Positions 1-64,000 of a stretch of 64,000 nt of DNA are shown here, piece after piece; position 1 is the stretch's first letter; the number at the start of each line of letters is the position of its first letter. Under the pieces are notes generated by a model. It was not told where the DNA came from. It did no database searches and saw only the letters and a program-made list of their open reading frames with translations. Source of the DNA: an uncultured Tateyamaria sp. GTDB taxonomy: Bacteria; Pseudomonadota; Alphaproteobacteria; Rhodobacterales; Rhodobacteraceae. The stretch covers positions 868,001 through 932,000 of the forward strand of contig CANMVD010000001.1 of assembly GCA_947501275.1 (NCBI GenBank). Reading direction: 5' to 3'. Made by a program: the position numbers and the translations under genes.

Positions 1-330
1 AGCGCTGGTCATGCCCGAGCTTTGATAACTGCAGATGATCCAGAATCGCTGGCGCGGAAGGTGATTGCTGGCGGCCTCTCTGTTCGAGCAACTGAGGCCT
101 TGGTCAAGAAGTCTGCTGTGGCAGATGGCAAGGCCGTAAGAGTACCGACACAAGCAAAGACAATGGAGAAAGACGCAGACACGCGCGCGCTGGAAAACGA
201 TCTGTCCGCTGCCACTGGTGTCAAAGTGACTTTGAACCACAAAGCAGATGGTGAAAGTGGTGAAATGGTTCTGCGATACAGCAGTTTGGATGAACTTGAT
301 GAGTTATGCCGGAAGTTGAGCGGCGGTTAA
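1..330 (+). CDS. parB: Chromosome partitioning protein ParB, C-terminal part (truncated by window start)
   Basis: Open from base 1 in frame 1 (SAGHARALITADDPESLARKVIAGGLSVRATEALVKK...), ParB/Spo0J-like helix-turn-helix tail and C-terminal dimerisation region. Confidence 0.9.
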   Translation, partial: SAGHARALITADDPESLARKVIAGGLSVRATEALVKKSAVADGKAVRVPTQAKTMEKDADTRALENDLSAATGVKVTLNHKADGESGEMVLRYSSLDELDELCRKLSGG

Positions 331-1469
331 CGCAAGAGTTGGCGCAAGATCTCGTTCAATATCATAAATCCTTGATTTGAAACGGAAATTACGCCGTTTC
401 TATGTTTTAGGTAACCTTCATCTGACAATCGGCTCAAGGTTCTATCGTTGATCGGGGTATCTGATAAGGAGTTAAATCGTTCCAAGATCACACCATCGCG
501 CAAACGCAGACCCATAAGGAGTAGCTCAGTCGCTTGGTCGTTGCGTGAAAGTGCGTTTCGGTGTTCTCGGTCACTGCCGTTTAGCCAGCCATCTGGCATC
601 CGGGTTTGCTCAGTAGACCATCGTTGTCCATCGATCGTCAGTCGGCCATGAGCACCTGGCCCAATCCCGATGTAATCCCCATATTCCCAGTAAATTTTGT
701 TGTGTCGTGACTCCGCTCCATCCTTGGCATGGTTGGACACCTCATATCTTGGCATCCCTGCTGCAGCGCATAACTCTTGGGTCAGAAGATACATGTCCGC
801 CGACAAATCGTCGTCTGGAAGTCCTCTGAGTTTACCAGAAGCGTATCTGTCACCGAACGCCGTGCCTGCCTCGACGGTCAATTGGTATAAGGACACATGA
901 TCCAACCCCAATCGCAAAGCATCCGATAACTCTGATTGCCATTGCTTTAGTGACTGATTTTGACGCCCGTACATCAGATCAAAGCTGACCCGTTCAAAGG
1001 TGGATCGAGCAATTTCAAATGCCGCCAAGCCTTCTTGAGCTGTGTGCATGCGACCCAAAGCTTGAAGATCAGGGTCATTCAGCGCCTGAATCCCCATGGA
1101 CACTCGATTGACCCCAGCAGATCGGAACGCTGAAAATCGGGAGGCTTCAACTGAAGTTGGATTTGCTTCTAATGTGACCTCAAGGTCATTGGCCAATGGC
1201 CACGTTTTGGAAACTAAGTCCAAAATCGCCGAGACTGTCGAAGGCTCCATCAAACTTGGCGTGCCTCCGCCAAAGAACACCGTTCGCAACACTCTGCCTT
1301 CGGTTTCTTGTCCAACGCGGGCTATTTCGTCCAGGTAAGCGGACGTCCACGCCTGATGATCCACGCTGCGTGAAACATGACTGTTGAAATCGCAATAGGG
1401 GCACTTGGCCGCGCAGAAAGGCCAATGGATATACAGGCCGAAACCGCCGGCTTCCCAATCCTCAGCCAA
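327..1469 (-). CDS. hemW: Radical SAM heme chaperone HemW (coproporphyrinogen III oxidase-like)
   Basis: GLYIHWPFCAAKCPYCDFNSH CxxxCxxC motif, FFGGGTPSL, IGIGPGAHGR. Confidence 0.93.
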   Translation of the reverse strand: MAEDWEAGGFGLYIHWPFCAAKCPYCDFNSHVSRSVDHQAWTSAYLDEIARVGQETEGRVLRTVFFGGGTPSLMEPSTVSAILDLVSKTWPLANDLEVTLEANPTSVEASRFSAFRSAGVNRVSMGIQALNDPDLQALGRMHTAQEGLAAFEIARSTFERVSFDLMYGRQNQSLKQWQSELSDALRLGLDHVSLYQLTVEAGTAFGDRYASGKLRGLPDDDLSADMYLLTQELCAAAGMPRYEVSNHAKDGAESRHNKIYWEYGDYIGIGPGAHGRLTIDGQRWSTEQTRMPDGWLNGSDREHRNALSRNDQATELLLMGLRLRDGVILERFNSLSDTPINDRTLSRLSDEGYLKHRNGVISVSNQGFMILNEILRQLLR

Positions 1470-2073
1470 AACAACCCTTAATTAGTTTGTTGAAGCTATC
1501 CGCACGATGACTGATGGCGTTTTTCTCGTCATGAGTCATTTCCGCAAAAGTCCTATCGTGGCCAAGAGGTTGGAACATCGGATCATAGCCATGTCCCTGT
1601 TTGCCACGAATGGGCCAAACAAGTGTCCCGTCTACAGTTCCGGCAAAGATCTCTTCATGGCCGTCCGGCCATGCCAGAACCAAGGTCGAGCAAAACCGCG
1701 CGGTCCACGGCTGCGCCGCATTTGTCTTGAGTATCTCATCATGCGTGCGGGTCATGGCCATCATAAAGTCGCGGCCATTCTCCGTTTCTGCCCAATCCGC
1801 AGTGTACACGCCGGGCGCTCCGTCTAGCGCATCGACTTCAATGCCGGAATCATCTGCAAGTGCAGGTAAACCCGTTGCAACAACCGCTGCACGTGCTTTG
1901 ATGCGCGCATTCCCGACAAAGGTTTCTTCAGTTTCTTCTGGTTCATCCAGCTTCATCTCGGCAGCGCCTACGACGGATACGCCGAAAGGCGCGAACAGCT
2001 CTTCCATCTCCTCGAGCTTACCGGCGTTGTGTGTCGCAACAAGAATGCGTTTGCCTTCGAACCGACGTGTCAT
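1462..2073 (-). CDS. rdgB: Non-canonical purine NTP pyrophosphatase, RdgB/HAM1 family
   Basis: [42 protein letters not shown]. Confidence 0.95.
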
Positions 2074-2783
2074 GCAGTGGCAGCCTGCTGAGCTGCAACC
2101 AATTCAGCAACGCCTTTGTCGGCAAGATCCATCAATGCGTTCATTTGATCGCGCGAGAAAGTAGACCCTTCTGCACTCATCTGCACTTCGATTAGTTGAC
2201 CGTTGCCTAACATGATGAAATTGCCATCAACCCCGGCTTCGCTGTCTTCCGGGTAGTCCAAATCCAGAACGGGCTGTCCAGCATAAATACCGCAACTTAC
2301 GGCCGCGACTGGTGAGATGAGCGGGTTACTGACCACGTCCCCGGCCTTCATCAGTTTATCAACAGCAAGCCGAAGCGCGACCCAACCACCTGTGATTGAG
2401 GCACAACGAGTTCCTCCATCGGCTTGAAGCACATCGCAATCGACGGTGATCTGCCGCTCGCCCAGCGCGACCCGGTCTACGCCAGCCCGCAGGGATCTCC
2501 CGATTAACCGCTGGATTTCCACAGTTCGACCACCTTGCTTGCCAGAAGCAGCTTCACGTCGCATTCGTGTGTTTGTCGCACGGGGCAGCATGCCGTACTC
2601 CGCAGTAACCCAACCAAGACCTGAACCCTTGATGAATGGAGGCACACGATCTTCGATGGTTGCTGTGCAAAGCACATGCGTGTCACCCATTTTGATCAGG
2701 GCGGACCCTTCGGCGTGTTTGGTAAAACCTGTCTCGATCGAAACCGAGCGCATTTCGTTTAACTCTCTGCCTGACGGGCGCAT
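2070..2783 (-). CDS. rph: Ribonuclease PH
   Basis: [50 protein letters not shown]; start chosen at MRPSG. Confidence 0.95.
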
Positions 2784-2845
2784 ATGCATTTCCTTTTGCT
2801 GGTCCCTGCGACCTAACGCCCGCAGTGGTGGTGACGCAACCCCGA

Positions 2846-2874
2846 TTGACCTTTGAATTTTGAGACCTTTAATA
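2846..2874 (+). promoter_or_regulatory. Predicted sigma70-type promoter of hrcA
   Basis: TTGACC (2846-2851), 17-bp spacer, TTAATA (2869-2874); hrcA ATG at 2883. Confidence 0.45.
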
Positions 2875-2882
2875 GTTGAGCC

Positions 2883-3953
2883 ATGATAGATGCCCCTAAA
2901 CTGCTGGACGAAATGAACGATCGGTCACGTGAAGTGTTCCGACGCGTTGTTGAAGGGTATCTGGAATCTGGTGATCCAGTGGGATCAAGAACACTCACGC
3001 GAGACTTCAGCGAGAAAGTCAGCGCCGCGACAATCCGCAATGTCATGCAGGATCTGGAGTTCATGGGTCTACTGGATAGCCCACACATAAGTGCGGGTCG
3101 GGTTCCGACACAGTTGGGTTTACGCATGTTTGTCGACGGCCTGCTCGAAGTGGGTGTCCCGGACGATTCTGATCGTGAGAAAATTGACGCAACGCTCGGC
3201 AGTAATGAGCGGGATGTGGGCGGCCTATTGGACCGTGTTGGTTCTGCGCTGTCCGGCGTCACACACGGTGCGTCTTTGGTTCTCACGCCCAAGCATGAAG
3301 CACCGATAAAGCATTTGGATTTTGTGCCTCTTGGGCCTGAACAGGCTCTTGTTGTTTTGGTATTTGCGGACGGTCATGTCGAAAACCGATTGTTCCAACC
3401 GCCACCTGGGCAAACCCCATCATCGATGCGTGAAGCGGCAAATTTCTTGAATGCCGTGATCGAGGGGCGCACCCTGTCCGAGGTCACTTCGGTTGTGCAG
3501 CGCGAAATTGCAGAACGGCGACAGGAACTCGATTCTTTGTCGCGCGCCCTTGTTGAAAGTGGTGCGGCATTTTGGGAGGGGGAAGGCGACACGCCCGAGC
3601 GGCTGATTGTGCGTGGTCGCTCTAACTTGCTTAGCGATTCGGCAGAAACCGAAGATCTTGAGCGCATTCGTAGTCTTTTTGATGATCTCGAACGCAAGCG
3701 TGACATTGCCGAGTTTCTCGACCTGACCCAAGACGGAGATGGTGTACGCATTTTTATCGGTTCGGAGAACAAACTTTTCTCACTTTCGGGTTCCTCTTTG
3801 GTTGTTTCCCCTTATATGAACGCGGATCGAAAAGTTATCGGTGCGGTCGGGGTGATTGGCCCTACGCGGCTAAACTATGGCCGGATCGTACCGATCGTAG
3901 ATTACACAGCGCAGCTGGTCGGACGGATGCTGTCGGATCGCAGTGAGAGGTAG
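2883..3953 (+). CDS. hrcA: Heat-inducible transcription repressor HrcA
   Basis: [54 protein letters not shown] and [21 protein letters not shown]. Confidence 0.95.
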
Positions 3954-3956
3954 AAG

Positions 3957-4520
3957 ATGGCTGAGCCCAAGAACGACGAATTTCTTGATGACGTAGATGT
4001 TGCGGCAGATGAAGAATTTGCCGACGAAATGATTGAGATTGATGACGAAGCGCTTGAGCTGGACGAATTGCGGGCAGAACGGGATGAGCTGAAGGACCGG
4101 TTCATGCGTGCGCTGGCGGATGCCGAAAACGCGCGCAAACGGTCAGACAAGGATCGCCGCGAGGCCGAGAATTACGGTGGCTCCAAACTGGCCCGCGATA
4201 TGCTGCCGGTCTACGACAATATGAAACGCGCGCTTGAGGCAGCCACGGATGAACAACGCGAAGTGTCCGGTGCCCTGCTCGAAGGAGTGGAGCTGACGAT
4301 GCGTGAGCTGCTGAACGTGTTCAAGAAACACGGGATCGAACGCATTTCGCCAGAGGTTGGGGAAGTGTTTGATCCCCAGCACCATCAAGCCATGTTCGAG
4401 GCTCCGGTGCCGGGGACCAAGGCAGGTGAGATCATACAGGTCAGCGCAGAGGGATTTATGCTGCATGATCGCCTGCTGAGACCGGCGCAGGTGGGGGTCA
4501 GTTCCACGCCGGCGAGCTAA
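3957..4520 (+). CDS. grpE: Nucleotide exchange factor GrpE
   Basis: Acidic N-terminus, RFMRALADAENARKRSDKDRREAENYGGSKLARDMLPVYDNMKRAL; immediately after hrcA. Confidence 0.95.
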   Translation: MAEPKNDEFLDDVDVAADEEFADEMIEIDDEALELDELRAERDELKDRFMRALADAENARKRSDKDRREAENYGGSKLARDMLPVYDNMKRALEAATDEQREVSGALLEGVELTMRELLNVFKKHGIERISPEVGEVFDPQHHQAMFEAPVPGTKAGEIIQVSAEGFMLHDRLLRPAQVGVSSTPAS

Positions 4521-4532
4521 AATTGCTTTGGT

Positions 4533-5429
4533 TCAGAATCGGCTGAGATAATTGCGGAAGGTCCAGAATTCCATTTCAAAGCCCCATGTGCCCTTGAGCG
4601 AGTTGAAATATTTCTCGCCAGTTTGCATGCGCGTTTGGAATGCTTTGTTGGAATATGCACTGAGCAGCGTTGCCATCTTTGTTTCGATCAGCGCCGCGAC
4701 CAGAATGAAGTCGTCACTTGATGGTGTGCCGGTACCCGATGATATGGGCAACGCCCGCAGGATCGATGAAGCCTTTGGCGTAATCAGCCGTTCGACAACA
4801 GGTTGGAGCGCCTTTTCAAACTGTTCCGACTTGAAAAACCCAGTCACGATACTGTCACGCACCAGAAACTTCGACACCTCGGTGTAGGCATCCTCAAGCA
4901 GTGGACGCCAGTCTGACTCGTTGAAGTTGTTCGCGCGGCCCAATGCCAACATGTCATCGATCTGACCGTTACGACCAAACGCCTGACCATTGATGGTCTT
5001 TGGCGCATTGACCGGGGCAACCGGTGCAACTGGGGCAACCGGTGTCGTGGGTGCGGCACGCTTCTTGGGTGTCTTTTTTCGACGGCTGAAAACCTTGTTG
5101 ACCAGTGTGAACCCGGACTTTGGCTTGACCTGCGCAGGTTCTTTGGGCCGCAAGTGTGGGTACATCTGAAAAATGACTTCGTCTTCATCCTGATCGCCGA
5201 AGCCGAAGTCGAACCCGAACGCGCCAATACCCTCCTTTGTACGTGCGATATAGGTGTCATAGATCGCTTTGATATTCCGCTGCCGGGCGACGTCCATCAG
5301 GAATTCGATTTCAGCGCCCGCCGCACGGTGCTTTGCGAATTGGCGGAAAGCCGGATGAATCTCCGTCTTGTCATCTAAAAGGTCGTCCAAGTTTTCCGGC
5401 ATCTCTTTGCCGCAGCATACCAGTGTCAT
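4533..5429 (-). CDS. Hypothetical protein with RGS-domain-like halves separated by a basic/Pro-rich linker
   Basis: ENLDDLLDDKTEIHPAFRQFAKHRAAGAEIEFLMDVARQRNIKAIYDTYIA ... LLEDAYTEVSKFLVRDSIVTGFFKSEQFEKAL resembles the RGS signature by eye. Confidence 0.6.
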   Translation of the reverse strand: MTLVCCGKEMPENLDDLLDDKTEIHPAFRQFAKHRAAGAEIEFLMDVARQRNIKAIYDTYIARTKEGIGAFGFDFGFGDQDEDEVIFQMYPHLRPKEPAQVKPKSGFTLVNKVFSRRKKTPKKRAAPTTPVAPVAPVAPVNAPKTINGQAFGRNGQIDDMLALGRANNFNESDWRPLLEDAYTEVSKFLVRDSIVTGFFKSEQFEKALQPVVERLITPKASSILRALPISSGTGTPSSDDFILVAALIETKMATLLSAYSNKAFQTRMQTGEKYFNSLKGTWGFEMEFWTFRNYLSRF

Positions 5430-5508
5430 CTGTCTATCCCTCTCTTGCTATCTGCATGAGGGAAAGGCCCGAGCGACCGGTTTTATTCGGGTCAGGAATC
5501 CCTGACCT

Positions 5509-8136
5509 TCAGTCCTTGGCGGCGTCCTTCAGTCGGTAAAGCGCATCCAGCGCGTCGCGTGGAGTCATCTCATCCGGGTGGATGTCGTCGAGCAGGTCCA
5601 GCGCGGGCGACGGTTTGGTTGCAACCGGTTGCGGCGGCGGTGCTGCGGCAAAGAGGGGCAGGTCGTCGATGATCGCTTTCTGATTGCCGCCCTCGCGTTC
5701 GCCCTTTTCCAGCGCGTCGAGCACCACACGGGCACGTGAGATGACGGCCGGGGGCAGGCCCGCCAATTGCGCGACCTGCACGCCATAGCTGCGGTCAGCG
5801 GCGCCTTTGTGCACCTCGTGCAGGAAGACGACTTCGCCTTCCCATTCCTTGACCGCAACAGTGGCGTTGTCCACGCCATCCAGTTTACCTGCCAGGGCCG
5901 TCATCTCATGATAATGCGTCGCGAAGAGTGCGCGAGATTTGTTGACGTCGTGCAGATGTTCAAGGGTGGCCCATGCGATGCTGAGCCCATCATACGTCGC
6001 TGTGCCACGACCGATCTCGTCCAGAATGACAAGGGCCCGATCATCTGCCTGATTCAAAATCGAAGCAGTTTCCACCATCTCAACCATAAAGGTCGACCGC
6101 CCTCTGGCGAGATCATCGGATGCCCCCACTCGACTGAACACCTGGCTGACAAGTCCAATATGCGCAGATTTTGCCGGAACATAGCTGCCCATTTGCGCAA
6201 GCAGCGCGATGAGGGCGTTTTGACGCAAGAATGTCGATTTACCAGCCATGTTCGGCCCGGTCAAAAGCCAGATCGCGGCCGAGTCAGCCGCGCTCAGATC
6301 GCAGTCGTTGGCAATGAACGGGGCACCACTTTGTTTCTTCAGTGCAGCTTCGACCACAGGGTGTCGCCCGCCGGTTATGCAAAAGGCTCTGGAGGTATCA
6401 AGCGTCGGACGGCACCACTGTTCGCTTTCTGCCAATTCAGCCAACGCGCTCGCAACATCTATTTCCGCCAATGCACGTGCGGTTTGAGCGATGGCCGCTC
6501 CCGCATCCAAAATTTGTCCTTTCAGCCCATCATAGAGACGCTTTTCAATCTCAAGAGCGCGACCCCCGGCGTTCAGAATACGGGTCTCCAGATCGGACAA
6601 TTCAACTGTTGTAAATCGCACCTGGTTGGCCGTTGTTTGGCGATGGATGAACGTTTCTGAAAGAGGGGCAGACATCATCTTGTCAGCATGCGTTGCTGTG
6701 ACTTCGATGAAGTAGCCAAGTACGTTGTTATGTTTGATCTTGAGCGCCTGAACGCCCGCTTTTTCAATATATTGCTGTTGAAGTTGGGCAATCACTGACC
6801 GCCCCTCGTCCCTGAGCTGCCGCGCTTCATCCAGGTCACTGTCGCATCCGGTGGCAATGAAGCCTCCATCACGCGCAAGCAAGGGGGGCTCGGCGATCAG
6901 ATCAGCTTCGAGGCGTTCGATGAGATCAGCGTGACCAGACAAATCTGAAATCGCGCTTTGCAGAAGTTGTGGCAAGTCGTCTGGAACGGTGTCGTGGATT
7001 GTTTGTGCCTGGATCAATCCGTTTCGGATTCCAGCCATATCTCGTGGACCTCCACGATCAAGGGACAATCGCGACAGCGCTCGATCAATGTCTGGCACAC
7101 GGCGCAAAGCATCGCGAAATTGCTGGCGCAAGTCACGTTGATCGTGACACGTATCCACCGCCTCCAATCTGAGTGAAACAGTCTCTAAACTGCGCGAAGG
7201 TGACGAAAGGCGTCGTTCAAGTAATCGCGCACCAGCTGCCGTTACAGTCTGGTCAATGACAGCAAGAAGGGACCCGGCACGACCGCCGTTTAGTCCTGCT
7301 GTCAACTCAAGGTTACGGCGCGTTGCTGCGTCGATTTGAACGGTCTTGTCGGCGACTTCCTGTTGTGGTGGCAACAGCCGGGGCAAATTTCCCTTTTGCG
7401 TAATGTCCAGGTACTCAACAAGCGCACTCATTGCGCCGATTTCTGCACGTGAAAACGCCCCAAATGCCTCTAATGTGGCGACTTTGAACACTGAACAAAC
7501 GCGGTCCGCACCGGTTGTACTGTCAAAAGCGGCATTGCCTAACGATGTCACAGGTATCCCAAAGTCATCAGCGATCTCGCGCAAATCGGCTTCCTTGGTC
7601 TCTGACGCGATCAGCTCGGATGGGGCCAAACGCGCCAGCTCGGGGCCCAACAGAGACACATCAATGGCCATGACCTGAAAGGAGCCTGTGGAAATATCGA
7701 CCCAAGCCAGAGCGCATTCGCCGCGTACATCCGCAAAAGCAGCGAGGTAGTTGTGACGACGCGCCTCCAACAGCGATTCCTCGGTCAACGTACCCGGAGT
7801 CACCAGACGCACAACGTCGCGTTTTACAACCGACTTTGAACCTCGCTTTTTCGCTTCTGCGGGGCTTTCCAGTTGTTCACAAACGGCGACCCGAAACCCC
7901 TTTCGGATCAGGGTCAGCAAATAGCCTTCTGCTGCATGGACAGGGACGCCGCACATCGGAATGTCTGCGCCATCGTGCTTGCCGCGTTTTGTCAGGGCAA
8001 TGTCCAATGCCTCTGCCGCCGCAACTGCGTCGTCAAAGAACATCTCGTAAAAGTCACCCATCCGGTAGAACAGCAACGCACTGGAATGTGCTGCCTTGAT
8101 CTCCAGATACTGCGCCATCATTGGCGTCACTGACAT
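5509..8136 (-). CDS. mutS: DNA mismatch repair protein MutS
   Basis: MSVTPMMAQYLEIKAAHSSALLFYRMGDFYEMFFDDA; Walker A TGPNMAGKST; LDEIGRGTATYDGLSIAWA. Confidence 0.97.
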   Translation of the reverse strand: MSVTPMMAQYLEIKAAHSSALLFYRMGDFYEMFFDDAVAAAEALDIALTKRGKHDGADIPMCGVPVHAAEGYLLTLIRKGFRVAVCEQLESPAEAKKRGSKSVVKRDVVRLVTPGTLTEESLLEARRHNYLAAFADVRGECALAWVDISTGSFQVMAIDVSLLGPELARLAPSELIASETKEADLREIADDFGIPVTSLGNAAFDSTTGADRVCSVFKVATLEAFGAFSRAEIGAMSALVEYLDITQKGNLPRLLPPQQEVADKTVQIDAATRRNLELTAGLNGGRAGSLLAVIDQTVTAAGARLLERRLSSPSRSLETVSLRLEAVDTCHDQRDLRQQFRDALRRVPDIDRALSRLSLDRGGPRDMAGIRNGLIQAQTIHDTVPDDLPQLLQSAISDLSGHADLIERLEADLIAEPPLLARDGGFIATGCDSDLDEARQLRDEGRSVIAQLQQQYIEKAGVQALKIKHNNVLGYFIEVTATHADKMMSAPLSETFIHRQTTANQVRFTTVELSDLETRILNAGGRALEIEKRLYDGLKGQILDAGAAIAQTARALAEIDVASALAELAESEQWCRPTLDTSRAFCITGGRHPVVEAALKKQSGAPFIANDCDLSAADSAAIWLLTGPNMAGKSTFLRQNALIALLAQMGSYVPAKSAHIGLVSQVFSRVGASDDLARGRSTFMVEMVETASILNQADDRALVILDEIGRGTATYDGLSIAWATLEHLHDVNKSRALFATHYHEMTALAGKLDGVDNATVAVKEWEGEVVFLHEVHKGAADRSYGVQVAQLAGLPPAVISRARVVLDALEKGEREGGNQKAIIDDLPLFAAAPPPQPVATKPSPALDLLDDIHPDEMTPRDALDALYRLKDAAKD

Positions 8137-8259
8137 GGTATTCCCCCGGTTTTGTCGGGCGACCTTACAAACGGGCCGACCTGAGGAAAAGCCAAAGTCG
8201 ATTGAGACACTGCACGCACTGCGATATGACGCCAAGGCGCGACGGGAGGACAGCCGCAC

Positions 8260-10515
8260 ATGAGCAAGAACAAAGTCACAGCCGAGGAAGCCCTAGCGTT
8301 CCATCTGGAACCCACGCCTGGCAAATTTGAAATCTCGGCAACAGTTCCGATGACGACCCAGCGGGATCTGAGCCTTGCGTATTCCCCGGGTGTTGCGGTG
8401 CCGTGCGAAGCGATCGCTGCCAATCCGGAAACGGCCTATGACTACACAAACAAAGGTAACCTTGTAGCCGTCATATCGAACGGAACAGCCGTTTTGGGCT
8501 TGGGTAACCTTGGCGCTTTGGGCTCAAAGCCTGTGATGGAAGGCAAGGCTGTGTTGTTCAAGCGCTTTGCTGATGTGAACTCAATCGACATCGAACTGGA
8601 TACCGAAGATCCTGACGCGTTTTGCAATGCGGTCAAGCTGATGGGGCCAACCTTTGGTGGTATCAACCTTGAGGATATCAAAGCGCCGGAGTGCTTTATT
8701 ATCGAACAGCGTCTCAAGGAAGAAATGGACATTCCAGTGTTTCATGACGACCAGCATGGGACGGCCGTTATCTGCGCGGCGGGCTTGATCAACGCGTTGC
8801 ACATTTCAGGCAAGAAGATCGAAGATGTCAAAATTGTCCTCAACGGTGCGGGCGCTGCGGGGATCGCCTGTATTGAATTGCTGAAATCCATGGGCGCACG
8901 CCACGAGAACTGCATTGTGTGTGACACAAAGGGCGTGATTTTCCAGGGCCGCACGGAAGGCATGAACCAATGGAAGTCAGCCCATGCAGTCAACACCGAC
9001 TTGCGCACGCTGGATGAAGCGATGGTGGACGCTGATGTTTTCCTAGGTGTGTCGGTGAAGGGTGCCGTGACTCCGTCCATGGTTCAAAGCATGGCAGACA
9101 ATCCGGTGATCTTCGCAATGGCGAACCCGGATCCCGAAATCACTCCGGAAGAGGCACATGAAGTGCGCATGGATGCCATCGTTGCAACAGGACGGAGCGA
9201 CTATCCAAATCAGGTTAACAATGTCCTTGGTTTTCCCTACCTGTTCCGTGGTGCGCTGGATATTCACGCGCGGGCCATCAATGATGAAATGAAGATTGCG
9301 TGCGCCCATGCCCTCGCTGCATTGGCCCGCGAAGATGTCCCGGACGAAGTGGCTATGGCCTATGGCAAGTCGCTGACTTTTGGGCGCGATTACATTATCC
9401 CAACGCCCTTTGATCCTCGGCTCATTCACCGGATTCCGCCCGCTGTCGCACGCGCGGGCATGGATACGGGCGCTGCACGTCGTCCGATCATTGATATGGA
9501 TGCGTATGAACTTAGCCTCAAGTCGCGCATGGATCCGACAGCGAGCATCCTGACCGGAATCAACGCCCGCGCCCGCGCTGCTCAGGCCCGTATGATTTTT
9601 GCAGAAGGTGATGACCCTCGTGTGCTGCGGGCAGCCGTCATGTATCAGCGGTCTGGTTTTGGGAAAGCATTGGTTGTTGGCCGTGCGGAAGACGTTAAGG
9701 AAAAGCTTGAAACAGCGGGTATGGGCGACGCTGTGCGTGAATTGGAGATTGTAAATGCTGCCAATACGCCGCACCTCGAAGCATACAAAAACCATCTTTA
9801 CGAGAGACTACAACGCCGCGGGTTTGACGTTCAGGACATTCACCGACTTGCCGCAAGAGATAGGCACGTCTTTGCGTCTTTGATGCTGGCCCATGGTCAC
9901 GGGGACGGGTTGGTTACAGGCGCGACACGCAAATCAGCCCATGCGCTTGAGCGTATCAATCACGTGTTTGATGCGCATGAAGACAGCAAGGCAGTCGGTG
10001 TGACAGCCGTCATTCACAAGGGCCGGATCGTCTTCATATCCGATACACTGGTGCATGAGTGGCCAAACGAAGAAGATCTTGCAGACATTGCGGAACGCGC
10101 GGCGAGTGTTGCTCGAAATATGGGCCTTGAACCACGTGTCGCGTTTGTGAGCTTTTCGACCTTTGGATACCCTGTGTCTGAACGCGCCGAAAAAATGCAT
10201 GCTGCGCCACGCGTGTTGGACAAGCGCGGGGTTGATTTTGAGTATGAAGGCGAAATGACGGTCGATGTTGCGCTGAACGCGCAAGCTCAAGCGGCCTATC
10301 CATTCTCCCGTTTGACAGGTCCTGCGAACATCCTGGTTGTACCCGCACGTCACTCGGCCAGTATTTCTGTTAAACTGATGCAGGAAATGGGTGGGGCTAC
10401 CGTGATTGGACCGATCCTGACTGGTATCGAAAGTTCGGTTCAGATCTGTTCGACGGTTTCCACCGCCAATGATATTCTGAATATGGCCGTGATGGCCGCG
10501 TGCAAGGTCGGATAA
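8260..10515 (+). CDS. maeB: NADP-dependent malic enzyme with C-terminal phosphotransacetylase-like domain
   Basis: LAYSPGVAVPCEAIA, VFHDDQHGTAVICAAGLINAL; C-terminal PTA-like region (VVPARHSASISVKLMQEMGGATVIGPILTG). Confidence 0.95.
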   Translation: MSKNKVTAEEALAFHLEPTPGKFEISATVPMTTQRDLSLAYSPGVAVPCEAIAANPETAYDYTNKGNLVAVISNGTAVLGLGNLGALGSKPVMEGKAVLFKRFADVNSIDIELDTEDPDAFCNAVKLMGPTFGGINLEDIKAPECFIIEQRLKEEMDIPVFHDDQHGTAVICAAGLINALHISGKKIEDVKIVLNGAGAAGIACIELLKSMGARHENCIVCDTKGVIFQGRTEGMNQWKSAHAVNTDLRTLDEAMVDADVFLGVSVKGAVTPSMVQSMADNPVIFAMANPDPEITPEEAHEVRMDAIVATGRSDYPNQVNNVLGFPYLFRGALDIHARAINDEMKIACAHALAALAREDVPDEVAMAYGKSLTFGRDYIIPTPFDPRLIHRIPPAVARAGMDTGAARRPIIDMDAYELSLKSRMDPTASILTGINARARAAQARMIFAEGDDPRVLRAAVMYQRSGFGKALVVGRAEDVKEKLETAGMGDAVRELEIVNAANTPHLEAYKNHLYERLQRRGFDVQDIHRLAARDRHVFASLMLAHGHGDGLVTGATRKSAHALERINHVFDAHEDSKAVGVTAVIHKGRIVFISDTLVHEWPNEEDLADIAERAASVARNMGLEPRVAFVSFSTFGYPVSERAEKMHAAPRVLDKRGVDFEYEGEMTVDVALNAQAQAAYPFSRLTGPANILVVPARHSASISVKLMQEMGGATVIGPILTGIESSVQICSTVSTANDILNMAVMAACKVG

Positions 10516-11393
10516 TGGCTGTCTGGAACCTTGGTTCGATCAACGTCGACAATGTGTACCGCGTGCCCCATTTCGCAGCGCCGGGTGAAACCCTGAGCGC
10601 ACTTGAATTTGCGCGTGGCCTGGGTGGCAAAGGGGCTAACATGTCGGTGGCCATTGCACGCGCTGCTGCGCGCGTATCACATATCGGCGTCGTCGGTGGT
10701 GACGGCGCGTGGTGTGTCGAACGGTTGATGGAATATGGCGTCGATACGCGACACATATCGCGCTTGGCAGACGATAAAACAGGCCATGCCAATATTTGCG
10801 TCAGTGATGATGGCGAAAATCAGATTGTTATCTACCCCGGTACAAATCGGATGATCAACGAGGCCATGCTTGGCGCTGCTTTGACGCAAGCATCGCCCGG
10901 TGACACATTGGTTTTGCAAAATGAAACCAATGCCCAAGTTGATGCGGCGCGAATGGCACGTGATCTTGGCCTAAAGGTGGCTTATGCTGCAGCCCCATTC
11001 GAAGCAATTTCTGTCTCTAATATGCTGGAATTTGCAGATCTGCTTGTATTGAACGAAGTAGAAGCGCAGCAGTTGACCACAGCGCTGGGGAGGCAGCTGT
11101 CTGACCTAGATGTTCATCACATCGTGGTCACTTTGGGCAGCGAGGGAAGCCGTTGGTACGATGTACCGAAAGGGACCGAGACGCATATTCCTGCGATCCC
11201 AGTCACACCTGTTGATACCACTGGCGCTGGGGATACGTTCACTGGGTATCTTGTGGCCGGATTGGATCGAGGGATGCCAATGATGCAATCCCTCACACTT
11301 GCGACGCAGGCAGCAGCGTTGATGGTCACGCGCCACGGCACTGCGGACGTTATCCCTGATCTCAAAGACATCGAAGACGCCCGTTTGGCTTAA
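10515..11393 (+). CDS. PfkB-family (ribokinase-like) carbohydrate kinase
   Basis: GGKGANMSVAIARAAARVSHIGVVGGDG; DTTGAGDTFTGYLVAGL; ATG overlaps maeB stop. Confidence 0.9.
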   Translation: MAVWNLGSINVDNVYRVPHFAAPGETLSALEFARGLGGKGANMSVAIARAAARVSHIGVVGGDGAWCVERLMEYGVDTRHISRLADDKTGHANICVSDDGENQIVIYPGTNRMINEAMLGAALTQASPGDTLVLQNETNAQVDAARMARDLGLKVAYAAAPFEAISVSNMLEFADLLVLNEVEAQQLTTALGRQLSDLDVHHIVVTLGSEGSRWYDVPKGTETHIPAIPVTPVDTTGAGDTFTGYLVAGLDRGMPMMQSLTLATQAAALMVTRHGTADVIPDLKDIEDARLA

Positions 11394-12049
11394 CTGCCTG
11401 CAAATGGTGCAGCATCACCCCAAAGCCTTTTTACCCGTGCGTCGCGACCGCAAGCATCGCGGTAAGCTTTGTATGCCTTGGCTTTGGACTTGGGACCAAA
11501 GCGGGTCAGAACAATCGTCGACTGTTTGTAGTAATCTTGGTGATAGGCATCTGCTGGATAGAATTCGGAGGCTGGCAAGATCGGCGTTACGACTGACTGC
11601 CCCAGATCGGCCTGAGCACCAGCCTTGGCGGCCTTGGCGGCTTCAACTTGAGACGGTGTAGCAAAGACCGCAGTGGTATAACTTTGGCCGCGATCGCAAA
11701 ATTGCCCACCCGCATCTGTCGGGTCGATGGAACGGAAAAACAGGGACAAAAGTGTGTCTGTCGTGACTTTGGAAGGATCGAACGTTATTTGTACGGCCTC
11801 CAAATGACCCGTTCCGCCTTTAGTGACTTGCTTGTAGGTTGGATTGGACGTGGATCCCCCCATAAAGCCCGACACGGCTTCCGTCACACCGGCAACTTTC
11901 TCAAAGTCTGCTTCAACGCACCAAAAGCATCCGCCTGCGACCGTAAGAGTTTCAAGCTGTTGTGCATTGGAAGCCTTGGATTGAGCAACAAAACCCAATG
12001 CTATCATCAGGCCCAGTGACAAGGTCTTGAAAGTACGAAGATGAGTCAT
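11390..12049 (-). CDS. msrA: Peptide-methionine (S)-S-oxide reductase with signal peptide (predicted exported)
   Basis: TVAGGCFWCVEADFEKVAGVTEAVSGFMGG; hydrophobic N-terminal leader MTHLRTFKTLSLGLMIALGFVAQSKASNA. Confidence 0.92.
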   Translation of the reverse strand: MTHLRTFKTLSLGLMIALGFVAQSKASNAQQLETLTVAGGCFWCVEADFEKVAGVTEAVSGFMGGSTSNPTYKQVTKGGTGHLEAVQITFDPSKVTTDTLLSLFFRSIDPTDAGGQFCDRGQSYTTAVFATPSQVEAAKAAKAGAQADLGQSVVTPILPASEFYPADAYHQDYYKQSTIVLTRFGPKSKAKAYKAYRDACGRDARVKRLWGDAAPFAGS

Positions 12050-12171
12050 TTTGCGTCTCCTTTTGTTTAGGGTGACGCAGACGGCTTTTGTTCTCAACCT
12101 AACTCGACGTGAGGTCGCGCAGGCGTGAATTTGTGTTTACCACGCGGCTGTCAGCCTCTACCGCTTGGCGC

Positions 12172-12906
12172 ATGACGAAAAGAATTGCCATGTGGTCCGG
12201 TCCGCGCAACCTGTCAACGGCCATGATGTACAGCTTCGCTGCCCGCGGGGATACGCGCGTGGTCGATGAACCATTCTATGCCGCCTATCTCGCCCAGACG
12301 GGGGTGGATCACCCGCTGAGAAGTGACGTGCTCAACGCGCAGCCGACACATCCGGAAACAATTACAAAAACACTGATTTCGCCCGTATCAGAGCCTGTAT
12401 TCTACCAAAAGCACATGACCCATCACATGTTGCCGGACTGGTCAATGGATTGGATAGACCAGATCCAGAACGTGTTTCTGATCCGGCACCCGGCACGCGT
12501 AATTGCGAGCTATGCGCGAAAGCGCGAGCAGCCGACTCTGGACGACATTGGATTTGCCCAGCAGGTTCGCATCCTAGAGAAGGTCAAGGATCCAATCGTT
12601 GTAGATTCAAGCGACATCCGTGCCAATCCGTCTGAAATGTTACAGAAATTATGCGTCGCCATCGGTGTTCCCTGGACTGAAAACATGTTGCGATGGCCCA
12701 GTGGGGGACATGCAGATGACGGTGTATGGGCGTCACACTGGTACGGCGCCGTTCATCGATCAACGGGGTTTGACGGCCCCGAAGGACCGCTTCCCGATCT
12801 TGATGATCAGTTCGAGAAGTTGGCTGAGCAGGCAATGCCCTTTTTTGAGCACATGTCTGTACTCAAGATTACTTTAGACGCCGATCCCGGGCCGCCAGCA
12901 GCTTGA
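12172..12906 (+). CDS. Sulfotransferase-like family protein
   Basis: [50 protein letters not shown]. Confidence 0.75.
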
Positions 12907-14086
12907 GGCGAAGGGCGTTCAACTGGATGAAGCCTGCCGCATCTTTTTGATCATAAGCACCTGCGTCATCTTCAAATGTAACATGCGCTTCGGAATAGAG
13001 GCTATGGTCGGACCAGCGTCCGACCGTTCTGGCGAGCCCTTTATAGAGTTTGAGGCGCACAGTCCCTGTGACGTGCTCCTGACTCCGGTCAATCAGTGCC
13101 TGTAGCATTTCGCGCTCAGGGCTGAACCAAAAGCCATTGTAAATCAGTTCAGCATAGCGCGGCATCAGCTCATCCTTGAGATGTGCGGCGCCACGATCCA
13201 GCGTGATCTGTTCGATCCCGCGATGTGCTTCCAAAAGGATTGTTCCACCGGGTGTCTCGTAAATCCCGCGCGATTTCATCCCAACAAAACGGCCCTCGAC
13301 AAGATCAAGGCGGCCGATCCCATGTTTGCCACCCAGCTCATTGAGCTCGGTCAACACAGTGGCCGGAGACATCATTTCCCCGTTGATAGAGACTGCGTCA
13401 CCTTTTTCAAACCCAACTTCGATGTATTCGGCAGTGTCCGGTGCATCCTCTGGCGAGACTGTCCGCTGGTAAACGTAGTCCGGCGCATCCTCGGCTGGAT
13501 CTTCCAGCACTTTGCCTTCGGAAGACGTATGCAACAGGTTGGCATCTACGGAAAACGGTGCTTCGCCCCGCTTGTCCTTGGCAATTGGGATTTGGTTTTT
13601 CTCGGCAAAGTCGATCAGCTTGGTCCGACTGGAGAGATCCCACTCGCGCCATGGTGCGATCACCTTGATATCGGGGTTCAGCGCATAGGCGGCCAGCTCA
13701 AACCGGACCTGATCGTTGCCCTTGCCTGTCGCGCCGTGGGCAACCGCATCCGCACCTTCAATCGCTGCAATTTCGACGAGGCGTTTGGAAATCAACGGGC
13801 GGGCGATCGAGGTGCCCAGCAGGTACAGCCCTTCATAGAGCGCGTTGGCACGGAACATCGGGAACACAAAATCACGAACAAATTCCTCGCGTACGTCTTC
13901 GATGTAAATCGATGATGCCCCCATCAGTTCCGCTTTGGCACGGGCAGGCTCGAGTTCTTCTCCCTGGCCCAGATCGGCAGTGAAAGTGACAACTTCGCAG
14001 CCGTATTCGGTCTGCAGCCACTTGAGAATGATCGAAGTATCCAACCCGCCAGAATAGGCGAGGACAACTTTCTTGGGCGCGCTCAT
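12869..14086 (-). CDS. argG: Argininosuccinate synthase
   Basis: [40 protein letters not shown]. Confidence 0.97.
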
Positions 14087-14202
14087 GGTTTCTTCCCTTG
14101 CTCAGGTCGCGGTGGCGATACCCCTTTTGCGTGATAGGGGCAAGATTGACCGGACACAGGGCGCGCTCTATCTCGCAGGGATTGAAGCGGAAGGATGACG
14201 GA

Positions 14203-15429
14203 ATGAGCTTTCAAGAAGACGCGCGCATCGCGGAACAGGCGATGCGGCAGGTTTTTCCTCAAACTCCGCTGCTGCGAAATGCATTGTTGTCGGCCCGTTT
14301 TGAGGCCGATATCTGGCTGAAGCGCGAAGATTTAAGCCCCGTCAGATCCTACAAGCTGCGCGGGGCTTTCAACGCGATGCGCAAGGTTGGTGATCCCAAC
14401 GCGATTTTTGTGTGTGCCAGTGCAGGCAATCACGCGCAGGGTGTAGCGTATATGTGCCGTCACTTTGGGGTGCGAGGGGTTGTTTTCATGCCGGTCACCA
14501 CACCTCAGCAAAAGGTCATGAAGACACGAATGTTCGGCGGTGACCACGTCGAGATCAAACTGACAGGTGATTATTTCGACGACACGCTTTCGGCCGCGCA
14601 GGCATATTGTTCACAGGAGCGCGCGCATTTCCTGTCCCCGTTTGACGATGAAGATGTGATTGAGGGGCAAGCGTCGGTCGCCGTCGAGATTGAGAGCCAA
14701 TTGGGGCGGGCGCCAGATATGGCGGTGATCCCAGTCGGGGGTGGCGGATTGTCGGCAGGAGTTCGCAGTTATTTTGGGGACGCTATTGCTTACACACTTG
14801 TCGAACCCACCGGAGCGCCTTCGCTTGTCAAAGCGTTGTCAGCGGGTGCTCCCATTGATGTTTCGCCGATCAACACATTTGTGGATGGCGCTGCTGTTGC
14901 GACGATTGGCAAGCGTACTTTTGCTAGGCTGTCGGACATCGACCCTCAATGTGTGCTTACGATTGAGGAAGACCGGATTTGTACCACAATTGTCGAGATG
15001 CTGAATGTCGAAGGCATTGTTCTGGAGCCAGCTGGCGCGATGGCGATTGAGGCGCTGTCGGACATTGCAGATCAGATCAAAGGCAAAACAGTGGTCTGCA
15101 TGACGTCTGGCGGAAATTTCGATTTTGAACGGCTTCCGGAAGTCAAAGAGCGTGCGCAGCGGTATTCGGGTGTCAAAAAATATTTCATCCTGCGCATGCC
15201 GCAACGTCCCGGCGCCCTAAAGGATTTCCTGAGTATTCTGGGTCCGGAAGACGACATTGCGCGTTTTGAATACCTTAAGAAATCCGCACGCAATTTTGGG
15301 TCTGTCTTGATCGGCATCGAAACTGTGAGACCAGAGAATTTTGTTAGGTTTTTGTCTGAGTTGGATCGCCAAGGCTTTGTTTACACAGACATCACGAACA
15401 ATGAGACGCTTGCACAGTTTGTCATTTAA
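14203..15429 (+). CDS. ilvA: Threonine ammonia-lyase (threonine dehydratase)
   Basis: LKREDLSPVRSYKLRGAFNAM PLP-lysine motif, VIPVGGGGLSAGV; ACT-like C-terminus. Confidence 0.93.
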   Translation: MSFQEDARIAEQAMRQVFPQTPLLRNALLSARFEADIWLKREDLSPVRSYKLRGAFNAMRKVGDPNAIFVCASAGNHAQGVAYMCRHFGVRGVVFMPVTTPQQKVMKTRMFGGDHVEIKLTGDYFDDTLSAAQAYCSQERAHFLSPFDDEDVIEGQASVAVEIESQLGRAPDMAVIPVGGGGLSAGVRSYFGDAIAYTLVEPTGAPSLVKALSAGAPIDVSPINTFVDGAAVATIGKRTFARLSDIDPQCVLTIEEDRICTTIVEMLNVEGIVLEPAGAMAIEALSDIADQIKGKTVVCMTSGGNFDFERLPEVKERAQRYSGVKKYFILRMPQRPGALKDFLSILGPEDDIARFEYLKKSARNFGSVLIGIETVRPENFVRFLSELDRQGFVYTDITNNETLAQFVI

Positions 15430-15758
15430 GACACCATAGCACTGGCAATTCCGGCTTCAAACTCCGTCCTTGACGCCTCAAAACAGTCTAGAATTTCGCC
15501 GACGTCCACCGTTTCCGCGTCACCCGCGGCCGCGCGCAGTTCGCCCGCACTGCAAAGATTTGAAAACGCCGCAAATCCGAGGTTCAAAGCACTCCCTTTC
15601 AAGAAATGCAGGTCCTCTTCCAGCCTTCCAAGATCAGGGCCAGCCCGAAGGGCATCGGTGACACCTGAAACCTCCTCCAGAAACAGGGGCACAACCTCTT
15701 CGAAATCTTCGGCTCCAATTTCCTCCCTGAGGTTGGTTACGCGCTGCCAATCTATCAT
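15426..15758 (-). CDS. Hpt (histidine phosphotransfer) domain protein
   Basis: LEEDLHFLKGSALNLGFAAFSNLC, HxLKG Hpt motif; about 110 aa. Confidence 0.8.
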   Translation of the reverse strand: MIDWQRVTNLREEIGAEDFEEVVPLFLEEVSGVTDALRAGPDLGRLEEDLHFLKGSALNLGFAAFSNLCSAGELRAAAGDAETVDVGEILDCFEASRTEFEAGIASAMVS

Positions 15759-15905
15759 CACAGATCTCCTGTTTGGCGCATGCATAGGCCGGTGCGGATT
15801 AACAGGACGTAACCAGTAAAAGTCTAGGTAAAGAACTGTGTAACTTCATCGCCTATTAAGGGCAGAGAGATACCAACCAACCGAACCAGTGGGAATCTTG
15901 TTTTC

Positions 15906-17204
15906 ATGAGCGCGACAGCGTCCAAATCACATGCCGAACCCTATTCGGGTACCGCAACGGATGAGCCGCCGAAGACAGCACAGCGTGTGTTGATCGTCGA
16001 CGACAGCCGGTTGCAGCGCAAGATATTGAGCAGTTCGGTGAAGCGTTGGGGATTTGAAGTCTTTGAAGCTGAATCCGGCGAACAAGCACTGGAGATCAGC
16101 AAAGAGGTTCAACCGGATCTTGTTTTGAGTGACTGGATGATGCCTGGTATGAATGGCCTCGAATTTTGCAATGCGTTTCGCAAGGCATCTGGCGACCGGT
16201 ATGGGTACTTCATCCTCCTTACGTCCAAGAGCGAAAAAAACGAAGTTGCGATGGGCCTGCAGGCTGGTGCGGACGATTTCTTGACCAAACCCGTCGACGC
16301 AAATGAGCTGCGCGCGCGTATTTCGGCGGGTGAACGTATCCTCCTGATGCAACGCGAACTCACAGAGAAAAATCGGCTGATCACGGATACGCTTGACGAG
16401 CTGCAGCGGGTCTATGACTCGCTCGACAACGATCTGCTTGAAGCCAAAAAGCTGCAGCAATCCCTGATCCGTGAGCGTCACAAGACATTTGATACGGGCG
16501 AGGTTTCGTTGATGTTGCGCTCCAGCGGACATGTCGGCGGGGACTTGGTCGGCTTCTTTCCTGCTGGCGCTGGTCACCTTGGGTTGTTCTCAATTGATGT
16601 GTCGGGCCATGGGATTAGCTCAGCGTTGATGACGGCGCGCCTTGCTGGATATTTGTCTGGTACTGCACCGGATCAGAACGTGGCTTTGGCCAAACAGGAC
16701 AACGGTGAATATACTTTTCTGCCGCCGGAAGAGGTGATCGAGACACTGAATGATCTCGTGCTCGATGAAATGGATACCGAGCATTATTTTACCTTGCTCC
16801 TGGCTGACGTAAATTTGGAAACAGGTCATGTGAGGATGTCACAGGCAGGTCATCCACATCCGCTTGTGCAGCGCGTTGACGGCACGATTGAACAGGATGG
16901 GCCTGGCGGGTTTCCAGTCGGGCTTATGTCGGGCATTTCCTTCACACAATTCGAAACGCAACTGAATCCGGGTGACCGTCTGTTGTTGCTGTCTGACGGA
17001 GTCACAGAATGTCCTGCCTCTGATGGTGAGATGCTGCAAGAATCCGGTCTCGAAAGCATGCTGCACGACATGAGCGATGTGCATGGCCCGTCATTCTTTG
17101 AAACCTTGCTGTGGAAGCTCAGCGATTTTGCCGGAGACCAGCCGTTTCCTGATGATGTGTCAGGAATACTGTTCGCTTTTCACGGCACGGACAATCCAAA
17201 ATAA
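15906..17204 (+). CDS. Response regulator with SpoIIE/PP2C-type serine phosphatase output domain
   Basis: Receiver RVLIVDDSRLQRKIL...LVLSDWMMPGMNGLEF...LLTSK...KPVD; phosphatase GGDLVGFFPAGAGHLGLFSIDVSGHGISSALMTA. Confidence 0.93.
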   Translation: MSATASKSHAEPYSGTATDEPPKTAQRVLIVDDSRLQRKILSSSVKRWGFEVFEAESGEQALEISKEVQPDLVLSDWMMPGMNGLEFCNAFRKASGDRYGYFILLTSKSEKNEVAMGLQAGADDFLTKPVDANELRARISAGERILLMQRELTEKNRLITDTLDELQRVYDSLDNDLLEAKKLQQSLIRERHKTFDTGEVSLMLRSSGHVGGDLVGFFPAGAGHLGLFSIDVSGHGISSALMTARLAGYLSGTAPDQNVALAKQDNGEYTFLPPEEVIETLNDLVLDEMDTEHYFTLLLADVNLETGHVRMSQAGHPHPLVQRVDGTIEQDGPGGFPVGLMSGISFTQFETQLNPGDRLLLLSDGVTECPASDGEMLQESGLESMLHDMSDVHGPSFFETLLWKLSDFAGDQPFPDDVSGILFAFHGTDNPK

Positions 17205-17629
17205 CGACACAGAAACATCTGATCGCCTTCGTTGCCGAGTGTGTGTGAAGCCTCTCGCGGCGTCATCCAAATGGCTCGGTGACCTTGCTCTGTTGGTTCA
17301 GATAACTGGTACGCCGGGCGCGCAAGATAAACATGGCACAGCTTCTCTGCCCATAAATGGTATTCAGGCATAAACACAAAGCGTCGGAAGGCACCAAGCC
17401 GGATTGGTTTTGCAATCCGCCATCCAGTTTCTTCCACAACCTCACGATGTAACGTGGTCACTGGCGACTCGCCGGGATCAATTCCACCGCCCGGCAATTG
17501 AAAGTCCGGGTGCGGTTCCATTTGGCATGTCAAAAGGACCTGAGAATCTCGAACCAGAAGCGCATATGCACCCGGGCGAAGTGTGTACGTCTGTTGTTTG
17601 ACAGGAGGCATACCAATGCGCCGGATCAT
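17180..17629 (-). CDS. NUDIX hydrolase
   Basis: Nudix box GGGIDPGESPVTTLHREVVEETGW. Confidence 0.88.
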   Translation of the reverse strand: MIRRIGMPPVKQQTYTLRPGAYALLVRDSQVLLTCQMEPHPDFQLPGGGIDPGESPVTTLHREVVEETGWRIAKPIRLGAFRRFVFMPEYHLWAEKLCHVYLARPAYQLSEPTEQGHRAIWMTPREASHTLGNEGDQMFLCRYFGLSVP

Positions 17630-17706
17630 GTTTCGCCTCTTTCAGTTTCTGCATGTGTTCCTATATAGTCGCGATATGCCAATCACCGGCGTCCAAGGAA
17701 ACCCCA

Positions 17707-18693
17707 ATGACTATTGGTTCGAAACCCGCGTGGGACGATACAGTCCTGCCCTTCCAGCTTGATGCATCTGACATCCGTGGTCGCCTTGCGCGGCTTGACG
17801 GCGTTCTTGATGGTATCCTGAAACAACACGACTATCCGACTCAGGTCGAGGCGCTGGTCGCAGAAATGGCATTGCTGACAGCCCTGATTGGCCAAACGAT
17901 TAAACTGCGCTGGAAGCTGTCGTTGCAGGTACAGTCCAAAGGTGCCGTCCGCATGATCGCGACCGACTATTATGGGCCGGAGAAAGAAGGCGATGTGGCG
18001 CGTATTCGTGCCTATGCCACCTATGATGCGGAGCGGCTGACTGACGAAGAGCCCTTTGCCCAGATTGGCGAAGGTTATTTTGCGATTCTGATTGACCAGG
18101 GCCAGGGAATGACACCCTACCAAGGGATCACACCGCTTACGGGCGGTTCACTGGCAAAGTGTGCCGAGGCGTACTTTGCACAGTCCGAACAGCTGCCAAC
18201 TCGGTTTCAAATCAGCTTTGGAAAGTCAATAGAACCGGGTGTTGCTGAACATTGGCGTGCGGGTGGCATCATGCTCCAACATATGCCGAAAGCGTCGCCA
18301 TTGGTCGCGACCGGTGAAGGCAGCGGCGATGTGCTTGCAGCGAATGATCTGTTGGATGGTGATGCGTCCGAGAATTGGAACCGTGCCAACATCCTTCTTG
18401 ATACGGTCGAAGAAATGGAATTGATCGGCCCGCAGTTGTCGGCAGGTGATCTGTTGCTCAGGCTGTTTCACGAAGAGGCACCGCGTGTCTTTGACATCCA
18501 GTCCGTTCAGTTTGGGTGCACATGCTCGGAAGACCGCGTGCGTCAAAGCCTGTCCATCTATTCTGCGCGCGACATTGGCACGATGACCACGGACGAAGGA
18601 CGCGTCACGGCAGACTGCCAATTTTGCGGCGCGCATTACGACCTCGACCCAGCCACTGTTGGGTTCGAAGCAGAGGCTAAGGCGCGTGAGTGA
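17707..18693 (+). CDS. hslO: Redox-regulated chaperone Hsp33
   Basis: C-terminal CTC...CQFC zinc motif; Hsp33 core GAVRMIATDYYGP, GEGYFAILIDQGQGMTPYQGI. Confidence 0.9.
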   Translation: MTIGSKPAWDDTVLPFQLDASDIRGRLARLDGVLDGILKQHDYPTQVEALVAEMALLTALIGQTIKLRWKLSLQVQSKGAVRMIATDYYGPEKEGDVARIRAYATYDAERLTDEEPFAQIGEGYFAILIDQGQGMTPYQGITPLTGGSLAKCAEAYFAQSEQLPTRFQISFGKSIEPGVAEHWRAGGIMLQHMPKASPLVATGEGSGDVLAANDLLDGDASENWNRANILLDTVEEMELIGPQLSAGDLLLRLFHEEAPRVFDIQSVQFGCTCSEDRVRQSLSIYSARDIGTMTTDEGRVTADCQFCGAHYDLDPATVGFEAEAKARE

Positions 18694-19285
18694 TCTTTTG
18701 GCGCAGACGCGGGTGGCTTTGCGCCGACCTGCGCCTGCATCATCTGACTACGATCTGAATTCTGACGTGATCCTCCCAGAGGGGCGCAAGCTTCGCCCGG
18801 CTGCGGTTCTTGCGCCTATCACAAAAGGTTCCGATGGGTATGATCTGATCTTGACCAAGAGATCTTCCGCCTTGAAGCACCATCCAGGACAGATCGCGTT
18901 TCCCGGTGGAAAGCAGGATGATGCGGATCACGATTTGACAGCGACGGCCCTGCGTGAAGCTCACGAAGAAATTGGCCTGCCTGCGTCAAATGTCGAAGTT
19001 TTGGGCCAATTCTCGGCACATGAAACCGTTACGGGGTTCATGGTCACGCCGATTGTTGCATTCGTTCACACGCCTTTTGTGCCAAAACCGGAAGCCGGTG
19101 AGGTGGACGTCGTATTTAAGGTTCCCCTGTCGCACGTTCTTGATCCATCCAGGTTTGTGATTGAGTCGCGGCACTGGCGAGGCCATCGGCGATCTTATTA
19201 CGCGGTTCCTTACGGGCCCTATTACATCTGGGGCGCGACAGCGCGTATATTGCGAGCATGGACCGACAGCCTTCCTTCCACCTAG
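18686..19285 (+). CDS. NUDIX CoA pyrophosphatase family
   Basis: GQIAFPGGKQDDADHDLTATALREAHEEIGL; GTG start inside hslO 3' end. Confidence 0.88.
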   Translation: MSDLLAQTRVALRRPAPASSDYDLNSDVILPEGRKLRPAAVLAPITKGSDGYDLILTKRSSALKHHPGQIAFPGGKQDDADHDLTATALREAHEEIGLPASNVEVLGQFSAHETVTGFMVTPIVAFVHTPFVPKPEAGEVDVVFKVPLSHVLDPSRFVIESRHWRGHRRSYYAVPYGPYYIWGATARILRAWTDSLPST

Positions 19286-20430
19286 ATCCGAATACCGGCT
19301 TTCTTGCAGACAAAGCAGGGCAGGCGCTGTGTGCAGCCATCGAAAACGAAGGGTATTCCGTATTCTTTGTTGGCGGATGCGTGCGCAATGCGGTGATGGA
19401 TGCGCCCGCGTCTGACGTCGATTTGTCAACGGACGCAGAGCCAGACTTGGTGATGAAGATTGCCAAGGCCCAAGGGTACAAGGCCATTCCCACGGGGATG
19501 GACCACGGCACGGTCACCGTGGTTGTCAAAGGCGAACCATATGAAATCACAACGTTTCGACGCGATGTTGCAACCGATGGGCGTCGCGCCGTTGTGGCTT
19601 TTTCCAAGGATATGGCGGATGACGCGCGGCGTCGTGATTTCACCTTTAACGCGCTCTATTCTGATCGTCATGGTGCAGTATTCGATCCTGTAAATGGTCT
19701 GAACGACGCTCAGAATCGTGTGGTGCGTTTCATCGATGATCCCGATGCACGATTGCGAGAAGACTTTTTGCGCATTCTGAGGTTTTTTCGGTTCAGCGCC
19801 TACTACGCTGATCCCGAAAACGGATGGGATCCGGATGCGCTGGCGGCAATTTCTGAAAATGCACACGGTTTGGAGCAAATTTCGGCTGAGCGCGTAGGAG
19901 CTGAAATGCTAAAGCTTTTGCAGGCACCCCAACCCTCGCCGGCGTTGGCTGTCATGGAAAAAACGGGAGTGCTAAATCAAATTCTGCCGGGCGCGGATCC
20001 TACGCTGGTGGCGCCCGTTGTGCATCTGGAGCAGGAAAATGCCGTTCGTCCCAACGCCATGACCCGGCTTGCCGCGCTTGGCGGTGCTGATGTCGCAAAT
20101 CGGTTGCGTTTGTCACGGAACTATCAACGTCAATTGGAATCAATCCGGTCAATGTCGGGTTCGGAAATGGGCCCGAAGGCGACAGGTTTTTTGTGTGGCC
20201 GCGAGGTTGGAATTGGCGCGATTTTGCTTCGTTTTGCGATGATGAATCGGCCACTTCCAGACGGTGCTCTGGATGATGTCTCGGAAGGTGCCAACGCGGT
20301 ATTTCCTGTCAACGCCAAAGACTTGCGCGGATATGACGGACCACAGATTGGGCAAAAACTGAAGTCGCTAAAACACAAGTGGCTTCTGTCCGAATTGACC
20401 AAGACAAAATCCCAACTTCTAGGGGCGTGA
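19258..20430 (+). CDS. cca: CCA tRNA nucleotidyltransferase / poly(A) polymerase family
   Basis: FVGGCVRNAVMDAPASDVDLSTDAEPD; RRDFTFNALYSDRHG; ARLREDFLRILRFFRF. Confidence 0.92.
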   Translation: MDRQPSFHLDPNTGFLADKAGQALCAAIENEGYSVFFVGGCVRNAVMDAPASDVDLSTDAEPDLVMKIAKAQGYKAIPTGMDHGTVTVVVKGEPYEITTFRRDVATDGRRAVVAFSKDMADDARRRDFTFNALYSDRHGAVFDPVNGLNDAQNRVVRFIDDPDARLREDFLRILRFFRFSAYYADPENGWDPDALAAISENAHGLEQISAERVGAEMLKLLQAPQPSPALAVMEKTGVLNQILPGADPTLVAPVVHLEQENAVRPNAMTRLAALGGADVANRLRLSRNYQRQLESIRSMSGSEMGPKATGFLCGREVGIGAILLRFAMMNRPLPDGALDDVSEGANAVFPVNAKDLRGYDGPQIGQKLKSLKHKWLLSELTKTKSQLLGA

Positions 20431-20594
20431 CATTCTTCATTGTTGGCGCTAGGCTTTGATCAGACCAAGGAGGGTTGCATCGTGCTTCGTCGAATAGGCT
20501 TCTATATCTGAAAATCGCTGATTTTCGTTCCGGGTGACTTGCGTTTCTAACCGATGTCACCAGCCTATTGCACTTTGTCCCCTCGGTACCTCTC

Positions 20595-22433
20595 ATGTTC
20601 AAATTCTTTGAATCGCTTGTCGATCCTTATATCGACTATTCCGAAACCGATACGCCCCCGACCAAACTATGGCCGTTCATGCGAGAGTACGCGCGACCAT
20701 TTACGCGCGTATTTGTTGTCACGGGGATCATGTCGATCATCGTTGCGGCAATAGAAATCGGCTTGATCTACTATATGGGTCGCATTGTTGATCTGTTGGG
20801 CGCGCCGCCACAGGAATTCTGGGCAAATCATGGAACCGAAGCGATGATTGTCGCTGCGTTCATTTTGCTGGTTCGCCCGTTGCTACAGATGATCGATGTG
20901 CTGTTGCTGAACCAGACGATCTTGCCAAATTTTGGGACACTTATTCGGTGGCGTTCCCACAAACATGTCCTGAGACAATCGGTTGGCTGGTTCGAGAACG
21001 ACTTTGCCGGGCGCATCGCCAATCGCATCATGCAGACCCCGCCTGCCGCAGGTGAAGTTGTGTTTCAGGTCTTTGATGCGATTTCGTTTGCATTGGCGTA
21101 TCTGATTGGTGCGGCTGTGTTGCTGAGCGTGGCTGACGCACGCCTTTTATTGCCGCTGGCCATATGGTTTTTCCTCTACAGTTGTCTGATCGCGTGGACG
21201 GTAAAACGTGTGGGACCCGCCTCGCAAGCTGCCTCTGATGCGCGGTCTACAACGACAGGCCGCGTCGTGGATGCATATACCAATATCCACTCGGTCAAGA
21301 TGTTTGCCCACCATGATCGCGAACTGGATTATGCCAAAGAGGCAATTGAACTGACGCGCAGCACTTTCATCACTGAAATGCGTTTATACACAATTATGGA
21401 CGTCGTTCTTGTGACGCTTAACGGTTGTCTGGTCGTGGGCGTTGTAGGTTGGGCCGTTTGGTTATGGATACAGGGGGCGGCCAGTGTCGGCGTCGTTGCT
21501 GCAGCCACCGCGTTGACCTTGCGACTAAACGCAATGACAGGCTGGATCATGTGGGCGCTGACCACATTTTTCCGACAGCTTGGTGTTGTTGCCGAAGGTA
21601 TGGAAACCATCGCTCAGCCCATCACCTTAGTGGATTCGCCGAACGCCAAGCCACTTCAGATGCGTGATGGTGAGATCACGCTTGACCATCTTACCCATCA
21701 CTATGGGCGCGACAGTGGGGGACTGGCCGCCATCAGCACGGTCATCAAACCCGGAGAAAAGGTTGGCCTTGTGGGTCGGTCTGGCGCGGGCAAATCGACA
21801 TTGGTCAAGCTGCTGTTGAGGTTCTACGACGCTGAAAGTGGTCGTATCCTGATTGACGGACAGGACATCACTCAAGTCACTCAGGATAGTCTGCGTTTGA
21901 ACATCGGCATGGTTCAGCAGGACAGCTCGCTGCTGCATCGATCGGTGCGGGACAACATTTTGTATGGCTGCCCGGATGCAACTGAGGCGCAAATGATAGA
22001 AGCCGCGAAACAAGCGCAAGCGCACGATTTTATCCTTGATCTCGTCGATCCGCAGGGGCGCAAGGGGTATGAAGCCCAAGTTGGCGAGCGCGGCGTGAAG
22101 TTGTCTGGTGGTCAGCGGCAGCGCGTGACTTTGGCGCGCGTGATCCTGAAAAATGCGCCGATCCTTGTGTTGGACGAAGCAACAAGCGCCTTGGACAGCG
22201 AAGTCGAGGCAGCGATTCAGGACACCCTTTATCAGATGATGGAGGGCAAGACCGTGATCGCGATTGCGCATCGTTTGTCCACGATTGCCCAGATGGATCG
22301 TATCCTTGTGTTGGATGATGGAAAAATCGTCGAAGATGGTACCCATGACGCGCTTTTGGCTCAGGGCGGACTATATTCCGACTTCTGGGCGCGCCAATCG
22401 GGCGGGTTCATTGCGACCGAGGCGGCCGAGTGA
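20595..22433 (+). CDS. ABC transporter, fused permease/ATPase (exporter type)
   Basis: Walker A GRSGAGKST, LSGGQRQRVTLARV, LDEATSALDSEVE. Confidence 0.93.
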   Translation: MFKFFESLVDPYIDYSETDTPPTKLWPFMREYARPFTRVFVVTGIMSIIVAAIEIGLIYYMGRIVDLLGAPPQEFWANHGTEAMIVAAFILLVRPLLQMIDVLLLNQTILPNFGTLIRWRSHKHVLRQSVGWFENDFAGRIANRIMQTPPAAGEVVFQVFDAISFALAYLIGAAVLLSVADARLLLPLAIWFFLYSCLIAWTVKRVGPASQAASDARSTTTGRVVDAYTNIHSVKMFAHHDRELDYAKEAIELTRSTFITEMRLYTIMDVVLVTLNGCLVVGVVGWAVWLWIQGAASVGVVAAATALTLRLNAMTGWIMWALTTFFRQLGVVAEGMETIAQPITLVDSPNAKPLQMRDGEITLDHLTHHYGRDSGGLAAISTVIKPGEKVGLVGRSGAGKSTLVKLLLRFYDAESGRILIDGQDITQVTQDSLRLNIGMVQQDSSLLHRSVRDNILYGCPDATEAQMIEAAKQAQAHDFILDLVDPQGRKGYEAQVGERGVKLSGGQRQRVTLARVILKNAPILVLDEATSALDSEVEAAIQDTLYQMMEGKTVIAIAHRLSTIAQMDRILVLDDGKIVEDGTHDALLAQGGLYSDFWARQSGGFIATEAAE

Positions 22434-24262
22434 AAATAGAAAACTGGATCAACGCATTCAAAGCTGCCGAGGGGCCGCCTCCGCAAGAGTTGTGGCCATT
22501 TTTGAAGTGGTGCCTTTCAGGATCGTGGCCTGCTCTCTGGTTGGCTGCAATTTGCTCTGCTTTGGCAGGCGCGCTTGAGGCTGGTACAGCTCTGATCCTT
22601 GGCCGCGTCATTGATGCGACTGTCGCCTTGGGACCGGAAGGGTTTTTCTCTGTTTCCAATCTTGGTCTCGTGATCGCAGCGTTGGCGTTCTTTCTGATCG
22701 CGCGCCCTGTTCTGTTTGGGCTGAGTTCCGCCACCAACTCCATTATCGTGCAGCCGAATGTGAATCCGTTGGTCCTGTCGCGTTTGCATCGTTGGACGTT
22801 GGGACAGTCAGTTGGTTTTTTTGACGATGACTTTGCAGGACGGATAGCACAAAAACAGATGCAGGCCGCCCGCGCCGTCACCGATATCGCATCAGAATTC
22901 ATCAACGTCGTTGCCTTTGCGCTGGCCTCGCTGATTGGGTCTGTTTTGCTGTTGCTGGCTATTGATTGGCGCGTCGCTTTGGGTTTCGGCGTGTGGCTTG
23001 TCCTCTACTTCTCGTTGATCCGCTGGTATTTACCGCGCATTCGCAAACGATCCGCAGCACGTGCCGGCGCAAGGGCAATGGTGTCGGGGCAAGTGGTCGA
23101 CACGATCACCAACATCAAAACCGTCAAATTGTTTGCCCACGATGATCACGAGGATCAGGCCGCGTTGGGCGCAATGAAGACCTTCCGCGACACAGCGATT
23201 GGGTTTGGGTATCTGTCTGCCGGGTTCCGTTTCGCATTGATGAGCTTGGCGGGCCTGTTGCCGGTTCTGCTTTTGGGTGGAACCATCCTGATGTGGCAGG
23301 CCGGTCAAGCCACACCCGGTGACATTGTCGCCTCGGGGGCGGTTGCCGTACGCATTTCGCAGATGACAGGCTGGGTCAGTTTTACCCTCATGGCGATCTA
23401 CTCAAACGTGGGCGAAGTTGAGGACGGTATTCGGACGCTGACGCCGCGCACACGGGTTGAGGATGCGGCATATGCTTCTGCACTTGAGGTGCCGAAGGGA
23501 GAGATTGTGTTTGATGATCTGCAATTTCGCTATGGTCGGGAAAGCGGCGGGATCGACAGTATTTCTCTCACGATCGGATCGGGCGAAAAGGTTGGAATCG
23601 TCGGAGCATCAGGTGCCGGCAAATCAACGCTCGTCGCACTTTTGTTAAGGCTCTACGAAAGTGAAGGCGGAGCCGTTCGTATTGATGGCCAGGACACGTC
23701 TCAAGTGACCCAAGACAGCCTTCGGCATTCTATCGGCATGGTCACGCAGGAAACGGCCATGTTTAACCGTTCTGCACGCGACAATATTCTTTACGGGCGC
23801 CCTGATGCGAGCGAGGCCGAAATGATCGCGGCGGCGGAAAAGGCCGAAGCGCATGAATTCATTCTGAATCTGCAAGATCACAAGGGTCGCCAGGGATACG
23901 ATGCCCATCTGGGAGAGCGTGGCGTGAAACTGTCTGGTGGACAACGTCAACGAATCGCCCTGGCGCGCGCAATTCTGAAGGACGCACCCATCCTTGTACT
24001 GGACGAAGCGACAAGCGCTCTGGACAGTGAAGTTGAGGCATCCATTCAGGACGCCCTGTCGCGTGTCATGGAGGGCAAGACCGTGTTGGCCATCGCACAT
24101 CGGTTGTCTACGTTGACGGAGATGGACCGTATCATTGTTATGGACAATGGCCGTGTCGTCGAGGAAGGCCCTCATGACGTTTTGCTGGCGCAAGGCGGGC
24201 TTTACGCGCGCTATTGGCAACGTCAATCGGGTGGGTTTATCAGCACACGCGCTGCGGAATAG
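22430..24262 (+). CDS. ABC transporter, fused permease/ATPase (exporter type), paralog of preceding gene
   Basis: Walker A GASGAGKST, LSGGQRQRIALARA; ATGA overlap with upstream gene. Confidence 0.93.
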   Translation: MKIENWINAFKAAEGPPPQELWPFLKWCLSGSWPALWLAAICSALAGALEAGTALILGRVIDATVALGPEGFFSVSNLGLVIAALAFFLIARPVLFGLSSATNSIIVQPNVNPLVLSRLHRWTLGQSVGFFDDDFAGRIAQKQMQAARAVTDIASEFINVVAFALASLIGSVLLLLAIDWRVALGFGVWLVLYFSLIRWYLPRIRKRSAARAGARAMVSGQVVDTITNIKTVKLFAHDDHEDQAALGAMKTFRDTAIGFGYLSAGFRFALMSLAGLLPVLLLGGTILMWQAGQATPGDIVASGAVAVRISQMTGWVSFTLMAIYSNVGEVEDGIRTLTPRTRVEDAAYASALEVPKGEIVFDDLQFRYGRESGGIDSISLTIGSGEKVGIVGASGAGKSTLVALLLRLYESEGGAVRIDGQDTSQVTQDSLRHSIGMVTQETAMFNRSARDNILYGRPDASEAEMIAAAEKAEAHEFILNLQDHKGRQGYDAHLGERGVKLSGGQRQRIALARAILKDAPILVLDEATSALDSEVEASIQDALSRVMEGKTVLAIAHRLSTLTEMDRIIVMDNGRVVEEGPHDVLLAQGGLYARYWQRQSGGFISTRAAE

Positions 24263-24271
24263 ATACTTTAG

Positions 24272-25501
24272 ATGACTCAACTCAAAATCGACCGCTTGGG
24301 CCAGCACGGTGATGGTATTGCCACTGGCCCGATCTTTGTGCCCTTGGCCCTGCCCGGTGAAACAGTGACCGGAACTGTCGAGGGGGATTTGTTGACTGAT
24401 GTGCGGGTGGAAACGCCTTCCTCCGATCGCGTTGCTGCCCCGTGCCCACACTTTCGCAGCTGCGGTGGCTGCCAATTGCAACATGCCAGTGATGCATTTG
24501 TGGCGACATGGAAACGGGACGTCGTCGTCGCGGCTTTGGCCCAGCACGGGATCGACACAGACGTACGGCCGACGCTGACTTCGCCCGACCGTTCGCGGCA
24601 AAGGGCAACCTTTGCGGCGCGTCGAACCAAGAAAGGCGCGATGGTTGGCTTCCATGCGCGCAAGTCTGACGCGATTATTCCAATCCCAAACTGCGTTCTG
24701 ATCCATCCTGATTTACATGCGGCGCTGCCAGTTGCCGAAGCGCTGGCGGTGGCAGGAGCCAGCCGCAAAGGCGCGCTTTCTGTGACTGCCACGCGCAGTC
24801 TCGAAGGGCTTGATATTGCAGTACGCGGTGGCAAACCCCTTGATGGGCCGTTGCGGATTCCGCTCGCGGCCATTGCAGAGCGATACAGGTTGGCGCGCTT
24901 GGCATGGGACGATGAAGTCATCGCAATGCGCCATCCGCCTTTGCAGCAATTCGGAAGCGCGCGCGTCGCGCCGCCGCCGGGGGCGTTCCTTCAGGCCACT
25001 GGGCATGGGCAAACCGCTCTTGTCGATCTTGTAAAAAACGTCGTTGGTCAGGCTGATCGGGTGGTTGATCTGTTTGCCGGGTGCGGCACATTCACCTTGC
25101 CCTTGGCGCAAAACGCCGAAGTGCTGGCCGTGGAAGGCGACGCCGATATGGTTGCAGCCCTGGACCGTGGCTGGCGAGAGGCAGCGGGGTTGAAGCAGGT
25201 GACTGCGCAAGCGCGCGATCTGTTCCGTCGTCCGCTGTTGCCCGACGAGTTGGCCCAATTTGAGGTCGCCGTTATCGACCCACCGCGCGCCGGTGCCGTT
25301 GCGCAAATTGCAGAACTTGCAACTGCACAAGTGCCGCGAATTGCGCATGTATCCTGTAATCCGCAAACGTTTGCCCGCGACGCGGCAACCCTTCTGTCTG
25401 CTGGATATTTACTCAATTGGGTCCAACCTGTTGACCAATTCCGCTGGTCTTCGCATGTGGAGCTTGTCGGAGCGTTCACCCTCTCCCATATCGCGGACTG
25501 A
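24272..25501 (+). CDS. Class I SAM-dependent RNA methyltransferase (TrmA/RlmCD-type m5U methyltransferase)
   Basis: CPHFRSCGGCQLQH Fe-S motif; VVDLFAGCGTFTLPLA; VIDPPRAGA; VSCNPQTFARD. Confidence 0.9.
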   Translation: MTQLKIDRLGQHGDGIATGPIFVPLALPGETVTGTVEGDLLTDVRVETPSSDRVAAPCPHFRSCGGCQLQHASDAFVATWKRDVVVAALAQHGIDTDVRPTLTSPDRSRQRATFAARRTKKGAMVGFHARKSDAIIPIPNCVLIHPDLHAALPVAEALAVAGASRKGALSVTATRSLEGLDIAVRGGKPLDGPLRIPLAAIAERYRLARLAWDDEVIAMRHPPLQQFGSARVAPPPGAFLQATGHGQTALVDLVKNVVGQADRVVDLFAGCGTFTLPLAQNAEVLAVEGDADMVAALDRGWREAAGLKQVTAQARDLFRRPLLPDELAQFEVAVIDPPRAGAVAQIAELATAQVPRIAHVSCNPQTFARDAATLLSAGYLLNWVQPVDQFRWSSHVELVGAFTLSHIAD

Positions 25502-25512
25502 AGGAGAGCAGC

Positions 25513-26289
25513 ATGAGCGCAAGCGACCGTGTCGGGAAGTGGTTGGAAAACCCACAGACCAGCAATTTTATCATCGGCGTCATCATTTTGAACGCCATTA
25601 CGTTGGGGCTCGAAACGTCACCAACAGCCATGTCGTTTGCCGGACCGGTGATCCTCGCGATCGACAAGATCTGCCTTGCGATTTTTGTCATCGAGATCCT
25701 GCTGAAGCTTTTTGCCTATCGCGGCGGTTTTTTCCGCAATGGCTGGAACCTCTTTGACTTTGTCATCGTCGCGATCGCGCTGGCGCCAAGCGCCGGTGGG
25801 TTGTCCGTTCTGCGCGCCCTGCGCATCCTTCGGGTGTTGCGCGTCATTTCCGTTGCCCCAAGGCTGAGACGCGTGGTCGAAGGTTTTGTGACCGCCTTGC
25901 CTGGCATGGGCAGCGTGTTCCTGCTCATGGCCCTGATTTTTTACATCGGTGCCGTCATGGCGACCAAACTATTCTCGTCCAGCTTTCCGGAGTGGTTCGG
26001 CAATCTCGGCCGATCTGCGTATTCGCTTTTTCAGGTGATGACACTTGAATCGTGGTCCATGGGCATCGTTCGCCCGGTTATGGAGATCTATCCGTACGCT
26101 TGGATGTTCTTTGTGCCGTTCATCATGGTGACAACCTTTGCCGTCGTGAACTTGCTGGTCGGTTTGATTGTGAATTCGATGCAAGACGCACATGCCGAAG
26201 AAAGCAACGCCGCAACAGATGAGTACCGCGATGCCGTTCTCAAACGATTGGATGTGATAGAAGCGAAATTGGATGCGCGAGATCGATAA
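25513..26289 (+). CDS. Single-domain voltage-gated ion channel, NaChBac/NavMs type
   Basis: Six-TM layout; S4 LSVLRALRILRVLRVISVAPRLRRVV; selectivity filter region VMTLESWSMGIVRP. Confidence 0.9.
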   Translation: MSASDRVGKWLENPQTSNFIIGVIILNAITLGLETSPTAMSFAGPVILAIDKICLAIFVIEILLKLFAYRGGFFRNGWNLFDFVIVAIALAPSAGGLSVLRALRILRVLRVISVAPRLRRVVEGFVTALPGMGSVFLLMALIFYIGAVMATKLFSSSFPEWFGNLGRSAYSLFQVMTLESWSMGIVRPVMEIYPYAWMFFVPFIMVTTFAVVNLLVGLIVNSMQDAHAEESNAATDEYRDAVLKRLDVIEAKLDARDR

Positions 26290-26418
26290 GTCACAGATCA
26301 CGCGCAGGTGATCGTATGGGCAAAAAACCGTCTATGCCCATGTGGATAAAAAGTGGTATCGCCAATCCCAAATACAAAAGCCTCAAAAACAAAAAACATT
26401 GAGTGGGACGGGATTTCG

Positions 26419-26922
26419 ATGAAGCGCAGACATCTGCTTTTGGGTAGCGTGGCGGCTGTTGGGTTGGGGGCTTGTTCGCCTCAACAGACCAAGTTCAAGC
26501 GCTACAACGGCCCAGAAGTCACCTATGTCGTGGTCAACAAGGCCGCGCGGAAAATGTACCTGTTCCACAATAATACGGTGCTCAAAGAGTACGTCATCGA
26601 CCTTGGTTTTGAACCGATTGGTGACAAATTCTTTGAAGGCGATGGCCGCACTCCGGAAGGCAATTATTTTATTGACCGTCGTAATCCAGACAGCCGGTTT
26701 CACCTGTCGCTTGGCATATCATACCCAAATGCGCGTGATCGGGCAGAGGCGGCCGCCTTGGGCAAGCCTCCGGGCGGGGATATCTTCATTCACGGTGAGT
26801 CCAACCCATTCAAACGCAAGCGCAATGATTGGACATGGGGTTGTGTTGCTGTGACCAATGAAGAAATGGAAGACGTTTATGCGATGGTGCGCAACGGAAC
26901 GCCTATCCAGATCAATCCCTAA
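26419..26922 (+). CDS. L,D-transpeptidase (YkuD/YafK-type), predicted lipoprotein
   Basis: Lipobox-like GLGAC near N-terminus; IFIHGESNPFKRKRNDWTWGCVAVTNEEM catalytic motif. Confidence 0.85.
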   Translation: MKRRHLLLGSVAAVGLGACSPQQTKFKRYNGPEVTYVVVNKAARKMYLFHNNTVLKEYVIDLGFEPIGDKFFEGDGRTPEGNYFIDRRNPDSRFHLSLGISYPNARDRAEAAALGKPPGGDIFIHGESNPFKRKRNDWTWGCVAVTNEEMEDVYAMVRNGTPIQINP

Positions 26923-27027
26923 AGCCGTTTTTCGAAACGTCTGAACGAGCCGTCGCCGACTGAAGCCAAACAGATCAACGCCTTGAGCCACGGGTTCAGA
27001 TTCAAATCAATTGCAAAATTTGCTGAT

Positions 27028-27687
27028 TCAGGTCGCAGGGGTTGTCGTGACGACGACGATATCTTCTTCGTCATCAGCAGCGATGTCTGCTGGCGAGTCT
27101 ACATCTTCGGGCACTAGCCGCGTTGCGGACGGGTTGGCCGTTGGAATAAGCGGGCTGTTGTCGGGATTGCCCATGACCATCGTCCACCAGATTTTGCCAT
27201 TTGGCTCTTGGAACCACGCAAAGCCAAGGTGACGCGCGTCGCGGGACAGAATCGTACGGCGCGTATCTGGTTGCTCCATCCAAGCCGCGAGCGTTTCCAG
27301 TTCGGTCTCGTATGATTCCGAAATGTTTTCACCCACAAGGGTTCCAGTGTACCCAACGCGGGCCAAACGGTCGATCGGAGATGACCCATCGGATCCAAAG
27401 TGCCAGGGCCGGTTTTGTAGGGACATATCCCGAGAGTGGGTTGCTGCAGCAGCGTTCAGTTGCGGGTTCAATTCAACCGGTTGCGCTCCTTGCGCACTGC
27501 GCAGCGCATTCACCGAATCCAGCATGCGGAACTGAAGTTTAGCCGTATCGCCATTGCGGATTTTGTAGAGTTTGGGCAGGGGTCGCCCATCCGATCCCTG
27601 CGTTGACGTATCGGATGTAGGCGCACAGGCGGCCACGGAAACGGCCATAGCCAAGAGCAATAAAACGCGTCGCATCATCTTAAGCAT
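27028..27687 (-). CDS. CAP (SCP-like) domain lipoprotein
   Basis: LAMAVSVAACAP lipobox; VNALRSAQGAQPVELNPQLNAAAATHSRDMSLQNRPWHFGSDGSSPIDRLARVGYTGTLVGENI. Confidence 0.85.
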   Translation of the reverse strand: MLKMMRRVLLLLAMAVSVAACAPTSDTSTQGSDGRPLPKLYKIRNGDTAKLQFRMLDSVNALRSAQGAQPVELNPQLNAAAATHSRDMSLQNRPWHFGSDGSSPIDRLARVGYTGTLVGENISESYETELETLAAWMEQPDTRRTILSRDARHLGFAWFQEPNGKIWWTMVMGNPDNSPLIPTANPSATRLVPEDVDSPADIAADDEEDIVVVTTTPAT

Positions 27688-27848
27688 ACCAATCAGGTTG
27701 TTTGAAAACGTCGATACCCGGCCCGTCGTTGCATTTCAAACGCACATCGGCGTGAAGTCGCGTGATGACAAGTCTTTGATTTGCGACTGCGACTTTCCGG
27801 CCATATTTTGCGTATACTGGCAGGAATTACTCATTGGAGAGGCATGTA

Positions 27849-28442
27849 ATGTCCAAGAAATCGTTTGTTACCCCGAGTCGCCGCTCGTTTTTGGTTGGCA
27901 CCGCCGCCGTGCTGGGCACGCCTGCGATTGCACAGTCGATTCCCGCTGGTCAGGCTGAACGCGACCCAACTATATCGGTTCGCCGCAATATTTCCAGCTT
28001 CCGCACGCTTGATTGGCGTCCCTATTTCGACTCGCTTCGCGGTGGCGCGATCCTTGTCGACATAGACAGCCGCGCCGTCCACTTCTGGAACGAAGATCAA
28101 AGCATCTACAAACTGTATCCGTCCAGCGTTCCTCTGAGCGAGGATCTGACGCGTCGTGGCCGCACAAAAATTGTGCTAAAGGATCCTGAGCCGGATTGGC
28201 GCCCAACGCCGTCGATGAAACAGCGCAATCCCGAGTGGCCAGACTATATCGGGCCAGGGCCGCAAAACCCGCTGGGCACACGTTCAATGCACCTCAGCTG
28301 GACCTACTATCGCATTCACGGAACGCATGATACGCGCAAAATCGGGCGGAAATCGTCCAATGGGTGCATTGGCCTGTACAACGAACATATCGAAGAACTG
28401 TACGCGATGGCCAAAGTAGGCACACAAGTGTTGCTAATTTGA
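27849..28442 (+). CDS. L,D-transpeptidase (YkuD) with probable Tat signal
   Basis: SRRSFLVGTAAVLGTPAIAQ leader; RIHGTHDTRKIGRKSSNGCIGLYNEHIEELY HG...SxGC motif. Confidence 0.88.
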   Translation: MSKKSFVTPSRRSFLVGTAAVLGTPAIAQSIPAGQAERDPTISVRRNISSFRTLDWRPYFDSLRGGAILVDIDSRAVHFWNEDQSIYKLYPSSVPLSEDLTRRGRTKIVLKDPEPDWRPTPSMKQRNPEWPDYIGPGPQNPLGTRSMHLSWTYYRIHGTHDTRKIGRKSSNGCIGLYNEHIEELYAMAKVGTQVLLI

Positions 28443-28583
28443 CGACATCGTGCCCGCTTGGCCGCTAAGCTCCTGAAACATGGTTTGCATTCGCTACCGA
28501 TTGTTGTTTACAGGAGCCCACGAGGTAAGTCTTGGGTGCGCTGTGGCGTTATCCGCCTGCGCGCAAAACTGGAGGTTATTAAC

Positions 28584-28763
28584 ATGAAAAAACTCGTTCT
28601 CGCTGCTGCTCTGACAGCCGCTGCTTCGACTGCATTTGCCGGTGCTCCTGCCGATCCAATCATCGAAGCCCCTGTCATCGTCGAAGAAGCGACCAGCTCC
28701 TCGGGCGGCATCATCCTGCCCCTGCTGATCCTGATCGCCGTTGCGGCAGCTGTTTCCGACTAA
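28584..28763 (+). CDS. 59-aa small secreted/membrane protein (copy 1)
   Basis: RBS ggagg; MKKLVLAAALTAAASTAFAGAPADPIIEAPVIVEEATSSSGGIILPLLILIAVAAAVSD: signal peptide + C-terminal hydrophobic segment; followed by terminator. Confidence 0.85.
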   Translation: MKKLVLAAALTAAASTAFAGAPADPIIEAPVIVEEATSSSGGIILPLLILIAVAAAVSD

Positions 28764-28784
28764 GGTCTGAACAACTGAAAATTA

Positions 28785-28817
28785 AAAAGGCAGCGCTGCA
28801 ATGCGCTGCCTTTTTTA
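28785..28817 (+). terminator. Intrinsic terminator
   Basis: AAGGCAGCG-loop-CGCTGCCTT followed by T-tract. Confidence 0.88.
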
Positions 28818-28904
28818 GTTTTAGCCCCTCTTGCGATGCAAAAAGAAAACCGCTTTGTTGATGCTGGATGTCTGTCATGTCCACAGGCCACTTTGGAGAC
28901 GAAT

Positions 28905-29084
28905 ATGAAGAAACTGATACTTGCTGCCACTCTGACCGTCGCCGCTTCGACTGCATTTGCAGGCAGCCCGGCTGACCCGATTGTCGAACCCATTGTAGTT
29001 GAGAATGATGCTTCTGGCTCGTCAGGCGGCATCATCCTGCCTCTTTTGATCCTGATCGCTGTTGCAGCAGCCGTATCGGATTAA
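28905..29084 (+). CDS. 59-aa small secreted/membrane protein (copy 2)
   Basis: MKKLILAATLTVAASTAFAGSPADPIVEPIVVENDASGSSGGIILPLLILIAVAAAVSD; same length as copy 1, last 21 aa identical. Confidence 0.85.
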   Translation: MKKLILAATLTVAASTAFAGSPADPIVEPIVVENDASGSSGGIILPLLILIAVAAAVSD

Positions 29085-29110
29085 CAGGCGCAACATACCA
29101 AGATCAGGTT

Positions 29111-29138
29111 AAGGCGGTGCTTGGCTCCGCCTTTTTCT
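29111..29138 (+). terminator. Intrinsic terminator
   Basis: AAGGCGG-loop-CCGCCTT then T-rich tract. Confidence 0.75.
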
Positions 29139-29159
29139 TTGCCCGGACCTATCTAAAGC

Positions 29160-30221
29160 TCAATCGAGCCAACCTTTGAGGTTTTCCTCGATCACCGTGC
29201 CGAGCGCATCAATGTGAGCATCATCATCGTTAAGACAGGGGATATACGTAAATGTCTCTCCCCCGGCTTCCTCAAAGCTCTCTTTGATTTCCTCGTTGAT
29301 CTCTTCCAATGTTTCGATGCAGTCGGCAGAGAATGCGGGTGCGCATACGGCAATGTTCTTTTTGCCAGCCTCAGCCAGACGGGCGACCTCTTCGACGGTG
29401 TAGGGTTGCAGCCATTCTTCCGGTCCGAACTTGGATTGGAACGTCGTCTTGATCTCTGTATCTGCCCAACCTAACCGCTCTTTCAGCAGGCGCGTCGTTT
29501 TCTGACACTGACAATGGTAGGGATCGCCTTCCATCAGGTAGCGTTTGGGCACACCGTGGTAGCTGCAAACCAGGATATCGGGGCGCGTGTCCATATCCGC
29601 ATAGGCGCGTTCGATGGATTGAGCGAGCGCCTCGATGTACTTTGGATGCGCATAGTAGGCTTCAACAGTCCGGGTCGTTGGTTGCCACTTTTCTTCCATC
29701 AACGCACGGAAGAATTCGTCATTTGCAGTCGCGGATGTAGCACCGGCGTAGTGGGGATACAGAGGAAAGAACAGGATCTTCTGGCAACCTGCCTCGGCCA
29801 TTTCCCGCACCTTGGACTTGGTCGATGGATTGCCGTAGCGCATACAGAAATCAACCATGACCTGATCGCCGTAACGCGCATGCATTGCCTGTTTCATTTT
29901 GGCGGTCTGGTCTTTGGTGATCGTCATGAGGGGGCTTTCACCCGCTTCATGGTTCCAAATCGATTTATAGGCTGCGCCAGAGGAAAACGGACGTTTCGTC
30001 AGGATGATGAGTTGCAACAACGGCTGCCATATCCACGGGCTGTAATCGATCACCCGGCGGTCTGACAGAAACTCGTTCAGATACCGGCGCATGGACCAAT
30101 AGTCATAGTTGTCAGGCGTACCGAGGTTTGCCAGCAAGATACCAACGCGTGCGGGCGGCACCGCCGGGTGATCCGCATCAGCATGTGCAGGTCGTGTCGC
30201 GTTTTTGCTGGTATCAAGCAT
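29160..30221 (-). CDS. hemH: Ferrochelatase
   Basis: RVGILLANLGTPDNYDYWSMRRYLNEFLSDRRVIDYSPWIWQPLL; CSYHGVPKRYLMEGDPYHCQC; CAPAFSADCIETLEEI. Confidence 0.96.
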   Translation of the reverse strand: MLDTSKNATRPAHADADHPAVPPARVGILLANLGTPDNYDYWSMRRYLNEFLSDRRVIDYSPWIWQPLLQLIILTKRPFSSGAAYKSIWNHEAGESPLMTITKDQTAKMKQAMHARYGDQVMVDFCMRYGNPSTKSKVREMAEAGCQKILFFPLYPHYAGATSATANDEFFRALMEEKWQPTTRTVEAYYAHPKYIEALAQSIERAYADMDTRPDILVCSYHGVPKRYLMEGDPYHCQCQKTTRLLKERLGWADTEIKTTFQSKFGPEEWLQPYTVEEVARLAEAGKKNIAVCAPAFSADCIETLEEINEEIKESFEEAGGETFTYIPCLNDDDAHIDALGTVIEENLKGWLD

Positions 30222-30276
30222 CTGTGGCCGTTCCGTTTGTCGCAATAGGCCTCAGATAAACGGATTTGTCCGCAGG

Positions 30277-31095
30277 TCAATCGGGCAGCGACGTTTCGTC
30301 CGTGCGCAACGCATCTGCCAGCCGCGCCTGCGCAGATCCGGGGCGCAATGGTTGCGGTTGGCTTTTGGCGGGTGCCCACCCCGTCAGGACAATCAATTCA
30401 AACGTCGCGAGGATCCCACCACCGGGTGCCGGAAATGTCTGTTCATAGATTTCGTTTGCCCGCTCAAACAGACTCCTCCGCGACGGTTTGCGCATTCGAG
30501 CGGCCAGAGCGTTGGTCTCTCCCATTTGCCGTAGATCGTGCATCAGATGGGTCATGGAACGATATTCTGCCGTCAATGGGACTGTATCAGCGACGGGCAA
30601 GGCCAATCCGGCGCGTTGCAGCAAAGCTCCCAAATCGCGGACCTCGGCCATGGGTGCCACACGCGGGGACAAGCCACCGGATACCTCAATTTCCGCCTGG
30701 GCAAGACATGCGCGCAATTCATGTAACGTTTGCCCACCCAACACGGTGGCCAGCAACAGCCCGTCGGGTTGCAAGGCGCGTCTGCACTGAATCAACTGGC
30801 CCACGGGGTCATTTGCCCAGTGCAGGCCAAGGCTGTGAATAACCAGATCGTGTTGATGTACTGCCAGATCTAGCGTCGCACCGTCTTGGACAATGGTGCC
30901 GGTGGGCATGCTGTTTTGCCACAGATCCCCGAAAGGGCTGACAATTGCGGGCTTGTGAAAGGGTTTGTTAACCATCGCAACCCGATCTTCGATCTCGTCA
31001 CGTGCGGCGGCTTGCAGAAACAACTGGGTCAGGTCTGCACGACTGCGATTGCGCGCGAGGGCGCCGATGTCTGTGAGGGCATTGGGATGGTTCAT
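30277..31095 (-). CDS. SAM-dependent methyltransferase-like protein (BioC/NDUFAF5-like)
   Basis: HDLVIHSLGLHWANDPVGQLIQCRRALQPDGLLLATVLGGQTLHELRACL. Confidence 0.75.
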   Translation of the reverse strand: MNHPNALTDIGALARNRSRADLTQLFLQAAARDEIEDRVAMVNKPFHKPAIVSPFGDLWQNSMPTGTIVQDGATLDLAVHQHDLVIHSLGLHWANDPVGQLIQCRRALQPDGLLLATVLGGQTLHELRACLAQAEIEVSGGLSPRVAPMAEVRDLGALLQRAGLALPVADTVPLTAEYRSMTHLMHDLRQMGETNALAARMRKPSRRSLFERANEIYEQTFPAPGGGILATFELIVLTGWAPAKSQPQPLRPGSAQARLADALRTDETSLPD

Positions 31096-31115
31096 GGTTC
31101 AAGGATAGATTTCAC

Positions 31116-31895
31116 ATGCAGGTTTTTCAAACAGCCCTTTCGGTCATTTATCCTCCGCGCTGTCTGGGATGTGGCGAAACTGTGGACAGTGATTTTGGTC
31201 TTTGCGCAACATGCTGGTCAAAGACGGCATTCACAGGCGGTGTGTCATGTGATGCGTGTGGCACACCTCTGCCCGGCGCATCGGATACGCAAGCAGTGCA
31301 GTGTGACGATTGCATGCGCACACCCAGACCATGGGACAAGGGGCGGGCAGCTTTGGTTTACGATGGCATGGGTCGCAAATTGATCCTCGGGCTGAAGCAC
31401 GGAGATCGACAGGAAGTCGCGCGCCCGGCAGCGCAGTGGATGCAATTGGCAGGTCGGGATTTGTTCAAAGCAAACCCCTTGATTGTGCCGGTTCCACTGC
31501 ATTGGATTCGCTTGGCAACGCGGCGCTACAATCAGTCTGCCTTGATCGCGCAAGAGTTGGCGGAAGTCAGCGGCCTTGATTGGTGTCCCGACTTGCTGGT
31601 CCGCACACGACGCACGCGATCATTGGAAGGAAAGACGCGGAGCGAGCGCGCTGAAATCTTGAGTGGCGCAATTTCCGTAAATCCAAAACGACGACATCGA
31701 TTGACCGGGCGTCCCATTCTGTTGATCGACGATGTCATGACGACAGGCGCGACATTGGCCGCCTGTACCAAAGCTTGCTACGATGCAGGCGCTGATCACG
31801 TCTGCGTTTGCGTACTGGCACGCGCGACCAAAGATCAATACATGAAGCCCGGACTAGACGAGCCTCGAAAGGACCCGCGCCATGAAACCCGTTGA
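31116..31895 (+). CDS. comF: ComF family protein (zinc ribbon + phosphoribosyltransferase)
   Basis: PPRCLGCGE...LCATCW...CDACGTPLP...CDDCMRTPRPWDKGRAALVYDG; ILLIDDVMTTGATLAAC. Confidence 0.9.
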   Translation: MQVFQTALSVIYPPRCLGCGETVDSDFGLCATCWSKTAFTGGVSCDACGTPLPGASDTQAVQCDDCMRTPRPWDKGRAALVYDGMGRKLILGLKHGDRQEVARPAAQWMQLAGRDLFKANPLIVPVPLHWIRLATRRYNQSALIAQELAEVSGLDWCPDLLVRTRRTRSLEGKTRSERAEILSGAISVNPKRRHRLTGRPILLIDDVMTTGATLAACTKACYDAGADHVCVCVLARATKDQYMKPGLDEPRKDPRHETR

Positions 31896-32139
31896 GATCT
31901 ATACCTCGCCTTTGTGTGGTTTTTGTCACGCTGCAAAGCGCCTGTTGAAAGAAAAGGGAGTGCCCTTTTCCGAGGTAAACGTACTGGCCCAGCCTGGGCG
32001 AAAAGCGGAAATGATCTCACGTGCCAATGGGGGTCGGACAGTGCCGCAGATCTTTGTCGGAGACACGCACGTGGGTGGCTGCGATGATCTTTATGAACTC
32101 GAACGTGCGGGCAAACTCGACTCTTTGCTGGCGGCGTAG
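31882..32139 (+). CDS. grxC: Glutaredoxin 3
   Basis: VEIYTSPLCGFCHAAKRLLKEKGVPF; TVPQIFVGDTHVGGCDDLYELE. Confidence 0.93.
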   Translation: MKPVEIYTSPLCGFCHAAKRLLKEKGVPFSEVNVLAQPGRKAEMISRANGGRTVPQIFVGDTHVGGCDDLYELERAGKLDSLLAA

Positions 32140-32970
32140 GTGAAGGCGGCACTGCTGCAACTGAATGTTTCGGACGATCCGCAGACCAACGTGGTGCGGA
32201 CGTCGGATATGGTGCGGCAAGCCGCTGATATGGGCGCAGAATTCATCCTGACGCCGGAAGTGACAAATTGCGTCAGTCTTGACCGTACTCATCAAAGACA
32301 GGTTCTTCAACCGGAGGGTGATGACCCAACTTTGTCAGCCCTGCGAAAGATAGCATGCGAACGGCAGATACACATCCTCATAGGCTCGCTTGCCCTTAAG
32401 ACAGATGACGCAGACGGTCGTTTTGCCAACCGCTCGTTCTTGATTGGACCGGATGGCGAAATCCTTGCGCGATACGACAAGATCCACATGTTCGACGTCG
32501 CGATTTCCAATGACGAGACATATCGTGAATCCTCGGGATATCGTCCTGGAAAACGCGCTGTGGTGGCTGAAACTGCATTCGCCAAGATTGGGATGGCGGT
32601 CTGTTACGATATGCGCTTTGGCTTGCTGGCAAATACACTATCCGCCGCCGGAGCTCAGATCCTGACATATCCCTCTGCCTTTTCCCCGATTACGGGTGCG
32701 GCTCATTGGCACAGCCTGCTGCGCGCACGCGCAATCGAGGCGGGCGCATGGGTGCTGGCTCCGGCCCAGACAGGCACGCATAAAAGCAAAACTGGCAAGG
32801 CACGCACGACATTCGGCCACTCTTTGGCGGTCGATCCGTGGGGCGAGGTGATACTTGACGCAGGGGAGGCTCCGGGCGTTTATATCTTTGATTTGGACTT
32901 GGAAAAGGTAGCCGAGGCGCGCCGACGTATCCCTGCAAGAGACAACGCGCGCCCGTTCGAAGGCCCCTGA
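32140..32970 (+). CDS. Carbon-nitrogen hydrolase (Nit-type amidase)
   Basis: FILTPEVTNC; ILARYDKIHMFDV; IGMAVCYDMRFGLLA Glu-Lys-Cys triad; GTG start. Confidence 0.9.
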   Translation: MKAALLQLNVSDDPQTNVVRTSDMVRQAADMGAEFILTPEVTNCVSLDRTHQRQVLQPEGDDPTLSALRKIACERQIHILIGSLALKTDDADGRFANRSFLIGPDGEILARYDKIHMFDVAISNDETYRESSGYRPGKRAVVAETAFAKIGMAVCYDMRFGLLANTLSAAGAQILTYPSAFSPITGAAHWHSLLRARAIEAGAWVLAPAQTGTHKSKTGKARTTFGHSLAVDPWGEVILDAGEAPGVYIFDLDLEKVAEARRRIPARDNARPFEGP

Positions 32971-32976
32971 TTTTAA

Positions 32977-33426
32977 ATGAGCACAGACAAACATGCCCTC
33001 GCCATTTCGTTATTCAGCGAGATGTTGGCTGCTGATCAGGTGATCCGCAATCGGTTGAGCCGTGTGCTGCCCAAGGGCATGGAGCTTTCTCATTTCTCGG
33101 TGCTGAACTATCTTGCTTGGCATGAGGGCGAGCGCAGTCCGGCGCAACTGGCCGAGACATTTAACGTTACACGCGGAGCGATGACCAATACGCTGTCACG
33201 GCTAGAATGGGCCGGGTACATCCATGTCCGCCCGGACTGGGATGATGCGCGTCGCAAGATGGTGTCCTTGAGTCCAGCGGGCAGAAAGGCACGTGATCAG
33301 GCGGTCAGTGCGCTGGCCCCGACGATCACCGACGTCATCGACGAGTTGGGCGAAGACCGGGTAAAAGCGACCTTGCCCATTCTGCGTCAGTTGCGTGTAA
33401 AAATGGGTGCCAAAGCCAAGAGCTAG
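32977..33426 (+). CDS. MarR family transcriptional regulator
   Basis: [61 protein letters not shown]. Confidence 0.9.
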
Positions 33427-34169
33427 GCCGGCTTCAGACTGGCTGTGACGTAGTTCACACTCAAGTCCTTGTCCGACAACTTCCACGACCATGTCACCGG
33501 GTTGAAAACAAAACCTTTTCGGTCAACCGGATCCAGGCCTGCATTGCGCATTAAATCGAACAGCTCATCTGGCGTTATGAATTTGGACCATTCATGCGTC
33601 CCTTTGGGCAGCCAGCGCATTACATGTTCGGCACCGATGATTGCCATCATGTAGGATTTTGGGTTCCGATTGATTGTCGAACAGATATGTATGCCGCCCG
33701 GTTTGAGCAGTTCGCGGCACGCTGTGAGGTAGCCGAGCGGGTCGGCCACGTGTTCCACAACTTCCATGTTCAGGACCGCGTCGAACTGTTCGCCCGCTGC
33801 TGCCATGTCTTCAGCGGTGGTATGGCGATAATCTATAGTCAGGCCGGATTGTTCCGCATGGACCTGTGCCACGGGAATATTGCGCTCTGCGGCATCTGCT
33901 CCAACAACGTCAGCCCCGAGTCGCGCCATGGGTTCCGCCAACAGACCCCCGCCGCAGCCAATATCGAGAATGCGCAAGCCAGCGAAGGCATTCGGTTTTG
34001 TGAGATCTCGGTCAAACTCGGCAGCGATCTGGCTGGTGATGTAGTCCAAACGGCAGGGGTTCAGCATATGCAGGGGTTTGAACTTGCCGTTGGTATCCCA
34101 CCATTCTGCCGCCATCGCCTCAAATTTAGCGATTTCGGAAGGATCAACGGTACTTTGATGCGTTTGCAT
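33423..34169 (-). CDS. ubiG: 3-demethylubiquinol / 2-polyprenyl-6-hydroxyphenol O-methyltransferase
   Basis: [57 protein letters not shown]. Confidence 0.95.
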
Positions 34170-34218
34170 TTCTCGTTTCCTATGCTCATGTGCACGTAAT
34201 GCCCTATGTAGGTCGATA

Positions 34219-35190
34219 ATGGACAAACACAGTGATCAAAAGCGCGCGGTACAATATTTGTATCCGCCGACGGACCCCTTCGACCAGCGGATGCTGGATG
34301 TCGGTCAGGGCCACAAGGTTTATGTCGAGCAATGCGGCAACCCCAATGGTGTGCCGGTTGTTGTACTTCACGGTGGACCTGGCGGTGGATGCAGCCCGGC
34401 GATGCGCCGTTACTTTGATCCCGATTACTATCGGATCATTCTGTTTGATCAGCGAGGCTGCGGACGGTCGAGGCCCCATGCATCGGTCATGAACAATACA
34501 ACGTGGCATCTGGTCGATGATATCGAGCTGATCCGCAAGACATTGGGCATCGACGCTTGGATTGTATTCGGTGGAAGTTGGGGGGCCACGCTTGCGCTGA
34601 TCTACGCCGAAGCGCATCCCAGCCAAGTGTTGCGCCTTGTGCTGCGCGGCGTGTTTCTGATGACCCAAACAGAACTGGATTGGTTCTATGGCGGAGGGGC
34701 CGGCAAATTCTGGCCCGAAGTCTGGGCCCGTTTCGAAGGGCTTGTGCCAGAAGATGAACGCGGTGATCTGATTGCAGCCTATCATCGCCGCCTGTTCTCC
34801 GGCGACATGGCGCTTGAGACACGCTTTGCACGCGCGTGGTCGGCGTGGGAAAATGCACTGGCCTCAATTCATTCATCCGGATCGGGCGGGGAAGCGCCGG
34901 GGGATTATGCGCGCGCCTTTGCACGCCTTGAGAATCACTACTTCACGAATGGTGGTTTTCTGGAGTTTGATGGCCAGATTTTGGCGCAAGCGGATCGGAT
35001 CAAGCATATTCCGGGAACAATCGTGCAGGGCCGCTATGATATGATTTGCCCGCCTGAAAGCGCTTATGCGTTGTCTCAGGCCTGGCCAGCCGGTCAGCTG
35101 AAAATGGTGCGCAATGCAGGTCATGCCTTGTCCGAGCCGGGAATTTCGGCTGAACTGGTGCGCACTATGGACAGGATCGCAGGAAAATGA
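34219..35190 (+). CDS. pip: Prolyl aminopeptidase
   Basis: [60 protein letters not shown]. Confidence 0.95.
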
Positions 35191-35963
35191 CCCGGATCGA
35201 CCGACGTGCCCTTTTCGCATCCGGTGCAGCGGCCGCATTGCTGGCTGCAACCGGTGTTTCCGCTGCGCCGCAACGCGGTGGCAGACTGCGTGCGGCTGTC
35301 GGGGCCGATCTGTTTGATCAAGTCATCGCCAGCACAGTCTATGACAACCTGACAGAGATTGCTGCAGACGGCACATTGCGGGGTGAATTGGCAACGGATT
35401 GGACGTCTGACAGCGACGCGATGCACTGGCGATTTAAGCTGCGCCCTGACGTTGCATTCCATGATGGAACGCCGTTTGACGCGTATGCGCTGCGCCACCT
35501 GCCGTTCCGAGTGGACGTTCAGGATGCTCTCACTGTCGATATCGTTCTTGAATCGCCTGATCCAAATTTACCTTACACGCTTGCGCATCCGGGTTATGAA
35601 GTTCGCTCTCCAAATGGCGCTGGGACCGGGCTGTACCAAGTGCAAAAACTGGACATGCACCGCCATTTTATAGGGATGCGGGTTGCGCAGCATTGGAAAA
35701 CTGATGCCGGTTGGTTTGATAGTGTTGAGTTTGTGCAGTTCAGCGCCGCCGAAATACGCTCGGAAGCATTGCTGAGTGGGCTTGTTGATGTGGCTGATGT
35801 GCGTGATCTGGGCCCCGACGTAGACCTGTGTGAGTTTCAGACCCTGCCGGGGGATGCGTCCACAACCCATATCGCCAATCGAGCGGTCATTGTGCCTGCT
35901 GCCGTCGGTAAAAGCTGGCCTTTGGACAACCTGCGCATGGCAGAACGGTGGTGGATGGCCTGA
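35187..35963 (+). CDS. Short ABC-type peptide/solute-binding-like protein (SBP_bac_5-like), Tat-like leader
   Basis: DRRALFASGAAAALLAATGVSAAPQRGGRLRAAVG...MHWRFKLRPDVAFHDGTPFDAYALR; only 258 aa. Confidence 0.7.
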   Translation: MTRIDRRALFASGAAAALLAATGVSAAPQRGGRLRAAVGADLFDQVIASTVYDNLTEIAADGTLRGELATDWTSDSDAMHWRFKLRPDVAFHDGTPFDAYALRHLPFRVDVQDALTVDIVLESPDPNLPYTLAHPGYEVRSPNGAGTGLYQVQKLDMHRHFIGMRVAQHWKTDAGWFDSVEFVQFSAAEIRSEALLSGLVDVADVRDLGPDVDLCEFQTLPGDASTTHIANRAVIVPAAVGKSWPLDNLRMAERWWMA

Positions 35964-35965
35964 CA

Positions 35966-36101
35966 GGCCTTGCAGACTCGAGGTTGCGCGCGTATATGCC
36001 CTTCAACAGCGGCGCGCTGGGGTCCAAACCCAACGCTCCACCGGGAAACACCAACGGGCCGCGCGCCCGTTTTTTTGTGCTCGCAGCACAACAAGGAAAT
36101 C
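35966..36101 (+). ncRNA. Putative rimP-leader cis-regulatory attenuator
   Basis: 139-nt gap before rimP; GC-rich leader with terminator hairpin AACGGGC-CGCGC-GCCCGTT + T-run at 36053-36077, 24 nt before rimP ATG. Confidence 0.55.
36053..36077 (+). terminator. Intrinsic terminator/attenuator upstream of rimP
   Basis: AACGGGC CGCGC GCCCGTTTTTTT. Confidence 0.85.
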
Positions 36102-36710
36102 ATGTCGAACGACCTTATTGCCAAAGCAGCCATGGACCGCCGTCTGGCCGAGATCATCACTCCGGTGATTGAAGATCTTGGCTATGAGCTGGTGCGCGTG
36201 CGCTTGATGAGTGGCAAAGAGACGACACTGCAGATCATGGCCGACAAGCCCGAAGGTGGGATTGAGGTAGACGATTGCAGTGCAATCTCCACAGCCGTCA
36301 GCGCGACGCTGGATGTGGAAGACCCTATTCTGGATGCCTACACGCTTGAGGTTTCCAGCCCCGGCATCGACCGCCCTCTGACGCGGCTCAAAGACTTTGA
36401 CATGTTCGAAGGCTATGACGCCAAACTGGAAACAGATGAATTGATCGACGGACGTCGTCGCTTCAAAGGCATCCTTGCTGGTGTCGAGGGTGATGAGGTT
36501 CTGATCAACGTGGCCGAGGGCACGATTGGTCTGAAGTTCGATTGGCTCAGTGATGCGAAACTGGTTTTGACGGACGAGTTGATCAAGGAAATGCTGCGCC
36601 AGCGCAAAGCGGCTGGTGTGATCAAAGAATCTGAATTCGACGAAATTGAAGAAGAAGATACGCCCCTTGTGGGTGACACAGAGACCGAAGAGTCTGAGGA
36701 GAACACCTGA
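36102..36710 (+). CDS. rimP: Ribosome maturation factor RimP
   Basis: [63 protein letters not shown]. Confidence 0.94.
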
Positions 36711-38329
36711 TGGCCATTACATCTGCCAACCAGCTGGAACTATTGCAAACCGCCGAGGCTGTCGCCCGCGAAAAGATGATCGACCCTGGACTGGTCATAG
36801 AAGCGATGGAAGAATCGCTCGCCCGCGCGGCCAAGTCCCGCTACGGCGCGGAAATGGATATCCGCGTTTCCATCGACCGCAAGACGGGTCGCGCCACATT
36901 TACACGCGTCCGCACCGTTGTCGAAGAAGAGTTGCTGGAAAACTATCAGGCCGAGTTCACCGTTGAGCAGGCTAAACAGTACATGGAAAACCCCGAGGTC
37001 GGCCAACAGCTGATCGAAGAGGTTCCCCCGGTTGAGATGGGCCGTATTGCCGCCCAGTCCGCCAAGCAAGTCATCTTGCAAAAGGTGCGCGAAGCCGAGC
37101 GCGACCGCCAGTTCGAAGAGTTCAAAGACCGCGCGGGCACGATCATCAACGCTCTGGTCAAACGCGAGGAATATGGCAACGTCATCGTCGATGTGGGTGC
37201 AGGCGAAGCGATCCTGCGCCGCAACGAAAAGATCGGCCGCGAATCGTATCGGCCGAATGACCGCATTCGCTGCTACATTAAGGATGTGCGGCGCGAACAG
37301 CGTGGACCGCAGATTTTCCTGAGCCGCACCGCGCCCGAGTTCATGGCCGAGCTTTTCAAGATGGAAGTGCCCGAGATCTATGACGGCATCATTGAGATCA
37401 AGGCCGTTGCCCGCGACCCCGGTTCGCGCGCCAAGATCGCTGTGATTTCCTATGACGGTTCTATTGACCCTGTCGGTGCTTGCGTTGGTATGCGCGGCAG
37501 CCGTGTGCAGGCCGTTGTGAACGAGCTTCAGGGCGAAAAGATCGACATCATTCCATGGAATGAAGATCAGCCCACGTTCCTTGTGAACGCATTGCAGCCT
37601 GCTGAGGTTTCAAAGGTTGTTCTGGACGAAGAGGCCGGCAAGATCGAAGTTGTCGTTCCTGAAGAGCAACTGTCTCTCGCGATCGGTCGTCGTGGCCAGA
37701 ACGTGCGTCTGGCGTCCCAGCTGACCAACCTCGACATCGACATCATGACCGAGGCCGAAGAATCGGCGCGTCGTCAGGCCGAATTCGAAGAGCGCACCAA
37801 GCTGTTCATGGATAATCTGGACCTTGACGAGTTCTTTGCGCAATTGCTGGTGTCCGAAGGGTTCACGAACCTCGAAGAAGTCGCCTATGTCGAGCTGGAC
37901 GAACTGCTGGTCATTGACGGTGTTGACGAAGGAACGGCGCAGGAGCTTCAAGCCCGTGCTCGAGACGTGCTTGAAGCCGCCGCCAAGGCTGCGCTTGAAA
38001 ATGCCCGTGCACTGGGCGCAGAGGACAGCCTTATTGAATTTGACGGCCTGACACCCCAAATGGTGGAAGCGCTGGCCAAAGACGATGTCAAAACGCTGGA
38101 AGACTTTGCAACCTGCGCTGACTGGGAACTGGCCGGTGGCTGGACGACAGTGGATGGAGAGCGTCACAAGGATGACGGTGTTCTGGAACCTTTCGACGTT
38201 TCACTGGAAGAAGCACAGCAATTGGTCATGACGGCACGTATTTCCCTCGGTTGGGTTGATCCGGCAGAATTGGAAGCCGAAGAAGAGATCGAAGGCGAAG
38301 AAGTAGCTTCTGAGGAGGCCGGGGCCTGA
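36710..38329 (+). CDS. nusA: Transcription termination/antitermination factor NusA
   Basis: MITSANQLELLQTAEAVAREKMID-like N-terminus; GACVGMRGSRVQAVVNELQGEKIDIIPWNED; LAIGRRGQNVRLASQL. Confidence 0.97.
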   Translation: MAITSANQLELLQTAEAVAREKMIDPGLVIEAMEESLARAAKSRYGAEMDIRVSIDRKTGRATFTRVRTVVEEELLENYQAEFTVEQAKQYMENPEVGQQLIEEVPPVEMGRIAAQSAKQVILQKVREAERDRQFEEFKDRAGTIINALVKREEYGNVIVDVGAGEAILRRNEKIGRESYRPNDRIRCYIKDVRREQRGPQIFLSRTAPEFMAELFKMEVPEIYDGIIEIKAVARDPGSRAKIAVISYDGSIDPVGACVGMRGSRVQAVVNELQGEKIDIIPWNEDQPTFLVNALQPAEVSKVVLDEEAGKIEVVVPEEQLSLAIGRRGQNVRLASQLTNLDIDIMTEAEESARRQAEFEERTKLFMDNLDLDEFFAQLLVSEGFTNLEEVAYVELDELLVIDGVDEGTAQELQARARDVLEAAAKAALENARALGAEDSLIEFDGLTPQMVEALAKDDVKTLEDFATCADWELAGGWTTVDGERHKDDGVLEPFDVSLEEAQQLVMTARISLGWVDPAELEAEEEIEGEEVASEEAGA

Positions 38330-38351
38330 TTTCAGGCCTCGGGGCTCGCTC

Positions 38352-38972
38352 ATGGGACGCGGTGGCGCCTCAAAGGATCGCTCGGACGGAGCAGAACGCA
38401 AGTGCATTGCGACAGGCGAAGTGCAGCCAAAGCATGGCCTGATCCGCTTTGTTGTTGGGCCCGGCGATGTGATTGTGCCGGATATTGCTGGCAAGTTGCC
38501 GGGTCGCGGTATCTATGTTGCTGCCGACCGGCAGGCGCTGGATAAGGCGGTTGCGAAGAAACTTTTCGCACGCGGGGCAAAACAGGCAGTCAATCTGCCT
38601 GATGACCTTGTTAACGAGGTCGAGCGGCAATTGGCGCGACGGGTGATTGACCTGATTGCGTTGTCTCGCAAGTCAGGGCGGGCCGTAGCCGGTTACGAGA
38701 AAGTCAAAGGATGGCTTCAGGCGGAAGAGGCTGAAGTTTTGATACAGGCGGTTGATGGGTCCGGACGTGGCAAGTCCAAACTCAGCACGCCGCATTTCGG
38801 ATCTTACATTGGCTGGTTGACAGCTGATGAGTTGGGTTTGGCGTTTGGACGCCAAACTGTGATACACGGGGCGCTCGCCTCTGGTGGACTCACGCAACGT
38901 GTTGTAGAGGAAGCCAACCGTTTACGCGGCGTGCGTGAAAAATCGGCGGCAGCGGCCGTCGGGAAGGAATGA
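38352..38972 (+). CDS. YlxR-family RNA-binding protein (DUF448) with L7Ae-like C-terminal part
   Basis: KCIATGEVQPKHGLIRFVVGPGDVIVPDIAGKLPGRGIYVAADRQALDKAVAKKLFARGAK between nusA and infB. Confidence 0.88.
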   Translation: MGRGGASKDRSDGAERKCIATGEVQPKHGLIRFVVGPGDVIVPDIAGKLPGRGIYVAADRQALDKAVAKKLFARGAKQAVNLPDDLVNEVERQLARRVIDLIALSRKSGRAVAGYEKVKGWLQAEEAEVLIQAVDGSGRGKSKLSTPHFGSYIGWLTADELGLAFGRQTVIHGALASGGLTQRVVEEANRLRGVREKSAAAAVGKE

Positions 38973-38978
38973 TGAGCT

Positions 38979-41450
38979 TTGAGCGATACTGACGGAAAGA
39001 AGACATTGGGTTTGCGCGGCACAGGCGCGCGTCCGGGCAACGTGAAACAGAGTTTCAGCCATGGGCGCACCAAAAATGTCGTCGTCGAAACCAAACGCAA
39101 ACGCGTGGTGGTGCCCAAACCGGGTGCCGCCAAGTCAGCGGGTGCAGGTGCGGCTGGCGGTGATCCAAGCCGCCGTCCGGCGGGCATTTCCGATGCAGAA
39201 ATGGAACGTCGTCTAAAGGCTGTGCAAGCTGCAAAGGCGCGCGAGGTTGAAGAGGCGGCAGAGCGTGCAGCCAAAGAGAAGGCGCGCGAAGAAGAACGCG
39301 AGCGTCGCCGTGCCGAGATTGAAGCCAAGGAACGCGAAGAGAAAGAGCGTGAAGAAGGCTTGAAGGCGAAAGCCGAGGAAGAGGCGCGCAAAGCGGCTGA
39401 AGCCGAAGCCGCTGCACAAGCTGCGGCGGCGGCACCGGCCGAATCTGCCAAGCCTGCACAACGCCAAACGCAACAACCCGCCTCTGCACCACGTAAGCAG
39501 GACCGCGAGCGTGAACAGCGCAACAATCGTGGCAAGGGTGACGATGGTCGCCGGTCGGGCAAACTGACACTCAATCAGGCTTTGTCTGGTGGTGAGGGTG
39601 GTCGCCAACGGTCCATGGCTGCGATGAAGCGCAAACAAGAACGCGCGCGTCAAAAGGCAATGGGTGGCACGGTCGAGCGTGAAAAGGTCATACGCACCGT
39701 CAACCTTCCCGAAGCGATTGTTGTCTCCGAACTCGCTGTTCGTATGTCCGAACGTGTTGGCGATGTTGTGAAGTCGCTGATGCAAATGGGCATGATGGTT
39801 ACGCAGAACCAGACCATTGATGCTGACACTGCTGAATTGATCATTGAAGAATTTGGCCACACGGTTCAGCGTGTATCGGACGCGGACGTCGAGGATGTCA
39901 TCAAGGAAGTCATCGACGACGAAAAAGATCTGGAAACACGTCCGCCTGTCATTACGATCATGGGCCACGTTGACCACGGTAAGACTTCGCTTCTTGATGC
40001 CATTCGCGACGCCAAGGTTGTCGCGGGCGAGGCTGGCGGCATTACACAGCATATCGGGGCCTATCAGGTCAAAACCGAAAGCGGCGCGTTGTTGTCGTTC
40101 CTGGATACTCCGGGTCACGCGGCCTTTACATCCATGCGGTCTCGCGGAGCGCAGGTGACGGACATCGTAGTCCTTGTTGTTGCGGCAGATGATGCCGTGA
40201 TGCCTCAGACCATCGAAGCCATCAACCATGCCAAAGCGGCCGAAGTGCCGATGATCGTTGCGATCAACAAGATCGACAAGCCTGCTGCAAATGCTGACAA
40301 GGTACGGACGGACCTGTTGCAGCACGAAGTGATCGTCGAAAAGATGTCTGGCGAAGTTCAGGATGTCGAAGTTTCCGCCATCACTGGTCAGGGTCTTGAC
40401 GAATTGCTCGAAGCGATTGCGCTTCAGTCTGAATTGCTGGAGCTGAAAGCCAACCCGGATCGCGCGGCCCAAGGTGCCGTGATCGAGGCGCAACTTGATG
40501 TGGGCCGTGGTCCGGTGGCTACCGTTCTGGTTCAAACCGGAACGTTGCGCCAGGGCGATATCTTTGTTGTTGGCGAGCAGTACGGTAAGGTCCGTGCGCT
40601 GATCAACGACAAGGGTGAGCGCGTCAAGGAAGCAGGTCCTTCGGTTCCTGTTGAGGTTCTTGGCCTCAACGGCACACCCGAGGCCGGCGACGTTCTCAAC
40701 GTAACCGAAACCGAGGCTCAAGCACGTGAGATTGCCGAGTACCGCGAGAAAGCGGCCAAGGACAAACGTGCGGCTGCGGGTGCTGCGACAACGCTCGAAC
40801 AGCTGATGGCGAATGCCAAGGCCGACGAAAACGTCAGTGAATTGCCCATCTTGGTCAAAGCTGACGTGCAAGGCTCTGCCGAAGCGATTGTTCAGGCGAT
40901 GGAAAAAATCGGCAACGATGAGGTGCGCGTGCGCGTGTTGCACTCGGGCGTTGGCGCGATCACCGAAACGGATGTGGGTCTGGCCGAAGCGTCAGGGTCG
41001 CCCATCATGGGCTTTAATGTCCGGGCAAACACGCCTGCACGAAACTCGGCCAACCAGAAAGGTGTCGAGATTCGTTACTACTCGGTCATCTATGATCTGG
41101 TAGACGACGTGAAAGCAGCTGCGTCTGGCTTGCTGAGTGCAGAAATCCGCGAAAACTTCATCGGTTACGCCGAGATCAAAGAAGTCTTCAAGGTGTCTGG
41201 CGTCGGCAAGGTTGCGGGCTGTCTAGTCACCGAAGGGGTGGCACGTCGTTCTGCTGGCGTACGCTTGCTGCGTGACAACGTCGTGATCCACGAAGGTACG
41301 TTGAAAACGTTGAAACGCTTCAAAGATGAAGTGCCAGAAGTACAGTCCGGTCAGGAGTGTGGCATGGCGTTTGAAAACTATGATGACATTCGCGCTCAGG
41401 ACGTTATCGAAATATTCGAACGCGAAGAAATCACGCGGAAACTGGACTAA
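38979..41450 (+). CDS. infB: Translation initiation factor IF-2
   Basis: [49 protein letters not shown]; charged N-terminal domain; TTG start. Confidence 0.97.
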
Positions 41451-41466
41451 GGTTCCGGACTATAGA

Positions 41467-41500
41467 AAAAAAAAGGGACAGCGTTTGCTGTCCCTTTTTT
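41467..41500 (+). terminator. Intrinsic terminator after infB
   Basis: AAAAGGGACAGC-GTTT-GCTGTCCCTTTTTT. Confidence 0.9.
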
Positions 41501-41523
41501 GTTGTAGCTGTCATAAAGACAAA

Positions 41524-41658
41524 TCAAGCAGCTTGCGCAACTGGATAGCCCGAAAAGTGTGAATCATCCACGCGAACGGTCATACGACCATCTGGCAGCG
41601 TCCGGACATAAATCCCCTGCACCAATATCGAGGTGCCCAAGGCAATCGTTCTAAGCAT
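41524..41658 (-). CDS. 44-aa small conserved-looking ORF (below ORF-track length cutoff)
   Basis: MLRTIALGTSILVQGIYVRTLPDGRMTVRVDDSHFSGYPVAQAA*; SD-like ggaggaaag just upstream on minus strand. Confidence 0.65.
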   Translation of the reverse strand: MLRTIALGTSILVQGIYVRTLPDGRMTVRVDDSHFSGYPVAQAA

Positions 41659-41752
41659 CGCTTTCCTCCCCAAAAAGAAAGACACACTTCATAATTGCGT
41701 CACATGGTTAACAAGTCATCAACAAATTTGCCATTTCGACCAATTTTCAGTC

Positions 41753-41781
41753 AAAAAAGAAACAACCTGAGGATGTTTCTA
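41753..41781 (-). terminator. Probable intrinsic terminator of argJ-mutT transcript
   Basis: Minus strand AGAAACA-TCCTCAGGT-TGTTTCT followed by TTTTT. Confidence 0.65.
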
Positions 41782-42177
41782 CAACCAATCCCGTAAAATC
41801 GGGATCAAAGGGACATCTGCCTCTGGCATTGGGTAGGATTTCAGATCCTTGGGCCGTACCCACTTCAGCGTCTGGCCTTCACGGGATTCTGGTGTGCCGT
41901 TCCATTTTCGACAGGCAAAAAGAGGCATCAGCAGATGGAAATCCTCGTAGCTATGGCTGGCGAACGTCAAAGGTGCGAGGCAAGACTGCCACGTGTCGAT
42001 CCCCAGCTCTTCCTGTAACTCGCGGATCAGAGCAGCTTCAGGCGTTTCGTCGGCCTCGATCTTACCGCCTGGAAACTCCCACAGCCCGGCCATCGATTTG
42101 CCTTCGGGTCTTTGTGCCAAAAGGACGCGTCCATCCGCATCGATGAGCGCAACAGCGGACACCAGCACAGTCTTCAT
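41779..42177 (-). CDS. mutT: 8-oxo-dGTP diphosphatase MutT
   Basis: VLLAQRPEGKSMAGLWEFPGGKIEADETPEAALIRELQEELGI. Confidence 0.92.
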   Translation of the reverse strand: MKTVLVSAVALIDADGRVLLAQRPEGKSMAGLWEFPGGKIEADETPEAALIRELQEELGIDTWQSCLAPLTFASHSYEDFHLLMPLFACRKWNGTPESREGQTLKWVRPKDLKSYPMPEADVPLIPILRDWL

Positions 42178-42199
42178 CTTCGCACTCCACGTTGGATGG

Positions 42200-43426
42200 T
42201 CACGATCGGTAATCCGCATTGATCGAGATGTAGCCGTGCGTAAGGTCGCAGGTCCAAACAGTTGCCTGTTCCTCGCCCAATCCGATATCTGCCCGAATTG
42301 AAATATGATCGCCCTGCATGTGCGCTGCGGCCGCCTCTTCGCTGTAGTCTGGGCTTACCCAACCATGATCGGCAACCAGAACGTCGCCGAACCAGATTGA
42401 AAGCGTGTCACGATCCGCTGCCGCGCCGGATTTGCCCACAGCCATGACGATACGGCCCCAATTTGGGTCCTCGCCCGCGATAGCAGTTTTGACCAATGGT
42501 GAATTGGCAATGGACATGGCATGGGTTTTGGCATCTTCGGCTGACGCCGCGCCTGTCACCTTGATCTCGACGAATTTCGTGGCGCCTTCGCCGTCCTTTA
42601 CAACCTGATGCGCCAGATCAAGCATGACGCTTTCCAATGCTGCCGCAAAGTCCGCGCTGTGTGTGACATCCGCGCCCGACGCACCTGTCGCTGCACAGAT
42701 CAACGTGTCTGACGTTGATGTGTCGCTGTCCACAGTGATGCAGTTAAAGGTTTGTGCGTTGATACCCGACACCAACGTCTGCAAATCGTCCTGCGCAATA
42801 GATGCATCCGTAAAGATATAGACGAGCATCGTCGCCATATCAGGCGCGATCATCCCGCTGCCTTTGGCGATGCCTGCAATACTGACGGCGGTGCCGTAGA
42901 CATCGCACGTGGCGGATGCGCCCTTGGCAAACGTATCCGTTGTCATAATCGCCTGGGCTGCATCGTGAATTGAACCGGGTGCGAGCTTCTCGTTCAGTTC
43001 TGCCAGCTTGGCGGTAATACGGTCATGTGGCAGACGCTCACCGATAACACCTGTCGATGCGGTAAAGACACGCCCGTCGGGAACACCCGTCACATCAGCA
43101 ACAGCGGACACGATGGATTCGACGGATGCATCGCCCTGCCGCCCGGTGAAGGCGTTGGAGTTACCCGCATTGACCAAAATCGCAGCGCCCGCATCACTGG
43201 GATTTCCCAACTTGGACTGGCAATCCAGAACAGGCGCTGAGCGCGTTGCAGACCGCGTAAACACACCGGCAACAGATGTTCCGGGAATGCACGTGGCCAG
43301 CATCACGTCCAGACGATCAGTGTATTTCACACCCGCGGATGCGGCGGCGAAACTCACACCGTCGATGATCGGCATTTCTGGAAACGCCGCTGGAGCCAAC
43401 GGCGCGCGAGGCAAAGTTCCGGCCAT
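42200..43426 (-). CDS. argJ: Bifunctional glutamate N-acetyltransferase/amino-acid acetyltransferase
   Basis: FTRSATRSAPV; AILVNAGNSNAFTGRQG; KGSGMIAPDMATMLVYIFTDA. Confidence 0.96.
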   Translation of the reverse strand: MAGTLPRAPLAPAAFPEMPIIDGVSFAAASAGVKYTDRLDVMLATCIPGTSVAGVFTRSATRSAPVLDCQSKLGNPSDAGAAILVNAGNSNAFTGRQGDASVESIVSAVADVTGVPDGRVFTASTGVIGERLPHDRITAKLAELNEKLAPGSIHDAAQAIMTTDTFAKGASATCDVYGTAVSIAGIAKGSGMIAPDMATMLVYIFTDASIAQDDLQTLVSGINAQTFNCITVDSDTSTSDTLICAATGASGADVTHSADFAAALESVMLDLAHQVVKDGEGATKFVEIKVTGAASAEDAKTHAMSIANSPLVKTAIAGEDPNWGRIVMAVGKSGAAADRDTLSIWFGDVLVADHGWVSPDYSEEAAAAHMQGDHISIRADIGLGEEQATVWTCDLTHGYISINADYRS

Positions 43427-43429
43427 TGT

Positions 43430-44269
43430 TTATTCCAACAGCTCGAGATCTTTAATGATGGCGGGGTCAACACCTTCTGCGGCGCTTTGATCGACCGTCG
43501 CCGCTTCGCGCAAAACTTCGATACGCGCATTCACTGCATCGGTGCGCAATTGCTCTTCCAGCTCAGGGCGAACCGCTTCGAGATCGGGCAACGCCGTTTC
43601 TCGCACTTCGTTCAGAATGATCACATGCCAGCCGAACTGCGTTTGGACCGGATTCGACACTTCACCAACGTCCAGAGCGATAACTGCCGCTTCGAAAGAC
43701 GGGACCATCATGCCGGGCCCAAACCATCCCAAAGAGCCGCCGTTTGGACCAGATGGGCCAGTTGATTTTTCACGTGCGGTGATCGCAAAGTCTGCACCAC
43801 CATCGATGTCCGCCTTGATGGCCAGCGCCTGTTCCTCGGTTTCGACAAGAATATGCGAAGCATTGTATTCTTCGCCTGCTTCCTGACCGGCAAAGCGGGC
43901 TTCGTAAGCCGCTTCCAGTGCTTCCGGCGTCAGCGCTGTTTGCAACTCAGCTTCGATCGCTTCTCCAGCCGTCAAAGAACGCCGTTCGTTTTCGAGCGAC
44001 AGTGTGGCCCGTTTGGGAAGTTCACCTTCAAAGGACTGCGCCAGAAGCGTCTGTTGGATCAGTTGCGTCAGGATGCCTTCAAACAGCACGTCATCAGGCA
44101 GGTCGCGGAATTGCTGGGGCAAAGTTGCGCGTGCCACCATCATGTGACCGACCGTAATCTCGGTTCCGTTGACTGTGGCAACCACGGTATCGACGTCCTG
44201 GGCAGATGCAGGCATTGCCATAGCCGCACACAGGGCCAGAGCATACAGAGAAAAGGTGCGTTTAAGCAT
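43430..44269 (-). CDS. Parvulin-type peptidyl-prolyl cis-trans isomerase, exported
   Basis: Signal peptide; YNASHILVETEEQALAIKADIDGGADFAITAREKSTGPSGPNGGSLGWFGPGMMVPSFE. Confidence 0.93.
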   Translation of the reverse strand: MLKRTFSLYALALCAAMAMPASAQDVDTVVATVNGTEITVGHMMVARATLPQQFRDLPDDVLFEGILTQLIQQTLLAQSFEGELPKRATLSLENERRSLTAGEAIEAELQTALTPEALEAAYEARFAGQEAGEEYNASHILVETEEQALAIKADIDGGADFAITAREKSTGPSGPNGGSLGWFGPGMMVPSFEAAVIALDVGEVSNPVQTQFGWHVIILNEVRETALPDLEAVRPELEEQLRTDAVNARIEVLREAATVDQSAAEGVDPAIIKDLELLE

Positions 44270-44443
44270 GTAACAGTCCTTGGGCTGTGCGCGCAGCTGG
44301 GGCGCGCATTGACACGGTATAGCGTGACCCTTACATCGCCCTATGGACGTGGCCTGGGCCGTTTTGCCCTCCTGTATCTATGGACTTGGTGCGCGCCCGG
44401 CAAGCAGTTGCTGCACAACATGAATTGATCGGTCGGAGAACGC

Positions 44444-47143
44444 ATGCTCGGTTTAGGAACACTCACCAAAAAGGTGTTTGGCACCCCCAATGATCGCAAG
44501 ATCAAAAGCGTGCGTTCCATTGTGGAACAGATCAATGCGTTGGAGCCTGAATTCGATAAGCTTACTGATGATGATCTGAAGGATCGTACCGAGGCGTTGG
44601 CAACGCGCGCCCTTGGCGGAGAAAGTCTGGATGACTTGCTGCCCGAAGCCTTTGCCAACTGCCGCGAAGCTGCCAAGCGAGCTTTGGGACTGCGCGCCTT
44701 TGATACTCAATTGATGGGCGCGATTTTCCTCCATCAGGGCAATATCGCTGAGCAGAAAACGGGTGAGGGGAAAACCCTGACGGCCACCTTTGCCGCCTAT
44801 CTGAATGCGTTGACGGGCAAAGGCGTGCACGTCGTGACCGTGAACGAATACCTTGCGCAACGAGATGCGGATTGGATGGGCAACGTGTTCAGTGCCCTGG
44901 GTCTGACAACCGGTGTCGCTTATTCCAACATGGAAGAAGACACCAAGCGCGCGGCCTATGCCTGTGACATCACGTATGCGACCAACAACGAGCTGGGTTT
45001 CGACTACCTGCGCGACAACATGAAACAATCCATCGAGCAGATGGTCCAGCGCGGTCACAATTACGCGATTGTGGACGAGGTCGATTCCATCCTGATTGAT
45101 GAAGCGCGGACGCCACTGGTGATCTCCGGCCCTCTTCAGGACCGTTCCGAGATGTATGTGACCATCGACGGTATCATCCCGTTGATCGAAGACAACCACT
45201 ACGAGCTGGATGAAAAGCAGCGCAACGTCACCTTTACCGAAGAGGGCAACGAGTTTCTCGAAGAACAGCTGCGCGTGCGCGGGCTAATCGAACCCGAAGC
45301 GTCACTTTATGACCCGGAGTCTACGTCCATTGTTCATCACGTGAACCAAGGTTTGCGGGCTCACAAGCTGTTCCTGAAAGACAAAGACTACATTGTCCGA
45401 GATGGTGACGTGGTGCTGATTGATGAATTCACAGGCCGAATGATGACCGGTCGCCGATTGTCCGAAGGTTTGCATCAGGCCATCGAGGCAAAAGAAGGCG
45501 TGCAGATCCAGCCCGAGAACCAGACATTGGCGTCGGTGACGTTCCAGAATTACTTCCGTTTATATGGCAAGCTGGCTGGTATGACCGGGACAGCGGCCAC
45601 CGAAGCCGAGGAATTTGCAGAGATCTACGGCCTTGGAGTCGTCGAAGTACCAACCAACCGTACAATTGCACGTGTCGATGAAGATGATCAGGTCTTCCGC
45701 ACCGGCAAAGAGAAATACGGCGCGATGATCAATGAGATCAAGGAAGCGCATGCCAAGGGGCAGCCGATTCTTGTCGGGACAACGTCGATTGATAAGTCCG
45801 AGATGTTCAGCACCTTGCTCAAGGCGGAGAACATTCCGCACAACGTTCTCAACGCACGCCAGCACGAGCAAGAGGCGCAAATCATTGCGGATGCGGGCAA
45901 GCTGGGCGCGGTAACCATCGCAACCAACATGGCAGGTCGTGGCACCGACATTCAGTTGGGCGGAAATGTTGAAATGAAAGTGCTCGAAGCCATCACGGCG
46001 GACCCTGACGCCGATCCCGAAAAGGTGCGCACCCGTATCGAGGCCGAGCACGAAGACGAAAAGAAGAAGGTGCTGGCCGCTGGCGGTCTGTTCGTACTTG
46101 CCTCAGAACGCCACGAGAGCCGTCGTATCGACAATCAGTTGCGCGGCCGTTCGGGTCGTCAGGGTGATCCGGGCCGCACGTCTTTTTACCTGAGCCTTGA
46201 AGATGACCTGATGCGCATCTTTGGTTCGGACCGACTGGACAAGGTTCTCAAGACGTTGGGTCTCGAAGAGGGCGAGGCGATTGTGCATCCATGGGTGAAC
46301 AAATCGCTGGAGCGGGCGCAGGCCAAGGTCGAAGGGCGTAACTTTGACATCCGCAAGCAGCTTCTGAAATTCGACGACGTGATGAATGACCAGCGTAAGG
46401 TTGTGTTTGGTCAGCGGCGCGAAATCATGGAAGCGGAGGATCTGTCGGAGATCACTGCCGATATGCGCGACGAGGTCGTGGATGACCTGATCGACCAGTA
46501 CATGCCCCAGGGGTCCTATGCGGATCAGTGGGATACGCACGGCCTGTACGCCGGCGTGATTGAGAACCTCAGTCTGGATGTGCCTGTCATTGCGTGGTGC
46601 GAAGAAGAGGGCGTTGACGAAGAACAGATCCGCGAACGACTGATCGAAGCCAGTGACAAGTTGATGGCTGAAAAGCTGGAAGCGTTTGGCGAAGAGAACA
46701 TGCGCAGCATCGAAAAGCAGTTGGTGTTGCAGGCTATTGACGGCAAGTGGCGCGACCACCTTCTGACACTGGAACATTTGCGCTCGGTCGTAGGGTTTCG
46801 TGGGTACGCGCAGCGCGATCCTTTGAACGAATACAAGAACGAGGCGTTTCAGCTGTTTGAGTCCATGCTCGACAGCTTGAGGACTGAAGTAACCAACAAA
46901 TTGTCGCGCATCCGTCCTTTGACAGAAGAAGAGCGCGCGCAAATGCTGGCTGATATTGCAGCTCAACAAGCGGCTGCGCAGCCTCAGGCGACACCCGACG
47001 CCCCACCTGCTCCGACCGCCGAAGCGATCGAGAATGGGTTTGACGAAAATGATCCAGCGACATGGGGCAATCCCGGTCGCAACGAGCAGTGTCCTTGTGG
47101 GTCTGGCAAGAAGTTCAAACACTGCCACGGGCGTATGGGTTAG
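44444..47143 (+). CDS. secA: Preprotein translocase ATPase SecA
   Basis: [50 protein letters not shown]-terminal zinc motif [14 protein letters not shown]. Confidence 0.98.
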
Positions 47144-47252
47144 AGCGCCCGCGCCTCATTCCTGCCCCAAAGAGTCCCCGGAGCGGTCATAACCCGGCCC
47201 CTTTGCTGTGCGAATCCTTAATGGACTTAATCCGTGAAGGGGACGTGGGACC

Positions 47253-48266
47253 ATGTCACATAAGAAGGAAATCGTAACAGCTGTTGGTACACTCGCCATC
47301 GCGGTTGGCATTGGTTTCGTCATGCAAAGCAGCGACTCAGCGCAACAGCGATATGGTGAAGGTGCACGGCCACAGGTGGCCATCCAGGGTATGATTGCCT
47401 CTCCGGGCGCTGCTGACTCCTTTGATTCAGATGTGATGCTGGAAGTCCAAGAGATTGAGCTGACCTCTGCCACGGATGTTGCTGCGGTACCCGTTCCTGA
47501 TGCCGAGGGCGGTGTAGAACGTGCATCTGTGCCTGAGCCGGCGGACATGCCGGACACTGACCAAAGCCCTGAAATACTGGCCGAAGCATGTGAAATGACA
47601 GCCGTGGCCAAGGCCGTGCCTGGTGCAATGGTCAGCCTGATGCTCGATGCGCCATGCGCGCAGAATGAACGCCTGACGGTTCACCACAACGGATTGATCT
47701 TTACGCACACAACAAACAGTGATGGCGCTTTGTCGATCATGGTTCCTGCCTTGAGCGAAGAGGCCGTGTTCATCATGGCGTTCTCGAATGGTGATGGCGC
47801 TGTTGCCCAGATCTCTGTTTCTGATCTTGCGGATTACGAACGCGTTGCTCTGCAATGGCGTGGCAATGCCGGTTTCCAATTGCACGCTCGTGAATTTGGC
47901 GCTGACTACGGCGACGCGGGCCATGTCTGGGCCGGGACTGAACCAGATGTCGCAGGGCTGCAAACCGGAAACACAGGGTATCTGATGCGTCTGGGTGATG
48001 CTGATTTGCCGGAACCACTGGTCGCCGAAGTATACACGTTTGCCTCGGGCATGGCCGCAGCATCTGGAACAATTGATCTGAGTGTTGAAGCCGAAGTGAC
48101 CATGGACAACTGTGGCCTCGAGATTGAAGCACAATCACTGGAAAAGATGGCCGATGGTGGCATAAAATCGCGCGATGTTACGCTTGCCGTGCCGTCCTGT
48201 GACGCCGTTGGCACCTTTCTGGTGTTGAACAATCTGGTCGCAGACCTGAAAGTCGCCAGCAACTAA
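47253..48266 (+). CDS. Conserved-looking hypothetical protein with N-terminal TM/signal segment
   Basis: EIVTAVGTLAIAVGIGFVMQSS leader then Ala/Glu-rich extracytoplasmic sequence; no family recognised. Confidence 0.7.
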   Translation: MSHKKEIVTAVGTLAIAVGIGFVMQSSDSAQQRYGEGARPQVAIQGMIASPGAADSFDSDVMLEVQEIELTSATDVAAVPVPDAEGGVERASVPEPADMPDTDQSPEILAEACEMTAVAKAVPGAMVSLMLDAPCAQNERLTVHHNGLIFTHTTNSDGALSIMVPALSEEAVFIMAFSNGDGAVAQISVSDLADYERVALQWRGNAGFQLHAREFGADYGDAGHVWAGTEPDVAGLQTGNTGYLMRLGDADLPEPLVAEVYTFASGMAAASGTIDLSVEAEVTMDNCGLEIEAQSLEKMADGGIKSRDVTLAVPSCDAVGTFLVLNNLVADLKVASN

Positions 48267-48288
48267 TCGCTGCGACAAAGGGCTCTTT

Positions 48289-49842
48289 ATGGCTTGGCTT
48301 CGTGCGGCGTTCTGCGCCGCACTTTTACTTTTGCCCCCTGCGCTTTCTGCGCAGGACGTGACGCTGACATCGCCTGATGGGGCCGTGGAACTCAGCGGTA
48401 CGCTCCTGGGCTTTGATGGCGAATTCTATAGGTTGCGAACCGTCTATGGTGAACTGACGGTCGATGGATCCGGCGTGATATGCGACGGCCCTGCCTGCCC
48501 CAATTTGCAAGACTATGTGGCCGAAGTGGCTGTGTCCGGTTCGTCCACCATGGGCGCGGTGCTTATGCCTGCCCTCATCGAAGGCTTCGCGTTGCGCAAC
48601 GACTATGAGGCGACACGCGAAACTCAGGATTCGTCGACGTTTACCTATGTTTTGCGCAAGCAATCCGATGGTAAAGTCGCGGCGCGTTTTTACTTTAGCG
48701 TGTCCACGACGGATGCGGGATTTGCTGATCTGTTGGCCAATGACGCAGATATCGTGATGGCGCTGCGTGAGATCCGTCAGGATGAACGGCAACGTGCGCG
48801 CGATGCTGGGATGGGCGATCTGACCGGCGCCAACCGCAGCCGTGTTCTTGCGTTAGATGCGATGGTGCCGATCGTGTCGCCCAGCAATCCAGTTGGGACA
48901 ATTTCGCCCACGGCGCTAGCCGATGTCTTTGCTGGCCGTATCACAAACTGGACTGCGTTGGGTGGGGCGGATGCGCCGATTTCCCTGCATTTGCCAGCAG
49001 CTGAGACCGGTCTTGGGCAAGCCGTCGAGGATGAGGTGATGGGGCCCGTCAATCTGTCTTTGGCTGATGGGATTGGTCGCCACGTGCGGGGTAGCGATCT
49101 GACCGAAGCGGTTCTGCGTGATCCCTTCGCCATTGGTATCTCCAGCTTTGCCGAGGTTGGCGAAGCGCGCCCTCTAAGTCTAACAGGGCCGTGCGGGTAT
49201 TCGTTGCGCGCGGTGCGGGGCACCATCAAGACCGAAGACTACCCGCTGACAGCGCCCATGTTCCTGTATCTGCCCGCCCGGCGTTTACCAAAAGTGGCGC
49301 GCGAGTTCCTTGCCTTTACCCGTGGTCCGTCAGCGCAGATCGTTGTGCGTCGCGCGGGATTTGTCGATCAAGCGCCGGAAGAAGTGTCGATAAATCAACA
49401 AGGATACCGCTTTGCCAACGCAGTGACGGCTGCTGGTCCCGAGATCAGTCTGGAAGAATTGCAGCGCATGACGCGGACACTCTATTCGATGGCTCGGCTC
49501 ACCACGTCCTTTCGGTTTGAAACCGGATCGGTTCGGCTGGATGCGCAATCCCGATCCAATGTCGAGCAATTGGCCCGTGCACTTGAACAAGGCAAATATG
49601 ACGCCCGCCAGATCCTGCTGGCTGGGTTCAGCGATGGAGACGGGCCATCAGATATCAATCGGGACATCGCCTTGCGTCGGGCCGAAGCGGTGCGTCGGGC
49701 GCTGGTCGCGGCAGCGGAAACAGCGAATTTCGACAGAATACAGTTGGACGTCGATGCGTTTGGAGAGTCGCTGCCTATGGCGTGTGATGACAGCGCGTGG
49801 GGGCGGCAGGCCAACCGCCGGGTCGAGGTGTGGGTGCGCTAA
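48289..49842 (+). CDS. PstS-like phosphate-binding domain fused to OmpA-family C-terminal domain
   Basis: VAVSGSSTMGAVLMPALIEGFA and PVGTISPTALADVFAGRITNWTALGG (PBP-like); FRFETGSVRLDAQSRSNVEQLARAL...RRAEAVRRAL...RQANRRVEVWVR (OmpA). Confidence 0.87.
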   Translation: MAWLRAAFCAALLLLPPALSAQDVTLTSPDGAVELSGTLLGFDGEFYRLRTVYGELTVDGSGVICDGPACPNLQDYVAEVAVSGSSTMGAVLMPALIEGFALRNDYEATRETQDSSTFTYVLRKQSDGKVAARFYFSVSTTDAGFADLLANDADIVMALREIRQDERQRARDAGMGDLTGANRSRVLALDAMVPIVSPSNPVGTISPTALADVFAGRITNWTALGGADAPISLHLPAAETGLGQAVEDEVMGPVNLSLADGIGRHVRGSDLTEAVLRDPFAIGISSFAEVGEARPLSLTGPCGYSLRAVRGTIKTEDYPLTAPMFLYLPARRLPKVAREFLAFTRGPSAQIVVRRAGFVDQAPEEVSINQQGYRFANAVTAAGPEISLEELQRMTRTLYSMARLTTSFRFETGSVRLDAQSRSNVEQLARALEQGKYDARQILLAGFSDGDGPSDINRDIALRRAEAVRRALVAAAETANFDRIQLDVDAFGESLPMACDDSAWGRQANRRVEVWVR

Positions 49843-50588
49843 ATATAACCCGCTGATTTGAAGCTCAGCTCCCGGGATTTCCCTACAATCAAATGGTCGT
49901 GCAAGGTGAGACCGAGGGCAGAGCACGCCATCTCGATCTGAGCGGTCATGTCGATGTCGGACTGGCTGGGTGTCGGATCACCAGAGGGGTGGTTGTGAAC
50001 TAGGATAAGCGCAGACGCGTTGAGCTCCAGCGCCCGTTTTGCCACTTCGCGGGGATAGACAGGCACGTGATCCACTGTGCCTTTGGCCTGCTCTTCATCG
50101 GCGATCAGCACGTTTTTCCTGTCGAGAAAAAGAACGCGAAACTGTTCGGTCTCACGGTGCGCCATGGTTGTGTGGCAATAGTCTAGCAAGGCATCCCAAC
50201 TGGAAAGTACCTGTTTATTCAAAACTTTGGCGCGTGCAAGACGCTGGGCAGCGGCCTCGATAATCTTGAGCTCGCAGACAACGGCATCACCGATCCCTTT
50301 GATGGCGCGCAGACGGTCCTGAGGGGCAGACACAACGCGGTTAAAGTCGCCAAATTCTGTCATGAGCATATGCGCGAGCGGTTTCACGTCCTGACGTGGA
50401 ATGGCACGGAATAAAACCAGCTCCAGCAGCTCATAGTCGGGCATGGCGTTTGCGCCCCCTTCCATAAACCGGGTCCGCAAACGCTTGCGGTGATCGACCA
50501 TATAGGATGGCGTACGCCCTTTTGCTATGGGAATAGGGGTGGCTTCATCCAGATCAAATGGGAGTGGCTGTTCGGCAAAATGTGACAT
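49839..50588 (-). CDS. radC: RadC/MPN (JAMM) domain DNA repair protein
   Basis: YELLELVLFRAIPRQDVKPLAH; LILVHNHPSGDPTPSQSDIDMTAQ; DHLIVG. Confidence 0.95.
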   Translation of the reverse strand: MSHFAEQPLPFDLDEATPIPIAKGRTPSYMVDHRKRLRTRFMEGGANAMPDYELLELVLFRAIPRQDVKPLAHMLMTEFGDFNRVVSAPQDRLRAIKGIGDAVVCELKIIEAAAQRLARAKVLNKQVLSSWDALLDYCHTTMAHRETEQFRVLFLDRKNVLIADEEQAKGTVDHVPVYPREVAKRALELNASALILVHNHPSGDPTPSQSDIDMTAQIEMACSALGLTLHDHLIVGKSRELSFKSAGYI

Positions 50589-50684
50589 GCCCTCACCCTG
50601 CCGCAGACAAGGTTAGCGGAGCGTTAATGCTGTCCATTTTTGCGTCTGATAAGGCATATTCTTTGAGTCGCTCAATTGGGACGA

Positions 50685-51194
50685 TCAGGCCGGACGGTGC
50701 ATTACAAAGGCGGCTTCAGTCACGCCATCGTTTTCTTCGATCCCGGTGAAGGTGAATCCCGCCCGTTGCGCCAACGCGCGGGAGGCGGCGTTGCGGGTAT
50801 CGGCCCAGACCTTGATCTTGTCCGCCTTTGTCTCATTGAAAATGTACTGAATGGCGAGTTGCGTGGCGCGGGTACCGTGCCCCTGCCCATGAGACTCAGG
50901 GGCGAGCGTGATGCCCAATTCGATCTCCGATTCGTCTGCTGACAGGTGGATGCCTATGTCGCCGATCAAAGTATTCGTCGCGGTTTCGGCCACGCCGATT
51001 TGTGTCCACTGGTCGGGCTGGATCAGAGGCGTCATTGTGGCCACATAGTTCAGGAAACCTGTTGCGCGTTCGTCGTCCATTTGGTCCCAGCTTTGGTACT
51101 GGGCAATGACGGGATCATTGCGGTAGGCCTGAAAAGCGCGCAGGTCATCCGGGCCAAGTCGGCGCAGGGTTGTAGTGTCGGAGATCAGGCGCAT
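50685..51194 (-). CDS. GNAT family N-acetyltransferase
   Basis: MRLISDTTTLRRLGPDDLRAFQAYRNDP; LGITLAPESHGQGHGTRATQLAIQYIF; AGFTFTGIEEND. Confidence 0.9.
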   Translation of the reverse strand: MRLISDTTTLRRLGPDDLRAFQAYRNDPVIAQYQSWDQMDDERATGFLNYVATMTPLIQPDQWTQIGVAETATNTLIGDIGIHLSADESEIELGITLAPESHGQGHGTRATQLAIQYIFNETKADKIKVWADTRNAASRALAQRAGFTFTGIEENDGVTEAAFVMHRPA

Positions 51195-51234
51195 GGCGGT
51201 AAGGTGCGCGACATCACGCACCTTACGCAAGGTT

Positions 51235-52389
51235 TTAGCCCTTCATCGAATCCCAAAAGGATTTGACGGACGAAAAGAAGCTGCTGGATTCGGGGTTGTT
51301 CTCTTCCGACAGGTCCTCGAATTCGCGCAGTAGTTCTTTTTGGCGGCTGGTCAGGTTTACTGGCGTTTCGACAGCCAGTTCGATGAACATATCGCCGGGG
51401 CCTCCGCCACGCAGGGCGGGCATTCCCTTGGAGCGCAGGCGCATTTGGCGACCCGATTGCGAGCCTGCCGGAATTTGCACGCGGCCACGGCCACCGTCGA
51501 TGGTTGGCACTTCGATGCTGCCGCCCAAGGCTGCTGTACCCATTGAGACGGGAACACGGCAGAACAGGTTGGTCCCGTCGCGTTCGAACAGCTTGTGATC
51601 CGATACTTCAATAAAGATGTAGAGATCGCCGGATGGGCCGCCGCGCATGCCTGCTTCGCCTTCGCCAGCGAGACGGATACGTGTGCCTGTTTCAACGCCT
51701 GCCGGGATGTTGACGCTCAGCGCGCGGTCTTTTTCCGTGCGGCCTGCGCCGTTGCAGGTTTTACAGGGGTTTTTGATGATCTGGCCGAGGCCGGAACAGG
51801 TTGGACATGTCCGTTCAACCGTGAAGAAACCCTGTTGCGCGCGCACTTTGCCCATGCCTGAGCACGTGGGACAGGTTGTTGGTTCAGAGCCACCTTCGGC
51901 ACCTGTGCCGCTGCAACTGTCACAGGACACGGATGTGGGCACGTTGATGGTCTTCTGCATGCCCGCAAAAGCGTCTTCGAGCGAGATGCGGAGGTTGTAG
52001 CGAAGGTCAGAGCCGCGCGCGGCACGTCGCCCGCCACCGCCGCCGCGCTGACCGCCCATGAAGTCGCCAAAGAGGTCGTCAAATACGTCAGAGAAGGCAG
52101 ATCCGAAGTCACCCTGCTGGCCGCCAAAGCCACCGCCGGGCCGTCCGCCGCCACCCATGCCGCCCTCAAAGGCAGCGTGGCCAAAACGGTCATAGGCCGC
52201 TTTTTTGTCAGCGTCCTTCAGGACTTCGTAGGCCTCGTTGGCTTCCTTGAACTGTGCTTCGGCGTCAGGATTGTCCGCGTTGCGGTCAGGGTGAAGTTCT
52301 TTCGCCTTGCTGCGATAGCCCTTCTTGATCTCGTCGGCTGATGCGCCTTTGGCAACGCCAAGGACGTCGTAATAGTCACGTTTTGCCAT
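51235..52389 (-). CDS. dnaJ: Molecular chaperone DnaJ
   Basis: J domain (HPD), G/F region, four CxxCxGxG-type zinc repeats. Confidence 0.98.
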
Positions 52390-52468
52390 GGATCAACTCC
52401 TTTTTCTGGAACGTCTGAGGCCGGCCTGTGCGGGCCGGCCTCGTGATTGGTTCCGGTCGCGCGGCCTA

Positions 52469-54385
52469 TTAGGCGCGCTTGTCGTCGTCCAGATCTTCGA
52501 ACTCTGCATCAACGATGTCGTCATCGTCGCCGCGCGGTTCATCTGCTGCTGTTGGCTCTTCTTCGCCCTCAGCTTGCGCCGATTTGTAGATCGCTTCGCC
52601 CAGTTTCATGGCCGCTTCGGTCACGTTCTGGATACCCGATTTGATCTTGTCGGCAGACGTGCCGTCAGCTTCAAGGTCATCCTTGAGCGCAGCGATTGCC
52701 AGTTCGATCGCTTCGACTGTTGTCGGATCGACTTTGTCCGAATGTTCTTCCATCGACTTTTCGGTCGAGTGGATGAGGCTTTCGGCCTGGTTTTTCGCTT
52801 CGATCAGCTCGCGGCGCTCTTTGTCCGCCTCGGCGTTGTCCTCGGCGTCCTTGACCATTTGTTCGATATCTTCGTCGGACAAACCGCCAGAGGCCTGGAT
52901 CGTGATCTGCTGTTCCTTGCCGGTGCCTTTGTCCTTGGCGCCGACCGATACGATGCCGTTGGCGTCGATGTCAAATGTCACTTCGATCTGGGGCATGCCG
53001 CGTGGTGCAGGCGGGATGTTTTCCAGATTGAAGTTACCAAGGATCTTGTTGTCGGACGCCATTTCGCGCTCGCCCTGGAAGACCCGGATCGTCACAGCGT
53101 TCTGGTTGTCTTCTGCGGTCGAGAAGATCTGCGACTTTTTCGTTGGGATCGTCGTGTTGCGGTCGATCAGACGGGTAAACACGCCACCCAGCGTTTCGAT
53201 GCCCATGGACAGCGGTGTCACGTCGAGCAGCACCACGTCTTTGACGTCACCCTGCAGAACACCGGCCTGAATGGCGGCGCCCATGGCGACAACCTCGTCG
53301 GGGTTCACACCCTTGTGGGGCTCTTTGCCAAAGAACTTGGTCACTTCTTCGACGACGCGCGGCATACGGGTCATACCACCGACCAACACGACTTCATCGA
53401 TGTCAGAGGCGGACAGGCCTGCATCCTTCAACGCGGCCGCGCAGGGCTTCATCGAGGATTTAATCAAGTCGCCAACCAGCTGTTCCAGCTTGGCGCGCGT
53501 CAGCTTCATCACCATGTGCAACGGCTGGCCGTTGGCACCCATCGAGATGAAGGGCTGGTTGATTTCGGTCTGGTTAGCGCTCGACAGTTCGATTTTGGCT
53601 TTCTCTGCGGCCTCTTTCAGGCGTTGCAGGGCCATCTTGTCGGCTGTCAGGTCGACCGAGTGCTCTTTTTTGAACTCATCCGCGAGGTAGTTCACGATAC
53701 GCATGTCGAAGTCTTCACCACCCAGGAACGTGTCACCGTTGGTGGATTTCACTTCGAACAGGCCGTCGTCGATTTCGAGGATGGTGACGTCAAACGTGCC
53801 GCCGCCAAGATCATAGACTGCGATGGTTTGGCTGTTCTCTTTGTCTAGACCATAGGCCAGAGCGGCGGCTGTCGGTTCGTTGATGATCCGCAGCACTTCG
53901 AGGCCCGCGATCTTACCGGCGTCCTTGGTGGCCTGACGCTGGGCGTCGTTGAAATAGGCGGGGACGGTGATGACCGCTTGGGTCACATCTTCGCCGAGAT
54001 AGCTTTCCGCTGTCTCTTTCATTTTACCCAAGATGAAGGCCGAGATTTGGCTGGGCGAGTATTTCTCGTCCCGCGCTTCGACCCATGCGTCGCCGTTGCC
54101 GCCGTCAATCACGTTGAAGGGCAGGTTTTTCTTGTCCTTGGCCAGATCCGCATCGTCATTGCGGCGACCGATCAGGCGCTTCACACCAAAGATGGTGTTG
54201 TCGGGGTTCGTCACCGCTTGCCGTTTGGCAGGCTGGCCGACGAGCCGTTCGTTTTCGGTGAAGGCCACGATGGACGGTGTCGTGCGCGCGCCCTCTGCGT
54301 TTTCGATCACGCGGGGCTGGCTGCCGTCCATGATGGCAATGCAGCTGTTTGTTGTTCCTAGGTCAATACCAATGACTTTGGCCAT
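52469..54385 (-). CDS. dnaK: Molecular chaperone DnaK
   Basis: [45 protein letters not shown]. Confidence 0.99.
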
Positions 54386-54464
54386 GTTTTCGATCCCTCA
54401 TATCAGTTCAAGGCGATGACACGAGGCGGCGACCCGTTTCGGCATCGACGCCACGCTTGAGTTT

Positions 54465-54482
54465 GCGCAAGAGGTCTTGCGC
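54465..54482 (-). repeat. Inverted repeat / 5' UTR hairpin upstream of dnaK
   Basis: GCGCAAGA-GG-TCTTGCGC; 8-bp perfect arms (as RNA, 7-bp stem with 4-nt loop). Confidence 0.7.
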
Positions 54483-54491
54483 GCTGGGGCG

Positions 54492-54520
54492 TATATAAGG
54501 AGGGTCAATTGTCCCTGCAA
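54492..54520 (-). promoter_or_regulatory. Predicted dnaK promoter
   Basis: Minus strand TTGCAG (54520-54515), 17-bp spacer, TATATA (54497-54492). Confidence 0.4.
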
Positions 54521-54578
54521 CCATTGCGATGGGCGCTATATTGGCAAAAATTGCAGAGAAATGGTGTGGCGGGGCGTG

Positions 54579-55178
54579 ATGCGGGTCAGAATACGGGGAT
54601 TCGACATTTTTAAGGGGCATTTGGACCCTGTTGCGCAGGTGGCTTTGGTTGCAGATGTGCGTGCAGTTGCGGCCGCTGCTCCGATGTTTTCGCCGCAGAC
54701 GCCGTATGGCAAGCCGATGAGCGTGCGTATGACCTCTGCAGGGTCGGTCGGGTGGTATGCGGATCGCGGGGGTTATCGTTATGCGCCAATGCATCCGAGC
54801 GGATCTGCGTGGCCTGCGATTCCTGCATCTGTATTGGAATTGTGGGCACAGTTGACGGGGTTGGAGCGTCATCCCGATTGCTGCTTGATTAACTACTATG
54901 GCGAGGATGCACGCATGGGCATGCATCAGGACAAGGACGAGGCGGATTTTTCATGGCCAGTTTTGTCGGTGTCCTTGGGCGACGCCGGCCTGTTTCGGAT
55001 CGGCAATAGCACTCGAGGCGGCAAGACAGAATCGATCTGGCTGGAATCCGGTGATGTTGTGGTGATGGGGGGCGACGCGCGTCTGACATATCATGGGGTA
55101 GACCGAATCCGATTTGGGTCGTCGTCGCTGCTGCCCAAAGGCGGGCGAATAAATTTGACTTGTCGTGTGGTGAGCTGA
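54579..55178 (+). CDS. alkB: AlkB-type alpha-ketoglutarate-dependent DNA repair dioxygenase
   Basis: CLINYYGEDARMGMHQDKDEADFSWPVLSVSLGDAGLFRIGN; HGVDRIRFGSSSLLPKGGRINLTCR (HxD...H, RxNxTxR-like). Confidence 0.93.
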   Translation: MRVRIRGFDIFKGHLDPVAQVALVADVRAVAAAAPMFSPQTPYGKPMSVRMTSAGSVGWYADRGGYRYAPMHPSGSAWPAIPASVLELWAQLTGLERHPDCCLINYYGEDARMGMHQDKDEADFSWPVLSVSLGDAGLFRIGNSTRGGKTESIWLESGDVVVMGGDARLTYHGVDRIRFGSSSLLPKGGRINLTCRVVS

Positions 55179-55259
55179 ACCCCGGCAGGGTCAGCGTTCA
55201 GAGCTTACCTCCAAAATGCTGCGAAGCAATAAATGTCGGCACATGATTTGCCTGACGAG

Positions 55260-55919
55260 CTAGCTGCGCAGCAATGACAAAACGTCTGTTGCGAGGCGAA
55301 GGCTTCGAACAATTGACCCGTGGCAACATATGATCATTGTAGGCTCATTTACTGAAACGTAGACTTTCAGCCACGCAGCATACAGTTTTCTGTCTTTGAT
55401 CCCATAGCTTGGGAATGTGCCCAGCATCTCGACAGTTTCTGCGATGTGTCCCACCTTACCCGAGGGGCCTTTGAAGCTATCGCAAACGATCCACAAGTGC
55501 TCTTGCTCGGATTCGATCACAACCCAAACCTCGCCGGTTTTCAGGCCATCTGGCTGGACAATATTGCATCCATGGGGGAGCAGAGGTTCTAGCTCTTCCA
55601 GCCTGTCGAACGTCAAACTTGTCTGCTTTTCCAGGCGGGGCTGAGCCTGATTTGAACAGATCAGTTTCGCCTTTGGGAAAGCTTCAGCATACTCATTAAG
55701 GCCCTTGTGATGATAGTGATTAGGTGCAAGCAGGTACGAAACCTCGCCAAGAGCAGTCAGGCTTGCCATAGCCTCCTCACCCAATCCCAACACCGGACTG
55801 TAAAGACAGAGCGATCCATCGCTTAGTCGCAGCGCCGTGACTCGTAGAGTACCTTTTTGCGCAGACCATATGCCCGAATGACGTGGGACCGGTGTGAAGG
55901 CGGATAGGGTTTTGCTCAT
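55260..55919 (-). CDS. DUF4336-like, metallo-beta-lactamase-fold-like protein
   Basis: LRVTALRLSDGSLCLYSPV...SYLLAPNHYHHKGLNEYAEAFPKAKLICSNQAQPRL; start MSKTLSAF chosen by ATGA overlap with upstream gene. Confidence 0.65.
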   Translation of the reverse strand: MSKTLSAFTPVPRHSGIWSAQKGTLRVTALRLSDGSLCLYSPVLGLGEEAMASLTALGEVSYLLAPNHYHHKGLNEYAEAFPKAKLICSNQAQPRLEKQTSLTFDRLEELEPLLPHGCNIVQPDGLKTGEVWVVIESEQEHLWIVCDSFKGPSGKVGHIAETVEMLGTFPSYGIKDRKLYAAWLKVYVSVNEPTMIICCHGSIVRSLRLATDVLSLLRS

Positions 55920-56380
55920 TGGGCGTCGGCCTGATCTTGGGTGTTGAACCACCATGCGATGAGCGCGGCGACGACCATCTCTACCCAAGCCAAGGGCAGC
56001 GCGATTGCCAGTACAGCTTTTGTGGCCAAGTTCATGTTGAAGAGGCCTAGCCAGAGGATCACAAAGACGACCATCCAGACGCCGGTGCCATACAAAACAG
56101 CACGCCGAGCAGAAGCCCCAAAGACTTTCAGAGCCATCCACGGCAGGAGGGTCGCTGCGACTACGAGAATCGTGTCCCAAATGCCCCAAATCATGAAGAC
56201 AGAAACGTTCATCGGCGCCACACCCGGCACCATTGAAAATGCCTCGCGCATCATAGGCATTACGAAAGCGAAGTAACGGAAGACTTCTGAGGTGTTTATC
56301 CAAAGAAAATTGAGGAAAAGCGCCTTAGTGAAAGGCGACAAGCGGTGGGGATCTTCTCGGTTTTCAGCAATCATGCTCAT
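55916..56380 (-). CDS. Small integral membrane protein, unknown function
   Basis: About 154 aa with four hydrophobic segments; translationally coupled to both neighbours. Confidence 0.75.
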   Translation of the reverse strand: MSMIAENREDPHRLSPFTKALFLNFLWINTSEVFRYFAFVMPMMREAFSMVPGVAPMNVSVFMIWGIWDTILVVAATLLPWMALKVFGASARRAVLYGTGVWMVVFVILWLGLFNMNLATKAVLAIALPLAWVEMVVAALIAWWFNTQDQADAQ

Positions 56381-56964
56381 TGTTTGGTTTCTGGCAGAAG
56401 TGTGAGGAAGCTCCGAACCGCTTCTCGTAAGAGGTCGCCGTCACTAACTCGCCGTGACGTAGCCCAAAGCCCGTTGGTAAAAATGACCATCACGCCAGCC
56501 AACTCGCCGATCCGTCGTGGTTCAAGGTGTGGTGCGGAGTTGTGCAAGGCAGACGCAAATCCCCGCCTGAGCCGGTTATTGTGTCGAACGACTTCGGCCA
56601 TCACATCCGGATCACCGGGCGCAACTTCCGTGGCTGAGTTGGTCACAAAGCACCCTGGTCCAGGCAAGCCCACACGTTCGCCCAATGATATTTGCTCTTC
56701 GAAATAGTCTGACACGCTTTGCAGGGTCGCGCCGGGCGCCTCTACTACCTCGAAGGCAGGCGTCACGATGCTTTTTTGGTAGGTATCAAAGCAGGCCAGA
56801 AACAAAGCCTTTTTGCCACCAAAACTGGCATAGATCCCATGGCGGCTGATCCCTGTTGCCTTCACCAGATCATCCATTGACGAAGCATGGAACCCGTTGA
56901 CCCAAAAATGCTGGAGTGCCCGTTCGGCAAGTTGCTCAGAGGTGAAAGACGTCATGCGTGGCAT
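56377..56964 (-). CDS. TetR/AcrR family transcriptional regulator
   Basis: TSEQLAERALQHFWVNGFHASSMDDLVKATGISRHGIYASFGGKKALFLACFDTY. Confidence 0.93.
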   Translation of the reverse strand: MPRMTSFTSEQLAERALQHFWVNGFHASSMDDLVKATGISRHGIYASFGGKKALFLACFDTYQKSIVTPAFEVVEAPGATLQSVSDYFEEQISLGERVGLPGPGCFVTNSATEVAPGDPDVMAEVVRHNNRLRRGFASALHNSAPHLEPRRIGELAGVMVIFTNGLWATSRRVSDGDLLREAVRSFLTLLPETKQ

Positions 56965-56977
56965 ATATATGCCATAT

Positions 56978-56993
56978 CAGAATGATCATTCTG
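56978..56993. promoter_or_regulatory. Putative TetR-family operator
   Basis: Perfect 16-bp palindrome CAGAATGATCATTCTG, 13 bp upstream of the regulator start. Confidence 0.7.
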
Positions 56994-57055
56994 CTACAAG
57001 AAAACAATCACTCAGCCGTGGCGAGAGTCAGGTTTGGCCCGCAATCGGGACGTCC

Positions 57056-57880
57056 CTACCTCCGCGCGCCCCAGCTGATTGAGGCGTTGCGGCGGGTGTA
57101 GAATTCGCCCATCAGCCCGATCATCAGCAAGACAACTCCAACCCACCATGAATATTCCCAACTGGAGTAGCGCGGATTGTAGTTGATGAAGGAGTAACCC
57201 CGCGATTGGTCAATGACGTGAAACAGGGGGTTCCAGTCAAACATTGCCAGCATGAAACTGGGCAATGTGTTGGCCACGAACATCTTGCCGGACGCGATCA
57301 TGTTGGCTCGTTGGTAGATCTGGGTAAAGATCGACACAAATGTCGGAAACCACGGTTTGATCGCCAGCAGCACCACGCCCAGCGCGCAGCCTGTGAACCA
57401 AGCCAGAAGCAGCATGCCAAAGGCGCTGAACGGGTCCTCGATCTCGAACGGTGTAAAGGCGACGTGGTAGATGAACAGGATCATGAAACACGACAGCACC
57501 TGTACATAAAGCGCGCCCAGCGCGGCTGATACGATGCTGACAATGGTGTTCATCGGGGCGTGCTGCATCATCGGGCTGGCGGGTCCCTCGGACCCTGTGA
57601 CGGCCCCCAGCGCCTTAACATGAGTCATATAAAGGAAGATGCCTGTCATGATATAGAGCAGGAAATCGCCCCGGATTGCGGCACCCCGCAGACCCAGCAC
57701 AGAGAACATGACGTAGAATGCGGCGACAAAAATAACCGCCTGCAGCATGTTCATCGCAATTGCCAGAAACGCGTTGTTATGCGTTTTGCGCACGGACCGG
57801 ACGATCGAGTGATAAATCACCTCGAACATGGCCAGGGCGGAGCCAAGGTTGCTTTGTGGTTTGCGGGTGGAGTTGAACAT
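57056..57880 (-). CDS. ABC-2 type polysaccharide/capsule export permease (KpsM-like)
   Basis: Multi-TM; FEVIYHSIVRSVRKTHNNAFLAIAMNMLQAVIFVAAFYVMF; WNPLFHVIDQSRGYSFINYNPRYSSWEY. Confidence 0.8.
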   Translation of the reverse strand: MFNSTRKPQSNLGSALAMFEVIYHSIVRSVRKTHNNAFLAIAMNMLQAVIFVAAFYVMFSVLGLRGAAIRGDFLLYIMTGIFLYMTHVKALGAVTGSEGPASPMMQHAPMNTIVSIVSAALGALYVQVLSCFMILFIYHVAFTPFEIEDPFSAFGMLLLAWFTGCALGVVLLAIKPWFPTFVSIFTQIYQRANMIASGKMFVANTLPSFMLAMFDWNPLFHVIDQSRGYSFINYNPRYSSWEYSWWVGVVLLMIGLMGEFYTRRNASISWGARR

Positions 57881-58000
57881 CAGCTGTTGTCTGCCTCGAC
57901 TGCCTGAAATGTCGCACGGAATTCTTGCTGTTCCGTTATCACGGCACCATAAGGGGTGCGGGTCGAAAATTCAATAAAACCTCGGTGAGGATACCAAGAC

Positions 58001-58798
58001 ATGAACTACGAGCAGTTGATCCCGGTGATCCGCAAGCTGGCATTGGAAGCAGGTGACAAGATCATGGAGATCTATGATGCCGATGATTTCGACGTGAAGG
58101 TCAAATCAGATGACAGTCCTGTAACAGCGGCGGATGAAGCGGCGGATGCGTTGATTTCGGCCGGATTGCGGGCCGCTTTTCCTGACGTGATGTTAGTGAC
58201 CGAAGAACAGTCCGATACCCACACTGCGTCGGGAAACACATTTCTGATTGTCGACCCGTTAGACGGGACCAAAGAATTCATCCATCGGCGCGGCGATTTC
58301 ACCGTTAATATCGCTTTGGTCGAGGATGGAGTGCCAACCCGTGGCGTCGTCTATGCCCCCGCCAAGGGCCGCATGTTTTACACCGATGCCTCCGGCCAGT
58401 CTGTCGAGGAGACCGGGGACCTGGCCAAGGATGCCGTGGGACCTGTGACCGCGATGAATGTCGCGGCCAGTGACAATGCTGCGTTGATGGTTGTCGCCTC
58501 GAAGTCTCACCGCGATCAGGCGACAGACGACTACATCAACAAGTATGCCGTTAAGGATATGAAAAGCGCCGGGTCTTCGTTGAAGTTCTGTCTGGTAGCG
58601 ACGGGCGAGGCTGATTTGTACCCCCGTCTGGGTCGCACGATGGAGTGGGACACGGCGGCAGGTCACGCGGTTTTATCTGGTGCTGGTGGTGCAGTTGTCC
58701 GCTTCGATGATCTGACCCCGCTGGTTTATGGCAAGGAAGATTTCGCCAATCCGTTCTTCATTGCTTACGCCCCCGCAGTTGATCTGAAGCAGGGCTGA
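58001..58798 (+). CDS. cysQ: 3'(2'),5'-bisphosphate nucleotidase CysQ / inositol monophosphatase family
   Basis: VKSDDSPVTAADEAAD; LVTEEQ; FLIVDPLDGTKEFIHRRGDFTVNIAL; MEWDTAAGHAVLSGAGG. Confidence 0.92.
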   Translation: MNYEQLIPVIRKLALEAGDKIMEIYDADDFDVKVKSDDSPVTAADEAADALISAGLRAAFPDVMLVTEEQSDTHTASGNTFLIVDPLDGTKEFIHRRGDFTVNIALVEDGVPTRGVVYAPAKGRMFYTDASGQSVEETGDLAKDAVGPVTAMNVAASDNAALMVVASKSHRDQATDDYINKYAVKDMKSAGSSLKFCLVATGEADLYPRLGRTMEWDTAAGHAVLSGAGGAVVRFDDLTPLVYGKEDFANPFFIAYAPAVDLKQG

Positions 58799-59598
58799 TG
58801 TCCGTCCTGATTGTCATTCCGGCGCGCTACGCTTCGTCCCGTTACCCGGGCAAGCCCTTAGTGGCGCTGAAAGGCGCTGGTGGCGTGTCCCATACCCTGA
58901 TCGAGCGCAGTTGGCGTGCGGGGATGTCAGTAACCGGTGTGGACCGCGTTGTCGTGGCAACAGATGATGATCGTATCCGAGACGCTTGTGAGGCTTTTGG
59001 GGCGGATGTTGTGATGACGTCGGAGACCTGTGCCAACGGCACTGAGCGTTGCGCCGAGGCCCACAATATGTTGGGCGAAGTTTACGATATTGTCGTTAAT
59101 CTTCAAGGGGATGCACCTTTGACGCCGCCATGGTTTGTCGAAGGGTTGATCGCGGGGTTACGCGCCGCTCCGGACGCCGAGATCGCCACGCCTGTCTTGC
59201 GTTGTGACGGTGCGACCCTCACCGGTTTTCTGGATGACCGCAAAGCTGGTCGCGTTGGCGGAACAACGGCTGTTTTTGGGGCGGGCGGACGTGCCTTGTA
59301 TTTCTCCAAGGAGGTCGTGCCCTACACCAATTCCACCTATGCTCCAGACGCGGAAACGCCCGTTTTTCACCACGTTGGTGTCTATGCGTATCGCCCCGCT
59401 GCCCTGAGTGCATATCCTGGTTGGGATGTTGGCCCTCTTGAAAAGTTGGAGGGGTTGGAGCAATTGCGGTTTCTCGAAAACGGTCGCCCCGTTTTGTGCG
59501 TGGAAGTCGAGGCGCGTGGCCGCCAATTCTGGGAGTTGAACAACCCCGAAGATGTGCCGAAGCTGGAAGCGATGATGGCTGAGATGGGTCTCGAATGA
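58798..59598 (+). CDS. kdsB: 3-deoxy-manno-octulosonate cytidylyltransferase-like protein
   Basis: LIVIPARYASSRYPGKPLVALKG; VVVATDDDRI; CANGTERCAEA; VVNLQGDAP; HVGVYAYR. Confidence 0.85.
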   Translation: MSVLIVIPARYASSRYPGKPLVALKGAGGVSHTLIERSWRAGMSVTGVDRVVVATDDDRIRDACEAFGADVVMTSETCANGTERCAEAHNMLGEVYDIVVNLQGDAPLTPPWFVEGLIAGLRAAPDAEIATPVLRCDGATLTGFLDDRKAGRVGGTTAVFGAGGRALYFSKEVVPYTNSTYAPDAETPVFHHVGVYAYRPAALSAYPGWDVGPLEKLEGLEQLRFLENGRPVLCVEVEARGRQFWELNNPEDVPKLEAMMAEMGLE

Positions 59599-60830
59599 CC
59601 ACTCAGCCGCTGGTCAGTGTTGTGGTGGTCAGCCGCGACAGGCCGGAGGCATTGTGTCGGTGCCTGGTTGGGCTGACGCAGGTTCAATATTCGGACTTCG
59701 AAGTTGTTGTTGTGGCCGACCCGGAAGGCATGCGTGCTGTGGCTGATCTGCCATTTGCCGGTGATCTGAAAGTTGTCGAATTTGATCGCCCCAACATTTC
59801 GGAAGCGCGCAATTTGGGGATCAGCCACGCTGCCGGGGATGTCATTGCCTTTATTGATGACGATGCTGTACCGGAACCAAGTTGGCTGACCTTTCTGATG
59901 GCACCCTTTGCGCGCGAGCAGGTGGCAGCATCGGGTGGGTTTGTGCGGGGACGCAACGGGATCTCTTATCAATGGATGGCCCGCAGTGTGTCGAGCGACG
60001 GGGTCACTGAGCCACTGGAGGTCAATGCGAGGCGTGCAACGATCCTCACGCCCAAAGGTCGCCGTGCAACGAAGACCGAAGGCACCAATATGGCGGTGCG
60101 TCGGGATGTGTTGGTGGCCTTGGAGGGATTCGACCCGGGGTTTGCCTTTTTCCTGGATGAGACAGATCTGAACCTGCGTTTGATGCAGGCGGGCCATGCC
60201 ACTGCGATTGTCCCGCTGGCCGAAGTCCATCACGGATATGCCGCCAGTCCGCGCCGCCGATTTGACCGGGTGCCGCGTGATCTGTTCGATATCGGGGCCA
60301 GTTGGGCGGTCTTCCAGCGCAAGCATCTGCCGGAGAAGGACCGCCCTGCGCATTGGCGGGCTTTGCGTGTCAGCGAACGGAAGCGAGCCCTGAGGCATAT
60401 GGTGGCGGGGCGTCTGCAACCCGCTGATGTGCGTCAATTGATGGCGCGTCTGGACCAGGGTTATGGTCAGGGTATGGCGCGCAAACGCGGTGGGGCGGCG
60501 GTGTCACGCAGTCCTGTCAGCCCTTTTCGTCCAATTCCGGTTGCCCCACGCAAAAGCGTGGTGTTGTCGGGCCGGTCGTGGCAACGCAAAGCGCTGCGCA
60601 AGGAAGCGGCGGAGCGTTGTGCTGCAGGCGAGATCGTCACTCTGATCCTGCTGTCGCCCACGGCACTGTTTCATCACGTGCGTTTCACGGATGCTGGTTT
60701 TTGGGAGCAAACAGGGGGCCTGTTTGGGCGGGCGGAACGCAGTGATCCGCCGTTTCGGCTCGAATCATTTGCGACGCGTGTCAAGCGAGAGGTGCGAAGA
60801 GTCGCGGATCAGCGTCGGATTCAGCTCTGA
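59595..60830 (+). CDS. Family 2 glycosyltransferase
   Basis: PLVSVVVVSRDRPEALCRCLVGLTQVQYSDFEVVVVADPEG...AFIDDDAVPEPSWL; LDETDLNLRLMQAGH. Confidence 0.9.
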   Translation: MTTQPLVSVVVVSRDRPEALCRCLVGLTQVQYSDFEVVVVADPEGMRAVADLPFAGDLKVVEFDRPNISEARNLGISHAAGDVIAFIDDDAVPEPSWLTFLMAPFAREQVAASGGFVRGRNGISYQWMARSVSSDGVTEPLEVNARRATILTPKGRRATKTEGTNMAVRRDVLVALEGFDPGFAFFLDETDLNLRLMQAGHATAIVPLAEVHHGYAASPRRRFDRVPRDLFDIGASWAVFQRKHLPEKDRPAHWRALRVSERKRALRHMVAGRLQPADVRQLMARLDQGYGQGMARKRGGAAVSRSPVSPFRPIPVAPRKSVVLSGRSWQRKALRKEAAERCAAGEIVTLILLSPTALFHHVRFTDAGFWEQTGGLFGRAERSDPPFRLESFATRVKREVRRVADQRRIQL

Positions 60831-60874
60831 TTCTGGCGTGATCTCGCAACAGTTCCCCTTTCACGAAGAAATTT

Positions 60875-60902
60875 AATGTGTTCGACGTTCTTTCGACACA
60901 TT
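60875..60902. repeat. Gapped inverted repeat upstream of galU
   Basis: AATGTGT-N14-ACACATT. Confidence 0.45.
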
Positions 60903-60970
60903 GTGAACCTTAGAAAACCTACAACGCATCGCACAAGGTGCCGAGCAGGTAAGAAACGTGGGGCTAATCC

Positions 60971-61864
60971 ATGCGCAAGAAGTTAACGAAGGCAATCTTT
61001 CCGGTGGCTGGATTGGGGACGCGGTTTTTGCCCGCGACCAAGTCAGTGCCGAAGGAAATCATGACATTGGTCGACCGACCGTTGATCCAGTACGCCATTG
61101 ATGAGGCGCGCGCCGCCGGGATCAAGGAATTCATTTTTGTCACATCGCGGGGTAAAGGTGCTCTCGAAGACTACTTTGACCACTCGCCGACTCTTGAGCA
61201 GGAACTGCGCAAGAAGAATAAACTGGATCTGTTGGACACCCTCAAGGACACCAACATGGACAGCGGTGCTATTGCCTATGTCCGCCAGCACAAGGCCCTT
61301 GGTTTGGGTCATGCCGTGTGGTGTGCCCGTCGCTTGATCGCAAACGAACCCTTCGCCGTGATTTTGCCTGATGACGTTATTGCCGCTGAAAAGCCCTGCT
61401 TGCAGCAGATGGTCGAGGCCTACGAAGAAACAGGCGGCAACATCGTTGCGGCCATGGAAGTCCCGCCAGAGCAGGCGTCTTCCTATGGTGTCTTGGACAT
61501 CCAGAACGATATGGGCCAGATGGTCGAAGTCAAAGGTATGGTCGAAAAACCCCCTGCCAATGAAGCGCCGTCCAATCTGGCTGTGATTGGCCGCTATATC
61601 CTGACGCCCCCTGTCTTGCGGTCGCTAAACCAGATGAAAACCGGCGCGGGCGGCGAAATCCAGTTGACCGACGCCATCGCTGCCGAGATTGGCTCTAAAT
61701 CGGGCGTTTACGGATACCGCTTCCGTGGTCAGCGATTTGATTGTGGTTCCAAGTCCGGGTTCCTGCAGGCGACCGTTGCATTTGGTCTGGCCCGCGAGGA
61801 ACTGCGCGAAGACCTGTTGGGTTATATCCAGGACGTCGTTCAGATGGACAAGGCCGCACAATAA
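60971..61864 (+). CDS. galU: UTP-glucose-1-phosphate uridylyltransferase
   Basis: KAIFPVAGLGTRFLPATKSVPKEIMTLVDRPLIQYAIDEA; FAVILPDDVI. Confidence 0.97.
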   Translation: MRKKLTKAIFPVAGLGTRFLPATKSVPKEIMTLVDRPLIQYAIDEARAAGIKEFIFVTSRGKGALEDYFDHSPTLEQELRKKNKLDLLDTLKDTNMDSGAIAYVRQHKALGLGHAVWCARRLIANEPFAVILPDDVIAAEKPCLQQMVEAYEETGGNIVAAMEVPPEQASSYGVLDIQNDMGQMVEVKGMVEKPPANEAPSNLAVIGRYILTPPVLRSLNQMKTGAGGEIQLTDAIAAEIGSKSGVYGYRFRGQRFDCGSKSGFLQATVAFGLAREELREDLLGYIQDVVQMDKAAQ

Positions 61865-61993
61865 TCGGGCAACCGCATAGTGCAGCATTTAAAGGCTGCA
61901 GGATTTGTCTGGCTGTGACTTTCACCCTCTATTCGTGACCCACGTGCGCGCGCCCGTGTTGACGGAGCGCGTTGCGCGGGGGAATGTGCGGTA

Positions 61994-63274
61994 TTGGTGG
62001 CAGGTGCGTCATGTCTGATGGCGGGCTGTTGGTGGTGCGTGACGCGCATTGCCTTTGCGTCACAGGTTACTGCGCATCGGGATGGCATCAAACTGGCCAA
62101 TACGACACATAATCCGCCTCCCGCGCGCTTGCTGGATATTACCCGGCTGATGCGACGGGTCGGCAAGGTGCTGACCGGGGTTGATCGCGTCGAACTGGCC
62201 TATCTGCGTGCATTGCTGGCCGATCCAGTGCCGGTGTTTGGACTGATCCGGACACGGTTTGGATACTTATTGCTGGACGGTCGCGGCCTTGCCGATCTGC
62301 AAAATGTCTTGGCCGGTCCGCATGTGGACCTGACGACTGACATGCAACGTAGGCGGGCCTGGCGCCTGGCGCGTCGGTTGGCCGTACGCCGCGCTTTGCC
62401 CATTTTTCTGGAATCCATGCTGCGCCGTGCTGTGCCACACGGTGCTTCTTATGTGAACGTCGGGCACTCAAATCTGACAGAACGGGTGCTGAGCGCGGTC
62501 AAATCTGCATGTGATGCGCGCATCAGCGTCATGATCCACGATGTAATCCCATTGGAATTCCCTGAATTTCAACGCTCCGGGACTGTGCCTCAGTTCAACG
62601 CCATGCTGGCCCGAGTTGCGGCATGTGCCGATCACATCATCTACAATTCGCAAGATACGCGGGCGCGAGCAGAATTCTATATGGCGCGAAAGCCGGACCC
62701 GATTGTTGCGCATTTGGGAACAGAACTGGCAGAACCTGACCCGTCTACTTTGCCTGCGGATCTACCATTGCATGGACCTTACTTTGTGTGTCTGGGCACA
62801 ATTGAACCGCGCAAGAACCACGCTTTCCTGTTGGATATCTGGCAAGATATGGCGGAAGACGCCCCACATTTGCTGATTGTCGGCAACCGAGGCTGGAACA
62901 ATGATGCCGTCTTTGCCCGCCTTGACGTTTTGCCAAAAGACGGCACCGTCCGCGAAATATCGGGGCTGAATGACGGTGCTTTGTCCGCTTTGATAGCCGG
63001 TGCGCGGGGCGTGCTGTTCCCTACATTTGCGGAAGGGTTCGGCCTGCCTGCAACCGAGGCCGTCGCCTGCGGGGTGCCTGTCATCGTGAACGAGCTGGAC
63101 ATCTTCCGCGAAACCATGGGTGACATTCCCATTTACGCAAGCGTTTCAGATCGTTATCTGTGGATAAACAAGATAAAAGAGTTGGCCGGGGCGGAATCCA
63201 CAGCGCGCAAAACCAAGCAGTTTGACCCGCCCACATGGGCCGCACATTTCAAGATTGTGTTAAGGTTGATCTGA
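61994..63274 (+). CDS. Glycosyltransferase (GT4/group 1 family); true start may be downstream of the annotated one
   Basis: PYFVCLGTIEPRKNHAFLLDIWQDM; ISGLNDGALSALIAGARGVLFPTFAEGFGLPATEAVACGVPVI. Confidence 0.88.
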   Translation: MVAGASCLMAGCWWCVTRIAFASQVTAHRDGIKLANTTHNPPPARLLDITRLMRRVGKVLTGVDRVELAYLRALLADPVPVFGLIRTRFGYLLLDGRGLADLQNVLAGPHVDLTTDMQRRRAWRLARRLAVRRALPIFLESMLRRAVPHGASYVNVGHSNLTERVLSAVKSACDARISVMIHDVIPLEFPEFQRSGTVPQFNAMLARVAACADHIIYNSQDTRARAEFYMARKPDPIVAHLGTELAEPDPSTLPADLPLHGPYFVCLGTIEPRKNHAFLLDIWQDMAEDAPHLLIVGNRGWNNDAVFARLDVLPKDGTVREISGLNDGALSALIAGARGVLFPTFAEGFGLPATEAVACGVPVIVNELDIFRETMGDIPIYASVSDRYLWINKIKELAGAESTARKTKQFDPPTWAAHFKIVLRLI

Positions 63275-63322
63275 TACGCGCAAGGTGGGCCGCAAAACGC
63301 GGCGGGTAAAGGAACAGACTGT

Positions 63323-64000
63323 TTGGGTGCCTGGCAGTCATATCGATTGAGACTTCAGCGCAAGAAATGGCGCATCCGGGCGTTTCGCAAACGTCGGGAA
63401 ATGAAGGCTGTCGTCAATCGCTCTGACAATGTTCGTCCGCTGGATCTGCTGTGCTTTACCACGCTGCGCAACGAGATCACGCGCCTACCCTATTTCCTCG
63501 ATTATTACCGGGATATGGGCATCAACCATTTCTTTATCGTGGACAATGACAGCACGGATGGATCTGCCGATTACCTTGCTGCCCAACCTGACGTGTCCGT
63601 ATGGACAACTGCGGCAAGCTACAAGCGCGCACGCTATGGCGTCGATTGGCTGAACTGGTTGCAGATGAAATATGCGCATGGCCATTGGTCGCTGGTCGTC
63701 GATCCGGATGAGTTTTTGGTTTATCCATTTTGCGACACGCGCCCGTTGCGCGCATTGACGGATTGGCTGGATGCCTCTTCAATCCGATCCTTTTCAGCCA
63801 TGTTGCTGGATATGTATCCCAAGGGTCGTCTGGACGAGCAACCCTATCAGTCGGGTCAAAACCCGATGGAGATTGCCAGTTGGTTCGACAGCGGCAACTA
63901 TTCGATTTCCCGCAACAAGCGTTTTGGGAACCTCTGGATTCAAGGCGGGCCAAGGGCGCGCGTATTCTTTGCTGATGAGCCGGAAAAGGCACCAGCCCTC
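63323..64000 (+). CDS. Glycosyltransferase family 2-like (GT92-like) protein, truncated by window end
   Basis: Open from TTG 63323 (or ATG 63401): LLCFTTLRNEITRLPYFLDYYRDMGINHFFIVDNDSTDGSADYLAAQPDVSVW...HWSLVVDPDEFLVYPF. Confidence 0.8.
   Translation, partial: MGAWQSYRLRLQRKKWRIRAFRKRREMKAVVNRSDNVRPLDLLCFTTLRNEITRLPYFLDYYRDMGINHFFIVDNDSTDGSADYLAAQPDVSVWTTAASYKRARYGVDWLNWLQMKYAHGHWSLVVDPDEFLVYPFCDTRPLRALTDWLDASSIRSFSAMLLDMYPKGRLDEQPYQSGQNPMEIASWFDSGNYSISRNKRFGNLWIQGGPRARVFFADEPEKAPAL

Follow-up and report, generated by a model that had tools for sequence, protein, structure and literature searches.

The window analyzed here is a 64,000-nucleotide stretch of an uncultured Tateyamaria sp. (contig CANMVD010000001.1 of GenBank assembly GCA_947501275.1, positions 868,001 to 932,000). 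Two tandem genes for a microprotein of 59 aa are located in it, next to two L,D-transpeptidase genes and hemH, as the earlier note had described. The features of the locus, in window coordinates, are as follows.

26419..26922, + strand: YkuD protein 1, L,D-transpeptidase-like; the closest model is DpaA/YafK, below cut-off
27028..27687, - strand: DalA, divisome-associated lipoprotein with a CAP domain (NF052539, 268 bits, cut-off 200)
27849..28442, + strand: L,D-transpeptidase 2 (Pfam YkuD, 3.6e-21), directly upstream of the microprotein genes, candidate ligase
28484..28512, + strand: promoter-like stretch of copy 1 (TTTGCA ... TG-TTTACA), recognized by phylogenetic conservation
28520..28583, + strand: 5' leader of copy 1, composed of ACGAGGTAAGTCTTGGGTGCG, a covarying hairpin and the ribosome-binding site TGGAGGTTA, followed by the ATG
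28584..28763, + strand: microprotein copy 1, 59 aa (ORF list, homologues, AlphaFold2)
28784..28815, + strand: intrinsic terminator after copy 1 (terminator scan)
28905..29084, + strand: microprotein copy 2, 59 aa, with the anatomy of copy 1
about 29112..29139, + strand: terminator-like hairpin and T-run after copy 2 (read by eye)
29160..30245, - strand: hemH, ferrochelatase (TIGR00109, above cut-off), convergent neighbour

Copy 1 consists of a predicted signal peptide (residues 1-19), an acidic segment at the start of the mature chain (20-36, beginning with Gly20), an SSSGG linker and a hydrophobic helix (42-58). The AlphaFold2 model has helices at 2-19 and 41-58, and the middle is unstructured. 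The last 21 residues are the same in both copies, and 11 of the 21 codons differ with no amino-acid change, exactly as had been counted earlier. No further members of the family were found in a search of the same genome. Each gene also has its own terminator, in agreement with the earlier reading. The terminator type seen after copy 1 is present 3' of the gene in nearly all relatives. The hairpin after copy 2 is AAGGCGG-loop-CCGCCTT with a T-rich tail, and it was missed by the scan because its 9-nt loop is too long for it.

Homologues are not absent: a search found relatives in 231 of 298 Rhodobacteraceae genomes (a sample of about one genome per genus), including Ruegeria, Sulfitobacter, Roseovarius, Roseobacter, Shimia and Tateyamaria. 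At the genus level, 19 of 20 genomes have a match, mostly as one copy per genome. Recurrence on this scale far exceeds what chance would give. Outside the family the microprotein is almost absent; in a class-wide sample, only 7 of 289 genomes match, and 4 of those 7 belong to Rhodobacteraceae. The search of plasmid records with the microprotein gave no match, and the search of Pfam and NCBIfam gave no model. The microprotein is thus a real, overlooked protein family, undescribed in these two libraries, based on its wide distribution in Rhodobacteraceae and the lack of a model. Its members share a signal peptide, a Gly-initial acidic segment containing Pro, SSSxG, a membrane helix and 1-3 terminal residues. 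L256 is from a reduced genome within the genus (G006); the order of DalA, L,D-transpeptidase and hemH is kept there and the microprotein is not detectable.

The distribution of selection along the protein differs from what the identical C-termini had implied. Among 19 orthologues from the genus, dN/dS is 0 for the signal peptide (no amino-acid change), 0.04 for residues 20-36 and 0.34 for the tail, which is the least constrained segment. The tail described earlier as invariant is therefore invariant within the pair of copies but not between species, and the idea that it is the conserved functional part is not supported. Other parts of the earlier description, a presumably translated and exported membrane peptide under purifying selection, are supported, and the predicted topology is probably single-span. 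What is conserved in the tail is hydrophobicity: the best 17-residue Kyte-Doolittle mean is 2.4-3.1 among 113 unique members, with L, I, V and A freely exchanged. The invariant alignment columns are M1, K2, A7, A19, G20 and P46. The last residue is D, S or N in 106 of the 113. Cys is absent in 111 of them, and most have no His.

A small, exported, hydrophobic product encoded by paired copies could be a membrane-active or bacteriocin-like secreted peptide, similar to those of contact-dependent two-peptide systems. However, the gene is core, vertically inherited and syntenic across most genera, most of the genus has a single copy, and the N-terminal half shows near-zero nonsynonymous change. No dedicated exporter or immunity gene, as known for glycine-zipper bacteriocins of the CdzC/CdzD type, was noted among the neighbours. 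Such a function is very unlikely.

Where a genome has several copies, paralogues often share one tail sequence although the genes have many synonymous differences. The pS of within-genome pairs is 0.48 for the window pair, 0.60 in L022, 0.52-0.58 for a trio in L076, 0.32 in L084 and 0.30 in L213. Between-genome pairs at pS 0.4-0.6, which are not independent of each other, have identical tails in 0.1-0.2% and match on average at 10-11 of 17 residues. Exceptions to the within-genome matching are L120, L170 and L215. Because the close orthologue L003 carries the same tail as the window pair, the identity of that pair is unremarkable taken by itself. For several pairs, recent gene conversion is an unlikely source of the tail identity because their synonymous differences are high. 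The matching suggests that the copies in one genome pack together by their tails, perhaps as trimers. L120 (2618-3661) holds a tandem of three divergent members, whose tail reads GSMGGSGLW-L-PLL and which have additional residues at the C-terminus. At the hemH locus of L170 (3525-6600, G141), two tandem L,D-transpeptidase genes are followed by five tandem microprotein genes, in which two tail types alternate.

At least twelve genomes encode longer members, in which the same kind of N-terminus and helix is followed by a C-terminal domain of the S74 family (chaperone of endosialidase) with S-D-x-R-x-K. They are at L159, L171 and L178-L188, and one is in an array beside unfused copies. The S74 domain is absent from the window copies and was not found in their genome. 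The spacing of Ser and Lys equals that of the dyad S587/K592 in the trimeric self-cleaving domain of MYRF (PMC8326128). As in S74/ICA proteins such as phage endosialidase and MYRF, some relatives have the Ser-x4-Lys, here directly after the membrane helix; unlike in those proteins, the passenger is a membrane peptide and not a beta-helical fibre. In L171, the tail of the fused copy is common to four of its five unfused neighbours. These fusions are hints that the tail helices may assemble as trimers and then be cut free from the S74 chaperone.

The leader is found upstream of nearly all first copies. It is single copy in the genome, with nothing elsewhere within 3 mismatches. In its hairpin, 83% of cells are paired and 63 cells are changed on both sides; the covariation score is 0.656, compared with 0.309 for shuffled alignments and 0.25 or less when slid. 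The Rfam search gave only sub-threshold matches, none of them credible for the leader. The sigma-70 scan did not find the promoter-like stretch of copy 1, and CenR-type TGA-N8-TGA sites upstream are fewer than in shuffles (5/120 against 13/120). An upstream ORF starting from the TTG of the leader was dropped, since by eye its frame is not kept across species. The leader is likely to act in mRNA stability or translation and is a candidate for a new cis-regulatory RNA of Rhodobacteraceae. Together with the terminator, its hairpin would delimit a small stand-alone mRNA.

The strong conservation of the leader sequence and hairpin, and the short transcript with its own terminator, also fit the idea that the gene acts through its transcript, as a regulatory RNA, with only a secondary part for the ORF. 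Against this, purifying selection acts at the codon level along the ORF, the ribosome-binding site and the start are conserved, and copy 2 and other paralogues keep the protein without the leader. It is highly improbable that the RNA is the main product.

The DalA gene is located between the two L,D-transpeptidase genes. L,D-transpeptidase 2 has a twin-arginine-type signal, and its nearest NCBIfam models, LdtE, PRK10190 and PRK10260, are those of Lpp-type L,D-transpeptidases. For both YkuD proteins the matches to named models are far below the equivalog cut-offs and give direction only. DpaA, the nearest model for protein 1, removes Lpp from the cell wall. In 118 of 120 loci, the gene directly before the microprotein gene encodes an L,D-transpeptidase, with a median of 144 bp between the two. 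This linkage counts as weak, supporting evidence only, because synteny here is conserved for several genes. L034 has a family member without the L,D-transpeptidase. Obligate pairing with the adjacent enzyme was rejected, as the enzyme persists in some genomes with no detectable microprotein beside it. Some of the genomes without an adjacent copy have remote members of the same anatomy elsewhere. The upstream enzyme reads SSNGCIGL at window positions 28350-28400, in place of the usual YkuD signature SxGCxR with its final Arg; this variant may bear on transpeptidase specificity. In R. sphaeroides, deletion of dalA lowers L,D-cross-links (PMC10470522).

The next gene in most loci is hemH, which could suggest a heme-related accessory protein of ferrochelatase. 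But hemH is convergent with terminators in between, paralogues and S74-fused members also occur away from it, and Cys and His are scarce in the family, as noted above. A role in heme metabolism is scarcely credible. As hemH is merely a convergent neighbour, nothing here indicates heme, and hemH probably does not belong to the system.

The most constant feature of the mature protein is its N-terminus. The mature chain, as predicted, starts with Gly after A-x-A or a similar site in all 113 unique members, and G-x(1-7)-P is seen there in 111. The mature chains of OMP_b-brl (Omp25-type) beta-barrels of the same bacteria often start with the same tag. The barrel of the same genome reads AFA before the cleavage site and GSLDQPIASPPPP after it, and those of other genomes start with GGLSQPVTEP, GGIAEPVMTV or GGMAAPVTEP. 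Most of the other exported proteins sampled start with Gln, Ala or Ser. The tag is rare among them, and the few that are Gly-initial did not resemble the motif.

The tags of barrel and microprotein also co-vary. In G020, the barrel and the microproteins have GNxVFEAPxE, and in G031 both have GGYVAPV. With the best pair taken per genome, cleavage sites set by rule and partly corrected by hand, and kinship between genomes ignored, the second tag residue agrees in 15 of 16 genomes (permuted mean 7.0, p about 5e-5); the BLOSUM comparison over tag residues 2-9 of the same 16 genomes gives p 1e-4. The barrel and the microprotein probably have a recognition tag in common. The tag, DalA, the leader hairpin and the S74 fusions were all absent from the earlier note.

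A shared tag does not by itself specify what recognizes it. The microprotein might be a non-covalent envelope protein whose tag binds a periplasmic partner that also recognizes barrels (BAM, a chaperone, DalA, or an L,D-transpeptidase as partner or decoy), and it would regulate this partner from the membrane. Bacteria often have small membrane proteins with regulatory functions, the position in the DalA/L,D-transpeptidase cluster is suitable, and a tag common to barrels fits any shared partner. However, a reacting amine would more readily account for the invariance of the terminal Gly, and the known fate of such barrel tags is linkage through the terminal Gly or Ala. Non-covalent binding is possible but rather unlikely.

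Covalent attachment has precedents. The linkage of barrels to the wall is made by L,D-transpeptidases. In alpha- and gammaproteobacteria without Lpp, barrels are bound to diaminopimelate via an N-terminal Ala or Gly (PMC12274547). Wall-linked barrels have a Gly-Gly motif in gammaproteobacteria (PMC12729407) and an alanyl-aspartyl motif in Brucella and Agrobacterium (PMC10787603). BbpA of Coxiella was seen in muropeptides as ...J-GGPDYVPAPS (PMC11841132). Like BbpA, the Omps of Brucella and AopA/AopB of Agrobacterium, the microprotein has a small first residue followed by an acidic segment containing Pro, and like wall-linked barrels in bacteria without Lpp it occurs with L,D-transpeptidases. 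Its tag differs from the alanyl-aspartyl motif of alphaproteobacteria and has G, S, N or A at the second position. Its anchor is a single hydrophobic helix, and its linkage would be a predicted one. Since it has no barrel domain, it is not a member of the wall-linked barrels and at most works alike.

The microprotein resembles Lpp as an envelope protein of ~40-60 residues when mature, adjoining an L,D-transpeptidase gene and possibly trimeric. The polarity is opposite, as the wall end would be the N-terminus. The lipobox Cys of Lpp at +1 is absent and Gly is found there (2 of 113 members have Cys anywhere), and the C-terminal attachment Lys of Lpp is absent, 106 of the 113 ending in D, S or N. 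Among inner-membrane proteins, only OutB of Dickeya dadantii is known to be linked to the wall (PMC12274547). The microprotein would likewise connect the inner membrane and peptidoglycan, whereas OutB is linked by a C-terminal Lpp-like box, is anchored by its N-terminus and has no sequence relation to it. The OutB-type C-terminal box (VRTTKK) is absent from the window copies, whose hydrophobic tail ends in VSD.

Small staples between membrane and wall are possible in these bacteria, which do not have the classic one, Braun's lipoprotein (Lpp), given the tag shared with barrels and the adjoining cross-linking enzymes. Both genes may thus encode minimal wall-to-membrane tethers, an 'inverse Lpp' whose N-terminal Gly is joined to peptidoglycan in the manner of the barrels; this reading falls just short of an even chance. 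After export, the signal peptide would be cut after A19, exposing Gly on the short, unstructured acidic segment. The Gly amine would then be joined to meso-diaminopimelate by an L,D-transpeptidase, for which the enzyme encoded directly upstream is the most likely candidate. The C-terminal helix of 17-18 residues would remain in a membrane. Its strong hydrophobicity favours the inner membrane (N-out, C-in); the outer membrane would also fit, given the tag common to barrels. The product would be a wall-to-membrane staple, Braun's lipoprotein reversed, with the tails of the copies packed as suggested above. That the mechanism is a variant of covalent wall tethering has about even odds.

The tag also provides a sequence rule, in which a mature N-terminus of G-x(1-7)-P would predict which Rhodobacteraceae barrels are wall-linked. 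By this rule, the Omp25-type barrel on contig C4 of the same genome (L122) is predicted to be so.

Because microproteins and outer-membrane barrels carry the same tag, a single L,D-transpeptidase system could serve both membranes. A broader model, speculative and on balance unlikely, is that Rhodobacteraceae use such microproteins of ~40 residues in place of Lpp, that their tails co-assemble, some of them by S74, and that a single system, encoded in the DalA cluster, fastens both membranes to the wall. Which outer-membrane proteins are wall-bound in R. sphaeroides, and which proteins of Rhodobacter and its relatives are covalently attached to peptidoglycan, has been described as unknown (PMC10470522). 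The microprotein is a specific and widely conserved candidate for such a wall-attached protein in a group of abundant marine bacteria, and its attachment residue, its enzyme and the resulting muropeptide are predicted.
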